Origin: an uncultured Verrucomicrobia subdivision 3 bacterium
GTDB taxonomy: Bacteria > Verrucomicrobiota > Verrucomicrobiia > Limisphaerales > UBA11358
Assembly: GCA_903850425.1 (NCBI GenBank)
Contig: CAINLR010000176.1
Span: 1-64,000, forward strand
Length of the DNA stretch: 64,000 bases
Direction of reading: 5' to 3'
Shown here: positions 1-64,000 of the stretch, one piece after another
Layout of the letters: every line of letters starts with the position of its first letter
Position numbering within the stretch: the stretch's first letter is position 1
Notes under the pieces: model-generated
Told to the model about the DNA's origin: nothing
Seen by the model: the letters and a program-made list of their open reading frames with translations, nothing else
The model's database searches: none
Made by a program: the position numbers and the translations under genes

Positions 1-105
1 GTCGTTGGTGCCCGCACCGACGCTTCCAACGCCGTGCGTTGATCCGAATCCAGTTCCAAACCGCGTATGGGTCTTGCCATGCACCCAGTTTAAACAAATA
101 TCATG

Positions 106-2160
106 TTATGTCCACTGTATTCGAGAACACAACACTAGCAGGGTCAAGGTGGCGGCACCACTCGTGTTAGTCCCCACGCTGTTGAAGACCACGCAGCGAT
201 ACAAATCCGCATCGGCGGCTTGAATGGTGGAAACGAGCAGGTCAGGTGAAAAGGCCCCGCTGATGCGGCCGCTGTTGGCCAGACTCACGCTGCCTTTTTG
301 CCATTGATAACCCAAGGTGGGACTGCCTGTAGCGGTGACGTGGAAGGCCGCCGTGCTGCCGGCCAGCAGCGTCAGATTGGTGGGTGAACTGGTGATGATG
401 GGCGGCAACAACACCGTGAGCGTGGCCCAGCGGCTGGTCACGGAACCGTTGCCATTGGCGACAATGACGTTGTAATTGGCCGCCGCATCCGTTGGCTGCA
501 CCGGATTTAAGGTCAGATAGGAATTGGTCTGGCCGGAGAGATTGCCGGTGCCTTTGCGCCACTGATAGGAATAGGGAGCACCACTGGTGGCCGTGACGGT
601 AAAGGTGGCCGTGCCGCCTTGGGCAGCGACTTGATCCGCAGGCGTGGTGGGATCAATCGTCGGCGGAATGGCAAAAGGATCGGTGGCCAAATAGGGTTTC
701 AGGAGCACTTGGCCCACGCTGGCGTTATCCTGACTGTCGTAAATCTTTGTCAGGTTGCGGAGATTGTTGGCTAGTTCAGTTGTGGTTGGTTCGCCCCAGT
801 AGTTATTTGTAACCCAAACTGCGCCTGCGCCACTGGTTTGCAACTCGTAGGTTGAGTTGTTGGCAATTCGGTTGCCCACTATTCCGCTGAAAGTAGTTCC
901 TGAATATGCTGAGATACTCAAGCCAACATTGTTGTGGTCAACAGAACAGCCAGTCATTACTGGCATTCCAATATTAACGCCAGTTCCTGAATTATAGGAT
1001 ATCGTGCTGGCATAAATAAACGGTGTCGGACCAGAGTATTGTATTCCATTCGCATTGAAACTTACGAAGCAATTACTGACCATCAAGGATGCTGCGCCAC
1101 CACCCCAATCGCCAGAGGATATACCCCATCCGTTGTTGTTGTTCATCGTGCTGTTTACGATTGTTGCATAGCGACCACCCGTAACACCATACCCGTTGTT
1201 CGATGAAATATTACAATTCTGGATTGAGGCAGATCTAGTAAAGCTAAGCCCATTGCCTGTATTTCCAATAATTGAGCAATTTGTCGCTGTAATGTCTCCG
1301 CCGGGTCCAGATCCGGAGTATCCATTTGAGGCAGCAGCAACGCCTCCTGAATTGTTACTGATAGTGCATCCTTGCAGGTTGATTTTGGCTACAACATTAT
1401 CAGATTCTTGCGCGTAAACTATCACTCCCCAGCCAGAATGGTTTGTTACTGTGCAATTAATTAGCGTTATCTGACCGCCGGCAATACCAGGATTGTAAAT
1501 GTAATTATAATAATAGACACTTCCCCCAAAATTATTCGCCACAACACAATTAGTCATAAAAACTGGAGCAAGTCCACCAGTTAAATATCCAGCACCCACA
1601 CCTACTCCGTTGCTGGAAACTAGACAACTTGTCAAAACAACCGTGGAACTGATCCCTACTCCAAATTGCGAGCAGTGGCGGAAAGTGCAGTTCTGGACAG
1701 TTGGATTTCCACCTTCGAAGGTTAATCCTTTCACGCCATACTCAACCACGCACCAATTCAAGACCGACTCGCCATTGGTTGATACACCAAGTCTGACACC
1801 ATACCAGTCGCCGCGTTTTGCAGGCGGGGTTAAGGGTGAAGAGGTAAAATAAATTTGGTTGCTCGGCGTCCCGACCGCATTAATAATGCCGCCGCCAGCG
1901 ACCAATTCGATCCGGGAACTATCTGTTCCGCTGGCAGTGTCGTCATAATTGTTCCATGCTGCTATGTGAGTTCCGGGCAGAATTGTCAATGTGACATGAT
2001 TTGGCACGGTTACATCCCCGGTCAGTTCAATATTGCCGGACCACGTTTCATTCGCCGCCATCACGCCGGATGTGGTGATGGCCGAGGCGGTTTGGGTGAG
2101 TGTGAATAACGCCAAGCCGCACGCGGCCAGGCTTTGTATTGAGTATTTCGGAGGTTTCAT
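106..2160 (-). CDS. secreted right-handed beta-helix protein with two Ig-like domains
   Basis: A 684-residue exported protein of unknown substrate. The N-terminus (residues 1-27) is a signal peptide with a basic start and a hydrophobic core ending near TASA. Residues about 60-490 contain many short N/S-rich turns of the type 'NCTF..CSQFGVGI' and 'NNNNGWGISSG', typical of NosD-like right-handed parallel beta-helices (polysaccharide-binding or lyase folds). Two Ig-like domains follow (about 503-588 and 589-675), each with the YQW core and a 'YNVIVAN' or 'YRCVVFN' strand. The last nine residues (VLCSRIQWT) do not continue the Ig pattern and the frame then stops, so the C-terminus looks abruptly replaced. 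The usual C-terminal tail of the neighbouring secreted proteins is missing. The next secreted gene (2310-5177) lies upstream on the same strand and has a similar signal peptide. Function is not recognised. Confidence 0.8.
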   Translation of the reverse strand: MKPPKYSIQSLAACGLALFTLTQTASAITTSGVMAANETWSGNIELTGDVTVPNHVTLTILPGTHIAAWNNYDDTASGTDSSRIELVAGGGIINAVGTPSNQIYFTSSPLTPPAKRGDWYGVRLGVSTNGESVLNWCVVEYGVKGLTFEGGNPTVQNCTFRHCSQFGVGISSTVVLTSCLVSSNGVGVGAGYLTGGLAPVFMTNCVVANNFGGSVYYYNYIYNPGIAGGQITLINCTVTNHSGWGVIVYAQESDNVVAKINLQGCTISNNSGGVAAASNGYSGSGPGGDITATNCSIIGNTGNGLSFTRSASIQNCNISSNNGYGVTGGRYATIVNSTMNNNNGWGISSGDWGGGAASLMVSNCFVSFNANGIQYSGPTPFIYASTISYNSGTGVNIGMPVMTGCSVDHNNVGLSISAYSGTTFSGIVGNRIANNSTYELQTSGAGAVWVTNNYWGEPTTTELANNLRNLTKIYDSQDNASVGQVLLKPYLATDPFAIPPTIDPTTPADQVAAQGGTATFTVTATSGAPYSYQWRKGTGNLSGQTNSYLTLNPVQPTDAAANYNVIVANGNGSVTSRWATLTVLLPPIITSSPTNLTLLAGSTAAFHVTATGSPTLGYQWQKGSVSLANSGRISGAFSPDLLVSTIQAADADLYRCVVFNSVGTNTSGAATLTLLVLCSRIQWT

Positions 2161-2309
2161 TTTGGTGTTAGTTGATCGTGTGCTCTTAGTGCGTTCTTAA
2201 CTTGCTGCAAGAATTACTTTGGTTGTGTGGAATAAGACTTTGGATTTGTGTCAGGACGGATTCTCTGATAGCATGGGCTTCTGGTAACATTGTGGGTAAT
2301 TGTTGCATT

Positions 2310-5177
2310 TTATTGGGGCACTATAGAATAGTAGCGTTGTGGCTTATCCGGCGAACCGTAGTCAATAATCACGGTAGGATTGGAAACGATAGTCGCGCTC
2401 TGGATTGGCACCCAGGCCGCCGAGTAGGTTAGATTGGTGATGTATTGGACCAGGCAAGCACCGCCCACGGGACCATTGATATTCACGCCGGCATATTTCT
2501 TGGTTGCGGTCAACCACAGGCTCGCGGCAGCACTGGTGTTGGTGCCCGACGAATTCCAAACCGTGACCGTATATTGGCCCACGTTGGTGGCCCCGGCGCT
2601 GTTGAGGTTGTAACTGGAGCCCACGGCTCCGTTGATGATGCTATTGTTAAAATACCATTGATAGCTCAGCGGCATTGAACCGGTGACTGCCACGGTAAAG
2701 CTGGCGTTTGCGCCCACGTTCACAACTTGTGTCACGGGATTGGTGGTGATGGTCGGTGGCGTGGGCAGGTTGGTTGCGGAAAGCAATACGCCTTCAATTT
2801 CTGAGAAAGCTAATCCAGGAGCCCAGTTTGATCCGCCCGCACCAAAATATGCCGTGGTCGTATATGACCAGGTGGCGTGACTGGAATCCGTCACCAGATA
2901 GGTGCCGGGGGCAAGGATTATGTTAGGGTAAGCATACCAACTGCCATTGACAACCCCACCATAGGCCGTAAAACCCACCGCTGGCCATTGCCCGATCACA
3001 TTCGTCGAAACCCCCGTGATAATCTGTTTCAAACCAATGGTTCCAGGAGTAGCACCGGACCCGGAATTGTAGTGGTAGTTATAAATGGAGGTGATCAGTG
3101 TTCGTTTGGAAAGCTGAAAGACTGGATCGCTGGTCGGATTGCTCAACGTGGCATCCTGATTAAAGCTGTTATAAAGATTAAGGATTGGTAAAGAAAGGCT
3201 GGCCACTTGACTCGTTAGCGAACCGGAGATATTGCTTACCACTACCAAATAATTGCCCGTATTGGTTGGCGAAACATTGGGCACAATCAGGTTGGTGGCA
3301 TTGGCCCCAATGATGTTGGTTCCATTGAAAAACCACTGGTAAGTCAAAGGCGCAGTTCCCGTCGCTGTCACCGTAAAGGTGGCATTGCTCAGGTAACCCA
3401 CTGTCTGGCTTTGTGGTTGAGTAATGATGCTCAAGGTATTGCTGACGGCATTGGTAATCGTCAGCGTTCCATTCACCAGGCTTACCAGGTAATTGCCCTG
3501 CCGGCTGTTGGGATCAATCAGGCTGGGCACAATAGGATAAGACCCCGCCGGGCTGGCCGTGACGGCGCTACAGGCATAGCTGGCGGTGATGTTATCCGCG
3601 TTGACCAATCCCGAAATGATTCCGCCAAACACCGGATTAGCGGCCCCATATCCACGCGTGGCGTTGCTGGCTGTTACGCTCAAGGGCATTCGTTGGACAG
3701 CCAAGCTCACACTGCCGGTCGCCGAATTGTAATTAACTGTATCCGTAGGTGTGAACGCCACTGAAAGCAGATTCGTTCCTGCATTCAAGATTGCTCCGGA
3801 GGCTGGAACGTAGGCAAAGCCACCCGGCAAACTGGCCTTGGCGTTAAGTTGATTGGAGCTTAACGCAGTGCCGTAATTGATGGCTGCCGGATTGGTCCAC
3901 GTCAATACCGGCGAAGCTTTGAGCACAGCGAGAGTGGCGGGCGGACTGTTGGTGCTGCCACCGCCATTTGAAATGGCTACGGAATAATTGCCGGCATCGC
4001 TCATCAGCACCCCGGCGATGTTCAAGACGTTGGTTTGAACGCCGGAGATGCGAACATCATTGGTGAGATTGGTTCCATTCAAACGCCATTGATAGGCGAG
4101 CGCGGTTCCTGTGGCAGTGACGGTGAAACTTAGGTTGGTTCCCACAATGGCACTCTGGCTTTGGGGTTGGCCGGTGATCACAGGCGGCATGGCTAAAGAG
4201 ACAACCTTGTAATCGTCAAAAAGCAGATAGTTGTCGCCGGGATGTGCCTGATCGGTGTAATCCCATCCAGCGGCAATGGTCCAAAGGTCCCTAAGTTGAC
4301 CCGGACTGCCAATTGGTTGATTGGTAGCCAGCACCAGTCCGCCTAAAGTGGCACTCCATTTGTTTTGTGCATAGTCCAGTTGAATGACGAGTTGGTATTG
4401 GATGCCATTGGTAAAAGTTAGCGGGGTTAAAACCCAATCATTTGTTCCAGACACCGACCATATTGTCATCGAGGTATTTCCGAATGCCAAACTTAACGAT
4501 TGGTTTCCGGCTGTGTCGTAAACGTTCCAGTAAAACCAATCGTAATAGCCGTTGGAGGAATCTTCGATTGCCATAGTGGTTGAAAACTGGATCGGCTGGT
4601 TGGCAATAAAGTTTGTCAGATTGAGCGGATACCAAACATAATTGCCATATTGATTGGAACTGATTGGCGGATTGTAACCGAGGTAGGCTTGCTGGCCTTT
4701 TCCCGGGAAGAAGTCATTCACAATCCCGTTGCCATTATCCCAACTATTCAACCACCCTGCTTGTCCTCCCAAAAATGAACTTGTGTTGAAACCTTGGTTG
4801 GTTTCAAAACCTGTTTGGTAAGGGAAATTGGGATTATTACTCAACTGCACCAGTGTCATACCCCATTGCGGTCCAGAGTCGACGACTTTGTAAGCTTGGT
4901 TCGGATAAACATTAAAATTCACCCAATTGCAATTGGTGACACACATCCAGATGGACAACGTAGTGGCATTGGTAATGGGGATTTGGACCGTTTGGCTCTG
5001 AGCCAAAGTATATTGGTTGCCCAGAACCGCGATGGCGATTGTGCCGGGGACGGAAGTGGCATTGCTGACCGTAATGCTTTGCCCCATGGCAGGCACCAAG
5101 CAGTGCAGGAATAGCGCCAAGCCAAACGCGGCCAAGCCATAGACTCTTAGTTCTGCCCATTGTATTATTGTTTTCAT
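2310..5177 (-). CDS. secreted multidomain Ig-like/MBG-domain protein
   Basis: A 955-residue exported protein, probably an extracellular or surface adhesin-like structural protein; no catalytic domain is visible. The signal peptide spans about residues 1-33 (GLALFLHCLVPAMGQS). A concanavalin/LamG-like beta region covers about 105-330 (FETNQGF, LLFDDYKVV). An Ig-like domain (about 335-420) is followed by MBG-type repeats (about 420-580, with 'YGTALSSNQLNA' and 'VTASNATRGYG'). After these come an Ig domain, a unique segment (about 670-810, beginning LNLYNSFNQDATLS), another Ig domain and a C-terminal module ending QRYYSIVPQ. That tail resembles the ends of several other secreted proteins here. 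Codon use and domain style match the gene downstream at 106-2160, and the two may be a tandem pair with a 149-bp gap. Confidence 0.82.
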   Translation of the reverse strand: MKTIIQWAELRVYGLAAFGLALFLHCLVPAMGQSITVSNATSVPGTIAIAVLGNQYTLAQSQTVQIPITNATTLSIWMCVTNCNWVNFNVYPNQAYKVVDSGPQWGMTLVQLSNNPNFPYQTGFETNQGFNTSSFLGGQAGWLNSWDNGNGIVNDFFPGKGQQAYLGYNPPISSNQYGNYVWYPLNLTNFIANQPIQFSTTMAIEDSSNGYYDWFYWNVYDTAGNQSLSLAFGNTSMTIWSVSGTNDWVLTPLTFTNGIQYQLVIQLDYAQNKWSATLGGLVLATNQPIGSPGQLRDLWTIAAGWDYTDQAHPGDNYLLFDDYKVVSLAMPPVITGQPQSQSAIVGTNLSFTVTATGTALAYQWRLNGTNLTNDVRISGVQTNVLNIAGVLMSDAGNYSVAISNGGGSTNSPPATLAVLKASPVLTWTNPAAINYGTALSSNQLNAKASLPGGFAYVPASGAILNAGTNLLSVAFTPTDTVNYNSATGSVSLAVQRMPLSVTASNATRGYGAANPVFGGIISGLVNADNITASYACSAVTASPAGSYPIVPSLIDPNSRQGNYLVSLVNGTLTITNAVSNTLSIITQPQSQTVGYLSNATFTVTATGTAPLTYQWFFNGTNIIGANATNLIVPNVSPTNTGNYLVVVSNISGSLTSQVASLSLPILNLYNSFNQDATLSNPTSDPVFQLSKRTLITSIYNYHYNSGSGATPGTIGLKQIITGVSTNVIGQWPAVGFTAYGGVVNGSWYAYPNIILAPGTYLVTDSSHATWSYTTTAYFGAGGSNWAPGLAFSEIEGVLLSATNLPTPPTITTNPVTQVVNVGANASFTVAVTGSMPLSYQWYFNNSIINGAVGSSYNLNSAGATNVGQYTVTVWNSSGTNTSAAASLWLTATKKYAGVNINGPVGGACLVQYITNLTYSAAWVPIQSATIVSNPTVIIDYGSPDKPQRYYSIVPQ

Positions 5178-5254
5178 TCGCTCGTTCGGTATGGTTGATT
5201 GTTGCGTGCCTTTAAATTAGTTTGTTGAGTGATCCTGCGATTTAGCGTGGTGAG

Positions 5255-5393
5255 AATAGCCCAGCCATTTATGGCTGGGATGCGTTGCCCACCCACCGCC
5301 AAGTCTCGGCCGGGACGAAAGATTTTTTCTGCCGTCCCTGGAGGGACTTTTCATGCGAGCCATCACCACCCAGCCATGAATGGCTGGGCTATT
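5255..5393. repeat. REP/BIME-like inverted repeat element
   Basis: The left end AATAGCCCAGCCA (5255-5267) is the exact inverse of the right end TGGCTGGGCTATT (5381-5393). Each end is itself palindromic (CAGCCATTTATGGCTG and CAGCCATGAATGGCTG), and the centre carries GGGACG/CGTCCC arms. Paired REPs of this kind are common in Verrucomicrobiota intergenic DNA and are normally mobilised by REP-associated transposases; none is encoded in this window. Confidence 0.7.
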
Positions 5394-5842
5394 GTCAATG
5401 AGGGGTGGGGGCAATGTCGGAAAATGTCTTGAGTAGAGACTCAAAACCGCTGGCACCTGTTCCGAAATGATACCTTGCAAACCGGCTGTTTTTACAACGC
5501 CCATATTGTTCCTTCTGATGTTCCCCAAAGAGTTGTTGAGCCAGTGCAGTAGCTTCCATTTTTTCAAGCAAAAATCACCTTGCGGCAAGTCCCGCCTGTT
5601 GCGTGCATCGGCTTTGGCACCCAGCGGCATTAATTGACCAAAAGCATTGCTGGCAAGCTCTCCCTTTATGGCTATTTGCCAAGCGGCAATTGCTTTGGGC
5701 GAGTTTTCCTGCTCGCTTCCGGCAACTGCTTTGCATGAACCGTGTCAGCCGCCGGCGTCAAAAGGCTCAAACTGATCTCGAATTATTTCACAGGGAGCAT
5801 CCTTACGTCGGCGGCTAAGGTTCAGGTTCATGCGCGATTTCA

Positions 5843-5862
5843 TCGGGGAATGACTTCCCCGA
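5843..5862. repeat. short perfect palindrome (REP-like hairpin)
   Basis: TCGGGGAA and TTCCCCGA form an 8-bp perfect stem around a TGAC loop, followed by the arms AGCC/GGCT around a CGGT centre. No U-tract follows, so a repeat is more likely than a terminator. Confidence 0.5.
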
Positions 5863-5996
5863 CCCTCTGCCAGCCGGTGGCTGGCGAGGGAGCCTCACCA
5901 AGCCCAGTGTCAGCCTTCACCCATTGAGGCCAAATTGAGTTAAACGCATTGTCTTTCTGAGCCAAAGCCGATTAGAATGGTGGCTCGTAAATTTGC

Positions 5997-6536
5997 ATGA
6001 ACCCTGTTGCCGCCTCCATTATTGAAAAGCCCACCCGGCGCATCTTCGCGCTGGCCGCCACCGTGTTCGGGCTGGACCAGTTGACCAAATGGTTGGTGCT
6101 GCGTTCCCTCGCGACGGGCGACGAGCGCGTGATCATTCCCGGCTTCTTTAATCTCGTCCACCGCGACAACACCGGGGCCGCGTGGAGCCTGTTCACCGGC
6201 AACAACACCGTGCTCGCCATCATTGCCCTCGTGGCCCTCGTGGCGCTGTTCTACTCGCGCCGCCATTTCAGTGCGCACACCCGGTTCGGGCAGATCGCCT
6301 TTGGCCTCGTGTTCGGCGGCATCACCGGCAACCTCACCGACCGGCTGCTGCACAGCCGGCACGCGGTGGTGGACTTCCTCTATTTCTACCTGCAACCACG
6401 CGGCGGCGGCGAACTCGGCTTTCCCGCCTTCAACGTGGCGGACTCCGCCATCTGCACCGGGGTGGCGCTGATATTCCTCATCACTTGGAAGAACGAAAGT
6501 GCGCGTCCACCCGCAGAAACCTCGGCCGCCAAGTGA
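5997..6536 (+). CDS. lspA: lipoprotein signal peptidase (signal peptidase II)
   Basis: An aspartic protease of the inner membrane that cleaves the signal peptide from diacylated prolipoproteins. The 179-residue product has the usual four hydrophobic segments (about 16-36, 70-86, 98-112 and 147-165). The N-terminal DQLTK motif is present (27-31), as are HRDNTGAAW (55-63), GNLTDRL (111-117), and the catalytic aspartates in VVD (D126) and FNVAD (D149). The spacing between the two aspartates is slightly longer than usual because of a GGG-rich loop at about 134-140. rluD-type gene 6563-7513 follows 26 bp downstream on the same strand, the classical lspA-rluD pairing, so they are probably co-transcribed. 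Confidence 0.95.
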   Translation: MNPVAASIIEKPTRRIFALAATVFGLDQLTKWLVLRSLATGDERVIIPGFFNLVHRDNTGAAWSLFTGNNTVLAIIALVALVALFYSRRHFSAHTRFGQIAFGLVFGGITGNLTDRLLHSRHAVVDFLYFYLQPRGGGELGFPAFNVADSAICTGVALIFLITWKNESARPPAETSAAK

Positions 6537-6562
6537 GGTTGGCTGTGCGCCGTTAACCGCCC

Positions 6563-7513
6563 ATGTCTGAACGCAACGAACAGTTCATCATAGAGAAATC
6601 TTTGCCGTCCGCGCGGCTGGACAAGTTTCTCTGCGAAAAATTTCCCGCTGTCACGCGCGGCACGTTGCAACGGCTCATTGAGGAAGGCCACATCCGCGTC
6701 AATGGCCAGGCCGTCAAGCCCACGCATCATCCGCACGCGGGCGAACAGATTGACGTTCACTGGCCGGAAGCCAAGCCGGCTGAGGCGCAGCCGGAGAAAA
6801 TTCCGCTGGAGATTTTGTTCGAGGACAAATCGCTGCTGGTGGTCAACAAAGCCGCTGGCATCGTGGTGCATCCCGCCGCCGGACATGAGGAACACACGCT
6901 GGTCAACGCGCTGCTGCATCATTGCGACGGGTCCTTGAGCGGCATCGGTGGCGTGGCGCGCCCCGGCATCGTTCACCGGCTCGACAAGGAGACCAGCGGC
7001 TGTCTGGTGGTCGCCAAGAACGACGAGACGCATGTGGCGCTCGCGGAACAATTCGCCGGACGCCAGGTGAAAAAGATTTATCACGCGCTCGTTTGCGGCG
7101 AGCCGGGCCGCGCCACCGGGGAAATCCACGCCGCCATCGCGCGCCACCCCACGCACCGCAAACGCATGGCCGTGCGCGATGACAGTGACGGCCGCGCGGC
7201 GCACACCAGTTACCAGATTCTCGAACGCCTTTACGCTACTACCTTGATGGAGGCGCAGATCCATACCGGCCGCACACACCAGATCCGCGTGCATTTTCAA
7301 TTCATTGGCCACCCGCTCGTGGGCGACGACACCTACGGCGCGCGGCAAAATATTCGCGTCAAGGAACTGACCAACTACGCCGCGCCGCGCGTGATGCTGC
7401 ACGCGAAACAGTTGACCTTCACCCATCCGCGCACCCAGCAGCCGATGACGTTTGAAGCCCCGCTGCCGGCGGATTTCAAGGCGGCGTTGAAATCATTGCG
7501 GGTGAAAGAATAG
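6563..7513 (+). CDS. rluD: RluA/RluD-family 23S rRNA pseudouridine synthase
   Basis: Converts specific uridines of 23S rRNA (RluD sites in helix 69) to pseudouridine. The 316-residue protein has an N-terminal S4 RNA-binding domain (about 15-75, ARLDKFLCEKF...RVNGQAVK) and a PseudoU_synth_2 catalytic domain (about 88-300). The catalytic aspartate is D141 in IVHRLDKETSG. The motifs LLVVNKAAGIVVHPAAGH and GRTHQIRVHF are intact. Position directly after lspA supports RluD over RluC, although the exact rRNA target is inferred. The stop lies 12 bp from the convergent M50 protease gene, leaving little room for a terminator. Confidence 0.92.
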   Translation: MSERNEQFIIEKSLPSARLDKFLCEKFPAVTRGTLQRLIEEGHIRVNGQAVKPTHHPHAGEQIDVHWPEAKPAEAQPEKIPLEILFEDKSLLVVNKAAGIVVHPAAGHEEHTLVNALLHHCDGSLSGIGGVARPGIVHRLDKETSGCLVVAKNDETHVALAEQFAGRQVKKIYHALVCGEPGRATGEIHAAIARHPTHRKRMAVRDDSDGRAAHTSYQILERLYATTLMEAQIHTGRTHQIRVHFQFIGHPLVGDDTYGARQNIRVKELTNYAAPRVMLHAKQLTFTHPRTQQPMTFEAPLPADFKAALKSLRVKE

Positions 7514-7525
7514 CCAACTCGGTTT

Positions 7526-8437
7526 TCAATTATTGCTGGGTGGCACCGTCATCCAGTCGCCGATCGGACGCGAGGTTCCACAGTCGAGACATTGGGTGGC
7601 GCTGTATTGGGTGCCGCAATGCGGGCAGGCGGCGTTCGTGAGGAAGGTATCAAAGCCCTGGCCACATTTGCCACAGCGCCACAAGGCACCCAGCGGTGGT
7701 GCAGTTTTACAGGACGGACACGCGAAACCCGCGCGGCGCGGAATTTTGGCGATCTTCGCCAGCGCTCGTGCCTGCTTCAATCCGCCCCAGCAATTCATCA
7801 GGATGAAGGCGGCCATGATGCCCAGCCAGATGGATTGCGCGAAGATGGCCAGGCCAATCAATGCGGCGACGCCGATGAAGCCGATGATGCTGGCGGCCAT
7901 TAAACTATTGGCACGGCCAAACGGAAACCACAGCAGCGAACGCAAAATTTGTCCGCCGTCGAGCGGATAGACCGGCATTAAGTTGAAGATCAAGAGCGCG
8001 AGGTTGATGATCATGACGTTATGGATCAATTCATACGCGTTGGGGTAAATGTCATACCAATGCAGGTGAGAACTTACCGACACCAGCACGGCGAGCACCG
8101 GAATCAGCACCACGTTGACCAACGGACCGGCGGCAATGCTCCAGAGTTGCGCGCCGGGCCTTTGTGGAGGCGAGACATAAGCCACGCCGCCGAGCGGCCA
8201 GAGCACAATATCGTGTGTCTGTCCGCCAACCTGGCGGCAGGCTAGTTGATGGCCGAATTCGTGGATCAGCACGATGGCGAACAGCGATAGATACTCCAGC
8301 ACGTTCCAGATCATCGAGGAATATTCGTGCGTGCGATATTGGACGGAATAAATGGCGACGAGAAACCACGACCAGTGAACGAATACACCGATCCCCGCGA
8401 GCGAAAACAGCTTGAATGCGCCTTTGTTTGTGGGCAT
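7526..8437 (-). CDS. M50 (site-2 type) zinc metalloprotease with C-terminal zinc ribbons
   Basis: An integral-membrane metalloprotease of the rhomboid-unlike S2P class. The 303-residue protein shows the zinc motif HEFGH (59-63) in the second hydrophobic segment and the third ligand in NLMPVYPLDGGQ (D160). About five to six membrane segments lie between residues 10 and 215. The C-terminal 75 residues are cytoplasmic-like and carry four CxxC pairs (CPSC, CGKC, CPHC, CLDC), that is, two zinc-ribbon modules, as in a subset of compact S2P proteins. The start codon follows the stop of thrH with no intervening base (8437/8438), so the two genes are translationally coupled. Substrate is unknown. Confidence 0.88.
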   Translation of the reverse strand: MPTNKGAFKLFSLAGIGVFVHWSWFLVAIYSVQYRTHEYSSMIWNVLEYLSLFAIVLIHEFGHQLACRQVGGQTHDIVLWPLGGVAYVSPPQRPGAQLWSIAAGPLVNVVLIPVLAVLVSVSSHLHWYDIYPNAYELIHNVMIINLALLIFNLMPVYPLDGGQILRSLLWFPFGRANSLMAASIIGFIGVAALIGLAIFAQSIWLGIMAAFILMNCWGGLKQARALAKIAKIPRRAGFACPSCKTAPPLGALWRCGKCGQGFDTFLTNAACPHCGTQYSATQCLDCGTSRPIGDWMTVPPSNN

Positions 8438-9040
8438 TTAGAGCGCTCCTTTGATGAGCCGGAGCAACTCCGCGTGCGACTCGACCGCCTGGAACTGCGG
8501 GAATTCCGATTTCACCTTTTCCGGTGCGTGAATGAGGAAGCCCACGTTCGCCTCGCCCAGCATCGCGGTGTCGTTGTAGGAATCGCCGGCGGCCACGACG
8601 TGGTAGTTCAGCGACTTCAGGGCCGCGACGGATTTTTGTTTCTGGTTCGGCTGGCGCAATTGATAACCGGCGATGCGGTCGTTCTCCACGATGAGGCGAT
8701 GGCAGAACAACGTCGGCCAATTGAGGTGCTTCATCAGCGGTTGCGCGAACTGCTCGAAGGTGTCGGACAAAATGATGACCTGCACGAGCGAGCGGAGCTC
8801 ATCGAGAAATTCCTTGCCGCCGGGCAGGGGCTTGAGCGTGCCGATGACTTCCTGGATGTGCGAAAGTTTGATGCCGTGTTGATCCAAAATGCCAATGCGG
8901 TAGTTCATCAGCTTGTCATAATCTGGTTCGTCCCGCGTGGTGCGGCGCAGTTCGGGGATGCCGGTTTTTTCGGCGACAGCGATCCAGATTTCGGGTGTCA
9001 AAACGCCTTCCATGTCGAGAGTAACGATAGCTTGTTTCAC
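8438..9040 (-). CDS. thrH: phosphoserine phosphatase / homoserine phosphotransferase ThrH
   Basis: A HAD-superfamily enzyme that dephosphorylates phosphoserine and can transfer the phosphate to homoserine. The ThrH signature is clear along the whole length: LDMEGVL (nucleophilic aspartate, with Glu in the second position as is typical of ThrH rather than SerB), the long family-specific helical cap (TRDEPDYDKLM..R..IL), VIILSDTFEQF (motif II), the Lys region QKSVAALKS, and AAGDSYNDTAML (motif III). I chose GTG at 9040 (product begins MKQAIVTLD) because family members start close to the first motif. An upstream TTG at 9058 would add six residues. No canonical Shine-Dalgarno is visible for either. 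It is coupled to the M50 protease gene downstream. Confidence 0.9.
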   Translation of the reverse strand: MKQAIVTLDMEGVLTPEIWIAVAEKTGIPELRRTTRDEPDYDKLMNYRIGILDQHGIKLSHIQEVIGTLKPLPGGKEFLDELRSLVQVIILSDTFEQFAQPLMKHLNWPTLFCHRLIVENDRIAGYQLRQPNQKQKSVAALKSLNYHVVAAGDSYNDTAMLGEANVGFLIHAPEKVKSEFPQFQAVESHAELLRLIKGAL

Positions 9041-9228
9041 GCGGGCGGAGTTTTTCAAAAAGCGGCGGGCATGTCCAGCGCTTCAAGGAAAGCGTTTATG
9101 CGAAATGGCGGCTGGAGGTGATGGCAAGAAAGGGGCGGTAGTTTGCAAGCCGCCGCTGGCCACTTAACGGCACATTCTTAACACTGTGCGCCGGCTTAGG
9201 ATCGGCCGTTCCGGCTGTCCCCGCCATT

Positions 9229-10593
9229 ATGAATCTTTTGCGTGTCACTTTTACGGGGCTTACCGCCCTAGTCTTGGGAATTGCTTCCATCGCCAGCGCG
9301 GCGGCGGCGGATGCGGTCCCGGTCATCCAACCAAGTCAGAAGCCGGCCTGGCTGGCGGAACTTTCCCTCGGAATCAAGGAGAGCTATGATGACAACGTCT
9401 TCCTGGCCGGGGCGGACGCGAAATATCTGCCGCCCACTTACACCGTGCCGGCCGGCAGCGTGGCTGCGCTGAAGGATTGTGCGTCGTGGGTGACGACTGT
9501 CTCGCCGAAGGTGGCCCTCAATTTTAACCCGCTCCTCGGCGATCAAAAAACCGTGCAGGTTCTGTCGCTGGCTTATGCCCCGGACTTGGTCGGCTACCAC
9601 GACCAGACTTCCGAAAATTACGCGGCGCACCGCGTGATGAGTGCGATCAAAGGCAAAACCGGGGCTTTTTCCTTCAGCGCGGACAACACGTTCGCTTACA
9701 TCAACGGTAACAATGCGGGGCCAACCTATCCCGGCGGACTGCTCAGTGCCTATGCCATGGCCGCCACCCGCGAACGGCGTGAACAAATCCAGGACAAGGC
9801 GGCGGTTACTTTTCAATATGACTGGCAGGACTTTTTCGTCCGGCCCACGGCGGCTCTCACCTATTACGAACTGATGACCGAGTTGATGAACGTGCCCGGT
9901 TATCAGAATTTTGCGGATCGTTACGATGTCAATGGCGGCGCGGATCTGGGCGGTAAGCTTTCCTCACACTTGGCGTTGACCCTGGGTTACCGCTACGGGC
10001 ATCAATACCAGCAGCAATATGCTTTTACACCTTACAGTTCATCGAGCGATTATCAGCGGGTCTTGTTTGGGATTGAAGGCAAGCCGTGGTCCTGGCTGGA
10101 TGTGAAAATCCAGGGCGGCCCGGACTTCCGAGATTATATGGGCAACACCGCCACCCACATCACGCCGGTCAGCGACCCGCACCTCGTTACTTATTATGGC
10201 GAGGCTTGGTTGACGGCGACGGTCACGACCAATGACTTGATTACTTTCAAATACAAGCAATGGCAATGGCTGGCCAGCACTGGCAAGGTGCCGTATTTCG
10301 ACAGCACCTTTGACCTGAGCTATCACCGCAAGCTGACGGATAAACTGGGCTTTGATCTGGGCGGAAAGATCTTATCGTCCGATTATACCAGCGGCAATCT
10401 GGCTACCTGTCACCGCAACGATTGGGATTATGGGGTGGCCACCGGCCTGGGTTATGCCGTCAATCGTCATCTCAGCGTGAACCTCGCCTACTCGCTTAAT
10501 CTAGGGCGCAACGCCGTGGCGGGCGTTCCGAATGAATCCACACGGGAATTTAATCAAAACCTGGTTTCCCTGGGTGCGCTCCTGAAATTTTGA
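9229..10593 (+). CDS. putative outer-membrane beta-barrel protein
   Basis: A 454-residue exported protein. The signal peptide is about residues 1-27 (LLRVTFTG...ASAAAA). The mature part is a succession of amphipathic beta strands rich in Y/W/T with short turns (LSLGIKESYDDNVFL, LALTLGYRYGHQYQQQY, DKLGFDLGGKIL). It ends in a strand with terminal Phe (LVSLGALLKF), the usual BAM recognition end of an outer-membrane barrel. The 'SYDDNVFLAG' start is typical of porin-like proteins common in Verrucomicrobiota. Transport function is not predictable. It is convergent with the pstS-like gene 18 bp away. Confidence 0.75.
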   Translation: MNLLRVTFTGLTALVLGIASIASAAAADAVPVIQPSQKPAWLAELSLGIKESYDDNVFLAGADAKYLPPTYTVPAGSVAALKDCASWVTTVSPKVALNFNPLLGDQKTVQVLSLAYAPDLVGYHDQTSENYAAHRVMSAIKGKTGAFSFSADNTFAYINGNNAGPTYPGGLLSAYAMAATRERREQIQDKAAVTFQYDWQDFFVRPTAALTYYELMTELMNVPGYQNFADRYDVNGGADLGGKLSSHLALTLGYRYGHQYQQQYAFTPYSSSSDYQRVLFGIEGKPWSWLDVKIQGGPDFRDYMGNTATHITPVSDPHLVTYYGEAWLTATVTTNDLITFKYKQWQWLASTGKVPYFDSTFDLSYHRKLTDKLGFDLGGKILSSDYTSGNLATCHRNDWDYGVATGLGYAVNRHLSVNLAYSLNLGRNAVAGVPNESTREFNQNLVSLGALLKF

Positions 10594-10611
10594 GGCCGGC
10601 GGCGGCTGGGA

Positions 10612-11460
10612 TCAGGGCTTCGGCGCGTAACCCATCTGCGTCAGCACTTGCTGTCCGCCGGGAGCTAACACGAAAGTAATAAAGTCTTTCACCTTCGCCG
10701 GCTCCTTGTCGGCGTCCGTATAGAAACGGAGGGCGCGGGCGTAAGGATATTTATTGCCATTCACGCTGGCGGCGGTCGGCACGACCCCCTCCACGGCAAC
10801 CGCCTTGGTGCCTTCGTGTGGCGCGAGGTTGAGGCCGGTGTAACCAATGCCGTGCGGGTCTTTGGCCACGGCGTCGGCGATGGCCAGATAGTTCGTGAAG
10901 AGCTGGACGTGTTCCTCGAAATCCTGCGCGCCCATGGCCATTTCCTTGAAGCCGAGATAGGTGCCGGAAACGGGATCGCGGACGAAGAGATGCACCGGCG
11001 CATCCGGCCCGCCGACCTCCTTCCAATTCTTAATCTTGCCGGCGAACAGCGACTGCACCTGATTGCTGGTGAGATTACTGACGGGATTCGCCGCATTCAC
11101 CAAAATGGAAACCGTGTAGGTGCCGATGATGTATTCCTTGAAGTGGACGCCGTGAATTTGCGAGATCGTTTCCTGCTCCTTGAGCACGGGCCGGGACGCG
11201 GCCGCCAGGTCGCAATAGCCGCCCATCAACGCACCGATGCCATAGCCCGTGCCTTTGAATTCCAAGTCGAAGCTCACGGTCGCATGATTCTTTTTATACT
11301 CGGTGATCAGGCGCGGCGCGAGTTCCTCGCCAATGGTGTTCGAGCCGCGAATCGTGATTTTATCCTGCGCGCCCGCCGCGCAGACCCCGACGAAAACCGC
11401 AAGGACCGGCGCGAACAATTGAGGGCGGCCACCCGTGATTTTTTGAAGAGTTGAATACAT
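10612..11460 (-). CDS. PstS-like phosphate-binding protein
   Basis: A periplasmic substrate-binding protein of the PBP-like/PstS superfamily, about 282 residues. The signal peptide runs to about residue 31 (APVLAVFVGVCAAGAQ). The phosphate-loop-like start is ITIRGSNTIGEELAP, followed by FKGTGYGIGALMGGYCDLAAASRP, which resembles the SGxG...DIGASD region. FVRDPVSGTY and the late GIGYTGLN segment match the second lobe. The ATG at 11460 is chosen because a strong GAGGAA ribosome-binding site lies just upstream; a longer open frame to 11568 lacks one. No pstCAB genes are adjacent, so it may serve a distant transporter or act as a sensor-associated binding protein. Phosphate is inferred from family only. 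Confidence 0.85.
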   Translation of the reverse strand: MYSTLQKITGGRPQLFAPVLAVFVGVCAAGAQDKITIRGSNTIGEELAPRLITEYKKNHATVSFDLEFKGTGYGIGALMGGYCDLAAASRPVLKEQETISQIHGVHFKEYIIGTYTVSILVNAANPVSNLTSNQVQSLFAGKIKNWKEVGGPDAPVHLFVRDPVSGTYLGFKEMAMGAQDFEEHVQLFTNYLAIADAVAKDPHGIGYTGLNLAPHEGTKAVAVEGVVPTAASVNGNKYPYARALRFYTDADKEPAKVKDFITFVLAPGGQQVLTQMGYAPKP

Positions 11461-11660
11461 AAAAATTCCTCTGCTGGTTAAATGGATTTCGGCTCCACTC
11501 TCCCCAACTAAGCTGGGTCCGGCAAGCGAAAAATGCCGGTTCCATCCTCGCCCGTGCCGGATCGCCACTTTATTTTGATTTGCGCTCTCAGTCTGATTTC
11601 TAACGCGGCACCCAGGTTGACCAGCGAGCGCAAGCAGACAGTGACGTGCCTCTCCGGGCG

Positions 11661-11911
11661 GACGAAGACTTGGTGATGCCTGATTAAGGCCGTTTTCATA
11701 GCAACTTTTGCGTGCTGCAATCTGACTTTTGCGTGCTTCGCATCAACTTTCGCCGGCTTTGAGCCAGCTTTTTACCGGCTCACATACATGAATACGGCTG
11801 GCCAGCGGACGATTGCCGGCAGGGCACGGACTGATGGGGCCGAGCCTCCGACTTTTGGCCGCTCCGCCTGGCGTTTGCCTCATCGTGATTGACTTTTGCC
11901 CGCTGCCGGCC
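11661..11911 (+). repeat. degenerate 21-bp-period tandem array (GACTTTTGCCGGC type)
   Basis: Twelve units start at 11661, 11682, 11703, 11724, 11745, 11766, 11787, 11808, 11829, 11850, 11871 and 11891. The register is exactly 21 bp except for one 20-bp step. The best units begin GACTTTTGCSKGC; others keep only parts (AACTTTCGCCGGC, GACGATTGCCGGC). The second half of each unit is not conserved. Period equals two DNA helical turns. No gene fits the region; it is the leader side of the pstS-like gene. Confidence 0.7.
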
Positions 11912-11943
11912 GGCTGCCGCTGGAATAATTCTTGTTCGCGTTC

Positions 11944-12121
11944 AAGTTGAGCCTAATCTAACTTTCCCATTAGCACCGGGCTTCGGCCCGGTGGCAGGGG
12001 TTGCCCGGAGGCCACAGTTTTAACGGCTTAACTCAATGATGAAAAGCCGCTGAAGCGGCTCACTTTCATTTTGCCATCAAGCCACCGGGCTGAAGCCCGG
12101 TGCTAATGATAGGCTCAACTT
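11944..12121. repeat. REPIN-like long inverted repeat
   Basis: The left arm from 11944 (AAGTTGAGCCTA, then CATTAGCACCGGGCTT with CGGCCCGGTGGC) is mirrored by the right arm ending at 12121 (GCCACCGGGCTGAAGCCCGG, then TGCTAATGATAGGCTCAACTT). Arms are about 40 nt with one small indel. The centre has a further hairpin AAGCCGCTGAAGCGGCT. The right arm immediately precedes the open frame of the helical protein gene. Confidence 0.8.
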
Positions 12122-12209
12122 GACGCGCATTAGAATAATGCCAATACAACCTTGGCTTTTACCAAGAAAGGTTGAGACAACCCGCCAGCCTGGGCGCAAT
12201 GTCGCCCAC

Positions 12210-12896
12210 ATGACCGCCCACCAAGAAGACATAATCACCGCGGCGCTGACTCTCCAAAAGACCTGCGACCGCTACCCCGCCATCACCGCTCAAATCCCCG
12301 GCTTTGTCACCGCCCTCGGTGATGCCGGGGTGAAAGTGCAAACCATTCAGGCCCAGGCTCAGATTCAGGCCGGCAAGATTACCGGCCTGACCATGAACAA
12401 AAAGGAACTCAAGACCGCCCTATGTAAAAAGGCGTTTGAAATCGCCAGTGCCGTCAGCTCCTACGCCGCCACCACCAAGGACAGCGTGCTGGCCGAAAAA
12501 GTCAGCTTTACCCTCACCGAATTGAAAGAAACCCGCGACACCGAGATTATCGGCGTGTGCCAGAACATCCGCGACGCCGCCACCGCCAACCTGGCCAAAC
12601 TGGCCGATTATGCCGTCACGGCGGCGGACCTGACCGATCTGGCCAAGAAGATTGACGCCTACAAACAGGCCTTGAGCGCGCCCGCCGACGCGCGCGTGAG
12701 CCGCAGCACCGCCACCACCAACATCACCACCGGCATTGCTGACCTGCTGCATATTCTGGCGAACCGGATGGACCCCTTGCTGCCCAAGTTCGAGTCCATC
12801 AGCATGGATTTTGTGAATGCCTATAAGAGTGCCCGCATCATCATCGCCACCGGCGGCGGCGGTCCCGCCGCGCCGGTCCCGCCGCCGCCGAAATAA
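12210..12896 (+). CDS. unnamed helical protein
   Basis: A 228-residue, probably cytoplasmic protein; I do not recognise a named family. It is almost entirely helical with coiled-coil-like Ala/Gln/Lys segments. A central region GVCQNIRDAATANLAKLADYAVTAADL is followed by RSTATTNI..IADLLHILANRMDPLL and a Gly/Pro-rich end (GGGGPAAPVPPPPK). The overall pattern (two matching helical halves, 'RSTATxN', 'NRMDxLL', 'YxxARxI') resembles unannotated proteins I recall from Bacteroidetes and Verrucomicrobiota genomes; that is recollection, not a search. I chose ATG 12210 because the longer frame runs back into the inverted repeat; ATG 12138 is the alternative. No signal peptide is visible. A strong terminator follows. 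Confidence 0.65.
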   Translation: MTAHQEDIITAALTLQKTCDRYPAITAQIPGFVTALGDAGVKVQTIQAQAQIQAGKITGLTMNKKELKTALCKKAFEIASAVSSYAATTKDSVLAEKVSFTLTELKETRDTEIIGVCQNIRDAATANLAKLADYAVTAADLTDLAKKIDAYKQALSAPADARVSRSTATTNITTGIADLLHILANRMDPLLPKFESISMDFVNAYKSARIIIATGGGGPAAPVPPPPK

Positions 12897-12917
12897 TATC
12901 AAATCGTAGGCAGGCGC

Positions 12918-12947
12918 ACGGCCTCTGGAAACAGAGGCCGTTTTATC
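12918..12947 (+). terminator. Rho-independent terminator after the helical protein gene
   Basis: A perfect 9-bp stem CGGCCTCTG / CAGAGGCCG closed by a GAAA tetraloop is followed by TTTTAT. It starts about 20 bp after the stop codon of the gene ending at 12896. Confidence 0.85.
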
Positions 12948-13079
12948 AAGCACGGGTAAGGGACATTCCTGAATATTGCAAGGGGATTGCAATGGCGTTT
13001 GGTTCAAGGTTGCTTAAACTAGCCACCTGGCCTCAAAGTGATCACCAACCAATTTTGAATTCAGTTAGAACCGATTGGA

Positions 13080-16000
13080 ATGAAAATGAAAAAGCCTTTG
13101 CTAAAGCCGCTTGTTGTGATCGCCAGCATCTTGTTTTGGTGCGCCTGGAACCTCCCCGCGCAGACCGCCCCCACCATCACCACCCAGCCGGCCAGCCAGA
13201 CGAATCAGGTGGGCACCACGGTGAGTTTCAGCGTGGGAGCCACCGGCACCGGCTCGCTGCTCTACCAGTGGCTGTTCAACGGCACATATCTTCCAAACAA
13301 CATCATTACCACCGTTGCGGGGTATGGCAATTACGGTTATTCCGGCGATGGTGGAGCAGCCACGAGCGCCAACCTTTATGAGCCAAACGGTGTGGCGTTT
13401 GATGGAATCGGCAACCTATATATTGCAGATGTTTTCAACAACCGCGTCCGCAGGGTGGACACCAACGGAATCATCACCACTGTGGCCGGCAACGGCACTG
13501 GAGCTTACAATGGTGACGGTGGCGCGGCCACCAATGCCAGCCTATATCATCCCGAAAGTGTGGCCTTTGATGCTTTCGGCAACATGTATATTGCGGATGG
13601 CGACAACAACCGCATCCGCAGGGTGGACATAAACGGCATCATCACCACCGTGGCGGGCAACGGCACTGGAGCTTACGCTGGTGACGGTGGCGCGGCCACC
13701 AATGCCAGCCTTTATTATCCCAGAGGAGTGATCTTCGATGTCATCGGCAATCTATATATTGCTGATGATAGTAGCCGCATTCGCAAAGTGGATACCAATG
13801 GTATCATTTCCACCGTTGCAGGCAATAATGTCAACGGTGGCTATTCAGGTGACGGTGGCGTCGCCACTAACGCCAGCCTTAATTATCCCGGCTGCGTTGC
13901 CTTCGATGCTATCGGCAACATGTATATTGCGGACTCTTTCAACAACCGTATTCGCAAAGTAGACACCAATGGCATAATCACCACCGTGGCAGGTAATGGG
14001 GTTGGCGCTGGCGTGCCTTTGTCGGGTGCTTATTCCGGGGATGGCGGCGCGGCCACCAATGCCAGCCTTTATCAGCCGGAAAGTGTGGCCTTTGATGCTT
14101 TCGGCAACATGTATATTGCGGATGACGACAACAACCGCATCCGCGAGGTGAGCACCAGCGGCATTATAACAACTGTGGCAGGCAATGGCATCGGGGGCTA
14201 CTCCGGTGATGGAAGCGTGGCCACTATCGCCAGCCTTAATCATCCCATCGGCGTGGCGTTGGATTCCTCTGGCAACTTGTATATCGGTGATGAAAATAAC
14301 TATCGCATCCGCGAGGTGTATTTGGCCGGGCATTCAGCCCTCACGCTAACCAATATACATGCCAACAATGCCGGCAATTACACGGTTGTAGTCACCAGTC
14401 CCTACGGTAGCGTGACGAGCGCCGTTGTGACTCTGACCGTGCCCGCACCAGCCGTCATTACCGTTCAACCCGCTAGCCAGATAGCAGCAATCGGTAGCAA
14501 TCCCAGTTTTTTTGTGACGGCCGCTGGTTCTGGATCATTTGACTATGAATGGTTTTTCGCCGGCACCAACCTGCTTCAAAGCGGCACGAACAGCACTCTG
14601 ACGTTGCCTAATGTTTCGGCAAGCAATGCCGGCAATTATATGGTGGTGGTTACCAACAGCTATGGCAGCGTGACCAGTCAGATTGCTGCTTTGGAATTTG
14701 CGTTGCCACCTTTTGTTACCATGCAGCCAGCGAGCCAGACGAACGTGCCGGGCACCCGAGTGAGCTTTAACGTGGCGGTTGGCAATGCCGGGCCGTTCAG
14801 CTACCAATGGCAGCTCAACGGAACTAATTTGCCAAATAACAACAATATCATTACTACCGTGGCAGGAAATGGCAGCCAAACCTATGCCGGGGATGGCGGT
14901 GTGGCCACCAATGCGGGTCTTTATTATCCATCGGGCGTGACCTTTGATCCCTCTGGCAACCTGTTTATCGCAGACATTGACAACAATCGCATCCGCAAGA
15001 TGGACATCAACGGTATTACAACAACCGTGGCGGGTAATGGTATGGGACAATTTGCTGGCGACGGCGGCGGTGCCACCGGTGCCAGCCTTTATTTTCCTAG
15101 AAGTGTGGCCTTCGATGCCATCGGCAATTTGTATATTGCTGACCGTTCAAATAACCGTATTCGCAAGGTGGATACCAATGGCATCGTCACTACCGTTGCT
15201 GGTAAAAGTGGTTCCGGTTATTCCGGGGACGGCGGCGCGGCCACCAATGCCAGCCTTTATTTTCCCTCCGGCGTAGCTTTGGATGCCTCCGGCAACCTGT
15301 ATATTGCCGACACTTACAACAACCGTATCCGCGAGGTGGACGCCAACGGCATCATCACCACCGTGGCTGGTAAAAGTGGTTCCAGTTATTCCGGGGATGG
15401 CGGCATGGCCACGAATGCCAACCTTTATTTTCCCTCCGGTGTGGCCTTCGATGCCATCGGGAACCTATTTATTGCTGATTATGGCAACAACCGCATCCGC
15501 AAGGTGAGCACCAATAGAATCATCACTACCATTGCGGGAAAAAGTAGCGGACCATCTTATTCTGGTGACGGCGGCGCTGCCACGAACGCGAACCTTTATT
15601 ATCCCAGCGGCGTGTGTTTTGATGCCCTCGGAAACCTGTATATTGCAGACACACAAAACAACCGGATTCGGGAGCTGAACACTAATGGCATCATCACTAC
15701 CGTGGCAGGGAAAGGCACCACCGGCTTTTCTGGGGACGGCGGCACGGCCACTAACGCCAGCGTTTGGTATCCCGCCGGCATAGCCTTTGATACGGCCGGC
15801 AATCTTTATGTTGCGGATCAGAACAACAATCGCATACGAGAAATTCAATTGGGTGGGTTTCCCACCATCACGTTAACCAATGTGAGCGTCAACAAGGCCG
15901 GCAATTACTCGGTGATTATCACCAGCCAATATGGCAGCGTGACGAGCGCCGTAGCGACACTGACGGTGGCCGCGCCACCTGCCATCATAATTCAGCCTGC

Positions 16001-17678
16001 CAGCCAGGCAGTAGCGGTGGGAACCAATGCCAGTTTTACCGTGGCAGTCGCGGGTTCGGGACCCTTTGACTATGAGTGGTTTTATGCGGGCACCAACTTG
16101 CTCCAAAGTGGCACCAATAGCACCTTCACGCTGGTCGGCGTTTCCACAAATAATGCCGGCAATTACTCGGTGGCCATCAGCAATGCCTACGGGAGCGTGA
16201 CCAGCCGGGTTGCCACTCTGACATTTGCGTTGCCACCCGTGGTGACCATTCAACCGGTCAGTCAGACGAATCTGGCGGGAACCGCTGTGAGTTTTGGCAT
16301 AGCGGTAACGGCGGTCAATGCCGGCCCATTCACCTATCAATGGCAGTTCGACGGGACGAATCTTCCGAATAATATCATCACCTCCGTGGCGGTGGGCAAT
16401 CTTGGTTATCCCAACGGCATGGCCTTCGATACCTTCGGCAACCTGTATGTTGCCGACTACTCTTCCATCATTCGCAGGGTGGATGCCAACGGCATCATTA
16501 CCAGCGTAGCGGGTAAAAGCGGCGTCCAAGGTTTTTCTGGAGACGGCGGCGCGGCCACCAATGCCATATTGGGTGGTCCCACTGGCGTGGCCTTCGATGC
16601 CTTCGGCAACTTTTTTTATGCCGACTACATCAATTGTCGCATTCGCAGGGTGGACACCCAAGGCATCATCACCACTGTGGCGGGCAATGGCAGTGCAACC
16701 TATGCGGGGGATGGCGGCGCGGCTATTAACGCCAGCCTGAATGAACCCTCCGGCGTGGCCTTCGATCCCTTCGGCAACCTGTTTATTGCTGACTTTGGAA
16801 ACAGTCGCATCCGCAAGGTGGACGCCAACGGCATTATCACGACCGTGGCGGGCAAAGTAACTTCTGGCTTTTCCGGGGATGGCGGCGCGGCCACCAACGC
16901 CAGCCTGCTGAATCCTTCACGCGTGGCCTTTGATGCCTCCGGCAATTTATTCATTTCTGACGGTGGCAACTCACGCATCCGCAAGGTGGCCAACGGCATC
17001 ATCACCACTGTAGCGGGCAAAAACGTTTCTGGCTATTCTGGAGATGGCGGCATGGCCACCAATGCCAGTCTTTACTATACCAAAGGCGTGGCCTGTGATG
17101 CCGCTGGCAATTTGTTTATTGCTGACGGTGGCAATTCACGCATCCGCAAGGTGGCCACCAACGGCATCATCACAACCGTAGCGGGCGGTGGCTCCGTCAA
17201 TCCCGGAAACGGCGGCGCGGCCACCAACGTCAGCCTGTCTTATATCAACGACGTGGCCTTCGATGCCGCAGGCAACTTGTATATTTCCACCCAAAACGAC
17301 TCTCGCATCCGCGAAGTTCATTTTGCCGGGTATCCAACTTTAGTGCTTACCAACGTAAGCGCCACCAATGCGGGCAACTACTCGGTGGTCGTCACCAGCC
17401 CCTACGGCAGCGTGACTAGTTCGGTGGTTTCCCTCACCGTCATCGTTCCACCGCGGATCGTCACCAGCGGAACCAATTTCGGTTTTACGACCAACGGGTC
17501 CGGCTTTGGATTCAATCTCGGCGGTGTCGTCGGCCAGACGGTGGTGGTGGAAGGTTCAACCAATCTTGTGGATTGGACGTCCCTCTTCACCAACACCGTG
17601 GACACCAACTCGGTTTATTTCTTTGATCCCACCGCGACTAATTTCCCAGGGCGCTTTTACCGGGCCAGGTTGCCTTAA
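13080..17678 (+). CDS. secreted NHL beta-propeller protein with propellers nested in Ig-like domains
   Basis: A 1532-residue exported protein. The signal peptide is about 1-27 (LKPLVVIASILFWCAWNLPAQ). Three blocks each hold six NHL repeats (consensus 'GVAFDAxGNLYIADxxNNRIRKVDTNGIITTVAG'): about residues 73-415, 589-927 and 1098-1416, consistent with three six-bladed propellers. Each propeller interrupts an Ig-like domain: the strand ending YQW.(L/F)(N/D)GT.LPN precedes it and the strand TLTNVSxNNAGNYSVVVTS follows it. Intact Ig domains (about 465-545 and 975-1060, YEWF.AGTNLLQSGTNS) separate the blocks. The C-terminal module (about 1455-1532) ends GRFYRARLP, matching other secreted proteins here. 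NHL propellers usually bind proteins, RNA or carbohydrate; an extracellular binding role is inferred. The stop overlaps the stop of the convergent PHP gene by 3 bp within TTAA. Confidence 0.88.
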   Translation: MKMKKPLLKPLVVIASILFWCAWNLPAQTAPTITTQPASQTNQVGTTVSFSVGATGTGSLLYQWLFNGTYLPNNIITTVAGYGNYGYSGDGGAATSANLYEPNGVAFDGIGNLYIADVFNNRVRRVDTNGIITTVAGNGTGAYNGDGGAATNASLYHPESVAFDAFGNMYIADGDNNRIRRVDINGIITTVAGNGTGAYAGDGGAATNASLYYPRGVIFDVIGNLYIADDSSRIRKVDTNGIISTVAGNNVNGGYSGDGGVATNASLNYPGCVAFDAIGNMYIADSFNNRIRKVDTNGIITTVAGNGVGAGVPLSGAYSGDGGAATNASLYQPESVAFDAFGNMYIADDDNNRIREVSTSGIITTVAGNGIGGYSGDGSVATIASLNHPIGVALDSSGNLYIGDENNYRIREVYLAGHSALTLTNIHANNAGNYTVVVTSPYGSVTSAVVTLTVPAPAVITVQPASQIAAIGSNPSFFVTAAGSGSFDYEWFFAGTNLLQSGTNSTLTLPNVSASNAGNYMVVVTNSYGSVTSQIAALEFALPPFVTMQPASQTNVPGTRVSFNVAVGNAGPFSYQWQLNGTNLPNNNNIITTVAGNGSQTYAGDGGVATNAGLYYPSGVTFDPSGNLFIADIDNNRIRKMDINGITTTVAGNGMGQFAGDGGGATGASLYFPRSVAFDAIGNLYIADRSNNRIRKVDTNGIVTTVAGKSGSGYSGDGGAATNASLYFPSGVALDASGNLYIADTYNNRIREVDANGIITTVAGKSGSSYSGDGGMATNANLYFPSGVAFDAIGNLFIADYGNNRIRKVSTNRIITTIAGKSSGPSYSGDGGAATNANLYYPSGVCFDALGNLYIADTQNNRIRELNTNGIITTVAGKGTTGFSGDGGTATNASVWYPAGIAFDTAGNLYVADQNNNRIREIQLGGFPTITLTNVSVNKAGNYSVIITSQYGSVTSAVATLTVAAPPAIIIQPASQAVAVGTNASFTVAVAGSGPFDYEWFYAGTNLLQSGTNSTFTLVGVSTNNAGNYSVAISNAYGSVTSRVATLTFALPPVVTIQPVSQTNLAGTAVSFGIAVTAVNAGPFTYQWQFDGTNLPNNIITSVAVGNLGYPNGMAFDTFGNLYVADYSSIIRRVDANGIITSVAGKSGVQGFSGDGGAATNAILGGPTGVAFDAFGNFFYADYINCRIRRVDTQGIITTVAGNGSATYAGDGGAAINASLNEPSGVAFDPFGNLFIADFGNSRIRKVDANGIITTVAGKVTSGFSGDGGAATNASLLNPSRVAFDASGNLFISDGGNSRIRKVANGIITTVAGKNVSGYSGDGGMATNASLYYTKGVACDAAGNLFIADGGNSRIRKVATNGIITTVAGGGSVNPGNGGAATNVSLSYINDVAFDAAGNLYISTQNDSRIREVHFAGYPTLVLTNVSATNAGNYSVVVTSPYGSVTSSVVSLTVIVPPRIVTSGTNFGFTTNGSGFGFNLGGVVGQTVVVEGSTNLVDWTSLFTNTVDTNSVYFFDPTATNFPGRFYRARLP

Positions 17679-18475
17679 AACGGAACGAATTCATGCTGGC
17701 GGCGGGTGAACCGGCAGCTTTCCCGGTAGCCCACACTGCGGGCCAGCGCCACGGCCTCGGCAAAATTCATCCCCACTTCGTCCGGCGCGTGCGCATCGGA
17801 GCCGAAGGTGATGGGAACGAATTTGCGCTGGGCAATCTGGAGCAGTTCGGCGCATGGATAAATTTCCTGGCAATCCTTTCGCAGGCCCGCAGTGTTGAGC
17901 TCAATCGCGCAACCGGCCTGCGCGGCGGCGTTCAGAAATTTCACATAGAGCGGCCGGCAATTCTCCACCGGACGGATGCCGAACTTCTTCGGCAAATCCG
18001 CGTGGCCGATGATGTCAAACAAATTGGATTTTGCCGCGAGGGTGAGGCGGTCGAAATAAAGCTGCCAGACCATGAAGGGGTCGCGATTTTTCCATTCGGA
18101 TAGCTTGGCGGGGTTATCTATGTCCCAAGTATCGGAAACGTAATGCACGCTGCCGATGAGATAATCCCACGGATGTCGCGCGGCCAGTTGTTTGATCCAC
18201 TTTTCGTGGCCGGGCAGAAAATCCACTTCCAGCGCGAGGCGGATGGTGAGCTGCGGAAATGTTTGCTGGGCGAGACGGACTTTGGCGACGTAGTCAGCGA
18301 GTTGCCGGTCCAACATTCGCCAGTCATCAAAATCATCGCGCGGCATGGGCGAGTGATCGGAGAACCCAATTTCGGTCAGGCCAAGTTCGACGGCGCGACG
18401 GGCGTAATCCACCGGCTCGCCCACGGCATGGCGGCACAGCGGCGTGTGCATGTGATAATCGGCAGGTAATGACAT
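17675..18475 (-). CDS. hisJ: HisJ-type histidinol-phosphatase (PHP domain)
   Basis: A PHP-superfamily phosphoesterase, probably hydrolysing L-histidinol phosphate in histidine synthesis. The 266-residue length equals that of the Bacillus-type enzyme. Metal-binding motifs are present in order: DYHMHTPLCRHA (N-terminal HxH), GFSDHSP, LEVDFLPGHE, LIGSVHYV, DIIGHADLPKKFG, and the C-terminal TFGSDAHAPDEVG. All key His and Asp positions can be seen. No other his genes are near. It is convergent with and overlaps the NHL protein stop codon. Assignment to HisJ rather than another PHP phosphatase rests on the overall order of motifs. Confidence 0.88.
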   Translation of the reverse strand: MSLPADYHMHTPLCRHAVGEPVDYARRAVELGLTEIGFSDHSPMPRDDFDDWRMLDRQLADYVAKVRLAQQTFPQLTIRLALEVDFLPGHEKWIKQLAARHPWDYLIGSVHYVSDTWDIDNPAKLSEWKNRDPFMVWQLYFDRLTLAAKSNLFDIIGHADLPKKFGIRPVENCRPLYVKFLNAAAQAGCAIELNTAGLRKDCQEIYPCAELLQIAQRKFVPITFGSDAHAPDEVGMNFAEAVALARSVGYRESCRFTRRQHEFVPF

Positions 18476-18585
18476 AATTGGAAGTTACAAGTATCCGCTT
18501 CCAAGATTCAAGCGCCGAATGAGATGGGCGCAACGCGTTTTTCTGGCCGCCGAGGTGCCGCCCACGCCCACGCGCCGGGGCGCAG

Positions 18586-18648
18586 CCAGTGGCCTGCCGC
18601 ACCGAACTTCCACACTTTGCAAAGTGTGGAAGTCACCTTAGCCACTGG
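18586..18648. repeat. 28-bp perfect palindrome with outer inverted arms
   Basis: ACTTCCACACTTTG (18606-18619) is followed directly by its exact inverse CAAAGTGTGGAAGT (18620-18633). An outer pair CCAGTGGC (18586-18593) and GCCACTGG (18641-18648) frames it. No T-tract follows. It lies between pheT and hisJ, which share a strand. It could be a REPIN-like element, a dyad operator or an intrinsic RNA hairpin. Confidence 0.75.
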
Positions 18649-18753
18649 TCTCAACCCGGTGTGGCGGCGGCGGGATGGGGCGGAACCGTTTCAACCGTTT
18701 GCTCGGCGGCGCGCGGCACGGGGCCGGAACCAAAACCTGGCAATGGTTCCGGT

Positions 18754-21198
18754 TTAGCCGCGCAGTTCCGCAGCTAATTGGGTTTTCAACATCTCTAAAA
18801 TTTTTGAGTGGGCGCCGTTCACGTCCGCGTCGGTCAGCGTCTTGTCCGGGGCGCGATAGGTGAACGCATACGCCAGGCTCTTCTGACCGGCCGGCACGCC
18901 TTGACCGCGAAACACGTCGAACAGTTCCACGCTTTCCAAGTTGGTCGCCTTGGCCTGCTTGACGGTTTGCAACACGGCTTCATGCGTGGTGGCTTCTGGC
19001 ACGAGCATCGCCACGTCGCGGCGGCTCGAGGGAAATTGTGGCAACGCCTTGAACGCCTTCGCCGGATTGCGCCGCGCGATGAGCAAATCCAAATTGAACT
19101 CCGCGAGAAACACCGCGTCGCGCAAATCGTATTTTTTCGCGAGCGGTGGCAAGAGTTGGCCGAGTTCGCCCAGCGGCAATTTTCCCCCGAGCGTCACGGC
19201 GGCGGATTCGAGGAACAGCGCCGTGCTGTCGGCGCGTTTGCCGAAGGCGAGGCCGCGCAAACCGTATTGCTCCAGCATTTCCTCAACGAGGCCCTTCAAG
19301 TCATAGTTGTCCAACTTGGCATCGCGTTCGCCGCCGCTCCAGAAGGGCAGGGCGCGCTGGCCGGTGAGGGCGATAGCGACGCTGCGGTTTTCTTTCGTCT
19401 GACCATTGACGTTCGTGAAGACGCGGCCAATTTCGAACAGCGCCACGTCATAATTTTTACGGCTGACATTGTGACGAAGGATGTTCAGCAAACCGGGCAG
19501 CAGGCTGGGGCGCAAGACATCCATGTCGCTGCTTAACGGGTTCGCCAACGCCACGATCTGGTCATTCGTCATGCGGCATTCGTCCTTGCCCACCAGGGTT
19601 TGTCCCTGGGCTTCATTCAAGCCGAGGCCGGTGAGGATCCGGCGCGCTTCGCTAATCTGGTCATACACGGCATCAAACGCGTTCGCGCCCAGCGCCCCGC
19701 GCGGCGGCGAGCTGGGGATTTTTTCAATGCCATAGAGCCGGCCGACTTCTTCGATCAGATCCACCTCGCGCTTCAAATCCACCCGCCACGACGGAATGGC
19801 GAAAGTGCAGACCCCAGGAGTTTGCTCGGTCACCGTCAGACCCAGATTGGTGAGAAACGAAACCTGGTCCAAATGCGAGATGCCGATGCCCAGCAAATCC
19901 TTCGACTTGGCAAAATGCAACGTGATTTCTTTTTGCTCGCGGGCTTTCGGCTGCACGTCCACGACCCCTTCAGCCAACTGGCCGCCGGCGGTTTCCAAAA
20001 TCAATTGCACCGCGCGCTGGCTCGCCCAATCGCAGATGCCCACGTCCGCTCCCCGCTCGAAGCGATAGCTCGACTCGCTGCGCAGGCCGACCAGCTTGCT
20101 CGTGCGGCGAATATTCACCGGGGCGAAATAGGCGCTCTCAATCAGCACGTCCACCGTCTGTTCATTGATCTCCGTGTTCGCGCCGCCCATGACCCCGGCC
20201 AGCGCGATGCCTTTGGTTGCATCGGCGATCAACAGCATTTCGTTCGTCAGCGTGCGTTCCTGATTGTCGAGCGTCTTGAACTTTTCACCGGCCGCCGCGC
20301 GGCGCACGACGATGGTTGGTTTGCCATCCGTGCCCTTGGCGATGAGATGAAAGTCGAACGCGTGCAACGGCTGGCCGCTTTCCATCATCACGAAATTGGT
20401 CACGTCCACCACGTTGCTGATGCTGCGGACGCCGACTTTCTCCAAGGTGCTCTTAAGCCAGTCAGGACTGGGCCCGACCTTCACGCCGTTGATGACGCGG
20501 GCCGTGTAACGCGGACAAAATTCCGCGTCTTCGATGCGCACCGCAACGAGGTCCTCAATTTTTAATTTTGCATTTTGAATTTTTAATTCCGGAATCCGCA
20601 GCGGATTTCCGGTGACCGCCGCGACTTCGCGCGCGATGCCGATGACGCTGTTCAGGTCCGGCCGGTTCGGCGTGACTTCGAGGTCATAGACCACGTCGCT
20701 GCCGCTGCGGCCGAGATATTCGCCGAAGGATTGACCGACCTTCGCGTCTTCGCGCAGGATGAGCAGACCATCTTCCTTTTTGTGGCCGATGGCTTCGGGA
20801 TCCAAGAGCAGTTCCTCATGCGAGCACATCATGCCGTGCGATTCTACACTGCGAATCTTGCCGACCTTGATGGTGAACGGCTCTTTGTCCCCGGGCTTCA
20901 TGGGCAATGACGCGCCGGGCAGGATAAGTGGCACTTTGTCGCCCGCCTTGAAATTCTGCGCGCCGCAGACAATCTGGCGTTCGCCGTTGCCGTCGTTGAC
21001 GCGGCAGACGGAGAGTTTGTCGGCATTGGGATGCTTGTCGCGTGTGATGACCTGCGCCACGACGATGCCGTCGAACGCGCCGGAGATTTTCTGCACGCCT
21101 TCGACTTCCAGACCGAGCATGGTCAGGCGCTCGGTCAGTTCCTCGGGCGACCAGTTAAAATCAACGTATTGTTTGAGCCAGTTTAGAGTGACTTTCAT
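18754..21198 (-). CDS. pheT: phenylalanine-tRNA ligase beta subunit
   Basis: The beta subunit of the (alpha-beta)2 class II synthetase that charges tRNA-Phe. The 814-residue product begins MKVTLNWLKQYVDFNWSPEEL. An open frame to 21237 adds 13 residues without homology. Domains in order are the tRNA-binding OB fold (about 40-150, VAQVITRDKHPNADKLSVC), the B3/B4 editing domain (about 210-400), B5 (about 405-475), the pseudo-catalytic core (about 490-700), and FDX-ACB (about 720-814, PQFPSSRRDVAMLVPE). Two short segments look like repeat-derived insertions: LKIQNAKLKIED (20554-20588) and DECRMTNDQ (19561-19584). pheS is not adjacent; it lies 8 kb upstream. Confidence 0.95.
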   Translation of the reverse strand: MKVTLNWLKQYVDFNWSPEELTERLTMLGLEVEGVQKISGAFDGIVVAQVITRDKHPNADKLSVCRVNDGNGERQIVCGAQNFKAGDKVPLILPGASLPMKPGDKEPFTIKVGKIRSVESHGMMCSHEELLLDPEAIGHKKEDGLLILREDAKVGQSFGEYLGRSGSDVVYDLEVTPNRPDLNSVIGIAREVAAVTGNPLRIPELKIQNAKLKIEDLVAVRIEDAEFCPRYTARVINGVKVGPSPDWLKSTLEKVGVRSISNVVDVTNFVMMESGQPLHAFDFHLIAKGTDGKPTIVVRRAAAGEKFKTLDNQERTLTNEMLLIADATKGIALAGVMGGANTEINEQTVDVLIESAYFAPVNIRRTSKLVGLRSESSYRFERGADVGICDWASQRAVQLILETAGGQLAEGVVDVQPKAREQKEITLHFAKSKDLLGIGISHLDQVSFLTNLGLTVTEQTPGVCTFAIPSWRVDLKREVDLIEEVGRLYGIEKIPSSPPRGALGANAFDAVYDQISEARRILTGLGLNEAQGQTLVGKDECRMTNDQIVALANPLSSDMDVLRPSLLPGLLNILRHNVSRKNYDVALFEIGRVFTNVNGQTKENRSVAIALTGQRALPFWSGGERDAKLDNYDLKGLVEEMLEQYGLRGLAFGKRADSTALFLESAAVTLGGKLPLGELGQLLPPLAKKYDLRDAVFLAEFNLDLLIARRNPAKAFKALPQFPSSRRDVAMLVPEATTHEAVLQTVKQAKATNLESVELFDVFRGQGVPAGQKSLAYAFTYRAPDKTLTDADVNGAHSKILEMLKTQLAAELRG
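19561..19584. repeat. short dispersed repeat inside pheT
   Basis: The sequence, read on the minus strand, is GACGAATGCCGCATGACGAATG plus two bases. It encodes DECRMTND in frame between VGK and the conserved IVALANPL. Runs of GACGAATG are typical of dispersed simple repeats in these genomes. Confidence 0.4.
20554..20588. repeat. AT-rich dispersed repeat inside pheT
   Basis: A strikingly AT-rich 35-bp stretch in a GC-rich gene. On the minus strand it reads as two AATTnAAAATT-like halves and encodes KIQNAKLKIE in frame. The same kind of repeat is usually intergenic. Confidence 0.5.
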
Positions 21199-21313
21199 CA
21201 GGCCGATCACGATAAATGGCAGGCGAACAACCGTCAATACGTTGCTACGTCTAAATCAAAACCGAAGGCGGTCAATGCGCGCGGGTCGAAGCCGGAGTCC
21301 AAATTTCCGAACC

Positions 21314-24300
21314 TCACGGCCACTGCGGCGTTACCAGCCGGTAAAAGCGGTTGGTGGTAAGCCCCACCGGGTCGGTGATGGTTTCCACGCGGTTGGTGTT
21401 GCGGCTTTCAACATCGGCCACCCGGAGCCAGGTTCCCGCGTCGAGTTGAGGCTTGTAGAGAACGGTGTAGGTGTGATTTGAGATAGCCAAAAATTGCAGC
21501 CGGACAATTCCCAATGCGGCGATGGTGGCATCCAATTTGAGATAACTGCTCGCGGATTGCGGGTCGGTGCCGGCCAGATACTCCTGCCAGTTGGACATGC
21601 CGTCATGATCGGGGTCGGCGTCGGCATCTGGAACGAACGGATCGGTGCCGTGGAGCAGTTCCCAACCATTGGGAAGGCCATCCCCATCCGCATCAGCGGT
21701 GGCGAACGACGGCCCGACGACCGGCGGCAGCGCGGCCCAGTTGAGCGGATCATTGCCGTAGGCGGCGGGATTGATTCGGTGGAGCGAATTTCCGGTGCCA
21801 TTCGCACCGGTCGGCCACGGAGACACGTCAGAATAGGCCACTCTTTCGACCAAAATCTGCGGCACGAAACCGGCGTCGGCATGGGGCGGCGCTTGCGGCG
21901 TATCCGGGTGCCAGAGTTCCAAGGTTTCACCCGCATTGTCCAGTTTGCCGGAATAGGGACCGGCGAGTGTGCCGTTCGTGCCGTAACGAGTGCGGAAGAC
22001 ATTGAGGGCGGCGGTATCCGTGGCCGGATCAAAAGGCACAATGGCCAGACTGCCGTTGATGGGAATGACGATATTGGTTGGAAAATCAAAGCTCACCGCG
22101 TTGGCCAGCCGCCAGACATTCGAGGGATATGCCGGGTCAAACAGCGGCACGTTGGTGCGGCTGATATTTTCCAATTTGATGAACTCCTCCTGGTCGGCCG
22201 GGTTGGTGCCATTATCGGCGGGATGATACATGATTTCGCTGATGACAATCGGGCCCACCAGCGGGGCGGAATTCGTCGCCCCCGTGCCGCTCCGGAATTG
22301 CGCCAGCGTGGCTGGGTTGTCCATGCCAAAGGTGCGCTGGCGCATCGCCACCATATCTGAGCCCACACTGGTCGGATAGCGCCCAAAGGAAACTCCATTT
22401 GCCGCCGCTCCAAAAATTGCTCCCGCCCGTTCGCCGGAGGGCTTGCCGTCAGCATCGGCTACGGAGAGATACACCGCGTCGCCGTGGGCGGAGTTGAACG
22501 TGAACAACGGAGGCGTGTCGGTCTCGCCGTCCGCCGGTCCAAACTGATTTTGATAAAACACTTTGAAACCGCCGGCGGAAATAACTGTTCCATCCGGAAT
22601 GCGATAGCGCTGCAAATCACTCGCGCTGTCGCTGAGATACCAGCCGCCGAGGTTCACGTTGGTGGTGGAGAGGTTGAGCAGCTCCACGGCGTCTTCCAGG
22701 GGTGGATCGGTGTGAGTGAGCACTTCATTGATGACCACGCTGCCAAGGGGCAGGTAATTGGCATCGTCCGGCGTGGGGGTGGCCGGAAAACTCACGATGT
22801 TTGTGGCCCCGTCCGGCAGACGACCTTGCGACACGCCGTCGCTCTGGATGCCGAAATCCACCGCATCAATCAGGTTCGTGTTTGGGTCATTGAGGCGGAT
22901 GGCTTCGCCCTGTGAGTCGAAACTGAAATTAACGTGGTTCCGCCCCTCGCTCGGATGGCCGCTGGCTTCCCATTTCACCCATTTGCCGCCGCCGATAAAA
23001 CTCAGGGGCGCGACCCTAAATTGCGTCATGCCCAAACTGGAGGGATCGTCCGTGAGAAATAAGCCATCGAGCGCCACCGGCAACGCAGTGGGGTTGTAAA
23101 GTTCGAACCAATCATCGCCGGCGAGCGGCGCCGCCATCCATTCATTAATGCGCAAAGAATGGGGCGAGCCCAAAGCGGCGGCGGCGGAATTAACCGCGCC
23201 GGGAGTGGGGGTGGCGAGCAGCGTCCACTGGCCGCCATTGACGCCAATGGTCTGATCTGGCAACTGGAAGCCGTAGCTTGCCGAGTCCACCGCCTGGCCG
23301 GCACTGTTGAAAAGATAGATGTCTTCACTGTCGCCGGACAACGCGAAGCCGGTGTTCATGGCCGCGCCCGAATTCGTGGACGCGGCGAGCGCGCTGTCGC
23401 ACCACACGCGCAGGTAGCCAAGGGCGGGGATGGTCACGCCGGACGGGAAAGTCCAGCGTCCCGCCAGGTCCGTGGATTTGCCCAGCGCCATGCCGGCGAG
23501 ACTGGCGGCACTGTTGCTTGGATTGTAAAGTTCAATCCAATCCGCATAGCGATTCCACGGCGCCAGTTCGGCGCGATCGTTGCGGGCGAGAATCTCGTTC
23601 AACCGGGGACCGGACCAGGCGGCGAGATAATTCGTCGTGCCCGGGCTGGCGCTGCCGGGAAACGCCGTGAGGTTTGCGGCACCATCCGGCAGGCGGCCGG
23701 TCGTCACCGACTGTGTTTGCGCGGCATAGGTGACGCGTTCCAATTCCAGGCCCGTGGTGTCCGACAGCGCCACCATGCCGCCGGCGGCCGGCAGTTTGAA
23801 ATCCAGATGGTCGGGGCCGGGCAGTTCATCGGCGAACAACTGGATGAATCCGCGCGGCGCGAGAAAAGAATGGGCGCGAAGCTGAAAGACCACGTTGCTC
23901 GTGGACAGATAAAGATCGCGCAAGGCCACCGGCGCGTTGGAAGAACGATTGAAAAGTTCAATCCAATCCTCGCTGCCGGGCGGCGGATTGGCGAGCCATT
24001 CGTTGATGGCCACATTCGAGGAAGCGGCCAGGAGCGCGGCGACATTTGTGGCTCCGGGCGTGGGTTGGGTGAGTTGCCATTGATCGGCCACGCGTCCCAG
24101 CGTGCGATCACTGATTTGTGCGCCGAACGAAAGGGCATCCGCGCGATTGGTGTTCGCATCGTAGAGACTCACCGTTTCGCCACGCTTGCTCAGGGCAAAA
24201 CCGGCGTGCAATCCCGGCGCATTGGTCGCCGTGTCGCACCAGACCACTAGATAGCCGCCGGCCGGGAGGTTGGTGTTGGGGAAGACAAATTTTCTTGCGT

Positions 24301-27300
24301 TGCCGCTGTCGGTCAAACTCCAGTTGGCAAGCGACACGACGTTGGTGCCGCGATTGTAAAGTTCGATCCAGTCGGGAAACACGCCGCCGTTGGTCACGCT
24401 ACCGGTATTGTCGGCGGCGATTTCGTTCAGGACCACCGTGCTCGCGGCGGGGGCGGCGGGCGGCAGACCGGGCGTGCCATTCAACGCCGAACTCGCGCGC
24501 CAGTTCGCCGGCGAATCCAAATCGCCACGCGGATCAATGACTTCCAGGGAATAGCCGCCGCCGTCCGGCGCGGTCGGCCAGCCCGCTTCATCATCGTAAT
24601 TGACGGCGGTGACGGTGTTGCCATCGCGATCGAGAATGGCGATGCGTTCGCCGCCGTTGTCGAGGCTGCCGCCGAAATACCCAAAGACCACCGCCCCCGG
24701 ATAGCGCGCGGCGAATTGCGCCGGACTGGTGGAGTTGGCAAGCACCAACACCGCACCCGGGGCGATGCTGCTGCCTTCCGGGAAAACAAAGGTGATGCCT
24801 TGAAAGCTGAACCCGCTGACGTCGAGGTTCCGCCCGCCGAAATTCTGGAGTTCAATGAACTCGTATTGATTGCCGCCGGGCGGGTTATACATGATCTCGG
24901 TGATGCCCAGCGGCAGCCCCAGTTCACCCACGTCGAACTGGGCTTCGTCCAGGGCACTCCACGTGCCGCCGCTGAGCGCCCGCGTTTTCAGCAAGGCCGA
25001 TTGGTTGAGCTTGATCGGCGTGCCCGAGTAAACGACCGCTTGAGGCGAAACCGCGCCGGTGACCGGAACGCGCGGATCCGTGCCGTTAGTCGTGACATAA
25101 ATCGTGCCCGCAGGCGCGGCGAGCGTGACATTGAATCCTGCCGCCACGCGGCCGCCGTGCTGATTGAATTCCGGCGCGGCAAGCGTCGGGTAAAATCCCT
25201 TCGTGCGGAATTGACTTAAAACAATGTCGGTGCGCAGCGGAAAATAGTTCGTAAGCAAACGGCTTTGTTCGCCCAGCCAGTTTTCTTCGCGGGTGTAAGG
25301 CCCGCCAGTCGTGTAGCCGGGATAAGGCAATGGACTCAGTGCGGTTTTGCCGCCCGGCACCGTATCGCCCCAGCGCGCCGATTCGCCCACGATGGCGCGG
25401 TCAATCTGGTTGGCCCGAATCTGCCATAGCTCGGCAACCCGGTTGGTGGTGAGCGCGCCATCATTGAAAAAGTGTTTGTGAACCCGGTCGGCGAAGAGTA
25501 TTCGATACTCGGAATTCAACATGAGATTGTTCTGGAGATCATTGGGACTGGAGTTCACCACCGAGTCATTGGTGATTTCCAAGGTGCGCTCGTTGTCCCA
25601 CGGAATGTATTTGAATTGGGCCCCAGGTTCGCGCTTGCGGAAGGCCGCCCAGTTCTTGGTCGTGCCCCAATCCAGATTGGCCGCGTAGAGTTGCAGAATC
25701 AGGTAGTCGGCGTATTGCGTCACGTCCAGATACTGCTGGATTTGCGCGTATTGGGCCGCGCCGGCGAGCCCCGCCGTGTTGAGCGCCAGCATCGCGTTGT
25801 AGGCGGCATGGGTTGGATCGCCGTTGTATGTGAGCGTATCACCCCAGCGGACGGCGTCGTAATCATCACTCGTGCCGCCAAAATAGGCAGCGGCAAAACT
25901 GCCGCCCGGGTCTTCACAGGGATTGTAAAGCCCCCAATAGAGCCCATTGATATAGAGATGGACGTAACGGCTGTGCGAAGAGAACGCCCCCATGTCGGCT
26001 TGCACGTCCTTGATAAACGCGTCGCGCACCAAACCGCCGCGGGCCCGCTGCGCGAGGATGCCATGCGTCCAATGGTTGTTGTAGTCTGCACGCAGCACCA
26101 GCGAATCAAAAGCCTCGACCGGCGAGTCCGGAAAAAAACGATAGAGCAGTTTGCCGTAGCCGTAGGTTCCCCGGAAATGCAGTCCGAAGGGATGCTTCAA
26201 TGGACTGGCGCGGCTGCCACCCCCGTGGATCTCGATGCCGGCATCGAGTTGCACTGATTGGCTGCCGTCCGGGAACATCAACTCCATGGAGCACGGCACT
26301 TCCAGCAAACTATTGACGTGCGTGTAGATTCCGTTCGTGGCGCCAAACATATCATCGGTCTTCAGCACAATGGACAGGGTGGGCACGGCCAGCAGATCGC
26401 CGGCGATGGTTGCGCTGTGCAGGGAGTTGGTGACCACGCGTTGGTCCATCGCATAATCTGGCGGCCAGGATGGATTGTTGGGGGCCCACACGCCGGTCAA
26501 CGGAAAGCCCGGCGGATTCGCCGGTTGATTCAGCACGTTGGTCAGGAAAATGTAAGTGTGCGTCTGCACGAGCGTCGGCAACAGATTCGTTTGAAATGCC
26601 GCTGCTCGCAGCGTCGTCGTGTTGGAAATCGTCAGGGGACTCGCATAGGCCGAACCGGAAGTTTCCGTCGGCGGGCTGCCGTCAGTGGTGTAACGGATCG
26701 TCGCGCCGGAAGTCGGCGTGGTGAGCAGCAGTGTAAATGGCTGATTGAAGAAGCCGCGCCCCACCGTGAAATGAACCGGCCCCACCACACCCGCGATGGC
26801 ACTGTCGCCATTGCTGGCACCGGGCGTCGGCACGCTGAAATAACGCAGCGCATTGGTGGCATCGCGCCCGAAGGAAAAATCGTTGCGCTGCTCCGGATAA
26901 GCCGGCGCGAATTCATCCAGCGGCGCGCGCGGTGATTCCGCGTTGAACAGCCCCAGATATTCGCCCCCGGTATCCAGCGAGAAATTGGTGTGCAGCCGAT
27001 TGGTGCCGCCGACCGTCCTGCGATCCAGTCCCGAGGCAAACACGACCAGATATTGATCCGGTCCGATCGTCATCGCTGGGAAAATCCATTTGCCGGAAAA
27101 ATTGGGATTGTCGGTCAATGCGCACCCGTTCAGATCCACCGGATTGCTGCCATAATTATACAATTCGATCCAATCTTCCAGGTTGCCGAACTCGTCGCGC
27201 AATCCATTCGAATTTTCATTGGCCGCCAGGAATTCATTGATGCGCACCGTCGGCAATCCTGCTGCCGGATCCAATAAGTTCGTCCAGGTGCCACCGGCAA

Positions 27301-28504
27301 ACGCGTTGGGCACCGCCGCGACATCGGTAATGCCGTGGCCGGCCGCCCAGGAGAACTGCACCAGCCCGGCCGCCGGCTGCGGAAAGCGGAAGACGTAAGG
27401 GCCGGAGCCCACGCCCGTCACATTGGTGGCGGGTTGGCCATTGATGTCCAGGTCGGCGGCATCCACCCCTTGCACGGGTTCATTGAACAGAACTTCGATC
27501 TGATTCAGACGACTCACTCGCACGCCCGGCGGGGGAGTTGTTTCGGTGACCTGCGGCGGCAGGCTGTCAATCAGCGTATAGTTCCACGCGGCCCCGTCGG
27601 CACCGGGCTGAAACGCACTGCCGGTCAAGTCCGCGATGCTTTGCGCCGCGTTCCAACTCGCGACCACCAAACCGGGTGGCGGCTGCGTGAAGCTGAAGAC
27701 ATATGTGTTCGTGGGGGCATTGCCGAGGACCGTGGCGGCGGGCAGGCCATTAATCAACAAATCGTCCGCACTCACCCCGATCACAGGCTTGTTGAAGGTC
27801 ACGGTGATTTGGGTCAGCGAAGTGACCGTGCTGTTGGTGGCTGGCAGGATGGTGGCGACTTGTGTCGCCGCGTTGGTGGCCTTGGCGATTTGTAGTTGGC
27901 ATTCAAATCGGAGGTCAGAGCTGGCGATCTGATTGTTGAAAACCTGCACGGCAATCACATTCGTCCCCGACACAAGGTAGTTTTGCGGCGGAATGGAAAC
28001 TGGAATCACCACCGCTGGATCAGCCTCGTGGGCGGCGCTGGCAAAGCTCGTGTAAGCAGGTGAATTCGTGGGCATATTTAGTTGCAATATATTTGTCCCG
28101 TTGACCCACGCCACGAACCCGTCGTCATAATAAACCGTGAAGCTGGCCGACTGAACCTCCGCCACGTTGGTTACGACAAACGTCCGGCGCAGGAAGATGC
28201 CGTGATAATTATTGATCATGTCGCTGAGGACCGTTCCCGACGTCACGCCGTCATCCCGGCCGGTGCTATTGGTGCCGTAACTGAATGGCGTGGTTCCGAC
28301 CGACCAACTGGAGTCATCGAACCCATTGGTGCGCCAGGCGCTGGTAGGAATGGAAACCTCGTTGGTGCCTTTCCGATAACGCCAGTTGGAGCCAAAGGAA
28401 ATCAAGGTATCGCTCTGCGCCTGCAACGGTAAAATCCATGAGAGCATCAACAGGACGAAAAGAAACACCTGCTTGATGCGAATAGCGTGGGGAGGCGAGC
28501 GCAT
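21314..28504 (-). CDS. giant secreted CotH-kinase / lamin-tail-domain protein
   Basis: A 2396-residue exported protein. The signal peptide covers about 1-29 (VFLFVLLMLSWILPLQAQ). An N-terminal carbohydrate-binding-like jelly-roll (about 35-205) and two Ig/Big-like domains (205-415) come first. Then follow a lamin-tail domain (about 420-520, RINEFLAANE...DWIELYNYG), a chitobiase-type FN3-like segment (about 575-650, TIRYTTDGSPPTETSG) and a CotH-like kinase domain (about 700-1060, IEIHGGGSRASPLKHPFGLHF and LRADYNNHW). At least six further lamin-tail domains follow (each 'INEWLA/WIELYN'), with calcium-binding DADGDGLPNGWE and DADPDHDGMSNW repeats before a C-terminal module ending RFYRLVTPQWP. 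CotH domains phosphorylate secreted proteins in spore formers; activity here is untested. It interrupts the pheS-pheT neighbourhood. No Shine-Dalgarno is evident at the chosen ATG. Confidence 0.88.
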   Translation of the reverse strand: MRSPPHAIRIKQVFLFVLLMLSWILPLQAQSDTLISFGSNWRYRKGTNEVSIPTSAWRTNGFDDSSWSVGTTPFSYGTNSTGRDDGVTSGTVLSDMINNYHGIFLRRTFVVTNVAEVQSASFTVYYDDGFVAWVNGTNILQLNMPTNSPAYTSFASAAHEADPAVVIPVSIPPQNYLVSGTNVIAVQVFNNQIASSDLRFECQLQIAKATNAATQVATILPATNSTVTSLTQITVTFNKPVIGVSADDLLINGLPAATVLGNAPTNTYVFSFTQPPPGLVVASWNAAQSIADLTGSAFQPGADGAAWNYTLIDSLPPQVTETTPPPGVRVSRLNQIEVLFNEPVQGVDAADLDINGQPATNVTGVGSGPYVFRFPQPAAGLVQFSWAAGHGITDVAAVPNAFAGGTWTNLLDPAAGLPTVRINEFLAANENSNGLRDEFGNLEDWIELYNYGSNPVDLNGCALTDNPNFSGKWIFPAMTIGPDQYLVVFASGLDRRTVGGTNRLHTNFSLDTGGEYLGLFNAESPRAPLDEFAPAYPEQRNDFSFGRDATNALRYFSVPTPGASNGDSAIAGVVGPVHFTVGRGFFNQPFTLLLTTPTSGATIRYTTDGSPPTETSGSAYASPLTISNTTTLRAAAFQTNLLPTLVQTHTYIFLTNVLNQPANPPGFPLTGVWAPNNPSWPPDYAMDQRVVTNSLHSATIAGDLLAVPTLSIVLKTDDMFGATNGIYTHVNSLLEVPCSMELMFPDGSQSVQLDAGIEIHGGGSRASPLKHPFGLHFRGTYGYGKLLYRFFPDSPVEAFDSLVLRADYNNHWTHGILAQRARGGLVRDAFIKDVQADMGAFSSHSRYVHLYINGLYWGLYNPCEDPGGSFAAAYFGGTSDDYDAVRWGDTLTYNGDPTHAAYNAMLALNTAGLAGAAQYAQIQQYLDVTQYADYLILQLYAANLDWGTTKNWAAFRKREPGAQFKYIPWDNERTLEITNDSVVNSSPNDLQNNLMLNSEYRILFADRVHKHFFNDGALTTNRVAELWQIRANQIDRAIVGESARWGDTVPGGKTALSPLPYPGYTTGGPYTREENWLGEQSRLLTNYFPLRTDIVLSQFRTKGFYPTLAAPEFNQHGGRVAAGFNVTLAAPAGTIYVTTNGTDPRVPVTGAVSPQAVVYSGTPIKLNQSALLKTRALSGGTWSALDEAQFDVGELGLPLGITEIMYNPPGGNQYEFIELQNFGGRNLDVSGFSFQGITFVFPEGSSIAPGAVLVLANSTSPAQFAARYPGAVVFGYFGGSLDNGGERIAILDRDGNTVTAVNYDDEAGWPTAPDGGGYSLEVIDPRGDLDSPANWRASSALNGTPGLPPAAPAASTVVLNEIAADNTGSVTNGGVFPDWIELYNRGTNVVSLANWSLTDSGNARKFVFPNTNLPAGGYLVVWCDTATNAPGLHAGFALSKRGETVSLYDANTNRADALSFGAQISDRTLGRVADQWQLTQPTPGATNVAALLAASSNVAINEWLANPPPGSEDWIELFNRSSNAPVALRDLYLSTSNVVFQLRAHSFLAPRGFIQLFADELPGPDHLDFKLPAAGGMVALSDTTGLELERVTYAAQTQSVTTGRLPDGAANLTAFPGSASPGTTNYLAAWSGPRLNEILARNDRAELAPWNRYADWIELYNPSNSAASLAGMALGKSTDLAGRWTFPSGVTIPALGYLRVWCDSALAASTNSGAAMNTGFALSGDSEDIYLFNSAGQAVDSASYGFQLPDQTIGVNGGQWTLLATPTPGAVNSAAAALGSPHSLRINEWMAAPLAGDDWFELYNPTALPVALDGLFLTDDPSSLGMTQFRVAPLSFIGGGKWVKWEASGHPSEGRNHVNFSFDSQGEAIRLNDPNTNLIDAVDFGIQSDGVSQGRLPDGATNIVSFPATPTPDDANYLPLGSVVINEVLTHTDPPLEDAVELLNLSTTNVNLGGWYLSDSASDLQRYRIPDGTVISAGGFKVFYQNQFGPADGETDTPPLFTFNSAHGDAVYLSVADADGKPSGERAGAIFGAAANGVSFGRYPTSVGSDMVAMRQRTFGMDNPATLAQFRSGTGATNSAPLVGPIVISEIMYHPADNGTNPADQEEFIKLENISRTNVPLFDPAYPSNVWRLANAVSFDFPTNIVIPINGSLAIVPFDPATDTAALNVFRTRYGTNGTLAGPYSGKLDNAGETLELWHPDTPQAPPHADAGFVPQILVERVAYSDVSPWPTGANGTGNSLHRINPAAYGNDPLNWAALPPVVGPSFATADADGDGLPNGWELLHGTDPFVPDADADPDHDGMSNWQEYLAGTDPQSASSYLKLDATIAALGIVRLQFLAISNHTYTVLYKPQLDAGTWLRVADVESRNTNRVETITDPVGLTTNRFYRLVTPQWP

Positions 28505-28877
28505 AGTGAAAAATGGTTTTACACGGACAGCACAATTGAATTAAGCGACGTCTAGACAAACAAATTCTGGCGCAGCCACGGACGCTGGCGGCGCGGATGG
28601 ATTCCGCACACCGCCCAGGAAGTCCAGTTATCGGCATTCTTGCCAAAAGCCAGCTTCATCGCCATAAACAGCATGAAGGCGGTCCGGCGGGCCGTCTATA
28701 CAAAAATAAGAGTCGCTTGCCCACACGGAGCCGGGGCGGGCGTCTTCATGATCCGGCGGTTCGCGTTCAGTCCCTCAGCACCCTCTCCAAGCGGGACATT
28801 TGATGAGGCGGGAAACCTTCAATCACGGTTGGATCCGGCAACCGTCATCAGTCAAAGGCGCTGGTGATCGGGCGGCC
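28505..28877. other. intergenic region, nothing definite
   Basis: About 370 bp between the giant CotH gene and the phosphatase remnant. No open frame here has a ribosome-binding site and recognisable domain. Some short GC-rich stretches resemble dispersed repeats, but no clean palindrome was found. Confidence 0.5.
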
Positions 28878-29192
28878 TCAAAAACTTTCCGGCAACGGCA
28901 CGTCCAGTAGCCAGAGCGCGGTGGCGGCCGTGTCGTATTGCACGACCGGCGCGGTGATGGTGAAATTCTTTTTCACGCCCTTGCCCCACGCGACCCATGG
29001 GATTTTGACATCGCTGGTTTCCGCTGAGCCATGCGTGCCGACGGTTTTCCCGTCCTTGTCCTTGATGTCATGCGATCCGTGGTCGGCGGTGAGGATGATC
29101 ACGCTGTTGCTCAAATCGGCGGCGGCGGACAAATCGCCGCATCCAAGCAGTCTGCCAACGAGCAATAGGCCGGATATTAATTTCAATCTCAT
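28878..29192 (-). pseudogene. alkaline phosphatase-superfamily remnant (internal deletion)
   Basis: A 104-residue frame in which a signal-peptide-like start (MRLKLISGLLLVGRLLGC) is joined directly to the last quarter of a type I phosphodiesterase/alkaline phosphatase domain. The surviving metal-site motif is ILTADHGSHD, followed by VGTHGSAETSDVKIPWVAWGKGV and DTAATALWLLDVPLPESF. The N-terminal metal site and nucleophile of this superfamily (usually more than 250 residues earlier) are missing. An in-frame internal deletion is the simplest explanation. It lies between pheS and the CotH gene on the same strand. Confidence 0.65.
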
Positions 29193-29239
29193 TTAGTGAA
29201 AAACCAATTGCCGAATGGAAGGCAATTTCAATCGCCAAA

Positions 29240-30244
29240 TCAAAACTGTTTCAAAAACCGCCCGTCGTTTTCGTAGAAGAGGCGGATGTCGTTGATGCCG
29301 TAGCGAAGCATGGCGATGCGTTCGATGCCGAAGCCGAACGCCCAGCCGGTCCAGACTTCGGGATCGTAGCCGACGGTCTCAAACACCTGCGGATGCACCA
29401 TGCCGCAGCCGGCGATCTCCAGCCAGTCCTTGCCCATCTTCTTCACGAGCGCGTTGGTGAAATCAATCTCGTAGCTCGGCTCGGTGTAGCTGAAATAATG
29501 CGGCCGGAAACGGATCTTCACGTCGTCACCCATGAGTTCGCGGAAAACAAACTCAACCGTGCCCTTGAGGTCGCCCACGGTGACGTTCTTGTCCACGTAA
29601 AGCCCTTCGATCTGGTGGAACGTGGGATTGTGCGTGGCGTCGGCGTTGTCGCGGCGATACACGCGGCCCGGCACGATGATGCGCACCGGCGGCGGCTGTT
29701 TTTCCATCACGCGGATTTGGACGGATGAAGTGTGCGTGCGGAGCAGGCGCTTGTCGGGCGTGTTGAGATAAAACGTGTCCTGCGAATCGCGCGCCGGATG
29801 GTCGGCGGGCGTGTTGAGCGCGTCGAAGCAATGATACTCGTCCTCGATTTCGGGTCCGTCCGCGACGGCGAAACCGATTTTGCGGAATGCGCGGACGATG
29901 TCGTCGGTGACTTGCGTGAGCGGATGCAGCTTGCCGAGCGCGCGGCGGCGTCCGGGCAAAGTGAAATCGGTCGGCTCTTTCGGGAGCGCGGCTTTCAATT
30001 CCAATTCCTCGCGGCGCGAAATGAGCGCGGCTTCGAGTTCCACCTTGGCGGCGTTGATGAGTTTGCCGGCGGCGGGCTTTTCCTCTTTCGAGAGCGTGCC
30101 GAGCTGTTTCATCAGCGCGGTGAACTTGCCGTTCGGCCCGATCCACGCGCCTTTGGTCTGCTCCAAAGCGGCCAAGTCAGGCGCGGCGGAGAGTTCCGTG
30201 AGCGCGGTTTGTTTGAGCGGTTCGATTTCGTTCAGGAAGGACAT
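29240..30244 (-). CDS. pheS: phenylalanine-tRNA ligase alpha subunit
   Basis: The catalytic subunit of phenylalanyl-tRNA synthetase. The 334-residue product starts at ATG 30244 (MSFLNEIEPLKQTAL); ten extra residues in the open frame come from a repeat. An N-terminal coiled-coil arm (about 1-90) is followed by the class II core: FTLPGRRRALGKLHPLTQ, motif 1/2 region (GPEIEDEYHCFDALNTPADHPARD and FHQIEGLYVD), and motif 3 (GWAFGFGIERIAMLRYGI) near the C-terminus. The start has no clear Shine-Dalgarno. It belongs with rplT and rpmI upstream, as in the widespread infC-rpmI-rplT-pheST cluster, but pheT has been displaced and infC is absent from the window. Confidence 0.95.
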   Translation of the reverse strand: MSFLNEIEPLKQTALTELSAAPDLAALEQTKGAWIGPNGKFTALMKQLGTLSKEEKPAAGKLINAAKVELEAALISRREELELKAALPKEPTDFTLPGRRRALGKLHPLTQVTDDIVRAFRKIGFAVADGPEIEDEYHCFDALNTPADHPARDSQDTFYLNTPDKRLLRTHTSSVQIRVMEKQPPPVRIIVPGRVYRRDNADATHNPTFHQIEGLYVDKNVTVGDLKGTVEFVFRELMGDDVKIRFRPHYFSYTEPSYEIDFTNALVKKMGKDWLEIAGCGMVHPQVFETVGYDPEVWTGWAFGFGIERIAMLRYGINDIRLFYENDGRFLKQF

Positions 30245-30262
30245 TTGAGAAGATTGTCGAGA

Positions 30263-30342
30263 TTCAAGTTTCAAGTTTCAAGTTTTCAGTTGCCACAAAC
30301 GAAAAATGGCGACTGTTGCCAGTCGCCACTTGAAACTTGAAA
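30263..30342. repeat. inverted repeat between rplT and pheS
   Basis: TTCAAGTTTCAAGTTTCAAG (30263-30282) is mirrored by ACTTGAAACTTGAAA (30328-30342). An inner hairpin GGCGACTG..CAGTCGCC lies at about 30308-30326. The element separates rplT from pheS and may act as an attenuator or RNA-stabilising hairpin as well as a dispersed repeat. Confidence 0.65.
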
Positions 30343-30353
30343 CGGAGAACTTT

Positions 30354-30737
30354 TTAAGCTTTGGCCAGCGTGGCGCCGGGCTTGGCTTTCAAAGCGTTCC
30401 GAGCGAGCGTCACCAGTTCGCCAAACGCGGCGGCATCGGTCGCGGCGAGATCGGCGATGACCTTGCGGTCGAGCGCGCATTTCGCCGCTTTCAAGCCTTC
30501 CATGAAACGGCTGTAGGTGATGCCGGCGGCGCGGGCTCCGGCGTTGATGCGAATCTGCCAGAGATAGCGGTAGGTGCGCTTCTTGGTCTTGCGATCGCGA
30601 TACGCGTATTGGCGGCCGTGGTCAACGGCGTCGGACGCGTAGCGGTAAAGTTTGGAACGTTTGAGACGGAAGCCTTTGGCCGCCGTCAACATCCGTTTGC
30701 GACGTTTGCGGGAAGCAGGAGAGTTGGTGACACGCAT
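30354..30737 (-). CDS. rplT: 50S ribosomal protein L20
   Basis: A large-subunit assembly protein that binds 23S rRNA. The 127-residue sequence starts MRVTNSPASRKRRKRMLTAA and contains the L20 core KGFRLKRSKLYRYASDAV, YRDRKTKKRTYRYLWQIRINAGAR and YSRFMEGLKAA. The C-terminus is a few residues longer than usual. rpmI lies 23 bp upstream on the same strand, the standard order. In other bacteria L20 represses its own operon through a leader structure; none is evident here. Confidence 0.97.
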   Translation of the reverse strand: MRVTNSPASRKRRKRMLTAAKGFRLKRSKLYRYASDAVDHGRQYAYRDRKTKKRTYRYLWQIRINAGARAAGITYSRFMEGLKAAKCALDRKVIADLAATDAAAFGELVTLARNALKAKPGATLAKA

Positions 30738-30760
30738 GGTTCGTTAAATGTAAAAAGGGT

Positions 30761-30970
30761 TTAGTGGCTGAAGGGCAAGCTCTGGGTGATACGGTAGGTA
30801 TCGGTCTTGTCCACCTGCACGGATTTGCCCAAGCTGCGGAGGCGCTTGGAATTTTTGGTTTGAGCCAGATGGCGGCGGCCGGCGCGTGAGCGCATGACCT
30901 TGCCGGTGCCGGTGATCTTGAACCGTTTCGAGACGGACTTCTTCGTTTTGATGCCTTTTGGACGTCGCAT
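30761..30970 (-). CDS. rpmI: 50S ribosomal protein L35
   Basis: A small basic ribosomal protein of 69 residues. The start at ATG 30970 gives MRRPKGIKTKKSVSKRFKIT, matching the L35 N-terminus, followed by GTGKVMRSRAGRRHLAQTKNSKRLR. The longer frame to 31027 adds non-homologous residues. It is first in the rpmI-rplT-pheS unit and is divergent from hrpB. The roughly 176 bp between 30970 and 31147 should hold both promoters. Confidence 0.96.
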   Translation of the reverse strand: MRRPKGIKTKKSVSKRFKITGTGKVMRSRAGRRHLAQTKNSKRLRSLGKSVQVDKTDTYRITQSLPFSH

Positions 30971-31146
30971 AAATCTATTCGTTGTAAAAAGAGTGCGGAA
31001 TATACGCACCCGATGGATATGGAGCAAGCTTGATTTTTGAAAACTTATGGGACTCTGCCTGGCTGCGCAGGCGGCACGAAATGATTTTGGCCCGCGAAAC
31101 CTTTTGTTTTTCTCCCGGCGTCGGAACCTGTAACTTGCGCCTGCCC

Positions 31147-33765
31147 ATGAACGACCCCCTGCCCATTTATGAAATCGAGCACGACATTATCGCGCGCCTG
31201 CAACGCGACAAGCGGCTGATCTTGTCGGCGCCCACCGGCTCCGGCAAGTCCACGCAGGTGCCGCAGATGCTGTTGAAACATGGCTTGCTCGGCCATGGTC
31301 AGGTGGTCGTGCTGCAACCGCGTCGGCTAGCCGCGCGTCTGCTCGCCGCGCGCGTTGCGCAGGAACTCGGCGTCAAACTCGGCGACGAGGTCGGTTATCA
31401 AATCCGCTTCGAGAACGTCACGTCGGCCAAAACCAAAATCCGCTTCGTGACCGAAGGTGTGCTACTGCGGCAGATGATTAATGATCCGCAGTTGCGCGGC
31501 GTGTCGGCGATTCTGTTCGACGAATTTCACGAGCGGCATCTCTACGGCGACATCACGCTGGCGCAAACGCTGGATCAGCAGGAGCAGCATCGGCCTGACC
31601 TGATGCTCGCGGTGATGTCGGCCACCTTGAACGCGGGGGAACTCGAAAATTATCTCTCCGAACGTCGGAGCCGAGGTGACGAGGCGCATGCTAAAACGGA
31701 ACAAGCTGAGAGACTCCTCACGTCGTCTGCTACGAATCAATTTCGCTGCTCCGTGCTCGCGTCGGAAGGTCGCATGTTTCCAGTGGAGATGGAATACGCC
31801 ACGGTGCCTGCTTACAGCGACAAACGTCCGGTTTGGGAACAGGCGGCAGACGCGTTCGGTCAATACGTTCATGGCGGCGGCGAGGGCGATGTGCTCGTTT
31901 TCATGCCGGGTGGATTTGAAATTGCCCAAACCATCGAAGCCATCCGCCGCACGAGCGAGGCGAAGGGATTTATTTTGTTGCCGCTCCATGGTGAACTGCC
32001 GCCGCGCGATCAGGACGCGGCGGTGGCGCGCTACGACAAGCGCAAAGTGGTGGTCGCCACGAACGTCGCGGAAACGTCGCTCACCATTGATGGCGTGCGA
32101 CTCGTGATTGATTCCGGCCTCGCACGCGTGGCGCGCTACGATGCGAACCGCGGCATCAACACGCTGTTGATTGACAAAATTTCCCAGTCCAGCGCCGACC
32201 AGCGCGCGGGCCGCGCAGGCCGAACGGCTCCGGGCGTCTGCATGAGATTGTGGTCGCGCGAGGAACACGCTCATCGTGCCGTGCAGGAGGTGCCCGAGAT
32301 CAAGCGGCTCGATTTGTCCGAAGTCGTGCTGACTCTGAAAGCTTCGGGCGTGGAGGATTTGCGAACGTTCCGCTGGCTGGAAAAGCCGGATGAGATTTCG
32401 CTGACGCACGCGGAGGAACTTCTGGCGGATCTGGGCGCGATTCGCGACCACAAAATCACCGCCATTGGTCGCCAGATGCTGGCGTTTCCATTGCACCCGC
32501 GATATGCGCGGATGCTGCTCGCAGCGCAGGAATACGGCTGTGTGCATCAGGCGTGTCTCGTCGCCGCGCTCACGCAGGGACGCGATTTGCTGCTGCGCAA
32601 TTGCGGCAAGGAAGTGGATTCCGCGCGCGAAGATTTGCTGGGTGAGAAGGCGAGTTCCGACTTCTGGGTTTTGATGCGCGCGTGGAGTTATGCGTTCAAC
32701 AACCAGTTCCGCTTGGACGCTTGTCGCAAGTTGGGCATTCACTCCGTCACCGCCAAACAAGTCGGGCCGCTCTTCGATCAATTTCTCCGCATCGCCAAAG
32801 ACGAGGGACTCGACACGCGGCCTCACGAGGTGAAAGACGAGGCGTTGCAGAAGTGTATTCTCATCGGCTTCAGCGACCGCGTGGCGCGGCGGCTGGATCA
32901 AGGGACGTTGCGCTGCGAGCTGGTGCATGGCCGGCGCGGTGTGCTGGCACGCGAGAGCGTGGTGCATCACAGCCCGCTCTTCGTGGCGGCGGAAATCCGC
33001 GAGATCGAAGGCCGCGACCGCGAGGTGACCACCATCCTCTCGCTCGGCACGGCGATCGAAGCCGACTGGCTGCGCGAAGTTTTCCCCGACGACATCAAGA
33101 GCGATTTGCACGTCGAATTCGATGCGCAGCAGAAACGTGTTTTGGCCGCCGAGAGGTTGCGCTTCCGCGATCTGGCGCTGGCGGCCAAACGCGTTGATCC
33201 GCCGCCTGCCGATGCGGCGGCCCGCCTGCTGGCGAATGAAATTTTAGCGGGACGCCTGCTCTTGCCGAATTGGGATCATCACGTCGAGCAATGGCTGGCG
33301 CGGCTGAATCTGCTCTGTCAGCAGTGCGCTGATTTGCAGTTGCCCGCCATCACGGACGACGACAAGCAAGCCATCATCGAGCAGTTGTGTCATGGCGCAA
33401 TCAGCTACAAAGACATCAAGGAGCGTGAGGTAAAGCCGGTCGTGATGTCGTGGCTCTCGCACCCGCAGCGCGAATTGCTGGACAAGCACGCGCCGGAGCG
33501 GCTCACGCTGCCGAACGGCCGCACGCCGAAAGTGAATTATGAAAACGGCAAGTCGCCTTTCATCTCGCTGCGCATCCAGGAACTTTACGACGTGAACCAG
33601 ACGCCGAAAGTGGCGCTGGGCCGCGTGCCGGTGACGGTTCATATTCTCACGCCGGGCATGAAGCCGATCCAAGTGACGCAGGACTTGGCGAGCTTCTGGC
33701 GCGAGCAGTATCCCAAAATCAAATCCGAGTTGGCGCGGAAGTATCCGAAACATTTATGGCGGTGA
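31147..33765 (+). CDS. hrpB: ATP-dependent helicase HrpB
   Basis: A DEAH/RHA-type superfamily 2 RNA helicase, 872 residues from ATG 31147 (MNDPLPIYEIEHDI). Motifs in order: Walker A APTGSGKST (28-36), motif Ia LQPRRLAAR, a DEFH box in place of DEAH (125-128), SAT (motif III), then FMPGG, ATNVAETSLTIDGV and QRAGRAGR. The C-terminal HrpB domain is present (MSWLSHPQRELLDKHAPERLTLPNGR...FISLRIQELYDV). A 24-codon segment (31663-31734, residues 173-196) is flanked by inverted repeats and interrupts the core just after motif III; it looks like a repeat insertion. Upstream ATGs in the longer frame are unlikely. It is divergent from rpmI. Confidence 0.92.
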   Translation: MNDPLPIYEIEHDIIARLQRDKRLILSAPTGSGKSTQVPQMLLKHGLLGHGQVVVLQPRRLAARLLAARVAQELGVKLGDEVGYQIRFENVTSAKTKIRFVTEGVLLRQMINDPQLRGVSAILFDEFHERHLYGDITLAQTLDQQEQHRPDLMLAVMSATLNAGELENYLSERRSRGDEAHAKTEQAERLLTSSATNQFRCSVLASEGRMFPVEMEYATVPAYSDKRPVWEQAADAFGQYVHGGGEGDVLVFMPGGFEIAQTIEAIRRTSEAKGFILLPLHGELPPRDQDAAVARYDKRKVVVATNVAETSLTIDGVRLVIDSGLARVARYDANRGINTLLIDKISQSSADQRAGRAGRTAPGVCMRLWSREEHAHRAVQEVPEIKRLDLSEVVLTLKASGVEDLRTFRWLEKPDEISLTHAEELLADLGAIRDHKITAIGRQMLAFPLHPRYARMLLAAQEYGCVHQACLVAALTQGRDLLLRNCGKEVDSAREDLLGEKASSDFWVLMRAWSYAFNNQFRLDACRKLGIHSVTAKQVGPLFDQFLRIAKDEGLDTRPHEVKDEALQKCILIGFSDRVARRLDQGTLRCELVHGRRGVLARESVVHHSPLFVAAEIREIEGRDREVTTILSLGTAIEADWLREVFPDDIKSDLHVEFDAQQKRVLAAERLRFRDLALAAKRVDPPPADAAARLLANEILAGRLLLPNWDHHVEQWLARLNLLCQQCADLQLPAITDDDKQAIIEQLCHGAISYKDIKEREVKPVVMSWLSHPQRELLDKHAPERLTLPNGRTPKVNYENGKSPFISLRIQELYDVNQTPKVALGRVPVTVHILTPGMKPIQVTQDLASFWREQYPKIKSELARKYPKHLWR
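31663..31734. repeat. REP-like element inserted in frame within hrpB
   Basis: A 72-bp element. The first arm CGTCGGAGCCGAGGTGACGA and the last arm CTCCTCACGTCGTCTGCTAC plus G are inverse at 16 of 21 positions. It adds exactly 24 codons (beginning RRSRGDEA and ending TSSAT). Confidence 0.6.
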
Positions 33766-33855
33766 CGACCGCATCGCCCAACTGACAACCGCTTGCTTGT
33801 CGAGCCGGACAGAGTAAGCTGGCCTTGCTTTTCGGAACATAAAACTAATTGCATT

Positions 33856-35661
33856 ATGAAACTCAGCCTGAAGAAAATATCCGTGATGATGACGGCAATG
33901 TGGTTTGGCGTTGGCGGCGGATGGGCACTTGAGACCCCGACACTTTCGGTGACCCCGTCGGTTGTCGGGAATACCTACAACGGGTTCATCACTTTGAACA
34001 TCACCGGCCTGGCCGTCGGTGAAAAAGTCACCGTGCAAAAGCACCTGGATTTGAACGGCAACGGTTCGATTGACGCCGGCGAGCCGATGATGGACGCCTT
34101 CAAAATCGCCGACGGCGGGGCAATGATCATTGGCGGCATCACCAACCTCAACGTCCCGTTCGATAGCAATGCCGCCACCGGGGCGATCACCACCACGCTC
34201 GTGTTTGCGCCGCCGATTGTGCTGGAGAATATCGTCGGGCAACAAATCTTTAAGCTCGTCAGCACGAACGGCAGTTTTGCGCCGGTGACCGCTTCTTTGC
34301 TGGTGACCAACGCCGCCACTGGCCAGGCGTTGAGCGGCACGGTTTACAGCAACGGCGTCGCGCCGCTGCCCAATGCCGTCGTCGTGGTGTTGCCGCCGAA
34401 TGGCAACGGTTACGTCGGCGCAGTGGTGGCGGACAGCACTGGCCATTACCGGATCAATGTCAATCCAGGCACTTATCAATTGCTGGCCACCCTGCCCAAC
34501 TTTTTTATTGATCAAGACCTCGCGGCGCAGGTGACCTTGACCAATGGCATGTCCGCTACGAACGACTTGTCGCTGACCAATGGCACGGTCACGATTTCCG
34601 GCGCGATTTATGACCCGGCGAACAGCAACGGGATCGGCGGACTGATGTATCAACTCGAATCCGGCAGTCTGTTTGGCGTCGGGTTCACCGACGCGAACGG
34701 CAATTACGCCGCCGCCGTCGCGCCGGGCTACTGGAAAGTCAAACCGAACAAGGAACGCCTCCCGCGCCGCGCTTATGTCGTTCCCCAAAAAGACTTCCAG
34801 GTGAACGCCACCGTCGGCGATGTGACTAATGCCAACATTGCCCTCAACAAGGGCAATGCCCTGTTCTATGGCCGCATCACGGATGTTGCCAACGCGCCCT
34901 TTGCCGGCATCGAGTTCGACGGCAGTGATACGAACAGTCTTTATGACGCCAAGGGTTACTCGGACGCCAATGGGAATTTTACCGTCTCTGTGTTCGGAGA
35001 CACCAATCTCCTGTCCCCCACCAACATCTGGAATTGCAACCCGTTCTCGGAGGCCAACACCGCGCTCGCCAACCACATTCTGAACGGTGCTAACAACACC
35101 AACGTCCTGGTCGGCCAGGCCATCCTGCAAAATTTCACCGCCCTCCCCATCACCGCCCAGATCTCCGGCCGGGTCCAGGACAACTTTGGAAACCCGGTGG
35201 CGGGCGTCTCGCTCTATGCCGGCCAAATGATCGGCTATGATAATTTCTTTTCCTTGAATGGGCGGACGGACAATTCCGGCGACTACACCCTGGGCGTAGG
35301 CACCGGCGCCTGGCTGGTTGATTTCAGCTTTGGGGACAACCACGATCTGGCGCATCAGGGACTGGTGGATTTGTTCGGGCCTTACAATGTGGCCATCCCG
35401 CCAACCAACGCCATGCTCAATCTCACCGTTTATCCCGCCGGCACCCCGCGCCTCAGCCAGCCGGCGCGGATTTCGCCCACGCAATTCGGTTTTGACGTGA
35501 TTGGCTCCGTAAATGTCAATTACTCCGTGCAAGTCTCGACCAACCTCGCCGGCACCAACTGGGCGAACCTCGTGACCTTCCAGCTCTCGTCCAATAATTT
35601 CCCCATCGTGGACAACCAGGCCACGAACAGCCCGCGCTTTTACCGACTCTTGAAAAACTAG
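33856..35661 (+). CDS. secreted carboxypeptidase-regulatory-like domain protein
   Basis: A 601-residue exported protein starting at ATG 33856 (MKLSLKKISVMMTAMWF). The signal peptide ends near GGGWA (about residue 24). After a beta-rich N-terminal domain with an LDLNGNGSIDAGEP calcium-like turn come four or five carboxypeptidase D regulatory-like (transthyretin-type) modules. These are recognisable as 'LSGTVYSNGVAPLPNAVVVV...GHYRINVNPGTYQLLA' and 'ISGRVQDNFGNPVAGVSLYAG...GDYTLGV'. The C-terminal module reads VQVSTNLAGTNWANL and ends SPRFYRLLKN, the tail shared with other secreted proteins here. No catalytic domain is seen; a surface or matrix role is likely. Confidence 0.82.
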   Translation: MKLSLKKISVMMTAMWFGVGGGWALETPTLSVTPSVVGNTYNGFITLNITGLAVGEKVTVQKHLDLNGNGSIDAGEPMMDAFKIADGGAMIIGGITNLNVPFDSNAATGAITTTLVFAPPIVLENIVGQQIFKLVSTNGSFAPVTASLLVTNAATGQALSGTVYSNGVAPLPNAVVVVLPPNGNGYVGAVVADSTGHYRINVNPGTYQLLATLPNFFIDQDLAAQVTLTNGMSATNDLSLTNGTVTISGAIYDPANSNGIGGLMYQLESGSLFGVGFTDANGNYAAAVAPGYWKVKPNKERLPRRAYVVPQKDFQVNATVGDVTNANIALNKGNALFYGRITDVANAPFAGIEFDGSDTNSLYDAKGYSDANGNFTVSVFGDTNLLSPTNIWNCNPFSEANTALANHILNGANNTNVLVGQAILQNFTALPITAQISGRVQDNFGNPVAGVSLYAGQMIGYDNFFSLNGRTDNSGDYTLGVGTGAWLVDFSFGDNHDLAHQGLVDLFGPYNVAIPPTNAMLNLTVYPAGTPRLSQPARISPTQFGFDVIGSVNVNYSVQVSTNLAGTNWANLVTFQLSSNNFPIVDNQATNSPRFYRLLKN

Positions 35662-35778
35662 GCAGACCCTGCATGCTAGCGCCGCGTGATGCTGGCGGTT
35701 CGCTGCACTTTTAAGAGTGAGTTTTTCACGCGCTGGCTTTCCGTTGGCGGCGCGGCGGTTACGTCCTATCATTCCAGG

Positions 35779-36285
35779 ATGAACGACTCCATTGACCACC
35801 TCTGTCCGCAGTGCGGCTTGTGCTGCGACAGCACGCTGTTCGCCGACGTGGAACTGCGCGCCGGTGACGACCCAAAGCGATTGAAGAAACTGGGATTGAC
35901 GATTCTGAAAAAAACGCCGGCGAAACTGGCATTCAATCAGTCATGCGCGTGCTTCGATGGCAAGCTGTGCGGGATCTACGCCGACCGGCCGAAGCGCTGT
36001 CGCTTGTTCGAGTGCGGCTTGCTGAAGAAAGTTGAAGCCGGTGAACTGACGGCAAGCGCCGCTTTGAGAAAGATTTCTGCGGCCAAACAGCAGGCGGACA
36101 AAGTGCGGACGTTGCTGCGTTCGCTGGGCCAGGCAGACGAGCGGATGGCGTTGACGCATCGTTACACAGCAGTGATGAATGAGCCGCTGGATTTTTCCGA
36201 CGAGGACGGGGGCGAGCAGCGGGGCGAATTGATGCTGGCCGTGAATGATCTGATGACGCGGCTGCAACGGGATTTTCTGCGGTAG
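35779..36285 (+). CDS. YkgJ-family cysteine cluster protein
   Basis: A 168-residue cytoplasmic protein with a metal-binding Cys cluster of the YkgJ type: CPQCGLCCDSTLF near the N-terminus, CACFDGKLCGIYADRPKRCRLFECG in the middle. These match the family's putative zinc- or iron-sulfur-chelating pattern. The C-terminal half is helical. The start at ATG 35779 removes 31 unlikely residues of the longer frame. The molecular role of the family is not known. Confidence 0.85.
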   Translation: MNDSIDHLCPQCGLCCDSTLFADVELRAGDDPKRLKKLGLTILKKTPAKLAFNQSCACFDGKLCGIYADRPKRCRLFECGLLKKVEAGELTASAALRKISAAKQQADKVRTLLRSLGQADERMALTHRYTAVMNEPLDFSDEDGGEQRGELMLAVNDLMTRLQRDFLR

Positions 36286-36387
36286 CACTCGACCTCCTCA
36301 GATCTGAGGCGTCGCCCAAAAGGTGCCGTTGGTGCTGATGAGATTTTTATCGAAGCGGAATCGTGCCTTCATTAAGCTTGAGCCATC

Positions 36388-37377
36388 ATGTATGCACCCG
36401 CTGCCACCCGCTACGATTCACCCCAATTTTACCGCCGCTGCGGCCGCTCGGGCGTCCGCCTGCCGCTGATTTCGCTCGGCCTCTGGCACAATTTCGGCGC
36501 GCAGGATTCTTACGAGAACGCGCGAGCCATCGCGTGCCGCGCGTTCGACTTGGGCATCACCCATTTCGATCTGGCGAACAACTACGGTCCGCCGGACGGT
36601 TCCGCCGAGGAAACCTTTGGTCGCATCCTCCGTGACGATCTGGCGAAGTGGCGCGATGAAATGATCATCTCCACCAAGGCGGGTTACTACATGTGGCCCG
36701 GGCCATATGGCGAATGGGGTTCGCGCAAATATCTGTTGTCTTCGCTTGACCAATCGCTGAAGCGCATGGGCTTGCCGTATGTGGATATTTTCTATTCGCA
36801 CCGGCCTGATCCTGACACGCCGCTGGAGGAAACCATGGGCGCGTTGGCGCAGGCCGTCCGCAGCGGCAAGGCGCTTTATGCCGGTCTGTCCAATTACAAA
36901 CCGGCCGAGACCGTGCAGGCCGCGAAGATCCTGCGCGACCTCGGCACGCCGTGCCTCATCCACCAACCGCGTTACAGCATGTTGGATCGCTGGGTGGAGC
37001 CGCAGTTGCTCGCCACGCTGGAGGCCGAAGGCATTGGTAGCATCGTGTTCTCGCCGCTTGCCAAAGGTGTGTTGACCGACCGCTATTTCAAAGGCATTCC
37101 TGCCGATTCGCGCGCGGGTCACGATCCCCGATTTTTGCGTCCGGCTGACATCACCGACGCCGTGCTGGCGAAAACTCGAAAGCTGAACGACCTCGCGCAG
37201 TCCCGCGGCCAGACGCTTGCGCAGATGGCGCTGGCGTGGGTGTTGCGGCACCCGATGGTCACGAGCGCGCTCATCGGTGCCAGCCGCGTGAGCCAGGTGG
37301 ATGACTGCGCGGGCGCGACCAAGAATCTGAATTTCACCGATGACGAGCTGGCGCGCATCGAGCAGATTTTGGCGTAG
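36388..37377 (+). CDS. gpr: L-glyceraldehyde 3-phosphate reductase (aldo-keto reductase)
   Basis: A member of the AKR14/YghZ group, 329 residues, that reduces L-glyceraldehyde 3-phosphate and methylglyoxal with NADPH. It aligns by eye with E. coli YghZ throughout: SLGLWHNFG, FDLGITHFDLANNYGPP, STKAGYYMWPGPYG, GSRKYLLSSLDQSLKRMGL, FYSHRPDPDTP, and ALIGASR near the C-terminus. The AKR tetrad is D61, Y66, K97 and H138. The likely role is detoxification. The C-terminus is slightly shorter than in E. coli. It appears to be monocistronic. Confidence 0.93.
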   Translation: MYAPAATRYDSPQFYRRCGRSGVRLPLISLGLWHNFGAQDSYENARAIACRAFDLGITHFDLANNYGPPDGSAEETFGRILRDDLAKWRDEMIISTKAGYYMWPGPYGEWGSRKYLLSSLDQSLKRMGLPYVDIFYSHRPDPDTPLEETMGALAQAVRSGKALYAGLSNYKPAETVQAAKILRDLGTPCLIHQPRYSMLDRWVEPQLLATLEAEGIGSIVFSPLAKGVLTDRYFKGIPADSRAGHDPRFLRPADITDAVLAKTRKLNDLAQSRGQTLAQMALAWVLRHPMVTSALIGASRVSQVDDCAGATKNLNFTDDELARIEQILA

Positions 37378-37528
37378 TCTTGGTTGAGGCGACGTTGGAA
37401 ACTCGCGGCGGAGATCGCGCGCATGCGCGCCCAGTTCGACGTGGAGCGCTGAGGTGTGCCTGGCACACAACAAACTGGATTTTTTGGTCCGATCGGTTAA
37501 GCTCGCGCGGCTTCGTAATAATGCGCCA

Positions 37529-39109
37529 ATGAACCATTTTATTCGTCAGATCCTCATGGTGGTCGGCCCGGGTGTTTTTCTGGTGATGCTGCCAGTTCAT
37601 GTTTTGGCTTGGGATGCCATAGGCGTCACGACTTTGCGGGCGATGACTACCAATCTGGACGGCACCGGCATTCGGGTGGCGCAGCCGGAGGATGGTTTGG
37701 ATGCCGGAGATCCGCAGGCCTGGGTCGTGGACCCGGCTGAAATTGGCCAATCGGAGAGCCTGTTTACCTACACTTCATCCGCTGGCTCCACCAATGTTTT
37801 TCCAAATGTGCTCGGCGTCGGTTCCTTTCACGCGAGCTGGGTTGGCGGGATATTTTACGGTTCCTACGACGGTGTCGCCCCTCACGTCGCGCATGTGGAT
37901 AATTTTGAATATCATTATTTTATCAGCGCCTATATCGCGGGCGACCAGGTGGCGCTTGGCGATCCCGTGGTCAATCAGAGCTATGGCCTCGGCCGCTTGC
38001 CCGCAGCCATTCAACAGGGGTATGACTCCATGTTCGACGACTACGCCGTGCGTTTTGGAACCTTGTTTGTTTCCGCCGTGGATAACGGCAATGGCGTGCA
38101 TGCGCCGGCCACCTGCTACAACGGCATCGGGGTGGCGGCTTACGGCACAGACAATTCCAGCATCGGGCCAACGGTGGATAACGGCCGCTGCAAGCCGGAT
38201 ATTTGCGCGCCGGATTACGTGACGAGTTTTTCCACGCCGCAAGTGGCCGGCTCGGCCACCGTGTTGTTGCAGGCGGCCTTGCGCGGCGACGGCGGTCCGA
38301 GCACCAATGCGGCATCCGACCTCCGCACGCTCAAGGCATTATTGCTGAATGGGGCGGTGAAGCCCGTGGGCTGGACGAACGGCCGTGCCACGCCGCTCGA
38401 TGCGCGTTATGGCGCCGGGGTGGTGAACGCTTATAATGCTTACGCGCAGCTCACCGGCGGCAAACACGGTTACAATATTTCCAATCTCATCACCAGTGGC
38501 AGCGCCCATCTGCCCGCCGCCGGCACCGGCACGGTGCCAGTGCTGACTGGCTGGGATTTCAGCACCAATTTTAGCGCCAGCACGCCCACTGCCCGCGACG
38601 GGGTGAATCATTATTACTTCGACGCCACGAACAGTCCGGATACATACCTTTGCACCGCCACGCTGGCTTGGAACCGGCAGTTTGGCCAGACGAACATCAA
38701 CAATCTGGGGCTGTTTCTTTACAACTGTGCCAACAGCAACCTGGTCGCGTGCAGCACCAGCCTGGTGGATAACGTGCAACATGTTTTTGCCACCCAACTC
38801 GCGCCGGGGCGTTATGATTTGCAGGTGTGGAAAGCGGGTGGGGCCGGCATCGTCAGTGCAACGGAACCCTATGCGCTGGCTTTTTCATTCGTTGCTCCCA
38901 AGCTCACGGTTTCTTGGTCGGGAAGTGCGCTCTTATTGAAATGGCCGGTCTATCCCGCCGGCTTGGCCGTGCAAGCCAACCCCGACGTGTCCGTAACGAA
39001 TGGCTGGAACACCGCGATGCTGCCAGACCCAGTGATTACCAATGGCGAGTATGTCATTCCGGTTAACCCTTCCAGCGCGTCGCAATTTTTCCGCCTCGGC
39101 CAGCCTTGA
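37529..39109 (+). CDS. secreted S8 (subtilisin-like) family protein
   Basis: A 526-residue exported protein starting at ATG 37529. The signal peptide is about 1-27 (ILMVVGPGVFLVMLPVHVLA). The S8 fold is visible: GTGIRVAQPE where the catalytic Asp motif normally lies (the acidic residue is E54), SFHASWVGGIFYG...GVAPHVAHV (catalytic H101), VNQSYG (oxyanion N149) and VTSFSTPQVAGSA (catalytic S233). A C-terminal beta domain (about 370-455, HYYFDATNS..) resembles a pre-peptidase domain. The tail ends SQFFRLGQP, as in other secreted proteins here. Glu in place of Asp is seen in some planctomycete/verrucomicrobial S8 proteins, to my knowledge, so activity is possible but not certain. Confidence 0.8.
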   Translation: MNHFIRQILMVVGPGVFLVMLPVHVLAWDAIGVTTLRAMTTNLDGTGIRVAQPEDGLDAGDPQAWVVDPAEIGQSESLFTYTSSAGSTNVFPNVLGVGSFHASWVGGIFYGSYDGVAPHVAHVDNFEYHYFISAYIAGDQVALGDPVVNQSYGLGRLPAAIQQGYDSMFDDYAVRFGTLFVSAVDNGNGVHAPATCYNGIGVAAYGTDNSSIGPTVDNGRCKPDICAPDYVTSFSTPQVAGSATVLLQAALRGDGGPSTNAASDLRTLKALLLNGAVKPVGWTNGRATPLDARYGAGVVNAYNAYAQLTGGKHGYNISNLITSGSAHLPAAGTGTVPVLTGWDFSTNFSASTPTARDGVNHYYFDATNSPDTYLCTATLAWNRQFGQTNINNLGLFLYNCANSNLVACSTSLVDNVQHVFATQLAPGRYDLQVWKAGGAGIVSATEPYALAFSFVAPKLTVSWSGSALLLKWPVYPAGLAVQANPDVSVTNGWNTAMLPDPVITNGEYVIPVNPSSASQFFRLGQP

Positions 39110-39155
39110 GGTCGCTTGGGCAGATGGTCGCCACCAAATCGTGCCGACTCCAAAC

Positions 39156-39183
39156 TTGACCACACGCGGGATTTCAATAAACT
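39156..39183 (+). promoter_or_regulatory. candidate sigma-70-type promoter for the ilv leader
   Basis: TTGACC (39156-39161) and TAAACT (39178-39183) are separated by 16 bp. Transcription from here would begin near 39190, only a few bases before the leader ATG at 39193, which lacks a Shine-Dalgarno; the leader could be translated leaderless. Confidence 0.5.
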
Positions 39184-39192
39184 GCGTCCGCA

Positions 39193-39267
39193 ATGTTGAA
39201 AAACCTGTCGCAAGCTGTCATTCTGGTAGTCGCTGTAGTAGTCAGCGATGCCGTTGGCGCTTGTTGA
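39193..39267 (+). CDS. branched-chain amino acid leader peptide of ilvB
   Basis: A 24-residue open frame that is too short for usual gene calling. It begins MLKNLSQ and then reads AVILVVAVVVSDAVGAC. Eleven residues are Val, Leu or Ile, seven of them Val, with the run at residues 9-17. It ends 87 bp before the ilvB start and just before a terminator hairpin, the arrangement of IlvL/IvbL leader peptides in enteric bacteria. When charged Val/Leu/Ile tRNA is scarce the ribosome should stall in the valine run. The role is inferred from position and composition. Confidence 0.8.
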   Translation: MLKNLSQAVILVVAVVVSDAVGAC

Positions 39268-39317
39268 ACGAAGTCTTTAACAAAACCCACGGCTGGAAAC
39301 GGCTGTGGGTTTTTTGT
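39230..39317 (+). promoter_or_regulatory. transcription attenuator of ilvB (pause, antiterminator and terminator structures)
   Basis: Three mutually exclusive pairings can be drawn. A pause-type hairpin TCGCTG (39230-39235) with CAGCGA (39243-39248) lies in the valine codons. An antiterminator pairs GCCGT (39250-39254) and TTGTT (39261-39265) with ACGGC (39289-39293) and AACAA (39279-39283). The terminator stem is at 39281-39317. A ribosome stalled on valine codons frees 39250-39265 to form the antiterminator; one that reaches the stop codon at 39267 covers it and allows termination. Confidence 0.72.
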
Positions 39318-39319
39318 TA
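39279..39319 (+). terminator. Rho-independent terminator in the ilvB leader
   Basis: The stem CAAAACCCACGGCT / GGCTGTGGGTTTTTTG closes a GGAAAC loop, and the T-run is built into the 3' arm. It lies between the leader peptide stop and ilvB, so it must be read through for ilvB expression. Confidence 0.85.
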
Positions 39320-39354
39320 CCCTGGGCCGCACCGCCACAACCAAGAACAATAGT

Positions 39355-41238
39355 ATGAGCAAGACCATTAAGAAGTCCGCCACCGCGAAAACCAAACCCC
39401 GCGCCGAAGTCGGTGCGCCCATGTTCGGGCGCGATATTTTCGTCGAGGCGCTGGAACGCGAAGGCGTGGAAGTCATTTTCGCCTATCCCGGCGGCGCGAG
39501 CATGGAAATCCACCAGTCGCTGACGCATTCCAAAATTCGCACCATTCTGCCGCGCCATGAGCAGGGCGGTTCGTTTGCCGCCGAAGGTTATGCGCGCGTG
39601 ACCGGCAAGGCGGGCGTGTGCATGGGCACGAGCGGACCCGGCGCGACGAACCTCGTCACGGCCATCGCCGATGCTTACATGGATTCCTGCCCGCTCATCG
39701 CCATCACGGGGCAGGTGAACCAGAACATGATTGGGCGTGGCGCGTTTCAGGAGACGGACATCATCGGCGTCACGCTGCCCATCGTGAAACATTCCTACCT
39801 GATCACGGACATCAAAGACATTCCGCGCATTGTGAAGGAAGCGTTTTACATCGCGCAATCGGGTCGCCCCGGCCCGGTGGTCATTGATCTGCCGAAAAAT
39901 ATTCAGCAGGCCAAAGCGCAGCCCGTCTGGCCGACGTTTGAAGAAGTCAAAAAAGGTTTGCCCGGCTACACGCAACCCGATTTGAAGGCGGATGACATTG
40001 CGCTCAACGAAATCATCGGCCTGATCGAGAAGGCGGAACGCCCGGTCATTTATTGCGGCGGCGGCATCATCACCAGCGGCGCGGCGGCGGAACTCAAGAA
40101 GTTTGCCGAGGCGACCAACATTCCCGTCACGACCACGCTCATGGGCATCGGCGGTTTTCCCGAGACGCATCCGCTGTCGTTGCGCTGGCTCGGCATGCAC
40201 GGTTCGGCTTCGGCGAACTGGGCGGTGAACGGCGAATACGAATACCGCAAGAGTTTCAACGATCCGATGATCAAGCTGAAGGACGGCGCGGATTTGCTGC
40301 TCGCGTTCGGCGTGCGTTTCGACGACCGCGTCACCGGCAAGTTCGAGGAATTTTGCAAGCATGGCACGATTGTCCACCTGGACATTGACGCGTCGGAGCT
40401 GAACAAAAACCGCAAGGCCAATTTGCCCATCGTCGGCGACATCAAGGACGCGTTGACGCGCCTGAATAAGCTGGTCGCCAAACGGCCGCTGCAAAAGAAG
40501 CACACACCGTGGCTCGCGCAGATTGCCGAGTGGCAGGCCAAAGGTCCGTTCGCCTATCGCATCACGCCGGAAATCGCCAACAGCGATCACATGGTGGATC
40601 ACATGCAGGGCAAGGAGAGCGAAGTGATTTTGCAACAGATGGTCGTCGAGACGCTTTACGAACTGACCAAGGGCGAAGCCTACATCACCACTGGCGTCGG
40701 CCAGCATCAGATGTGGGCGGGCCAATGGTATAAGTATAAATACCCGCGCCAGTTCGTCACCAGCGGCGGTCTCGGTTCGATGGGCTACGGCTATCCCGCC
40801 GCGCTCGGCGTGAAGGTCGCGTTGCCCGACAAACAGGTCGTGGACATTGACGGCGACGGCTCGTTTCTGATGAACATTCAGGAACTCGCCACCGCGCACA
40901 TCGAAAAAATTGCCGCGAAAGCGATCATCCTGAACAACCAGCACCTCGGCATGGTCGTGCAGTGGGAGGATAATTTCTACGCCGGCAATCGCGGTCACAC
41001 CTACCTCGGCGACCCGAAACATCGCCCGGACATTTATCCCGACTATGTTGCCGTGTGCAATTCCTTCGGCGTGAAATGCGAACGCGTGATGTTCAAGAAG
41101 GATTTGCGCGCCGCCATGCAGCGGATGCTCGACGCCGATGAACCTTATGTGCTCGACGTGGTGGTGCCTTACAGCACGCACGTCATCCCCTTCATTCCCG
41201 CCGGCAAGACCGTGGCGGACATGATCTGGAAACCGTAG
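39355..41238 (+). CDS. ilvB: acetolactate synthase large subunit
   Basis: The thiamine-diphosphate-dependent enzyme that condenses pyruvate to acetolactate (or with 2-oxobutyrate) in Val/Leu/Ile synthesis. The 627-residue protein has a Lys/Ala-rich N-terminal extension (1-24). The ThDP-activating glutamate is E69 in LPRHEQGG, followed by GTSGPGATN, ITGQVNQNMIGRGAFQETD, the FAD-binding middle domain, and the ThDP/Mg motif GDGSFLMN...NN from about residue 500. It is longer than the E. coli enzymes, with extra sequence at about 405-430 (ITPEIANSDHMVDH). No small subunit (ilvH/ilvN) follows. Expression is probably governed by the leader attenuator upstream. A GAAA-loop hairpin lies 34 bp after the stop. 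Confidence 0.95.
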   Translation: MSKTIKKSATAKTKPRAEVGAPMFGRDIFVEALEREGVEVIFAYPGGASMEIHQSLTHSKIRTILPRHEQGGSFAAEGYARVTGKAGVCMGTSGPGATNLVTAIADAYMDSCPLIAITGQVNQNMIGRGAFQETDIIGVTLPIVKHSYLITDIKDIPRIVKEAFYIAQSGRPGPVVIDLPKNIQQAKAQPVWPTFEEVKKGLPGYTQPDLKADDIALNEIIGLIEKAERPVIYCGGGIITSGAAAELKKFAEATNIPVTTTLMGIGGFPETHPLSLRWLGMHGSASANWAVNGEYEYRKSFNDPMIKLKDGADLLLAFGVRFDDRVTGKFEEFCKHGTIVHLDIDASELNKNRKANLPIVGDIKDALTRLNKLVAKRPLQKKHTPWLAQIAEWQAKGPFAYRITPEIANSDHMVDHMQGKESEVILQQMVVETLYELTKGEAYITTGVGQHQMWAGQWYKYKYPRQFVTSGGLGSMGYGYPAALGVKVALPDKQVVDIDGDGSFLMNIQELATAHIEKIAAKAIILNNQHLGMVVQWEDNFYAGNRGHTYLGDPKHRPDIYPDYVAVCNSFGVKCERVMFKKDLRAAMQRMLDADEPYVLDVVVPYSTHVIPFIPAGKTVADMIWKP

Positions 41239-41271
41239 TTTCAAACTGGAACGGACGGGAATTGCATCGCC

Positions 41272-41297
41272 AGCCGGAACGAGAAATCGTTCCGGCT
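41272..41297 (+). terminator. strong hairpin downstream of ilvB
   Basis: A perfect 11-bp stem AGCCGGAACGA / TCGTTCCGGCT with a GAAA tetraloop, 34 bp after the ilvB stop. No long T-run follows, so it may be a 3'-end stabiliser or a REP rather than a classical terminator. Confidence 0.55.
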
Positions 41298-41426
41298 CAT
41301 TTCCGCCGTCCCGCCGGGGGGCCAAAGCAGCTGACTGCCGTCCCTGACCGGACTGGGGAATTGGGTTGGCGACAGTCCCAGCACTCAAAGGCAGGGCTAT
41401 TTTCAGCGCAGCTGCCGCCCTCACGG
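41298..41426. other. intergenic spacer between ilvB hairpin and tandem array
   Basis: About 130 bp of GC-rich sequence with small GGGACGG/CCGTCCC-like fragments typical of dispersed repeats. No gene or promoter is evident. Confidence 0.4.
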
Positions 41427-41762
41427 CACCAGTGTGTCGTCCCCGAATGAGTAAACGCTTTTCCGTGTCTGGGAAATGCGTTCCCCGAACCGGGGAGTCC
41501 ATTCCCCTAACATAAGAACGCACTACCCGGTCATAAGTATGCATTCCTCGAACGTAAGAGCGCACTCCCCGGTCATAAGTATGCATTCCCCGAACGTAAG
41601 AGCGCACTCCCCGGTCATAAGTATGCATTCCCCGAACGTAAGAGCGCACTCCCCGGTCATAAGTATGCACTCCCCAAACGTAAGAATACACTCTCCGAAC
41701 ATAAAGATGTGCTACCCGAACGTAAGGATATATTTCCAAGACATAAGAACGCACACCAGCCT
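41427..41762 (+). repeat. 21-bp tandem repeat array upstream of the sigma factor gene
   Basis: Sixteen units lie in exact 21-bp register. The core units (41511 to 41762) alternate CATAAGTATGCATTCCCCGA+A and CGTAAGAGCGCACTCCCCGG+T, with a consensus of YRTAAGNRYGCAYTCCCCGR. Copies at both edges are progressively diverged, and the central copies are nearly identical, as expected for tandem expansion. Because 21 is a multiple of three, several frames stay open through it (for example MHSPNVRAHSPVIS on plus), which produces false long ORFs. The array stops about 80 bp before the sigma factor ATG. Confidence 0.92.
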
Positions 41763-41844
41763 ACCGCCTGACGGATTCAACAAAAACAGCGCAGAGTCGA
41801 AATATTATTGCCAACCAATTGAGCTATTGCACATTATCCCAGAC

Positions 41845-42483
41845 ATGGAACCAGACACGGATGAATTAATTCCGACGCGCGCGACGTTGTTGCACCGGCT
41901 GAAGGATCATCAGGATAACGCCAGTTGGCAGTTGTTTATTGATACTTACAAGAATCTGATCCATGGCGTCGCGACCAAGGCGGGTTTGAGTGCAACGGAA
42001 GCCGAGGAGGTGGTGCAGGAAACGGTCATTTCCGTTTCCAAGCACATGCCCTCATTCAAATATGACCAGTCCATTGGTTCCTTCAAGGGTTGGCTCTTGA
42101 ACCTGGCCCGCTGGCGCATTGCCGACCAAGTGCGCAAACGTTCGCCGCACCTCGCCGAACAACCCGCTCCGGAGACCTCGACTGACTCGGTGGTTGACGT
42201 GCGCGGGGCCGAGTCGCCGGTGGACCCGGTCTGCCCGGCGTTTGAAGCCATGTGGGATGCCGAATGGGAAAAATATGTCATGGACTTGGTCCGCAAGAAA
42301 GTGAAGCGCCAATTGGATCCGCAAAAATATCAAATTTATGATTTTTACGTGAATAAGCAGTGGCCGCCGGAAAAAATTGCCGCGACCTTTGGCATCCCCA
42401 TCAGTCAGGTGTATCTGGCCAAGCACCGCGTGATCGAGCTGATTGCCGAAGAAGTCAAGCTTCTGAATCTGCCCCCGGCCTGA
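41845..42483 (+). CDS. ECF-like RNA polymerase sigma factor
   Basis: A 212-residue sigma-70-family protein. Region 2 covers about 25-100: FIDTYKNLIHGVATKAGL, EAEEVVQETVISVSKHMPSFKYD and GSFKGWLLNLARWRIADQVRKR, with the characteristic 2.4 segment. Region 4 is about 150-205: LDPQKYQIYDFYVNKQWPPEKIAATFGIPISQVYLAKHRV. ATG 41845 is chosen because the longer frame runs into the tandem array. No anti-sigma gene is adjacent, as is common for planctomycete/verrucomicrobial ECF groups with large linkers. Targets are unknown. Confidence 0.88.
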   Translation: MEPDTDELIPTRATLLHRLKDHQDNASWQLFIDTYKNLIHGVATKAGLSATEAEEVVQETVISVSKHMPSFKYDQSIGSFKGWLLNLARWRIADQVRKRSPHLAEQPAPETSTDSVVDVRGAESPVDPVCPAFEAMWDAEWEKYVMDLVRKKVKRQLDPQKYQIYDFYVNKQWPPEKIAATFGIPISQVYLAKHRVIELIAEEVKLLNLPPA

Positions 42484-42619
42484 AGCGGTGAGGCCACCTC
42501 GGCGCGTCCGCCCGCAGGCCGCCGTCTGCCAAAAGTAACTGTTACCCGAGCAGGCGGAAGTTCGTTCGGAAAAGCCTGTCAATTCCAGCCGCCCGCACTA
42601 TCCTCCAGCGGTTTCAAAT

Positions 42620-43870
42620 ATGAATCGCAAACCGTCCATGCTCGTCATTTTCCTCACCGTCTTCATTGACCTGATCGGCTTCGGCATCGTCGTGCCGCTG
42701 GTGCCGATGTATAGCCGGCATTACGGCGCGAGCGGCTGGCTCATCGGCGCGATCATCGCGTCGTTCTCCGCCATGCAGTTCATCTTCTCGCCCATCTGGG
42801 GGAAGCTTTCCGACCGCCATGGTCGGCGGCCGATTTTGCTCATCAGCACGGCAGGCGCGGCGCTATCGTATGTTTTGTTCGCCATTGGTTCCGGCTTTGA
42901 AAGCCATTCCCTGGCCATCGGGGCGCTGCTGGTCTCGCGCATCTTTGCGGGTGCGTGCGGCGGCAACATCACCGTGGCTCAGGCATACATCGCCGACATC
43001 ACGCCGCCGGAAAACCGCTCGAAACGAATGGGCCTTATCGGCATGGCGTTCGGTCTCGGCTTCATTTTCGGTCCGGCCATCAGCGGCGTGGCGCTGAAAT
43101 TCGGTGGCGCCACCGCGCCCGGCTGGGTGGCGGCGACGCTTTGCGCGCTGAACTTTTTCCTCGCCTACTTCATCCTCGCCGAAAGTTTGAAGCCCGATTC
43201 CGGCCACGCCAATAATCGTCCGCACTTGGATCAATGGAAGCATACCCTGTCCCAACCGAAAATCGGGCTGCTGGTTTTGATTTTCTTTCTGGCCACGTTC
43301 GCCTTCAGTTGCTTTGAAAGCACGCTGCCGCTGCTGGTAAGCGACAACTTCAATCTCGGCATCACGGTGGACGAAACGATGCCCGCGACCACCGTCATCT
43401 CTCTGTTCGTGTTTTGCGGAATCATCGGCGCGTTCATCCAAGGTGGTTTGATTGGACGCTTCGTGAAAATGTTCGGCGAACCCAAGCTGATTGCGTTAAG
43501 CCTGCTGCTCACCGGCATCGCCCTCGCATGGCTGCCCTTCATCAAAGGCGACGGCGCGTTGAAATGGTTGGCAGTCGTGCATCTGGCGAATGGTCCGTGG
43601 ATTAAAATGCTGCTCGCCCTGGCGCTGCTCGCCATCGGCTCGGCGTTGACACGCGCTCCCTTGTTCGGATTGCTTTCCAACCTCACGCCCGCCAATGAGC
43701 AGGGGGCCACCATCGGCGTCGCCCAAAGCGCCGGCGCGCTGGCGCGCATCGTCGGCCCGCTGTTTGCCGCCTCGCTTTATTTCCACATCCCGTTCCTGCC
43801 GTATGTCGTCTGCGGTGGAATTTCCATCCTCGCCGCGCTGCTGGCGGCGGTGCGCCTCGGTGGGAAATGA
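42620..43870 (+). CDS. MFS transporter (TetA-like drug:H+ antiporter family)
   Basis: A 416-residue inner-membrane protein with twelve predicted membrane segments. Motif A between helices 2 and 3 is complete (GKLSDRHGRRPILL). The N-terminal helix FLTVFIDLIGFGIVVPLVPMY is typical of the DHA1/TetA group, and TM5 contains GLIGMAFGLGFIFGPAISG (motif C-like). The cytoplasmic loop is at about 190-215. Drug or metabolite efflux is likely; the substrate cannot be read from sequence. It appears to be monocistronic, with a 103-bp inverted repeat downstream. Confidence 0.9.
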   Translation: MNRKPSMLVIFLTVFIDLIGFGIVVPLVPMYSRHYGASGWLIGAIIASFSAMQFIFSPIWGKLSDRHGRRPILLISTAGAALSYVLFAIGSGFESHSLAIGALLVSRIFAGACGGNITVAQAYIADITPPENRSKRMGLIGMAFGLGFIFGPAISGVALKFGGATAPGWVAATLCALNFFLAYFILAESLKPDSGHANNRPHLDQWKHTLSQPKIGLLVLIFFLATFAFSCFESTLPLLVSDNFNLGITVDETMPATTVISLFVFCGIIGAFIQGGLIGRFVKMFGEPKLIALSLLLTGIALAWLPFIKGDGALKWLAVVHLANGPWIKMLLALALLAIGSALTRAPLFGLLSNLTPANEQGATIGVAQSAGALARIVGPLFAASLYFHIPFLPYVVCGGISILAALLAAVRLGGK

Positions 43871-43873
43871 ATT

Positions 43874-43976
43874 GGGAAACATCCAACATTCAACACCCAA
43901 CAACGAACAGCCAATGATTTCCATATTGCCGGTTCACTGGTTATTGAATGTTGAATGTTCGATGTTGGATGTTCCC
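43874..43976. repeat. inverted repeat of the ACATCCAACATTC type
   Basis: The left arm from 43874 (GGGAAACATCCAACATTCAA) and the right arm ending 43976 (GAATGTTCGATGTTGGATGT then TCCC) are near-perfect inverses over about 35 nt with a short centre. The same word family (CCAACATCCAGCATCCAGAG) appears at 47213-47345, so it is a dispersed element. Confidence 0.75.
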
Positions 43977-43980
43977 AAAT

Positions 43981-44033
43981 AAAAAGGAGCGGCGGACTGG
44001 CTGTTTACACCCGGACGTTTGCCAATCCGCCGC
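43981..44033 (-). terminator. Rho-independent terminator of the EF-hand gene
   Basis: On the minus strand a 12-bp stem with one mismatch (GCGGCGGATTGG / CCAGTCCGCCGC) is followed by TCCTTTTTATT. It lies 25 bp after the stop of the EF-hand gene. Confidence 0.6.
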
Positions 44034-44057
44034 CTTGCCGTTCACAAGAACGGAAGC

Positions 44058-44627
44058 TTATTGCTGTGGCGGCGGGCCACCGGGACCTTCCTCGGGCGGC
44101 GGGCCACCCGGGCCATTGCCGCCAGGGCCATCCTGCGGCGGAGGACCGGGGCGTTTGCCGAGATATTCATCTTGCGTCAATTTCCCGTCTCCGTTTTTAT
44201 CCATCGTCTTGAGCACGCCAACCGCATTGGCAATTTCTGTGGCGTCAATCACTCCGTCGCCATTGACGTCAAGCGCCTTGATGATGAGCGGCAGGGGCGG
44301 CCGTGGCGCATCTGCCGGCGCATCCTTCGGCACGGGCGGCAGGTATTCGTTTGTCGTCAAGATGCCGTCGCCATTTTTATCGAGCGTCAAGAGCGCGGCG
44401 CTCGCGTTGGCAATTTCCTCAGCGTCAATCACGCCGTCGTGGTTGGCGTCGAGGACCGAGACGATGGGCAATGGCGGGTGACGGTGCGGGCCGCCCGGGC
44501 CGCCGGGACCCCGATGGCCGCCGGGTCCGCCACCACGCGGTCCATCTTGATTGTCTTGCGCGCTGGCGAGCAGCGCGGTGGTTCCCAGCGCCATGAGCGC
44601 GAGGAGGAGTGTGTTTTTCATTTTCAT
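44058..44627 (-). CDS. secreted EF-hand calcium-binding protein
   Basis: A 189-residue exported protein. The signal peptide is about 1-23 (NTLLLALMALGTTALLASAQ). A Gly/Pro/His-rich stretch (about 28-52, GGGPGGHRGPGGPGG) precedes two EF-hand pairs: loops DANHDGVIDAEE, DKNGDGILTTNE, DVNGDGVIDATE and DKNGDGKLTQDE. The C-terminus is again Gly/Pro-rich. Four loops keep the DxNxDG pattern, so calcium binding is likely. The start has AAAGG eight bases upstream. It follows the receiver-only gene by 38 bp on the same strand and is probably in the same operon, under the shared regulator box at 45203. Confidence 0.88.
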   Translation of the reverse strand: MKMKNTLLLALMALGTTALLASAQDNQDGPRGGGPGGHRGPGGPGGPHRHPPLPIVSVLDANHDGVIDAEEIANASAALLTLDKNGDGILTTNEYLPPVPKDAPADAPRPPLPLIIKALDVNGDGVIDATEIANAVGVLKTMDKNGDGKLTQDEYLGKRPGPPPQDGPGGNGPGGPPPEEGPGGPPPQQ

Positions 44628-44665
44628 ATATGACCTTTCGTGTTGTTTTGTTTGGGGTGTAAAAA

Positions 44666-45082
44666 TCAGGCGGCTAGACTGATCGCTTGCGTCGCCAAGC
44701 CGGCTCCGTTCAGGGCCGCTTGCAAAGCCGACACTGGAAACGGCTTGTTCAGCAGCGCGCCGAACCCGGCCTGGCAGGCGGCGTCTTCCGTAAAAACTCC
44801 GCTGCCCGTCGCCAGAAATATTTCCTGGCCCGGCGCGATGTCATGCACCCGGCGGCAGAGTTCCACGCCATCCATCCCCGGCATGTCGAAATCCGTGATG
44901 ATCAGTTCGTATTTCCCCGGCCTGGCGGCGAAGGCCGCGAGCGCCGACGCCGGCGACGCGTGACATTCCACTTCCGCCCGCGTCAGGTTCTTGAGCACGG
45001 CCGCCAGCAGCGCCAGGATTTTTTGATCGTCATCCACGATCATCCAGCGCGAATTTTCCGTGGTCGTATAAAAGGTGTTCAT
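44666..45082 (-). CDS. stand-alone response-regulator receiver domain
   Basis: A 138-residue single REC domain. The acidic pair is in MIVDDDQK (17-19), the phospho-acceptor D64 in IITDFDMPGMDG, Thr/Ser in FLATGSG, and the conserved lysine in LLNKPF. No output domain follows. It is likely a phosphate-accepting or adaptor protein. It heads a probable operon with the EF-hand gene. An 18-bp box identical in form to those at the two-component locus lies 121 bp upstream. Confidence 0.88.
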   Translation of the reverse strand: MNTFYTTTENSRWMIVDDDQKILALLAAVLKNLTRAEVECHASPASALAAFAARPGKYELIITDFDMPGMDGVELCRRVHDIAPGQEIFLATGSGVFTEDAACQAGFGALLNKPFPVSALQAALNGAGLATQAISLAA

Positions 45083-45202
45083 ATCGGTTCGCTTTATTTT
45101 TTGAAGGTCACGCGGACCACGAATATCACCCGCACCTGCTGGCTTAAGGCGATCCGCTGTGGCTTCGTTTCACTTTTCATGTGAGCACTCTACCCGAAGC
45201 AA

Positions 45203-45220
45203 CCTTAAGCAAACGTGAAG
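45203..45220 (-). promoter_or_regulatory. OmpR-type direct-repeat box upstream of the receiver/EF-hand operon
   Basis: In the direction of the gene it reads CTTCACGTTTGCTTAAGG: half-sites CTTCA and CTTAA with 11-bp periodicity, the spacing bound by OmpR/PhoB-family dimers. It differs from the box at 49168-49185 at only two positions. Confidence 0.65.
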
Positions 45221-45343
45221 TGAAAAATATTTTGCAATTTCTTTTTCCATCGCCCGACGCCATCGCGTGGAGCGGTTGTTCGCCATTGGCACGAAGCGTC
45301 TGGCCGGAAGCGACGGCGCACGGCTTTCAGAAAACCGGGGAAA

Positions 45344-47230
45344 TCAGCGGGCCGCACCAACCTCAAACTTCGCGTCTGTCAGCGTGTTCAGAAATGCCAC
45401 CAACGCGCGTTGGTCCGCTGCGCTCAGGGGCACGCCGCCGTCGGGATGCTTGGCCAGATTCGGATCCAGCGTGGCGCTGCGCTGAAGGCCCGTGGAATAA
45501 TGTTCAATCACTTCCGCCAGCGTGGCGAACCGCCCGTCGTGCATATATGGCGCGGTCAGCGCGACATTGCGCAGCGACGGCACCGAGAACTTGCCGCGAT
45601 CCGCCGTTTTGCCGGTGACTTGTTCGCGCCCGAGGTCTTTGAAGGCCAGATCCAAACCATTGTTTGCAAAGCTCTGGCTTTGGAACAGCGATCCGCCGTG
45701 GCAGTGAAAACAGTCCGCGCCGAACTGCCCGCGCCGGGGATCGTATTCCGTGGAAAACAACTCAAACCCGCGTTGTTCTTCCGCCGTGAATTTTTCCTCG
45801 CCGCGCTGGACGCGGTCGAACTTGGCATTGAAGGATGTCAACGTAAGCAGATAGTTTTCCAGTGCGAGTGAAATTTTTTCCGGTGTGATTTCTGGCGAGC
45901 CGAACGCGGTAGCGAACAGGGCGGGGTAATCAGATTTTTGTGGTAGCACAGGCGTCCCACCTGTCCCGTCGGGCGTCGCGCCCGACGGCGGCGTGACGGA
46001 TGGCCGGGCGGGTTCGTCTGACAAACTTTGCGGCGAATGCGCCCCGACGGTTTCAGACGCGACGCCGGAAACGACAGGCCGGAGGCCTGTGCTAACTAAT
46101 TTAAATACGAGATTCGTCAGCGACTGGTGCATCTCGATCGGGTTTTGGATCGGCTGCAAGACCTGTTCGCGCAGGTTTTTCGCGCGGCCATCCCAGAAGA
46201 ATTCTCTTTTCCAAGCCAGATTAAAAAGCGGCATCGTGTTGCGCGGGCCGATTTCGCCTTGCGCGCCGCGCGCCGTGCGCCGATTGTCCGCAAACGCTTT
46301 TTCCGACAAATGGCAATCCGCGCAGGACTGCGCATTGTTGATCGAAATTTGTTTGTCGAAGAACAAAGTTTTTCCCAGCGCCACTCGCTCGACGAGCAGC
46401 GGATTGTCACGCGGCAGATTGGGCAGCGGAAACGTCGCGCTCATCTGGAATTCATACGGCGTGAATTTCGCCGGCAGATACAGCGGCGGCGGCTGCGCGA
46501 TGGCGATTTCCGTCGCGCTCAACTGCACGATGCGACGCACGCGGAAGGCCCCCGGCAGATTGGCGACGAGCGTGGCGGCAACCGGGTCGCCCGGGCGCGA
46601 GTGCGTGGACGAGCCATCCTGGCGGAACGACAACGGACGCGGCGCGTTCAACAATGTGGCCAGGTCAAAATCCAGTTCCAGCTTGGTCTGGTTGGTGATG
46701 AGCAGCGGTGCCGCCAGCGTGATGCGAGTGGCGTTCAGGTCGCGCGCGAGATGATAGGCCCAGCCGTCGAGTTGCCCGGCGGCATTGCGCCACAACCCTT
46801 CGAGCGCCAAAAAAATGTAGCCCCCTTGCCAGCTCCAATGCAATCCGTTGAGGCTGGGATTCAGCGGATGGCCGGCGGGAAAACCGGCGATGTCCGCGTG
46901 ATTCAAATTGGGATTCAACCCGACTAGAAAACGCACGGAACAGAATTCGCCCGCCGGAACTTTTTCGAGCCGGATGGAATTTCGGTTGGCGTCAAAGTCC
47001 AGCCACGCGACCGAATTCGAAAGTTCCAACCACGAGCCGTCGTTGCGCTGCAGCGCAAAATCGCTGACGAGATAGCTGAGGCGCGTGATGGAAAAAGTCT
47101 CGCCCGCCGAGGTCTGATAACGGAACGACGCCGGCTGGAGATTGTCGCCCGAGACTTTGGGCGTGATTTGAATTTGCAGAGAAGCACCAAGCCCCAAGCT
47201 CGGAATCACGAAAGCTCCAAGCACCAACAT
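45344..47230 (-). CDS. MbnP-MbnH fusion (copper-binding-protein-like domain plus di-heme MauG-type domain)
   Basis: A 628-residue exported protein that joins two domains normally encoded by neighbouring genes. The N-terminal part (about 17-260) has MbnP features: FSITRLSYLVSDFAL, the LNPNLNHAD motif, and LHWSWQGGYIFLALEG. The C-terminal part (about 290-625) is a bacterial cytochrome c peroxidase/MauG-type domain with two heme motifs, CADCH and CFHCH, plus APYMHDGRFATLAEVIEHY. In methanobactin systems MbnH oxidises a tryptophan of MbnP; similar chemistry within one chain is inferred, not shown. A repeat element inserts about 51 residues between the hemes (45943-46096). The start is uncertain: ATG 47230 is chosen; the open frame extends to 47413 through repeat DNA. 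It follows the YHYH gene on the same strand. Confidence 0.78.
   Translation of the reverse strand: MLVLGAFVIPSLGLGASLQIQITPKVSGDNLQPASFRYQTSAGETFSITRLSYLVSDFALQRNDGSWLELSNSVAWLDFDANRNSIRLEKVPAGEFCSVRFLVGLNPNLNHADIAGFPAGHPLNPSLNGLHWSWQGGYIFLALEGLWRNAAGQLDGWAYHLARDLNATRITLAAPLLITNQTKLELDFDLATLLNAPRPLSFRQDGSSTHSRPGDPVAATLVANLPGAFRVRRIVQLSATEIAIAQPPPLYLPAKFTPYEFQMSATFPLPNLPRDNPLLVERVALGKTLFFDKQISINNAQSCADCHLSEKAFADNRRTARGAQGEIGPRNTMPLFNLAWKREFFWDGRAKNLREQVLQPIQNPIEMHQSLTNLVFKLVSTGLRPVVSGVASETVGAHSPQSLSDEPARPSVTPPSGATPDGTGGTPVLPQKSDYPALFATAFGSPEITPEKISLALENYLLTLTSFNAKFDRVQRGEEKFTAEEQRGFELFSTEYDPRRGQFGADCFHCHGGSLFQSQSFANNGLDLAFKDLGREQVTGKTADRGKFSVPSLRNVALTAPYMHDGRFATLAEVIEHYSTGLQRSATLDPNLAKHPDGGVPLSAADQRALVAFLNTLTDAKFEVGAAR
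45943..46096. repeat. REP-like element inserted in frame in the MbnH domain
   Basis: The left end GTAGCACAGGCGTCCCACCT and the right end GACAGGCCGGAGGCCTGTGC followed by TAAC are inverse apart from one indel and a few changes. The 154-bp element encodes roughly STGLRPVVSG to GGTPVLPQ and leaves the frame open. Confidence 0.75.
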
Positions 47231-47345
47231 CCAGCATCCAGAGAAATTCCAAGCCCCCAGCTTCAAACCGCCCAGCAGCGGGCGGCGATGGCCTCTTGAT
47301 GTTTGGATGTTCGCTGATGCGTGAAGCTTGGGTCCTGGAAGTTTT
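47213..47345. repeat. dispersed repeat overlapping the start of the MbnP-MbnH gene
   Basis: It contains the words CCAACATCCAGCATCCAGAG and CATCCAAACATCAAGAGG, related to the inverted repeat at 43874-43976. A central hairpin CCGCCC-AGCAGC-GGGCGG lies at about 47268-47285. It supplies the codons around the likely signal peptide. Confidence 0.6.
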
Positions 47346-47387
47346 CCTTTCACTGGAGCTTGGAGGTTGGCGCGTGGAACGTTTTCA

Positions 47388-49145
47388 TCATGGATTGATG
47401 GTAAAGCCGCCATTAAACGTGTAGGGCGGCGGACCGTTTTGAAAGGTCACCACCACCGTCTGCGGACCAGTCGCGCTGAACGATTGAAGGTTGAAGGTCG
47501 CCAGCACGGTGCCTTGGGTCAGATACGAAATGGCCGCGCCCGTGGCGGTAAGCGAACCGAGGGTGACGCTCGTGATGGGAGCACCGGCGGGCGGCGAGGG
47601 CGGACCAGAAAGCGTGATGCTCAAGGTGATGTTCGTGACGCTCGCGCGGCTGACACTGCCGCCGGGAACTGGATAGGTCGCGCCACCACTCGCACCGCTG
47701 CCGCCGTCATAGTTCGCCAAGCCCGTGCGCGCAACGCGATAAAAGCGCCAGTTATCCAGGGTATTCGTCGTGAAGCTCGCGGTATTCAACACGGCGGCGA
47801 CATTCGTTGAATTGATTGTCCACGCGGAGAAGTTGGTGGTGGATTGCACCATGTAAGTTCCGCCTTCCGCTGCGCTCCAAGTGAGCGTGACGGATCCGCT
47901 GTTTACCTTGGGCGCGTCAAGCCAAGGCGTAAGATTCGGGCCGCCGAGGAAATTGGTCACGACGGTCTCAGTAACGGCCGAGACCACCGCGCCGGTAGGA
48001 AAGCCGTAGAATGCGCGGCCGATGTTGTAGGGAAAAGTGGGAATGCCGTTCGACGTCATGCTCACGAAATAGGCGTAGGTGCCATTGGGAAATTCCGGCG
48101 TGACGCACCAGCGGCCATTGTTTTCGTCCAGATCGAAGTCCACGCCTTGCACAAATTTTTGACCAGTTGCCGAATTCGTGAGGTCGGCGAGGAACGACTT
48201 ATCCTCCATGTAGCGGCCAATCGGATAAGTGCTGATGTCCGCAGGCCCGGCGGAATTAAGGCCGTAAAGCCGTTGCGCCCAGGCCGGCAGATTGGTTCGC
48301 AAGGTGTTCGTGAGATTGTCCGTGCCGAGTTGTCCGTTGCGCAAAACGTAGCCAGAAATCATCCGCCGCACGCCGCTCGCGGCGTTATTGGAAATGAAAT
48401 AACCATAAGGACCATAAACCGGAAAACCATCGCGCACCCAGCCGAGCAGCGGCGAATGTTTCGCCACACCATTTGTCGCCTCGGCATACGTTCTCGCGGC
48501 GGCGTTGTAATTCACATGGTCGCCCATCAGATAGCGGAGCGCGATGGGGTTGGCGTGATAATGATAGGTGCCGGTTTGCTCCTGATGGGCATAGGACGGA
48601 TCGAACGTCGCCCCTTCATTCACAAACGCGTCGCGGTTCCAATAGCCCGTGCCGCTGCCGCTCTCGGCGGAACCGGTCCACACAAATCCGTCGCGCGAAT
48701 CAAACATCGCCACGCCATCCACGAAATAACCGATCGCGCCGAGGCCGGTCAGCGATTTTGTCACTGGCACGGTGATGAGGTTGGTGCGGGGAATGCGATA
48801 GAGCACCTTTTGATTGGCGGGCAAATTGGGAAAACCCGCCGCCCAAGCGCCCATCGTCTGGCCGGCCAGGCCGGTCGTGCGGAAGTAAACCCAGTTCGCG
48901 GACGAGTAAACCTCCTGCACGCCGCAATACGCCGGGGCTGCCTGCGTCTGCGAACCGTTGCCCCACGTCGTGGCCGCGTTGCCGGCGGTTTGCGCCGCCG
49001 CGTTGGTGAAGCTGCGCGCGTATTTGCCGGAGAAGGCGGTGAACCACGAGTTCGTGCGCGGGTCGGCGGCCGAACTCGTTAAGGTGGCGCAAAGGGCGCC
49101 ACAAACCACAGCCTGGTTAATGATTGGGATTAGATCAAGTTTCAT
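47388..49145 (-). CDS. secreted YHYH-domain protein
   Basis: A 585-residue exported protein with signal peptide about 1-27 (AVVCGALCATLTSSAA). Residues about 50-370 form the YHYH domain: the naming motif is TGTYHYHANPIALRYLMGD, preceded by YFVDGVAMFDSRDGF and followed by LLGWVRDGFPVYGPYGY and GKFVQGVDFDLDENNGRWC-like sequence near 335. A beta-rich module (about 405-485) carries the VQSTTNFSAWTINS...NWRFYRVA pattern of the shared secreted tail. The C-terminal segment is a further Ig-like fold. The molecular role of YHYH proteins is unknown; the His/Tyr-rich motif and the MbnP-MbnH neighbour suggest metal-related function. The operon box at 49168 lies 23 bp upstream. Confidence 0.85.
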   Translation of the reverse strand: MKLDLIPIINQAVVCGALCATLTSSAADPRTNSWFTAFSGKYARSFTNAAAQTAGNAATTWGNGSQTQAAPAYCGVQEVYSSANWVYFRTTGLAGQTMGAWAAGFPNLPANQKVLYRIPRTNLITVPVTKSLTGLGAIGYFVDGVAMFDSRDGFVWTGSAESGSGTGYWNRDAFVNEGATFDPSYAHQEQTGTYHYHANPIALRYLMGDHVNYNAAARTYAEATNGVAKHSPLLGWVRDGFPVYGPYGYFISNNAASGVRRMISGYVLRNGQLGTDNLTNTLRTNLPAWAQRLYGLNSAGPADISTYPIGRYMEDKSFLADLTNSATGQKFVQGVDFDLDENNGRWCVTPEFPNGTYAYFVSMTSNGIPTFPYNIGRAFYGFPTGAVVSAVTETVVTNFLGGPNLTPWLDAPKVNSGSVTLTWSAAEGGTYMVQSTTNFSAWTINSTNVAAVLNTASFTTNTLDNWRFYRVARTGLANYDGGSGASGGATYPVPGGSVSRASVTNITLSITLSGPPSPPAGAPITSVTLGSLTATGAAISYLTQGTVLATFNLQSFSATGPQTVVVTFQNGPPPYTFNGGFTINP

Positions 49146-49167
49146 GTCGCGACTTTACGCCGGCGAA

Positions 49168-49185
49168 CCTTAAGCGGACGTGAAG
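49168..49185 (-). promoter_or_regulatory. OmpR-type direct-repeat box upstream of the YHYH gene
   Basis: In gene direction it reads CTTCACGTCCGCTTAAGG, with CTTCA and CTTAA half-sites 11 bp apart. Flanking bases (AACC on one side, GCATGAAA on the other) also resemble the copy at 45203. Confidence 0.65.
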
Positions 49186-49220
49186 CATGAAACTTTTTCG
49201 CGCCGGGGCGCAAAATTCTT

Positions 49221-49238
49221 CTTCATCTTGCCTTAAGG
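49221..49238 (+). promoter_or_regulatory. OmpR-type direct-repeat box upstream of the two-component operon
   Basis: In gene direction it reads CTTCATCTTGCCTTAAGG. The half-sites CTTCA and CTTAA are kept, but here they are 12 bp apart with the spacer shifted by one base, so this copy is weaker than the other two. It lies 67 bp before the response regulator ATG at 49306, consistent with autoregulation. Confidence 0.5.
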
Positions 49239-49305
49239 TGGTGGCTGCGAAGATGCCGGCACTGGCGGATTCCACGCGCGCGTGCTAAAACTCCGCCGCC
49301 CGCAT

Positions 49306-49956
49306 ATGAGAATTCTTGTAGTCGAAGACGAACCGGATCTGCTCGCGAGCCTCGCCCAGGCGCTGCGCGAGGAAGGTTACGCCGTGGACACCGCCGACAA
49401 TGGCGACGACGGACTCTTCAACGCCGAGGGCACAGACTACGACGCGATTGTCCTTGATGTGATGCTGCCGGGCCTGGACGGCTGGGAAATTCTCAAGCGC
49501 CTCCGCAAATCCAAGAAGACGCCTGTGCTCATGCTCACCGCGCGCGACCAGACGCGCGACCGCGTGAAAGGCCTCGACACCGGCGCGGATGATTACGTCG
49601 TGAAGCCGTTTGATCTCGAAGAACTGTTCGCCCGGCTCCGCGCCATTATTCGCCGCAGCGCCAACCAGACCACGAACGTCCTCGAAATCGGCGATGTGAA
49701 AATTGACACTGCGGCCCGCCATGTTTTATTCAAGGACAAGCCGGTGGAGTTGACGGCGCGCGAGTATTCGCTGGTGGCATTCATGGCGCTGCATCGCGGC
49801 GAAGTCGTCACGCGCACGCAGCTTTATGAACATCTCTTTGACGAAAATGAAAGTTCGCTGTCCAATCTGCTCGACGTTCATGTTTCCAATGTCCGCAAAA
49901 AGCTCGGCGCGGAATTCATCGCCACCCGGCGCGGCCACGGCTACTGCATCGAATGA
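49306..49956 (+). CDS. OmpR/CusR-family response regulator
   Basis: A 216-residue DNA-binding regulator starting at ATG 49306 (MRILVVEDEPDLL). The receiver domain (1-115) has the acidic pocket EDE, phospho-acceptor D51 (IVLDVMLPGLDG), LTA and VVKPF. The winged-helix output domain (about 125-216) has the OmpR signature VELTAREYSLVAFMALHRGEVVTRTQLYEHLFD and a recognition helix NLLDVHVSNVRKKLG, ending RRGHGYCIE. The closest named groups are CusR/QseB-like. It overlaps the kinase by ATGA. It faces the YHYH/MbnP-MbnH operon across a 160-bp divergent region. Confidence 0.93.
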   Translation: MRILVVEDEPDLLASLAQALREEGYAVDTADNGDDGLFNAEGTDYDAIVLDVMLPGLDGWEILKRLRKSKKTPVLMLTARDQTRDRVKGLDTGADDYVVKPFDLEELFARLRAIIRRSANQTTNVLEIGDVKIDTAARHVLFKDKPVELTAREYSLVAFMALHRGEVVTRTQLYEHLFDENESSLSNLLDVHVSNVRKKLGAEFIATRRGHGYCIE

Positions 49957-51512
49957 AGATGTTTAAGTCCATCAAGTGGCGGCTGCAAATCTGGTATGGG
50001 CTGATTCTCGTGGGCGTCTTACTGGGCTTGGGCATCACCGCATATAAGCTGGAACACGACAAGGTGTTTCGCCACACGGACAACGAATTGCAGCGCCGGG
50101 TCAATGTCGTGCTCCAAACTCTGCACCGGGGCGAACAACAGCGCCGGCCGCCGCCGCGACCCAATGATTTTGACCAGCCGCCGGGTCCGCCAGCGGGTGA
50201 ATTTGACCGGGACCGCCCGCCGCGGGGACCGGAAGATTTTCATCTGCAACCGCGCGACGAAGTGCTGTTCGATGCCGCCGCCGCCAACGGTTATTATTTT
50301 GTCATCACCGGACGCGACGCCCGGGTAATCGCCCGCTCCACCAATGCGCCGACGGCCGTGATGTATGTAGAAGGACCGCCGGCCACCGGCAAGCTCAACC
50401 GGTTCACTGCCTTTCCCCAGCTGCCCGATGATCGCGTCAAATACGGTGGTGGCCAGTTCAAATACGACCAGTTTCCGTCCAACGGCGTGCCCGCCGGCCA
50501 GCCGTTTCCGCCGTATTCGCGCGGGACATTTCGCGAAGTCGAAATTGTCCTGCCGACGCAGGAAAGCATTTTGGTCGGGCGCAACATGGTGACGGATCTC
50601 GCCGAACTGCGGTTGATCGCCCTTCAGCTTGCCGGCGCGAGTCTGGTCATCCTGGGTTTCGGCCTGGCGGGCGGCTGGTGGCTGGTCGGTCGCTTGCTGC
50701 GGCCGATTCAATCCATTGGCGCCGCGGCGGTGAAAATTTCCGCCGGCGATCTGTCGCAGCGCATCAACGTGGCCGAGGCGGAAAGCGAACTCGGCCAGTT
50801 GGCGGCGGTTTTGAATTCCACCTTCGCGCGGCTCGAAACCGCCTTCGCGCAGCAGAAACAATTTGCCGCCGACGCCGCCCACGAACTGCGCACACCAGTG
50901 TCCGTCATCCTCACGCAGACCCAGACCGCGCTGAACCGCGAACGCGAGGCGGCGAGCTACAAGCAGACCGTCGAGGCTTGCCAGCGCGCCGCGCAGCGGA
51001 TGCGGACGCTGATTGAATCGCTGCTGGCGCTGGCGCGGTTTGATGCCGGCCAGGAAATATTGCGGCGCACACGATTTGATTTTTCAAAAATCATCGGTGA
51101 GGCCGTTGACCTCGTGCAGTCACTGGCGGAGGAGCGCGCGGTGAAGATTATTTCCGGGTTGCCACCGCTGGAAATCACCGGCGATTCCGAGCGGCTGGCG
51201 CAAGTCGTCACCAATCTGCTCACCAACGCGATCCAATATAACGAGCTTGCGGGTGAGGTCCGCGTGAAATTGGAAACGCGCAGCGGTCTGGCGGTGTTGA
51301 CGATTGCGGATACGGGGCAGGGGATTGCCGCCGAAGATTTGCCGCGTGTGTTCGGCCGTTTCTTTCGCGCCGACTCGTCCCGCACGGGGGCGGGCAACAC
51401 CGGCCTTGGGCTTTCGATTTGCAAGGCCATCGTCGAGGCCCACGGCGGCACGATCGAAGTGGCGAGCGAAGTCAAGGTCGGGACGACTGTTTCCGTGCGG
51501 TTGCCAATCTGA
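49953..51512 (+). CDS. membrane sensor histidine kinase
   Basis: A 519-residue kinase, start overlapping the regulator stop (ATGA). TM1 is about 12-32; a periplasmic sensor (about 33-210) contains an unusual Pro/Arg/Asp-rich stretch (RRPPPRPNDFDQPPGPP). TM2 is about 212-235 (LIALQLAGASLVILGFGLAGGWW), then HAMP (about 236-290). HisKA has H310 in AADAAHELRTPVSV, followed by HATPase motifs VVTNLLTNAIQYN (N box), IADTGQGI (G1), and NTGLGLSICKAIVEAHGG (G2). This architecture is that of CusS/QseC-like kinases. The ligand cannot be read from sequence; the Pro-rich sensor and EF-hand partner are both odd. Confidence 0.93.
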   Translation: MKMFKSIKWRLQIWYGLILVGVLLGLGITAYKLEHDKVFRHTDNELQRRVNVVLQTLHRGEQQRRPPPRPNDFDQPPGPPAGEFDRDRPPRGPEDFHLQPRDEVLFDAAAANGYYFVITGRDARVIARSTNAPTAVMYVEGPPATGKLNRFTAFPQLPDDRVKYGGGQFKYDQFPSNGVPAGQPFPPYSRGTFREVEIVLPTQESILVGRNMVTDLAELRLIALQLAGASLVILGFGLAGGWWLVGRLLRPIQSIGAAAVKISAGDLSQRINVAEAESELGQLAAVLNSTFARLETAFAQQKQFAADAAHELRTPVSVILTQTQTALNREREAASYKQTVEACQRAAQRMRTLIESLLALARFDAGQEILRRTRFDFSKIIGEAVDLVQSLAEERAVKIISGLPPLEITGDSERLAQVVTNLLTNAIQYNELAGEVRVKLETRSGLAVLTIADTGQGIAAEDLPRVFGRFFRADSSRTGAGNTGLGLSICKAIVEAHGGTIEVASEVKVGTTVSVRLPI

Positions 51513-51602
51513 AAATGCCGGAGAGGGCGTGAGGCGTTCCTGAATGAGCGACGGCTTTTGCATATCGTTTGAGCCGCCCCACCTCGGCGCCGACAAATTC
51601 AT

Positions 51603-52769
51603 TCACCGCAAAAACAGCGCCGCCGCCGCATCCGCAAAGCGCAGTCCCTGATGGGTGAGGTGAAATTTCACATCGTTGCGTATCGCATGGCCGCGTTCGG
51701 TCAACTGCTCCATTTCCGCAGCCCATTCCTTTCGCAAATCAAAACTGGTCACGCGCTGGAAGTCGGCAAACGGCCAGCCGGCGTTCATGCGCAAACCGAA
51801 CGCGGCGATTTCGCCGGCGCGGCGCAGCGGCGACAGTTCTTCGCTGGATTCAATCGCGCGTTTCCCTTTTTCCAGTTGGTCGCAATAAAGCTGCGTGTTG
51901 GACCAATTCTTCGTGCGCACGCCGCGAACATAACCCGTCGCGCTCGGCCCCAGTCCGTAATATGAACCGCCGCGCCAGTAGTTCAGGTTGTGTTTGCAGG
52001 CCAATGCCGGAATGGCTGGCTGGCCGGCTGGATTAATGGATTTGGAATCGCGGGCGAAGTTGGCGATTTCGTATTGGTGAAAACCGCCGGTGGTCGCGCG
52101 TGAAATTAATTCCTCATACATCTCGCAGGCCAGCTCTTCATTCACGGAAAACTCACCGGCCTGGAGTTGATCAAAGAGCGGCGTGTCGTCCTCGTAAATG
52201 ACTTCATAACTCGACAGGTGCTCGCTCTGCATCGCCATGGCCTCGTTCAAAGTCGCGTGCCAAATGTCCATGGTCTGGGTCGGAATGGCAAACATGAGAT
52301 CGAGATTGATGTTTTCAAAACCGGCGCGGCGCAGGATGTCGAACGACTTGAAAACCATCGCGCGCGAGTGGATGCGGCCCAGGCGGTCGAGCAGTGGTTC
52401 ATCCAGCGACTGCACGCCCATGGAAATGCGGTTAATGCCAAAGTCGCGGAACAGTTTGGCCTTGTCGGCGGAGACGGTGGCGGGATTGCATTCCACGCTG
52501 AATTCGGTCGCGCCGAGCAGCTCCAATCTTTCCATCGCGCGCAGGATGGTCTCCCACTGGCGCAAGTTGAGCAAGGACGGCGTGCCGCCGCCGCAGAAAA
52601 TCGTTTTGGGTTTCAGATCGGCGGCCACCATTTCAAGTTCGCGGACGAGGGCGGCGGTGTAGCGGTTGACGAGTTCGCCGCTGGCGGCTTCCGAATAGAA
52701 GGCGCAATACGCGCATTTTTGCGCGCAGAAGGGGACATGGAGGTAAAGGTTGGTTACGGTATCCGGCAT
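51603..52769 (-). CDS. hemW: HemW-like radical SAM protein
   Basis: A 388-residue member of the HemW/HemN-like group (heme chaperone, formerly 'coproporphyrinogen III oxidase-like'). The radical-SAM motif is at the N-terminus: C15, C19 and C22 in HVPFCAQKCAYCAF. GGGTPSLL, the family's ISMGVQSLDEPLLDRLGRIHS, and the NLDLMFAIPTQT segment follow, with a HemN C-terminal domain at about 275-375 (HNLNYWRGGSYYGLGPSATGY). The missing N-terminal extension of HemN supports HemW. It is the last gene before the sensor kinase on the opposite strand. Confidence 0.9.
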   Translation of the reverse strand: MPDTVTNLYLHVPFCAQKCAYCAFYSEAASGELVNRYTAALVRELEMVAADLKPKTIFCGGGTPSLLNLRQWETILRAMERLELLGATEFSVECNPATVSADKAKLFRDFGINRISMGVQSLDEPLLDRLGRIHSRAMVFKSFDILRRAGFENINLDLMFAIPTQTMDIWHATLNEAMAMQSEHLSSYEVIYEDDTPLFDQLQAGEFSVNEELACEMYEELISRATTGGFHQYEIANFARDSKSINPAGQPAIPALACKHNLNYWRGGSYYGLGPSATGYVRGVRTKNWSNTQLYCDQLEKGKRAIESSEELSPLRRAGEIAAFGLRMNAGWPFADFQRVTSFDLRKEWAAEMEQLTERGHAIRNDVKFHLTHQGLRFADAAAALFLR

Positions 52770-52825
52770 AGCGCTAGGCTAGCGGAAACCGGGGGCGTCC
52801 GTGAATGAAATTTCTCCCGGACCGA

Positions 52826-53035
52826 TCAGGCGGGATGGATGCGCTGGACGTTTTGAGCTTTCAAGCCCTTGTCACTGGATACGGCTTCAAAGGTCACCGC
52901 CTCGCCTTCGTTCAGAGTTTTGAAGCCCGCCCCCAGAATGGACGAATGATGCACAAAGACATCATGTCCGGTTTCGTCGGCAATGAAGCCAAACCCCTTT
53001 TTGTTGTCGAACCACTTTATTTTTCCGCTGGCCAT
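52826..53035 (-). CDS. cold-shock-domain protein (CspA family)
   Basis: A 69-residue single-stranded nucleic acid-binding protein. It starts MASGKIKWFDNKKGFGFIAD with both RNP motifs (KGFGFI and VFVHHSSI). The start at ATG 53035 is supported by a strong GGGGAGG ribosome-binding site; the frame to 53071 is longer without support. The length and sequence are standard for CspA-type RNA chaperones. A long untranslated leader is typical of csp genes; about 150 bp upstream is free of genes. Confidence 0.95.
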   Translation of the reverse strand: MASGKIKWFDNKKGFGFIADETGHDVFVHHSSILGAGFKTLNEGEAVTFEAVSSDKGLKAQNVQRIHPA

Positions 53036-53187
53036 AGAACCTCCCCGGTTGCGAGGCGGAGTTAGAAGCAAAAAAGAACCTGCAAAAGTTTAGCCGGATC
53101 CACGATTTCGCTTAAAACGACACTCTGACCTCTATTTGTGTGGCTTTAATAATTTCAATTGATGCGTGCGTCAAGTAAAAGTTTTGA

Positions 53188-53559
53188 CTAATCCACCTGC
53201 AAGGCGCGGTCAATCATGTGCGGCAGGTGGCTGTTTAGCCCGGTTTCGGTGACGGCAAAATTGGCGCCGGCTTTTTGCGCGGCGGCGATCAAGGCCGTTT
53301 CGCTTTCGGGCGCGAAGGCTATGATCGGCAGATGGCTGGTGTCGGTCTCGGTCTTGATCCTGGCAATCGCTCCACAAACATCACTCGCCGTGAGGAGGTC
53401 GGTCAATAGTAACAATGGTTTTTCTCGTTTGGCGGTGGCCACCAGCAATTCGATGCTATTCAACACCAACACGCGATAATTCAAATCCTGCAGCCGGTTC
53501 ACCAACTGGCTGCCCGGCATGAGCCGTTCGTAGAACACTAAAGCGAGGGGTTGGGGCAT
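53188..53559 (-). CDS. degenerate receiver-like domain protein
   Basis: A 123-residue single-domain protein with the REC fold pattern ([48 protein letters not shown]). Acidic pocket residues at the end of strand 1 and the conserved Lys are missing, although a D remains in LLTDLL. It is probably a pseudo-receiver without phosphorylation. It begins 12 bp after the gltD stop on the same strand, so it may belong to the gltBD operon; a role there is speculative. Confidence 0.7.
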
Positions 53560-53571
53560 AATCGCTGATGG

Positions 53572-55056
53572 TTACGGCAAGTCCGTCGAGCCCATCAGAA
53601 AGCGGTCGCATTCGCGGGCGGCACCGCGACCTTCGTTGAACGCCCAGACGACGAGGCTCTGGCCACGCCGACAATCGCCGGCGGCAAAGACGCCCTTGAG
53701 GTTCGTCGCATAGTTTTCAAACTCGGCTTTGGCATTGCTGCGTGCGTCCCGTTCGATGCCGAGCGCTTCGAGCAGCGGCTGTTCCGGGCCGAGGAAGCCC
53801 ATCGCGAGCAGCACGAGTTTTGCCGGCAGAACTTTTTCCGTGCCGGGAATATTTTTCGGGATGAACTGGCCCTTGTCGTTCTTGGTCCACTCGACTTGCA
53901 CGGTGTGCACGGCTTTGACGTGGCCGTTGTCGTCGCCTTCAAATTTTGTTGCCGTCGTCAAATAAACGCGGGGATCGGCACCAAATCTCGCGGCGGCTTC
54001 TTCTTGGCCGTAATCCATCTTGTAGGTCTTCGGCCATTCGGGCCACGGATTATCCTTGGCGCGTTCGAGCGGCGGCTTGGGCAAAATCTCCACCTGCACC
54101 AGCGAGGCGCAACCGTGCCGCATCGAAGTGCCAACGCAGTCCGTGCCGGTGTCGCCACCGCCGATGACCACCACGTCTTTGCCCGTGGCATCAATGAAAT
54201 CGCCGTTCTTGTGCTGATCCAAAATGCTCTTGGTGTTCGCTGTCAGAAAATCCATCGCGAAATGGATGCCAGTCAAATTGCGGCCTTCGATCGGCAGGTC
54301 GCGTGGCTTGGTCGCGCCGGTTGCGAGCACGACGGCGTCAAATTCCTTCAACAATTTTTCAGCCGGATAATTTTTCCCAATCTCGGTGTTGCAGATAAAT
54401 TTGACGCCTTCTTTTTCCAGCACGGCAAGCCGGCGCAGCACGACTTCTTTTTTATCGAGCTTCATGTTGGGAATGCCATACATCAACAAGCCGCCCGGCC
54501 GATCCGCGCGCTCGAACACGGTGACTTCGTGCCCCGCCTTGTTCAATTGCGCGGCCGCGGAAATACCCGCCGGACCCGAGCCGACAATCGCCACCTGCTT
54601 GCCCGTGCGTTTCTTCGGCGGTTCTGGCGTGACCCAGCCGCTTGCCCAGGCGTGGTCAATGATCTCGCACTCGATGTTCTTAATCGTCACGGGCGGATTG
54701 TTCATGCCCAGCACGCACGAACCTTCGCACGGGGCGGGGCAGACGCGACCGGTGAACTCGGGGAAATTATTCGTCTTGTGCAGACGCTCCAGCGCTTCGC
54801 GCCAGAGGCCGCGATAAACCAGGTCGTTCCATTCGGGAATCAGATTATGGACCGGGCAGCCGCTGGCCATGCCGCTGACGAGCTGGCCGGTGTGACAGAA
54901 CGGAATCCCGCAATCCATGCAGCGCGCGCCCTGCTTTTTCAGGTCGGCTTCGGGCAGGTGGTGGTGAAATTCCTGGTAATCGGCGACGCGTTCGAGCGGC
55001 GCGCGATCGGCGGGCAGTTCGCGTTGGAACTCTAAAAATCCGGTTGGTTTTCCCAT
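53572..55056 (-). CDS. gltD: glutamate synthase small subunit
   Basis: The NADPH-binding beta subunit of glutamate synthase, 494 residues. It transfers electrons from NADPH through FAD to the large subunit. The N-terminal [4Fe-4S] region is complete: [27 protein letters not shown], and [12 protein letters not shown]. The FAD-binding [13 protein letters not shown] motif and the NADPH-binding [11 protein letters not shown] motif are intact, as is the late [18 protein letters not shown] sequence. gltB is 32 bp upstream, the standard order. Confidence 0.96.
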
Positions 55057-55088
55057 CTTATTTTAGTCGTTGGTTCTAAGGTTTAGGT

Positions 55089-58000
55089 TCAGTGTCCGCC
55101 CTTCACGTTTTCTTCGAATGCCGCCATGACGGCCTCGTCGCCGGACAAACCCTGCGACTGCACTTTTTTGAGCGACAGCAACACGCGCTTGTAATCCTGC
55201 GGCATCACCTTGACAAATTTCGGGATGAAATTCTTCCAGTCCTCCAGCATGGTTGCAGCGCGTTCGCACTTCGTGTAAGTCTGATACCGCTGAATCAATT
55301 TCCAGAGCGACTCAATCTCGTCGGCAGCCTCGAGTTTTTCCAAACCGACGAGTTCCAGGTTGCAGCGCGTGGCAAAATCGCCCGCCTCGTCCAACACATA
55401 GGCCACGCCGCCACTCATGCCGGCGGCAAAATTACGACCGGCCCGGCCGAGCACCACCACCCGGCCACCGGTCATGTATTCGCAACCGTGATCGCCCACG
55501 CCTTCGACCACCGCATCAACGCCCGAGTTGCGCACGGCAAAGCGTTCGCCCGCCATGCCGCACACATAGATTTCGCCGGCGGTCGCGCCGTAAAGCGCCA
55601 CGTTGCCGATGATGATGTTGTCCTTGGAGGCGAAGGTGGAGCCTTTCGGCGGATACACAATCAGCTTGCCGCCGCTCAGGCCTTTGCCGAAATAATCGTT
55701 GGCATCGCCTTCCAATTCCAAGGTCATGCCCTTGGGCGTAAACGCGCCGAAACTCTGGCCCGCGCTGCCGTGGAACTTGAGCTGCACGGTGTCTTCGGGC
55801 AAGCCCGCCGGCCCGTGTTGCTTGGTGATTTCACTGCCGGTGATGGTGCCGACGACGCGGTCCACGTTTTTGATCGGCATTTCGGCGCGAACTTTTTCGC
55901 CGCGCTCAATCGCCGGCTGGCAGATGTCCAGCAGCTTGGTGATGTCCAAAGATTTGTCGAGACCGTGATCCTGCGCCTGCGAGCGAAAACGTCCGACTTC
56001 CGGTCCGGCTTCGGGCTGATACAAAATTGGCGTGAGGTCGAGACCTTTGGCTTTCCAATGCTCAATGGCTTTCCAGGGAGCCAGCAGGTCCGTGCGGCCA
56101 ACCATGTCTTCGAGTTTCCGAATGCCCAGTTTCGCCATGATCTCGCGCAGTTCCATGGCGATGAAGCGCATGAAATTCACGACGTGTTCCGGATCGCCGG
56201 TGAAGCGTTTGCGCAATTTCGGATCTTGCGTCGCGACCCCAACGGGGCAGGTGTTCAGATGGCAGACGCGCATCATGATGCAGCCCATCACGACCAGCGG
56301 GCCGGTGGCAAAACCAAATTCTTCCGCGCCGAGCAGCGCGGCCACGGCCACATCGCGACCGGTTTTCAACTGCCCATCCGCTTCGACATAAATGCGGCTG
56401 CGCAGATTGTTCAACACGAGCGTCTGGTGCGTTTCGGCCAGACCGAGTTCCCAAGGTCCACCCGCGTGTTTGATGGAAGACAGCGGCGACGCGCCGGTGC
56501 CACCGTCGTGGCCGGAAATCAAGACGACATCCGCATGTGCTTTCGCCACGCCCGCGGCAACCGTGCCGACGCCGACTTCGGCGACGAGCTTGACGCTGAT
56601 GCGCGCGTTGCGGTTGGAATTCTTGAGATCATGGATCAACTCCGCCAAATCTTCGATGGAGTAAATGTCATGATGCGGCGGCGGTGAAATGAGGCCGACG
56701 CCAGCGGTGGTGCCGCGCGTTTTGGCGATGTCCGGGAAAACCTTTTTACCGGGCAGTTCGCCGCCTTCGCCGGGCTTGGCGCCCTGCGCCAGCTTGATTT
56801 GGAGTTCGCGCGCGTTGATCAGGTAATTGCTCGTGACGCCGAAACGTCCGCTGGCCACCTGCTTGATCGCCGAATTTTTCGAGTCGCCGTTGGCCTCCAG
56901 TGTGTAGCGCGCCGGATCTTCGCCACCTTCGCCGGTGTTGGATTTTCCACCGAGGCGGTTCATGGCTATGGCCAAAGTTTCGTGCGCTTCTTTGGAAATG
57001 GAGCCATAACTCATTGCCCCAGTCTTGAAGCGTTTGACGATGCTTTGGACCGATTCCACTTCCGCCAAGGGAATCGCCGTCTCCGCATATTTGAAGTCCA
57101 GCAAGCCGCGCAACGTGCAAAGATTCTTCGCTTGGTTGTTCACTAGCTCCGCGTATTCACGGTAAATCTTTTCGCTGCCGAGCCGGCAGGCGGACTGCAA
57201 TTTGTGAATGGTCTGCGGATTAAACAGGTGATATTCGCCACTGTCGCGCCATTGATACTGGCCGCCGGCTTCGAGTTCGGCATTGACGTTTTCGCGCGGG
57301 AAAGCCCGGCGATGGCGTGCGAGCGCTTCCTCGGCGATCACGCCGAGGCCAATGCCCTCGATCCGCGACGGCGTCCAGGTGAAATATTTGTCCACGACTT
57401 CGCTGTTGAGGCCGACGGCTTCGAAGATTTGCGCGCCGCGATAGCTTTGCACCGTCGAGATGCCCATCTTGGCCATCGTTTTCACGACGCCCTTGATTGC
57501 CGCCTTGATGAAATACTTCTCCGCCTTCTTGTGGTCGGTGTTGAGCAGCAAACCTTCCTTGATGAGATCGTCAATGGTCTCATACGCGAGATACGGATTG
57601 ATGGCGCTGCAGCCGTAGCCGATGAGCAGGGCGAAGTGATGCACCTCGCGGGGTTCGCCGGATTCGAGCACGAGGCCCGTGCGGCCACGCGTGCCGTTGC
57701 GGATGAGATGATGATGCAGGCCCGCGGTCGCCAATAGCGCTGGGATGGGGGCGCGTTCTGGCGACACGCCGCGGTCCGACATGATCAAGATGTTCGCACC
57801 AGCCTCGATCGCTTTATCCGCCGCCGTGAACATTTCTTCCAGCGCCTGCTCCAGACCTTTTTCGCCGTCCGCCGCTTTGAACAGAATCGGCAGCGTCGCG
57901 GCCTTGAATCCGGGACGGTCCACTTGGCGGAGTTTTTCCAATTCCTCATTGGTCAGAATCGGCTGCTCCAAGCGGATGAGCGCGCAGCTGTCCGGCTTGG

Positions 58001-59696
58001 GATTCAGCAGACCACCGCGCGAACCGGCCATCGTGTGCGTGGCGGTGATGATCTCCTCGCGGATCGGATCAATCGGCGGGTTGGTGACCTGCGCGAACAA
58101 CTGCTTGAAATAATTGTAAAGCAACTGCGGCTTGTTCGAGAGCACGGCCAGCGGCGTGTCCGTGCCCATCGAGCCGAGCGGCTGCACGCCGTCGCGCGCC
58201 ATCGGCCCGACGATGAAACGCAAGTCTTCGAACGTGTAGCCAAAGGCCTGCTGCTGCTGCAAGATTTTCCGGTGGGACGGCTCGGTGTCCAGTGCCGGTT
58301 CCGGCAAATCCTCGAGCAGGACGTGATATTTATCGAGCCACTCGCGATACGGTTGCGCGGAGGTGTATTTCTTTTTGAGTTCCTCGTCGGCAATGATTCG
58401 GCCCTGCTCGGTATCAATCAGAAACATGCGCCCCGGTTGCAGCCGGCCTTTGCTGGCGACCCGCTCCGGCGCAATCGGCAGCACGCCCGCTTCCGACGCC
58501 ATGATGACCACGTCGTCTTTCGTGACGTAATAGCGCGACGGCCGCAGGCCGTTGCGATCCAGGCACGCGCCGATGCGGATGCCGTCCGTGAACGCCATCG
58601 AAGCCGGACCATCCCACGGTTCGATGAGGCAGGAATTATATTCGTAAAACGCTTTGCGATCCGCGTCCATGCTCTCGTGATTTTCCCACGGTTCGGGAAT
58701 CATCATCATCATCGCGTGCGGCAATTCGCGGCCCGCCATGACGAGGAGTTCGAGGCAATTATCAAACTGCGCCGAGTCGCTGCCGTCTTCATTGATGACG
58801 GGAATGACTTTCTTGATGTCCTTGCCGAACAGCGGCGATTTGAAATTCGCCTGCGCCGCCTTCATCCAGTTGACGTTCCCGCGCAGCGTGTTGATTTCGC
58901 CGTTGTGCGCGATGAAGCGGTTCGGATGCGCGCGATCCCAGCTGGGAAAAGTGTTCGTGGAAAAACGGGAATGCACCAGCGCCATGGCGGTGACCATGCT
59001 CTCGTCCGTGAGGTCCGGATAATACTTCGCCAACTGTTCGGGCATGAGCATGCCCTTGTAGATCATCGTGCGGACCGCCAGGCTGGCCACGTAAAACCAT
59101 TTGCCGCCGTCAATCTTGCTGCCGTAACGGATCTTCTGCTCCGCCTGCTTGCGGATGATGTAAAGTTTGCGTTCGAAGGCCGCTTCGTCTTTCAGCTCCG
59201 GGTGGCGCTCGATGAAAACCTGCGCCATGTGCGGCTCGGCGGAAACGGCCGTTTTGCCCAGCGAAGAATTATCCGTCGGCACATCGCGCCAGCCGAGCAG
59301 CGTCTGCCCCTCGGCGGAAACGATTTTGGCAAACGCCGTCTTGACAGCATTGCGCTCCAGCAGATTCGGCGGCAAGAACAACATACCCACGCCGTATTGG
59401 CCGGGCGGCGGCAGTTTGATGCCGAGTTTAGCCGTCACCTTCACGAGAAATTCGTGAGGGGTCTGAATGAGGATGCCAGCACCGTCACCCGTGTTCGGTT
59501 CGTGACCGACGGCACCGCGATGGTCAAGATTTACCAAGATCTGCAGGCCGTCCGTGACGATCTGATGGGATTTTTTGCCCTTCATGTTCACGACGAAACC
59601 GATGCCGCACGAGTCGTGCTCGAACTGCGGGTCGTAGAGTCCTTGTTTCAACGGTGCGCCCGGAGGCGTCTGACCAATCTTGTTAGCGGTCTGCAT
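55089..59696 (-). CDS. gltB: glutamate synthase large subunit
   Basis: The alpha subunit of NADPH glutamate synthase, 1535 residues. It makes two glutamates from glutamine and 2-oxoglutarate. The glutamine amidotransferase type II domain begins after a 29-residue propeptide; the nucleophile is C30 ([10 protein letters not shown]). The central domain and FMN-binding synthase domain follow ([30 protein letters not shown]). The 3Fe-4S motif is [19 protein letters not shown]. The GXGXG beta-helix domain closes the protein ([28 protein letters not shown]). All hallmarks of an active enzyme are present. It heads the operon with gltD. Confidence 0.97.
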
Positions 59697-59964
59697 TATT
59701 TTGTTGTGGCGCGGCGGATAAGCCTGCGTTCACTTATTTTTTACTCATTTCATTTTCATGCGCAATGATTGTTTTCAAAAATCATCAATGCTGCATGTAT
59801 TAGAATTCAAATTTTCAATTCCGCTTGCATTAGCTCAATAAAATCCGCGTCCACTTTGGATGGCAGCCACCGCTCCGCTCAGGGCGGATGCGGGTCCAAC
59901 GGAAGAAATATTTCGGTTCGATCTTCGTGCAAATCACCACGGCTGGCAACGACTTGGCCTGCTT

Positions 59965-60509
59965 TCAAGGCAGTTCAAACACCCGGAAGAGACGGCGCGG
60001 CCGCGCGGCCGCGTTGGTCAATGTGAGCGAAGGCGTGGCGGCGACGTTGGTTTGAATCGCCACCCAACTCGTCAAATTGGTGGAAGCCCACAACAGGTTG
60101 GTTTTTCCCACCGTCTAACCGGAGGCCGTGAATAGAAACTGGCTGCCTTCCTTGCGGGCGGATTCGAGCACGATTCCGGGCGAAGTCACGGTGATGGTGC
60201 CAGTGACGCTGGGGTCCAAACCGTCATGATAGGTGAAGCTTCCCACGTTGTTTAATGTGAGACTGAAGGTGTCGCCCTCGTCGAACAACCAACCATTCCA
60301 GAAGTTCGGATCGGACGAAGGAAGATCGCCGGTAATCGCATGTGAAAAAAAGCATCCGTGTTTTCCCAGACCACTGTGTCGCCAAGTTCAATTGTCAGCG
60401 CGGCCGGAGAAAAGTGGGAACCTTTGACGGTGACCATGGTGTTGGTGGCTGCCGCCGGCCGGGCCACCGCAAGGACCAAACTTACGAGCACGCCGAAACG
60501 CCCGGACAA
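59965..60509 (-). pseudogene. secreted cupredoxin-like protein, frameshifted and amber-interrupted
   Basis: Read from a TTG at 60509 with an AGGAAGG site upstream, the frame gives a signal peptide (GVLVSLVLAVARPAAATN) and a plastocyanin-like start (VTVKGSHFSPAALTIELGDTVVWENTDAFF). The frame is then lost at a run of seven T on the coding strand (around 60346-60352). The rest of the cupredoxin continues in another frame: HAITGDLPSSDPNFWNGWLF, then SFTYHDGLDPSVTGTITVTS. An in-frame TAG separates this from a tail resembling the shared secreted C-terminal module (LLWASTNLTSWVAIQTN...RRLFRVFELP). Two independent lesions suggest a pseudogene; the homopolymer could alternatively be a sequencing error, but the stop could not. 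Confidence 0.72.
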
Positions 60510-60633
60510 TATTGCTTCCTTCCTGTGTCATAGTCAGCGGCTCCCAATCCGGCCTGTCAATTGAAAATCCAATCCGCCGGATCCAACGACTGCGGTTGCC
60601 GGTGCGTGACCATGGGAAGAAACGCTTCTCCGC

Positions 60634-61461
60634 TCAGGTCACCGCGATGATTTTTACTTCCACCTGCATCTTGTGCTCGCGCGTGCCGCGATAGTTGCCG
60701 CAGATTGGCGGCACGTCGGCGTAATCCCGCCCATTACCGAGCTTCACATAGGTTTCCCCGATCTGGCGGTCGTGCGTCGGATCCAAGCCGCGCCAGCCGT
60801 AGCCCGGCACATACACCTCCACCCACGCGTGCGTCGCGCTGGCGGCTTCCGTGGCCAGATAACCGCTGATGTAGCGCGCCGGAATTTTCAGCGTGCGGCA
60901 CATGCCGATCAGCACATGCGCGAAGTCCTGGCACACCCCACGGCGGTCCCGCAGCACTTCGCTCATGTGCGTGTGAACGTGCGTGGAATAGGATTCGTAT
61001 TTCAACGTCTGATGCACGAATTTCATCATCGCGAGCACCGCGAGCCAGGCGTCGTCCGTGTCGTTGATCGCGTCCACCGCCAGCCGCCACACCTCCGGCG
61101 ACAATTCCACGAATCGGCTCGATTGCAGGTAATCAAAGCAGTTCGCAATCTTGGGCGTCTCCCGCATTTGCGCAAACGAACAAATTTTCTCGGCTGGCAA
61201 CGGCGCCGGCGGAAGCGTCACCACGCGCGACTGCGCCTCGATCACGAGATAGCTGTGTGGCTCTGCAATCTCAAAGTGCTGAACCCAGTTGGAATAGAAG
61301 TCCGTGAAATGCGTCAGCCGCGCGGCGGGCAGCACCTTGAGCAAATACGATTCGACCGTCTGCTCCGGGATGGGCATCGGCTGGAGGCGCACATCGTTGA
61401 AGCTGTCCCGGACCGGGGTCGCGTAGTCGTAACGGGTGCGATGTAGAATGTCGTATTTCAT
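60634..61461 (-). CDS. transglutaminase-like protein with N-terminal beta domain
   Basis: A 275-residue protein of the bacterial transglutaminase-like (COG1305) group. The N-terminal domain (1-90, YDILHRTRYDYATPVRDSFNDVRLQPMP) is the usual Bact_transglu_N. The catalytic triad is visible: C177 (RRGVCQDFAHV), H211 (ATHAWVEVY) and D227 (GLDPTH). It is likely cytoplasmic, with peptidase or amidase/ligation chemistry. It is the last of three genes on one strand, next to a second transglutaminase and the ATP-grasp/alpha-E gene. Confidence 0.9.
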   Translation of the reverse strand: MKYDILHRTRYDYATPVRDSFNDVRLQPMPIPEQTVESYLLKVLPAARLTHFTDFYSNWVQHFEIAEPHSYLVIEAQSRVVTLPPAPLPAEKICSFAQMRETPKIANCFDYLQSSRFVELSPEVWRLAVDAINDTDDAWLAVLAMMKFVHQTLKYESYSTHVHTHMSEVLRDRRGVCQDFAHVLIGMCRTLKIPARYISGYLATEAASATHAWVEVYVPGYGWRGLDPTHDRQIGETYVKLGNGRDYADVPPICGNYRGTREHKMQVEVKIIAVT

Positions 61462-61464
61462 GAA

Positions 61465-62340
61465 TTAATCCAAAGGCTCCACATCCACGGAAACTTTCAC
61501 GTCATGCTTGCCGCCGCCGGTCAGAATGCCGGCCACCGGACTGACATCGCCGAAGTCCCGACCATACGCCACAATGATGTGTTCCTCGGTCGGTTGGACG
61601 TTGTTCGTCGGATCAAAATCCATCCAGCCCGTGCCGGGGCAAAAAATTCGGAACCACGCGTGCGAGGCATCCGCACCGACGAGCCGGGGCTTGCCCGCCG
61701 GCGGATGCGTGCGCAGATAGCCGCTCACATAACGCGCCGGCAAACCCAGCGAACGCAGACACGCGATGCCCAGATGCGCGAAGTCCTGGCAGACGCCACG
61801 CCGTTTCAGCCAGACTTCCTCCAGCGGCGTGGCGACGGTGGTGGCACGCGGATCAAATTTAAAGTCCCTGAAAATGCGGCCCGTTAAATCGCGGGTGCCG
61901 ACAAGCAGCGGCGTGCCTTTGCCAAAACTTTCGCGGGCATAATCGGCCAGCTCCTGCGACGCGCGGATTTGCGGTGAATCAAAAACAAATTGATACGGCT
62001 CGATCACTTCGGGCGAGACCGGGTCGAGGAACATCTCGGCGACCGACTCCCACGGGGCCGTGGATTCAGGCGGCACGGGCTTTCTTGCATTCACGCTCAC
62101 CCGGCTGTGCGAGATGATCTCCAGCCGGTTGTGGATTTCCTGAATGGCAAAAAAGCAGAGCGAGTTCCCAAAATAATCCACGCGGGCCTTGCGCAGCGTA
62201 GGTTCGGGAAAAATCTGGAGCGAAAAATTCTCCCGCGCTTGCGTCGCCGAGGCGCGCGGTTCCAGTCGGGCGACGTGATGCGACACCGACACCGGCGCGG
62301 CGTATTCGTAAAGCGTGCGATGGGTGATGTGGTAATTCAT
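61465..62340 (-). CDS. second transglutaminase-like protein
   Basis: A 291-residue paralogue of the downstream gene, starting at ATG 62340 (MNYHITHRTLYEYAAPVSV). The longer frame to 62469 belongs to the upstream coding sequence. Triad residues are C184 (RRGVCQDFAHLG), H227 (ASHAWFRIF) and D243 (MDFDPTN). The N-terminal Bact_transglu_N domain is present. The start overlaps the stop of the upstream gene by four bases (ATGA), and the gap to the next transglutaminase is only 3 bp, so all three genes form a tight operon. Confidence 0.9.
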   Translation of the reverse strand: MNYHITHRTLYEYAAPVSVSHHVARLEPRASATQARENFSLQIFPEPTLRKARVDYFGNSLCFFAIQEIHNRLEIISHSRVSVNARKPVPPESTAPWESVAEMFLDPVSPEVIEPYQFVFDSPQIRASQELADYARESFGKGTPLLVGTRDLTGRIFRDFKFDPRATTVATPLEEVWLKRRGVCQDFAHLGIACLRSLGLPARYVSGYLRTHPPAGKPRLVGADASHAWFRIFCPGTGWMDFDPTNNVQPTEEHIIVAYGRDFGDVSPVAGILTGGGKHDVKVSVDVEPLD

Positions 62341-64000
62341 GGCGCATCCCCCCGACCGGTTCTTGAGATTGTCGAGTGCGCGAAATAGCTGGCGGCGATG
62401 GCATCGGACAATTGCGGCAGCGCGCGCAAGGTTGCCTGAATGGCGTTGGCAATGCCCGAGTCCGGCCACTCTGCCGCCGGCCCCGCCAGCTCCCGCGCAT
62501 CGGACTTTTCCAACTGCAACAGCGCATTGAGCAGGATCATCTTCCCCGCCCCGGCGGCGTCACCGCGTTCTTTCGGCAGTCGGTCAAAATGTTTTACGAG
62601 TTGCTTGATTTGAAACAAAACCGAGCGTGGATTTTTTTCGTCGAGCAGCACCAGGTCGAACACGGCCGGCACCGTTGGCAGCAAATTATAACGCGAACGA
62701 AACGTGATGCTGCTGTCCACCACTTCGAGGACGGCTTCGAGCAGACTGGGGTTTTCCGCGTCGGGCGAGCGCAGCGTCGCGTCCAGCAGCGTGCAAAGAT
62801 ACATGGCGCGTTCGAGGCGCAAACCGATGTCGAGAAAACGCCACGCTTGCGCGCGCGTCATGTTCTCGCGCGCCAGTCCCTGAAACGCCGCGAGACCGAG
62901 CAACGTCTGGTTCAGCACGCCCACGGCATCACCCGCGAGCATCACCCGGTGTGGCTGCGCCGCCCTCGTCCCAGCGGGTGAGCGTGACGCCCCGTCGCTC
63001 CGGCCAGTTTCAGGTGCCTGCGACGAGGGCGTCGCGGTCAGGCTCGGCACCGAGGCGTCGCCGCCACTGAGCCGGTCGTCAATCTGGCTCAACACGCGCC
63101 ACATATCATTCGACGTGCGGTCGCGCACGAGCATCGCCAGCCGCTGCAATTGTTCCGCCGTGTGCCGCAAACTGCCCGCTCGTTCCGGGTCGAAAATGGC
63201 CGCGATCAATTCCGCCTCGAGCGCCTCGGCGTTCCGCCATAACTCCCGCTTCGCGGAAATGCCCGGCAACTGTCCCTGCATTTCGAGCGTTTCCAAGAGC
63301 GGCGCAATCAGCGGCTTGGCGCCGCCCGTGCGCTCGGGATTGAAGCGGAGCAGGGCACAGCGCAACAATCGTGACGTGGCGTCGGCACGCTCCGAGTAGC
63401 GGCCGAGCCAGAAAAAATTATCCGCCAGGCGCGACGGCAGGTTGTTTCCTGTGCGCCGCAGCTCGACACTTTGACTGGTGCCGTGAAGCAGCGTCACTTC
63501 TTCCACGGGCGTGGCGGAGGGAATCCAGGCGTCCTTGCTGCTGCCGCCGCGCTGCATGGAAATAAAACTGTTGCGGTGATCGGGTGCCACGCGCACCAGG
63601 CCGCCGGGCATCACGCGATAACTTCCATTACCGTCGGACACCAGAAAGACGCGGAGGCTGACCGGCTGCGCCACGAGCGAATTTTGGGCCCACGATGGCG
63701 CGGTGGAAAGTTCCACGCGCTCCTGCGCCACGAAGAGATCCGGATCAAATTCAATCCGGCGTTTCAATTCCTCGCGCTCGGCGTCGGCAATTTTCAGGTG
63801 CGTGCGAAACGCCGGTTTCACCACCAGTTCGTCGAGATTCTTGAGGACATGTTCGCGGGCGGCTTTCTGTCCGCACCACCACGTTGCGACGGACGGCAGT
63901 TTTAAAGGCTCGTTCAGCAGATGCCGGCACAATTCGGGCAGGAACGCCATGAACGCGGGGCTTTGCACCAGGCCGCTGCCGAGCGCATTGCTGACGACCA
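62337..64000 (-). CDS. ATP-grasp / alpha-E fusion protein (5' end beyond window)
   Basis: A partial gene; the start lies beyond position 64000. The visible N-terminal portion (VSNALGSGLVQSPAFMAFLPELCRHLL...SVATWWCGQ) is the C-terminal end of a circularly permuted ATP-grasp domain (COG2308), ending near MPGGLVRV. The rest (from RLADNFFWLGRYSERAD) is an alpha-E domain (COG2307), all helical. Fusion of these two domains next to COG1305 transglutaminases is a known conserved arrangement, predicted to make or modify peptides; the product is not known. A repeat-like insertion (62961-63031) disrupts the alpha-E domain with a Ser/Pro/Ala stretch. The last bases overlap the downstream ATG. Confidence 0.9.
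   Translation of the reverse strand, partial: VVSNALGSGLVQSPAFMAFLPELCRHLLNEPLKLPSVATWWCGQKAAREHVLKNLDELVVKPAFRTHLKIADAEREELKRRIEFDPDLFVAQERVELSTAPSWAQNSLVAQPVSLRVFLVSDGNGSYRVMPGGLVRVAPDHRNSFISMQRGGSSKDAWIPSATPVEEVTLLHGTSQSVELRRTGNNLPSRLADNFFWLGRYSERADATSRLLRCALLRFNPERTGGAKPLIAPLLETLEMQGQLPGISAKRELWRNAEALEAELIAAIFDPERAGSLRHTAEQLQRLAMLVRDRTSNDMWRVLSQIDDRLSGGDASVPSLTATPSSQAPETGRSDGASRSPAGTRAAQPHRVMLAGDAVGVLNQTLLGLAAFQGLARENMTRAQAWRFLDIGLRLERAMYLCTLLDATLRSPDAENPSLLEAVLEVVDSSITFRSRYNLLPTVPAVFDLVLLDEKNPRSVLFQIKQLVKHFDRLPKERGDAAGAGKMILLNALLQLEKSDARELAGPAAEWPDSGIANAIQATLRALPQLSDAIAASYFAHSTISRTGRGDAP
62961..63031. repeat. REP-like element inserted within the alpha-E coding region
   Basis: CGCCCTCGTCCCAG and CTGCGACGAGGGCG form a near-perfect inverted pair about 70 bp apart. 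The encoded segment (SSQAPETGRSDGASRSPAGT) is compositionally unlike the surrounding helices. Confidence 0.55.

Follow-up and report, generated by a model that had tools for sequence, protein, structure and literature searches.

A probable ribosome-mediated attenuator with a valine-rich, nearly leaderless leader peptide before ilvB in the Limisphaerales

Introduction

What governs transcription of ilvB in a verrucomicrobial genome in which a short frame crowded with valine codons, followed by a terminator, precedes the gene? The locus lies in a 64,000-nucleotide stretch of contig CAINLR010000176.1 from an uncultured member of UBA11358, in the order Limisphaerales of the phylum Verrucomicrobiota (the whole stretch is referred to here as the window), and a first-pass annotation had proposed that it works by attenuation with the logic of Escherichia coli ilvL/ivbL. 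Those E. coli leaders possess an untranslated 5' region and a ribosome-binding site.

Attenuators of this kind have been described from several other bacteria. In Corynebacterium glutamicum the transcription of ilvBNC starts one nucleotide from the start codon of the leader, which is therefore leaderless, and mutations in the start codon and the Val codons change expression (PMC11857589). Candidate ilvB leaders were reported from Actinobacteria in 2005, among which a similar-looking leader in S. coelicolor gave no response when the candidate regulatory codons were changed (PMC1262725), so that anatomy alone is no proof of attenuation; the M. tuberculosis ilvB leader was analysed in 2026 and its terminated leader RNA mapped (PMC13236596). 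The authors of a 2010 survey of premature terminators knew of leader-peptide systems only in Proteobacteria and Actinobacteria and added the Firmicutes, and its text does not mention Verrucomicrobia (PMC2965389). The first-pass annotation knew of no described case from this phylum, and a search of the open-licence literature likewise found no report of leader-peptide attenuation from it, an absence which is not proof; the leaderless leader peptide as such does have a precedent, in C. glutamicum ilvBNC (PMC11857589).

Materials and methods

The genus sample comprised 49 genomes of one family, all of one genus, 42 of which gave an ilvB match. Of 217 Limisphaerales genomes searched across the order, 201 yielded IlvB, and upstream DNA was read at 80 named-record loci and at 60 loci chosen across families, together representing 34 of the 48 Limisphaerales families; the 14 families with lower-scoring IlvB (f2, f8, f13-f15, f17, f20, f25-f27, f37, f42, f43 and f48) lay outside this reading. 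Attenuators at other operons were sought with a covariance model of the ilvB element, and ilvC and hisG by family. Outside the order, matches scoring less than about 35 bits against the model were for the most part normal terminators at the 3' ends of unrelated genes and were dropped (L186, L187, L191-L195, L197-L200, L202-L204, L207, L210 and L213). Column-wise counting of pairs on the order-wide alignment proved uninformative for the core of the antiterminator, because there is hardly any variation in the core and the flanks are misaligned, and a partner-swap test was used instead.

Results

The ilvB element in the window

The element and the gene behind it comprise the following parts.

39156-39183, forward strand: predicted sigma-70-like promoter TTGACC-16-TAAACT, with the -35 at 39156-39161 and the -10 at 39178-39183 (promoter scan; TTGAC spacing in relatives)
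39193-39267, forward strand: leader peptide frame MLKNLSQAVILVVAVVVSDAVGAC and stop (sequence read; conserved in 35 genus loci and 128 order-wide)
39217-39243, forward strand: putative regulatory codons 9-17 (Val Ile Leu Val Val Ala Val Val Val), also segment 1 (sequence read)
39224-39253, forward strand: candidate protector hairpin (1:2), 39224-39235 with 39243-39253, in which Val codons would pair with the beginning of the antiterminator arm (minimum free energy folds and RNAalifold consensus; support moderate)
39250-39265, forward strand: segment 2, the predicted 5' arm of the antiterminator, GCCGTTGGCGCTTGTT, within the last leader codons (pairing, consensus fold, duplex energies)
39279-39293, forward strand: segment 3, the predicted 3' arm of the antiterminator, AACAAAACCCACGGC, overlapping the 5' arm of the terminator (pairing, consensus fold, partner-swap test)
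39283-39318, forward strand: predicted intrinsic terminator, a 13 bp stem with a GAAA loop and a T tract (folds; alignment columns)
39355-41238, forward strand: ilvB, acetolactate synthase large subunit (TIGR00118, 677 bits against a cut-off of 538)

The leader runs from ATG to TGA (stop codon 39265-39267) over 24 codons, 11 of which encode Leu, Ile or Val, with VILVVAVVV at codons 9-17; the coordinates and the count given by the first-pass annotation were right on reading. The promoter has 9 of 12 consensus matches, chance alone being expected to give 0.6 sites of this quality over the 1.5 kb scanned, and the leader ATG follows 9 nt after the end of its -10; transcription would start near 39189-39191. 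The gene upstream (37454-39109) lies on the same strand as ilvB. The proposed terminator was borne out by folding, the stem of 39283-39295 with 39300-39312 and its T tract giving approximately -22.7 kcal/mol, and the 137-nt leader as a whole folds 4.0 sd better than dinucleotide shuffles. The terminator is absent from the list of a simple pattern scanner, probably because the stem runs into the T tract. No Rfam leader family matched, the best being His_leader at 19.7 bits against a gathering threshold of 49, with none in the window, and a scan of 16 related loci returned only one tRNA.

Beyond ilvB, between it and an ECF-type sigma factor gene, a tandem array with 21/42/84-bp periods occupies 41500-41754. 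This array is open in frames on both strands, and the long ORFs there are thus probably over-extended (the start of 41476-42483, and 39277-41754 on the minus strand).

Conservation in the genus and the order

Among the 37 genus loci taken, a leader was called automatically in 35; of the other two, one lies on a contig which breaks off within the element and the second carries a leader, MLKHSQAPAQWLAFAAGVVVNGDAAGAC, that is longer and poorer in Val. In the genus alignment the N-terminal codons are variable and the Val run changes in length, with a nearly invariant end, SDAVGAC before the stop codon; outside the genus the end typically reads (D)A.G.CR. and stop. In the order as sampled (34 families), the element was found before ilvB in nearly all loci with enough upstream DNA, giving 128 distinct copies. 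Of their leaders 122 start with ATG and six with GTG, and Val makes up 26% of the residues, Leu 8% and Ile 3%, with at least three Val in each. The stem columns of the terminator and its T tract are invariant, or nearly so, in both the genus and the order alignments. The first-pass annotation had suggested aligning the DNA upstream of ilvB in relatives and looking for covariation, and the alignment has leader, antiterminator and terminator kept together across the order. The genes upstream of the element are mostly unrelated (52 clusters in 75 loci), and the element thus travels with ilvB. On these comparisons, the ilvB attenuator is very probably a near-universal trait of the sampled Limisphaerales and not a curiosity.

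Two groups of copies have diverged. Some members of family f46 (L113, L119 and related) have few branched-chain codons, for example VSVGG (MSEAVQKAPVSVGGPEAAGGACRYA), and keep the terminator and antiterminator. With so few of these codons the sensor may be weakened in some f46 leaders, and in those of the L113/L119 type the sensed amino acid may have been lost or changed. In the genus, L017 and L019 have a diverged leader, NNLTVVVVPSGAAVGC, and TTGAC is missing at the usual spacing; the promoter there appears to have been shifted or replaced.

Promoter spacing and coding evolution of the leader

The end of the TTGAC(N) hexamer lies 26-37 nt before the leader start codon in 124 of the 128 elements (mode 31, mostly 30-33), and the best -10 most often ends 9 nt before it; given this spacing, the RNAs are predicted to have 1-5 nt ahead of the start codon. 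Shine-Dalgarno-like 4-mers were found in three of the 128 leaders, fewer than the nine expected by shuffling. A leader ATG close to the predicted start and lacking a Shine-Dalgarno, which the first-pass annotation had pointed out in the window, is by these measures a conserved arrangement across the elements.

The frame is also predicted to be translated. All 64 of the alignment gaps inside it are multiples of three, those outside being mostly of 1, 2, 4 or 5, and 29% of its changed codons are synonymous, with a mean BLOSUM62 score of +0.8, compared with 15% and 19% (means -0.8 and -0.4) in the other two frames; as the sequence pairs are not independent, these gap and substitution figures are descriptions and not probabilities. 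Judged by this pattern of change, the leader evolves as coding sequence, a short frame rich in codons for the products of the pathway (11 of 24 in the window).

Antiterminator and terminator

A predicted intrinsic terminator lies between the frame and ilvB, and the predicted antiterminator, which pairs the end of the frame with the 5' arm of this terminator, would be mutually exclusive with it. In the window GCCGT pairs with ACGGC and TTGTT with AACAA, exactly as the first-pass annotation described, with GG:CC between them, but in most relatives the helix is longer than these two blocks, pairing at 14 of 16 positions and reading AACAAGAACCCACGGC where the window is one base short. The pairing of the window is weaker because this base is missing on the terminator side (AACAAAACCC versus AACAAGAACCC), and its segment 2:3 duplex has an energy of -16.4 kcal/mol, as against a mean of -21.6 over the 128 loci. 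The RNAalifold consensus pairs three blocks near the end of the frame (GCCG, GG and CTTGTCG) with CGACAAG, CC and CGGC, which lie before and in the terminator; the CTTGTCG:CGACAAG part is compatible with the terminator, and the exclusive part is GCCG..GG with CC..CGGC.

When partners were swapped among the 128 loci, the sum for true pairs was -2770.6 kcal/mol compared with -2529 (sd 25) for permuted pairs, a value which none of 5000 permutations reached; with one genome per family (28 families), eight of 20000 permutations were as good. When synonymous codons were shuffled, pairing became weaker on average across the loci (mean z -1.9); the window's own pairing is unremarkable in this respect, as 24% of shuffles pair as well. 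The covariation that had been anticipated is thus seen in the partner-swap permutations, which indicate that the end of the leader and the terminator arm co-vary. A version of the protector hairpin is kept in the RNAalifold consensus; its columns vary more and many cells are unpaired.

The folds of the window gave -22.7 kcal/mol for the terminator, -14.9 for the antiterminator and -19.1 for the leader's own hairpin. At equilibrium the antiterminator would lose to the more stable terminator, and we therefore infer that the switch must act during transcription, before the 3' arm of the terminator is made. A decision taken during transcription is usual for attenuators.

A leucine-rich counterpart at leuA

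The covariance model found one other good match in the genome of the window, on the minus strand of contig C93 at 4323-4448 (L206), where a GTG-initiated frame, MNNNLNLLLTNALRNSAAAGF and stop, and a terminator precede a gene which, recognised from its sequence, we take to be leuA. Elements of this design precede leuA at L205 and L283-L335 too. In the genus and the order, 47 of 50 leuA loci gave a call of leader and terminator, a small number of these calls perhaps being in error; of the three loci that lack a call, two have gaps or truncation. These leaders, mostly with GTG starts, contain 29% Leu and 5% Val, and in 36 of the 47 the promoter-to-start spacing is 28-33 nt, as at ilvB. The end of the leuA leader likewise pairs preferentially with its own terminator arm (16 of 5000 permutations did as well), and the leuA parts pair poorly with those of ilvB. 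With Leu at leuA and Val at ilvB, the type of codon follows the gene and matches the biosynthetic gene downstream. On reading, the regions upstream of ilvC and hisG in the genome of the window had no leader and terminator.

Beyond the order

A crude scan covered 29 loci, which with one or two exceptions belong to other families of this class, and found no leader rich in branched-chain residues with a terminator before ilvB. Families f84, f85, f88, f90, f96, f97, f99 and f103, from another part of the phylum, have such leaders and terminators before an acetolactate synthase-like gene. These leaders are often of the CCCACCGC type, an example being MLQKVEFYLVLVLVLVRAPRWEGGY (L188), and several carry TTGACA with a -10 immediately ahead of the start codon, and are apparently leaderless. 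Loci in that part of the phylum with a branched-chain leader and a terminator are L188, L189, L196, L201, L256, L258, L259, L262, L265, L269 and L272. They may be homologous to the Limisphaerales leaders or of separate origin. In two further families of the class, at L185 (387-543) and L190 (1501-1639), a short frame rich in Ile, Leu and Val and a terminator stand before a methyltransferase-like gene, followed at L185 by a homoserine dehydrogenase-like gene.

Discussion

We consider it highly probable, on comparative sequence grounds, that the ilvB element is a ribosome-mediated transcription attenuator which senses valine through a nearly leaderless leader peptide. The likeness to E. coli ilvL/ivbL proposed by the first-pass annotation gains support from the co-conservation of the parts, their co-variation, the coding evolution of the frame and the codon identity that follows the gene. 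In the model, transcription would start 1-5 nt upstream of the leader ATG, giving a nearly leaderless 5' end on which a ribosome would load in the absence of a Shine-Dalgarno. Where charged tRNA-Val (and less so those for Leu or Ile) is scarce, the ribosome would stall in the Val run; placed at codons 9-13, it would leave 39250-39265 free to pair with 39279-39293, so that the terminator would be blocked and ilvB transcribed. Where charged tRNA is plentiful, a ribosome at the stop codon would cover the antiterminator arm and the terminator would form. If there is no translation, the protector hairpin would hold the start of the antiterminator arm, leaving the terminator free to form.

Alternatively, the leader might be translated from a longer RNA starting further upstream, or by internal initiation, the closeness of promoter and ATG being accidental; attenuation would still work, with no leaderless start. 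The -10 of the window is only a moderate match and its start site is a predicted one, and L017 and L019 lack TTGAC at the usual place, which would suit such a reading. It is nevertheless improbable, as TTGAC falls within a 12-nt range of positions in 124 of the 128 elements, Shine-Dalgarno-like 4-mers are rarer than expected, and most leuA leaders (36 of 47) keep to this distance, at 28-33 nt.

It is less probable still that the frame is untranslated and that the RNA leader senses a ligand or protein, either as a riboswitch or as a protein-binding terminator or antiterminator. The strong conservation of the 3' half of the leader and of the terminator as RNA would be expected of such a leader, but triplet gaps, frame-specific substitutions and the exchange of Val for Leu between ilvB and leuA would not, and no Rfam leader family reaches its cut-off. 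That the hairpin is simply the terminator of the same-strand gene which ends at 39109, and the Val-rich frame a product of chance, has a negligible probability: a predicted promoter lies between that gene and the hairpin, and the comparative data refute the idea, since the element remains in front of ilvB in genomes where another gene lies upstream.

The ribosome-mediated attenuator favoured here has close parallels in known systems. It shares with E. coli ilvL/ivbL a Val/Leu/Ile leader peptide, an antiterminator competing with a terminator, a protector hairpin and acetolactate synthase genes downstream, and differs in that the frame begins almost at the predicted start of the RNA. Like C. glutamicum ilvBNC, it has a branched-chain-rich leader peptide before ilvB with a terminator and antiterminator; there, however, the leader has 15 codons and lies 292 bp from the structural gene, compared with 24 codons and approximately 165 nt here, in another phylum, and the regulation was tested (PMC11857589) whereas here we infer it, the likeness carrying no claim of sequence homology. 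As in the actinobacterial ilvB leaders, a short branched-chain frame and a terminator before ilvB are conserved across species (PMC1262725, PMC13236596), but the frames overlap the terminator in the 2005 survey (PMC1262725), and that of the present element, from another phylum, ends before it. At leuA, both the actinobacterial LEU element and the element described here have a short Leu-rich frame before the gene; a pseudoknot with the leuA Shine-Dalgarno box was proposed for the former (PMC1262725), whereas the latter has a terminator with a T tract. Attenuation and the leaderless start of a leader both have precedent, and the mechanism, as compared with these systems, appears a classical one.

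The results would place classical amino-acid attenuation in a phylum for which our search turned up no earlier report. The Val/ilvB and Leu/leuA elements, taken as a pair, amount to a natural swap experiment, which supports the mechanism without the laboratory, and the constant spacing from promoter to start codon makes leaderless initiation in attenuation testable across an order-wide set. More tentatively, and with slightly more doubt than belief, we suggest that the Verrucomicrobiota hold old and widespread leaderless attenuators, Val-rich at ilvB and Leu-rich at leuA (the latter mostly leaderless GTG), and that attenuation in this phylum uses initiation at the 5' end of the RNA and not at a Shine-Dalgarno. 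If this is true, leaderless attenuation throughout the phylum would link RNA polymerase with the first ribosome as soon as the first nucleotides of the transcript are made.
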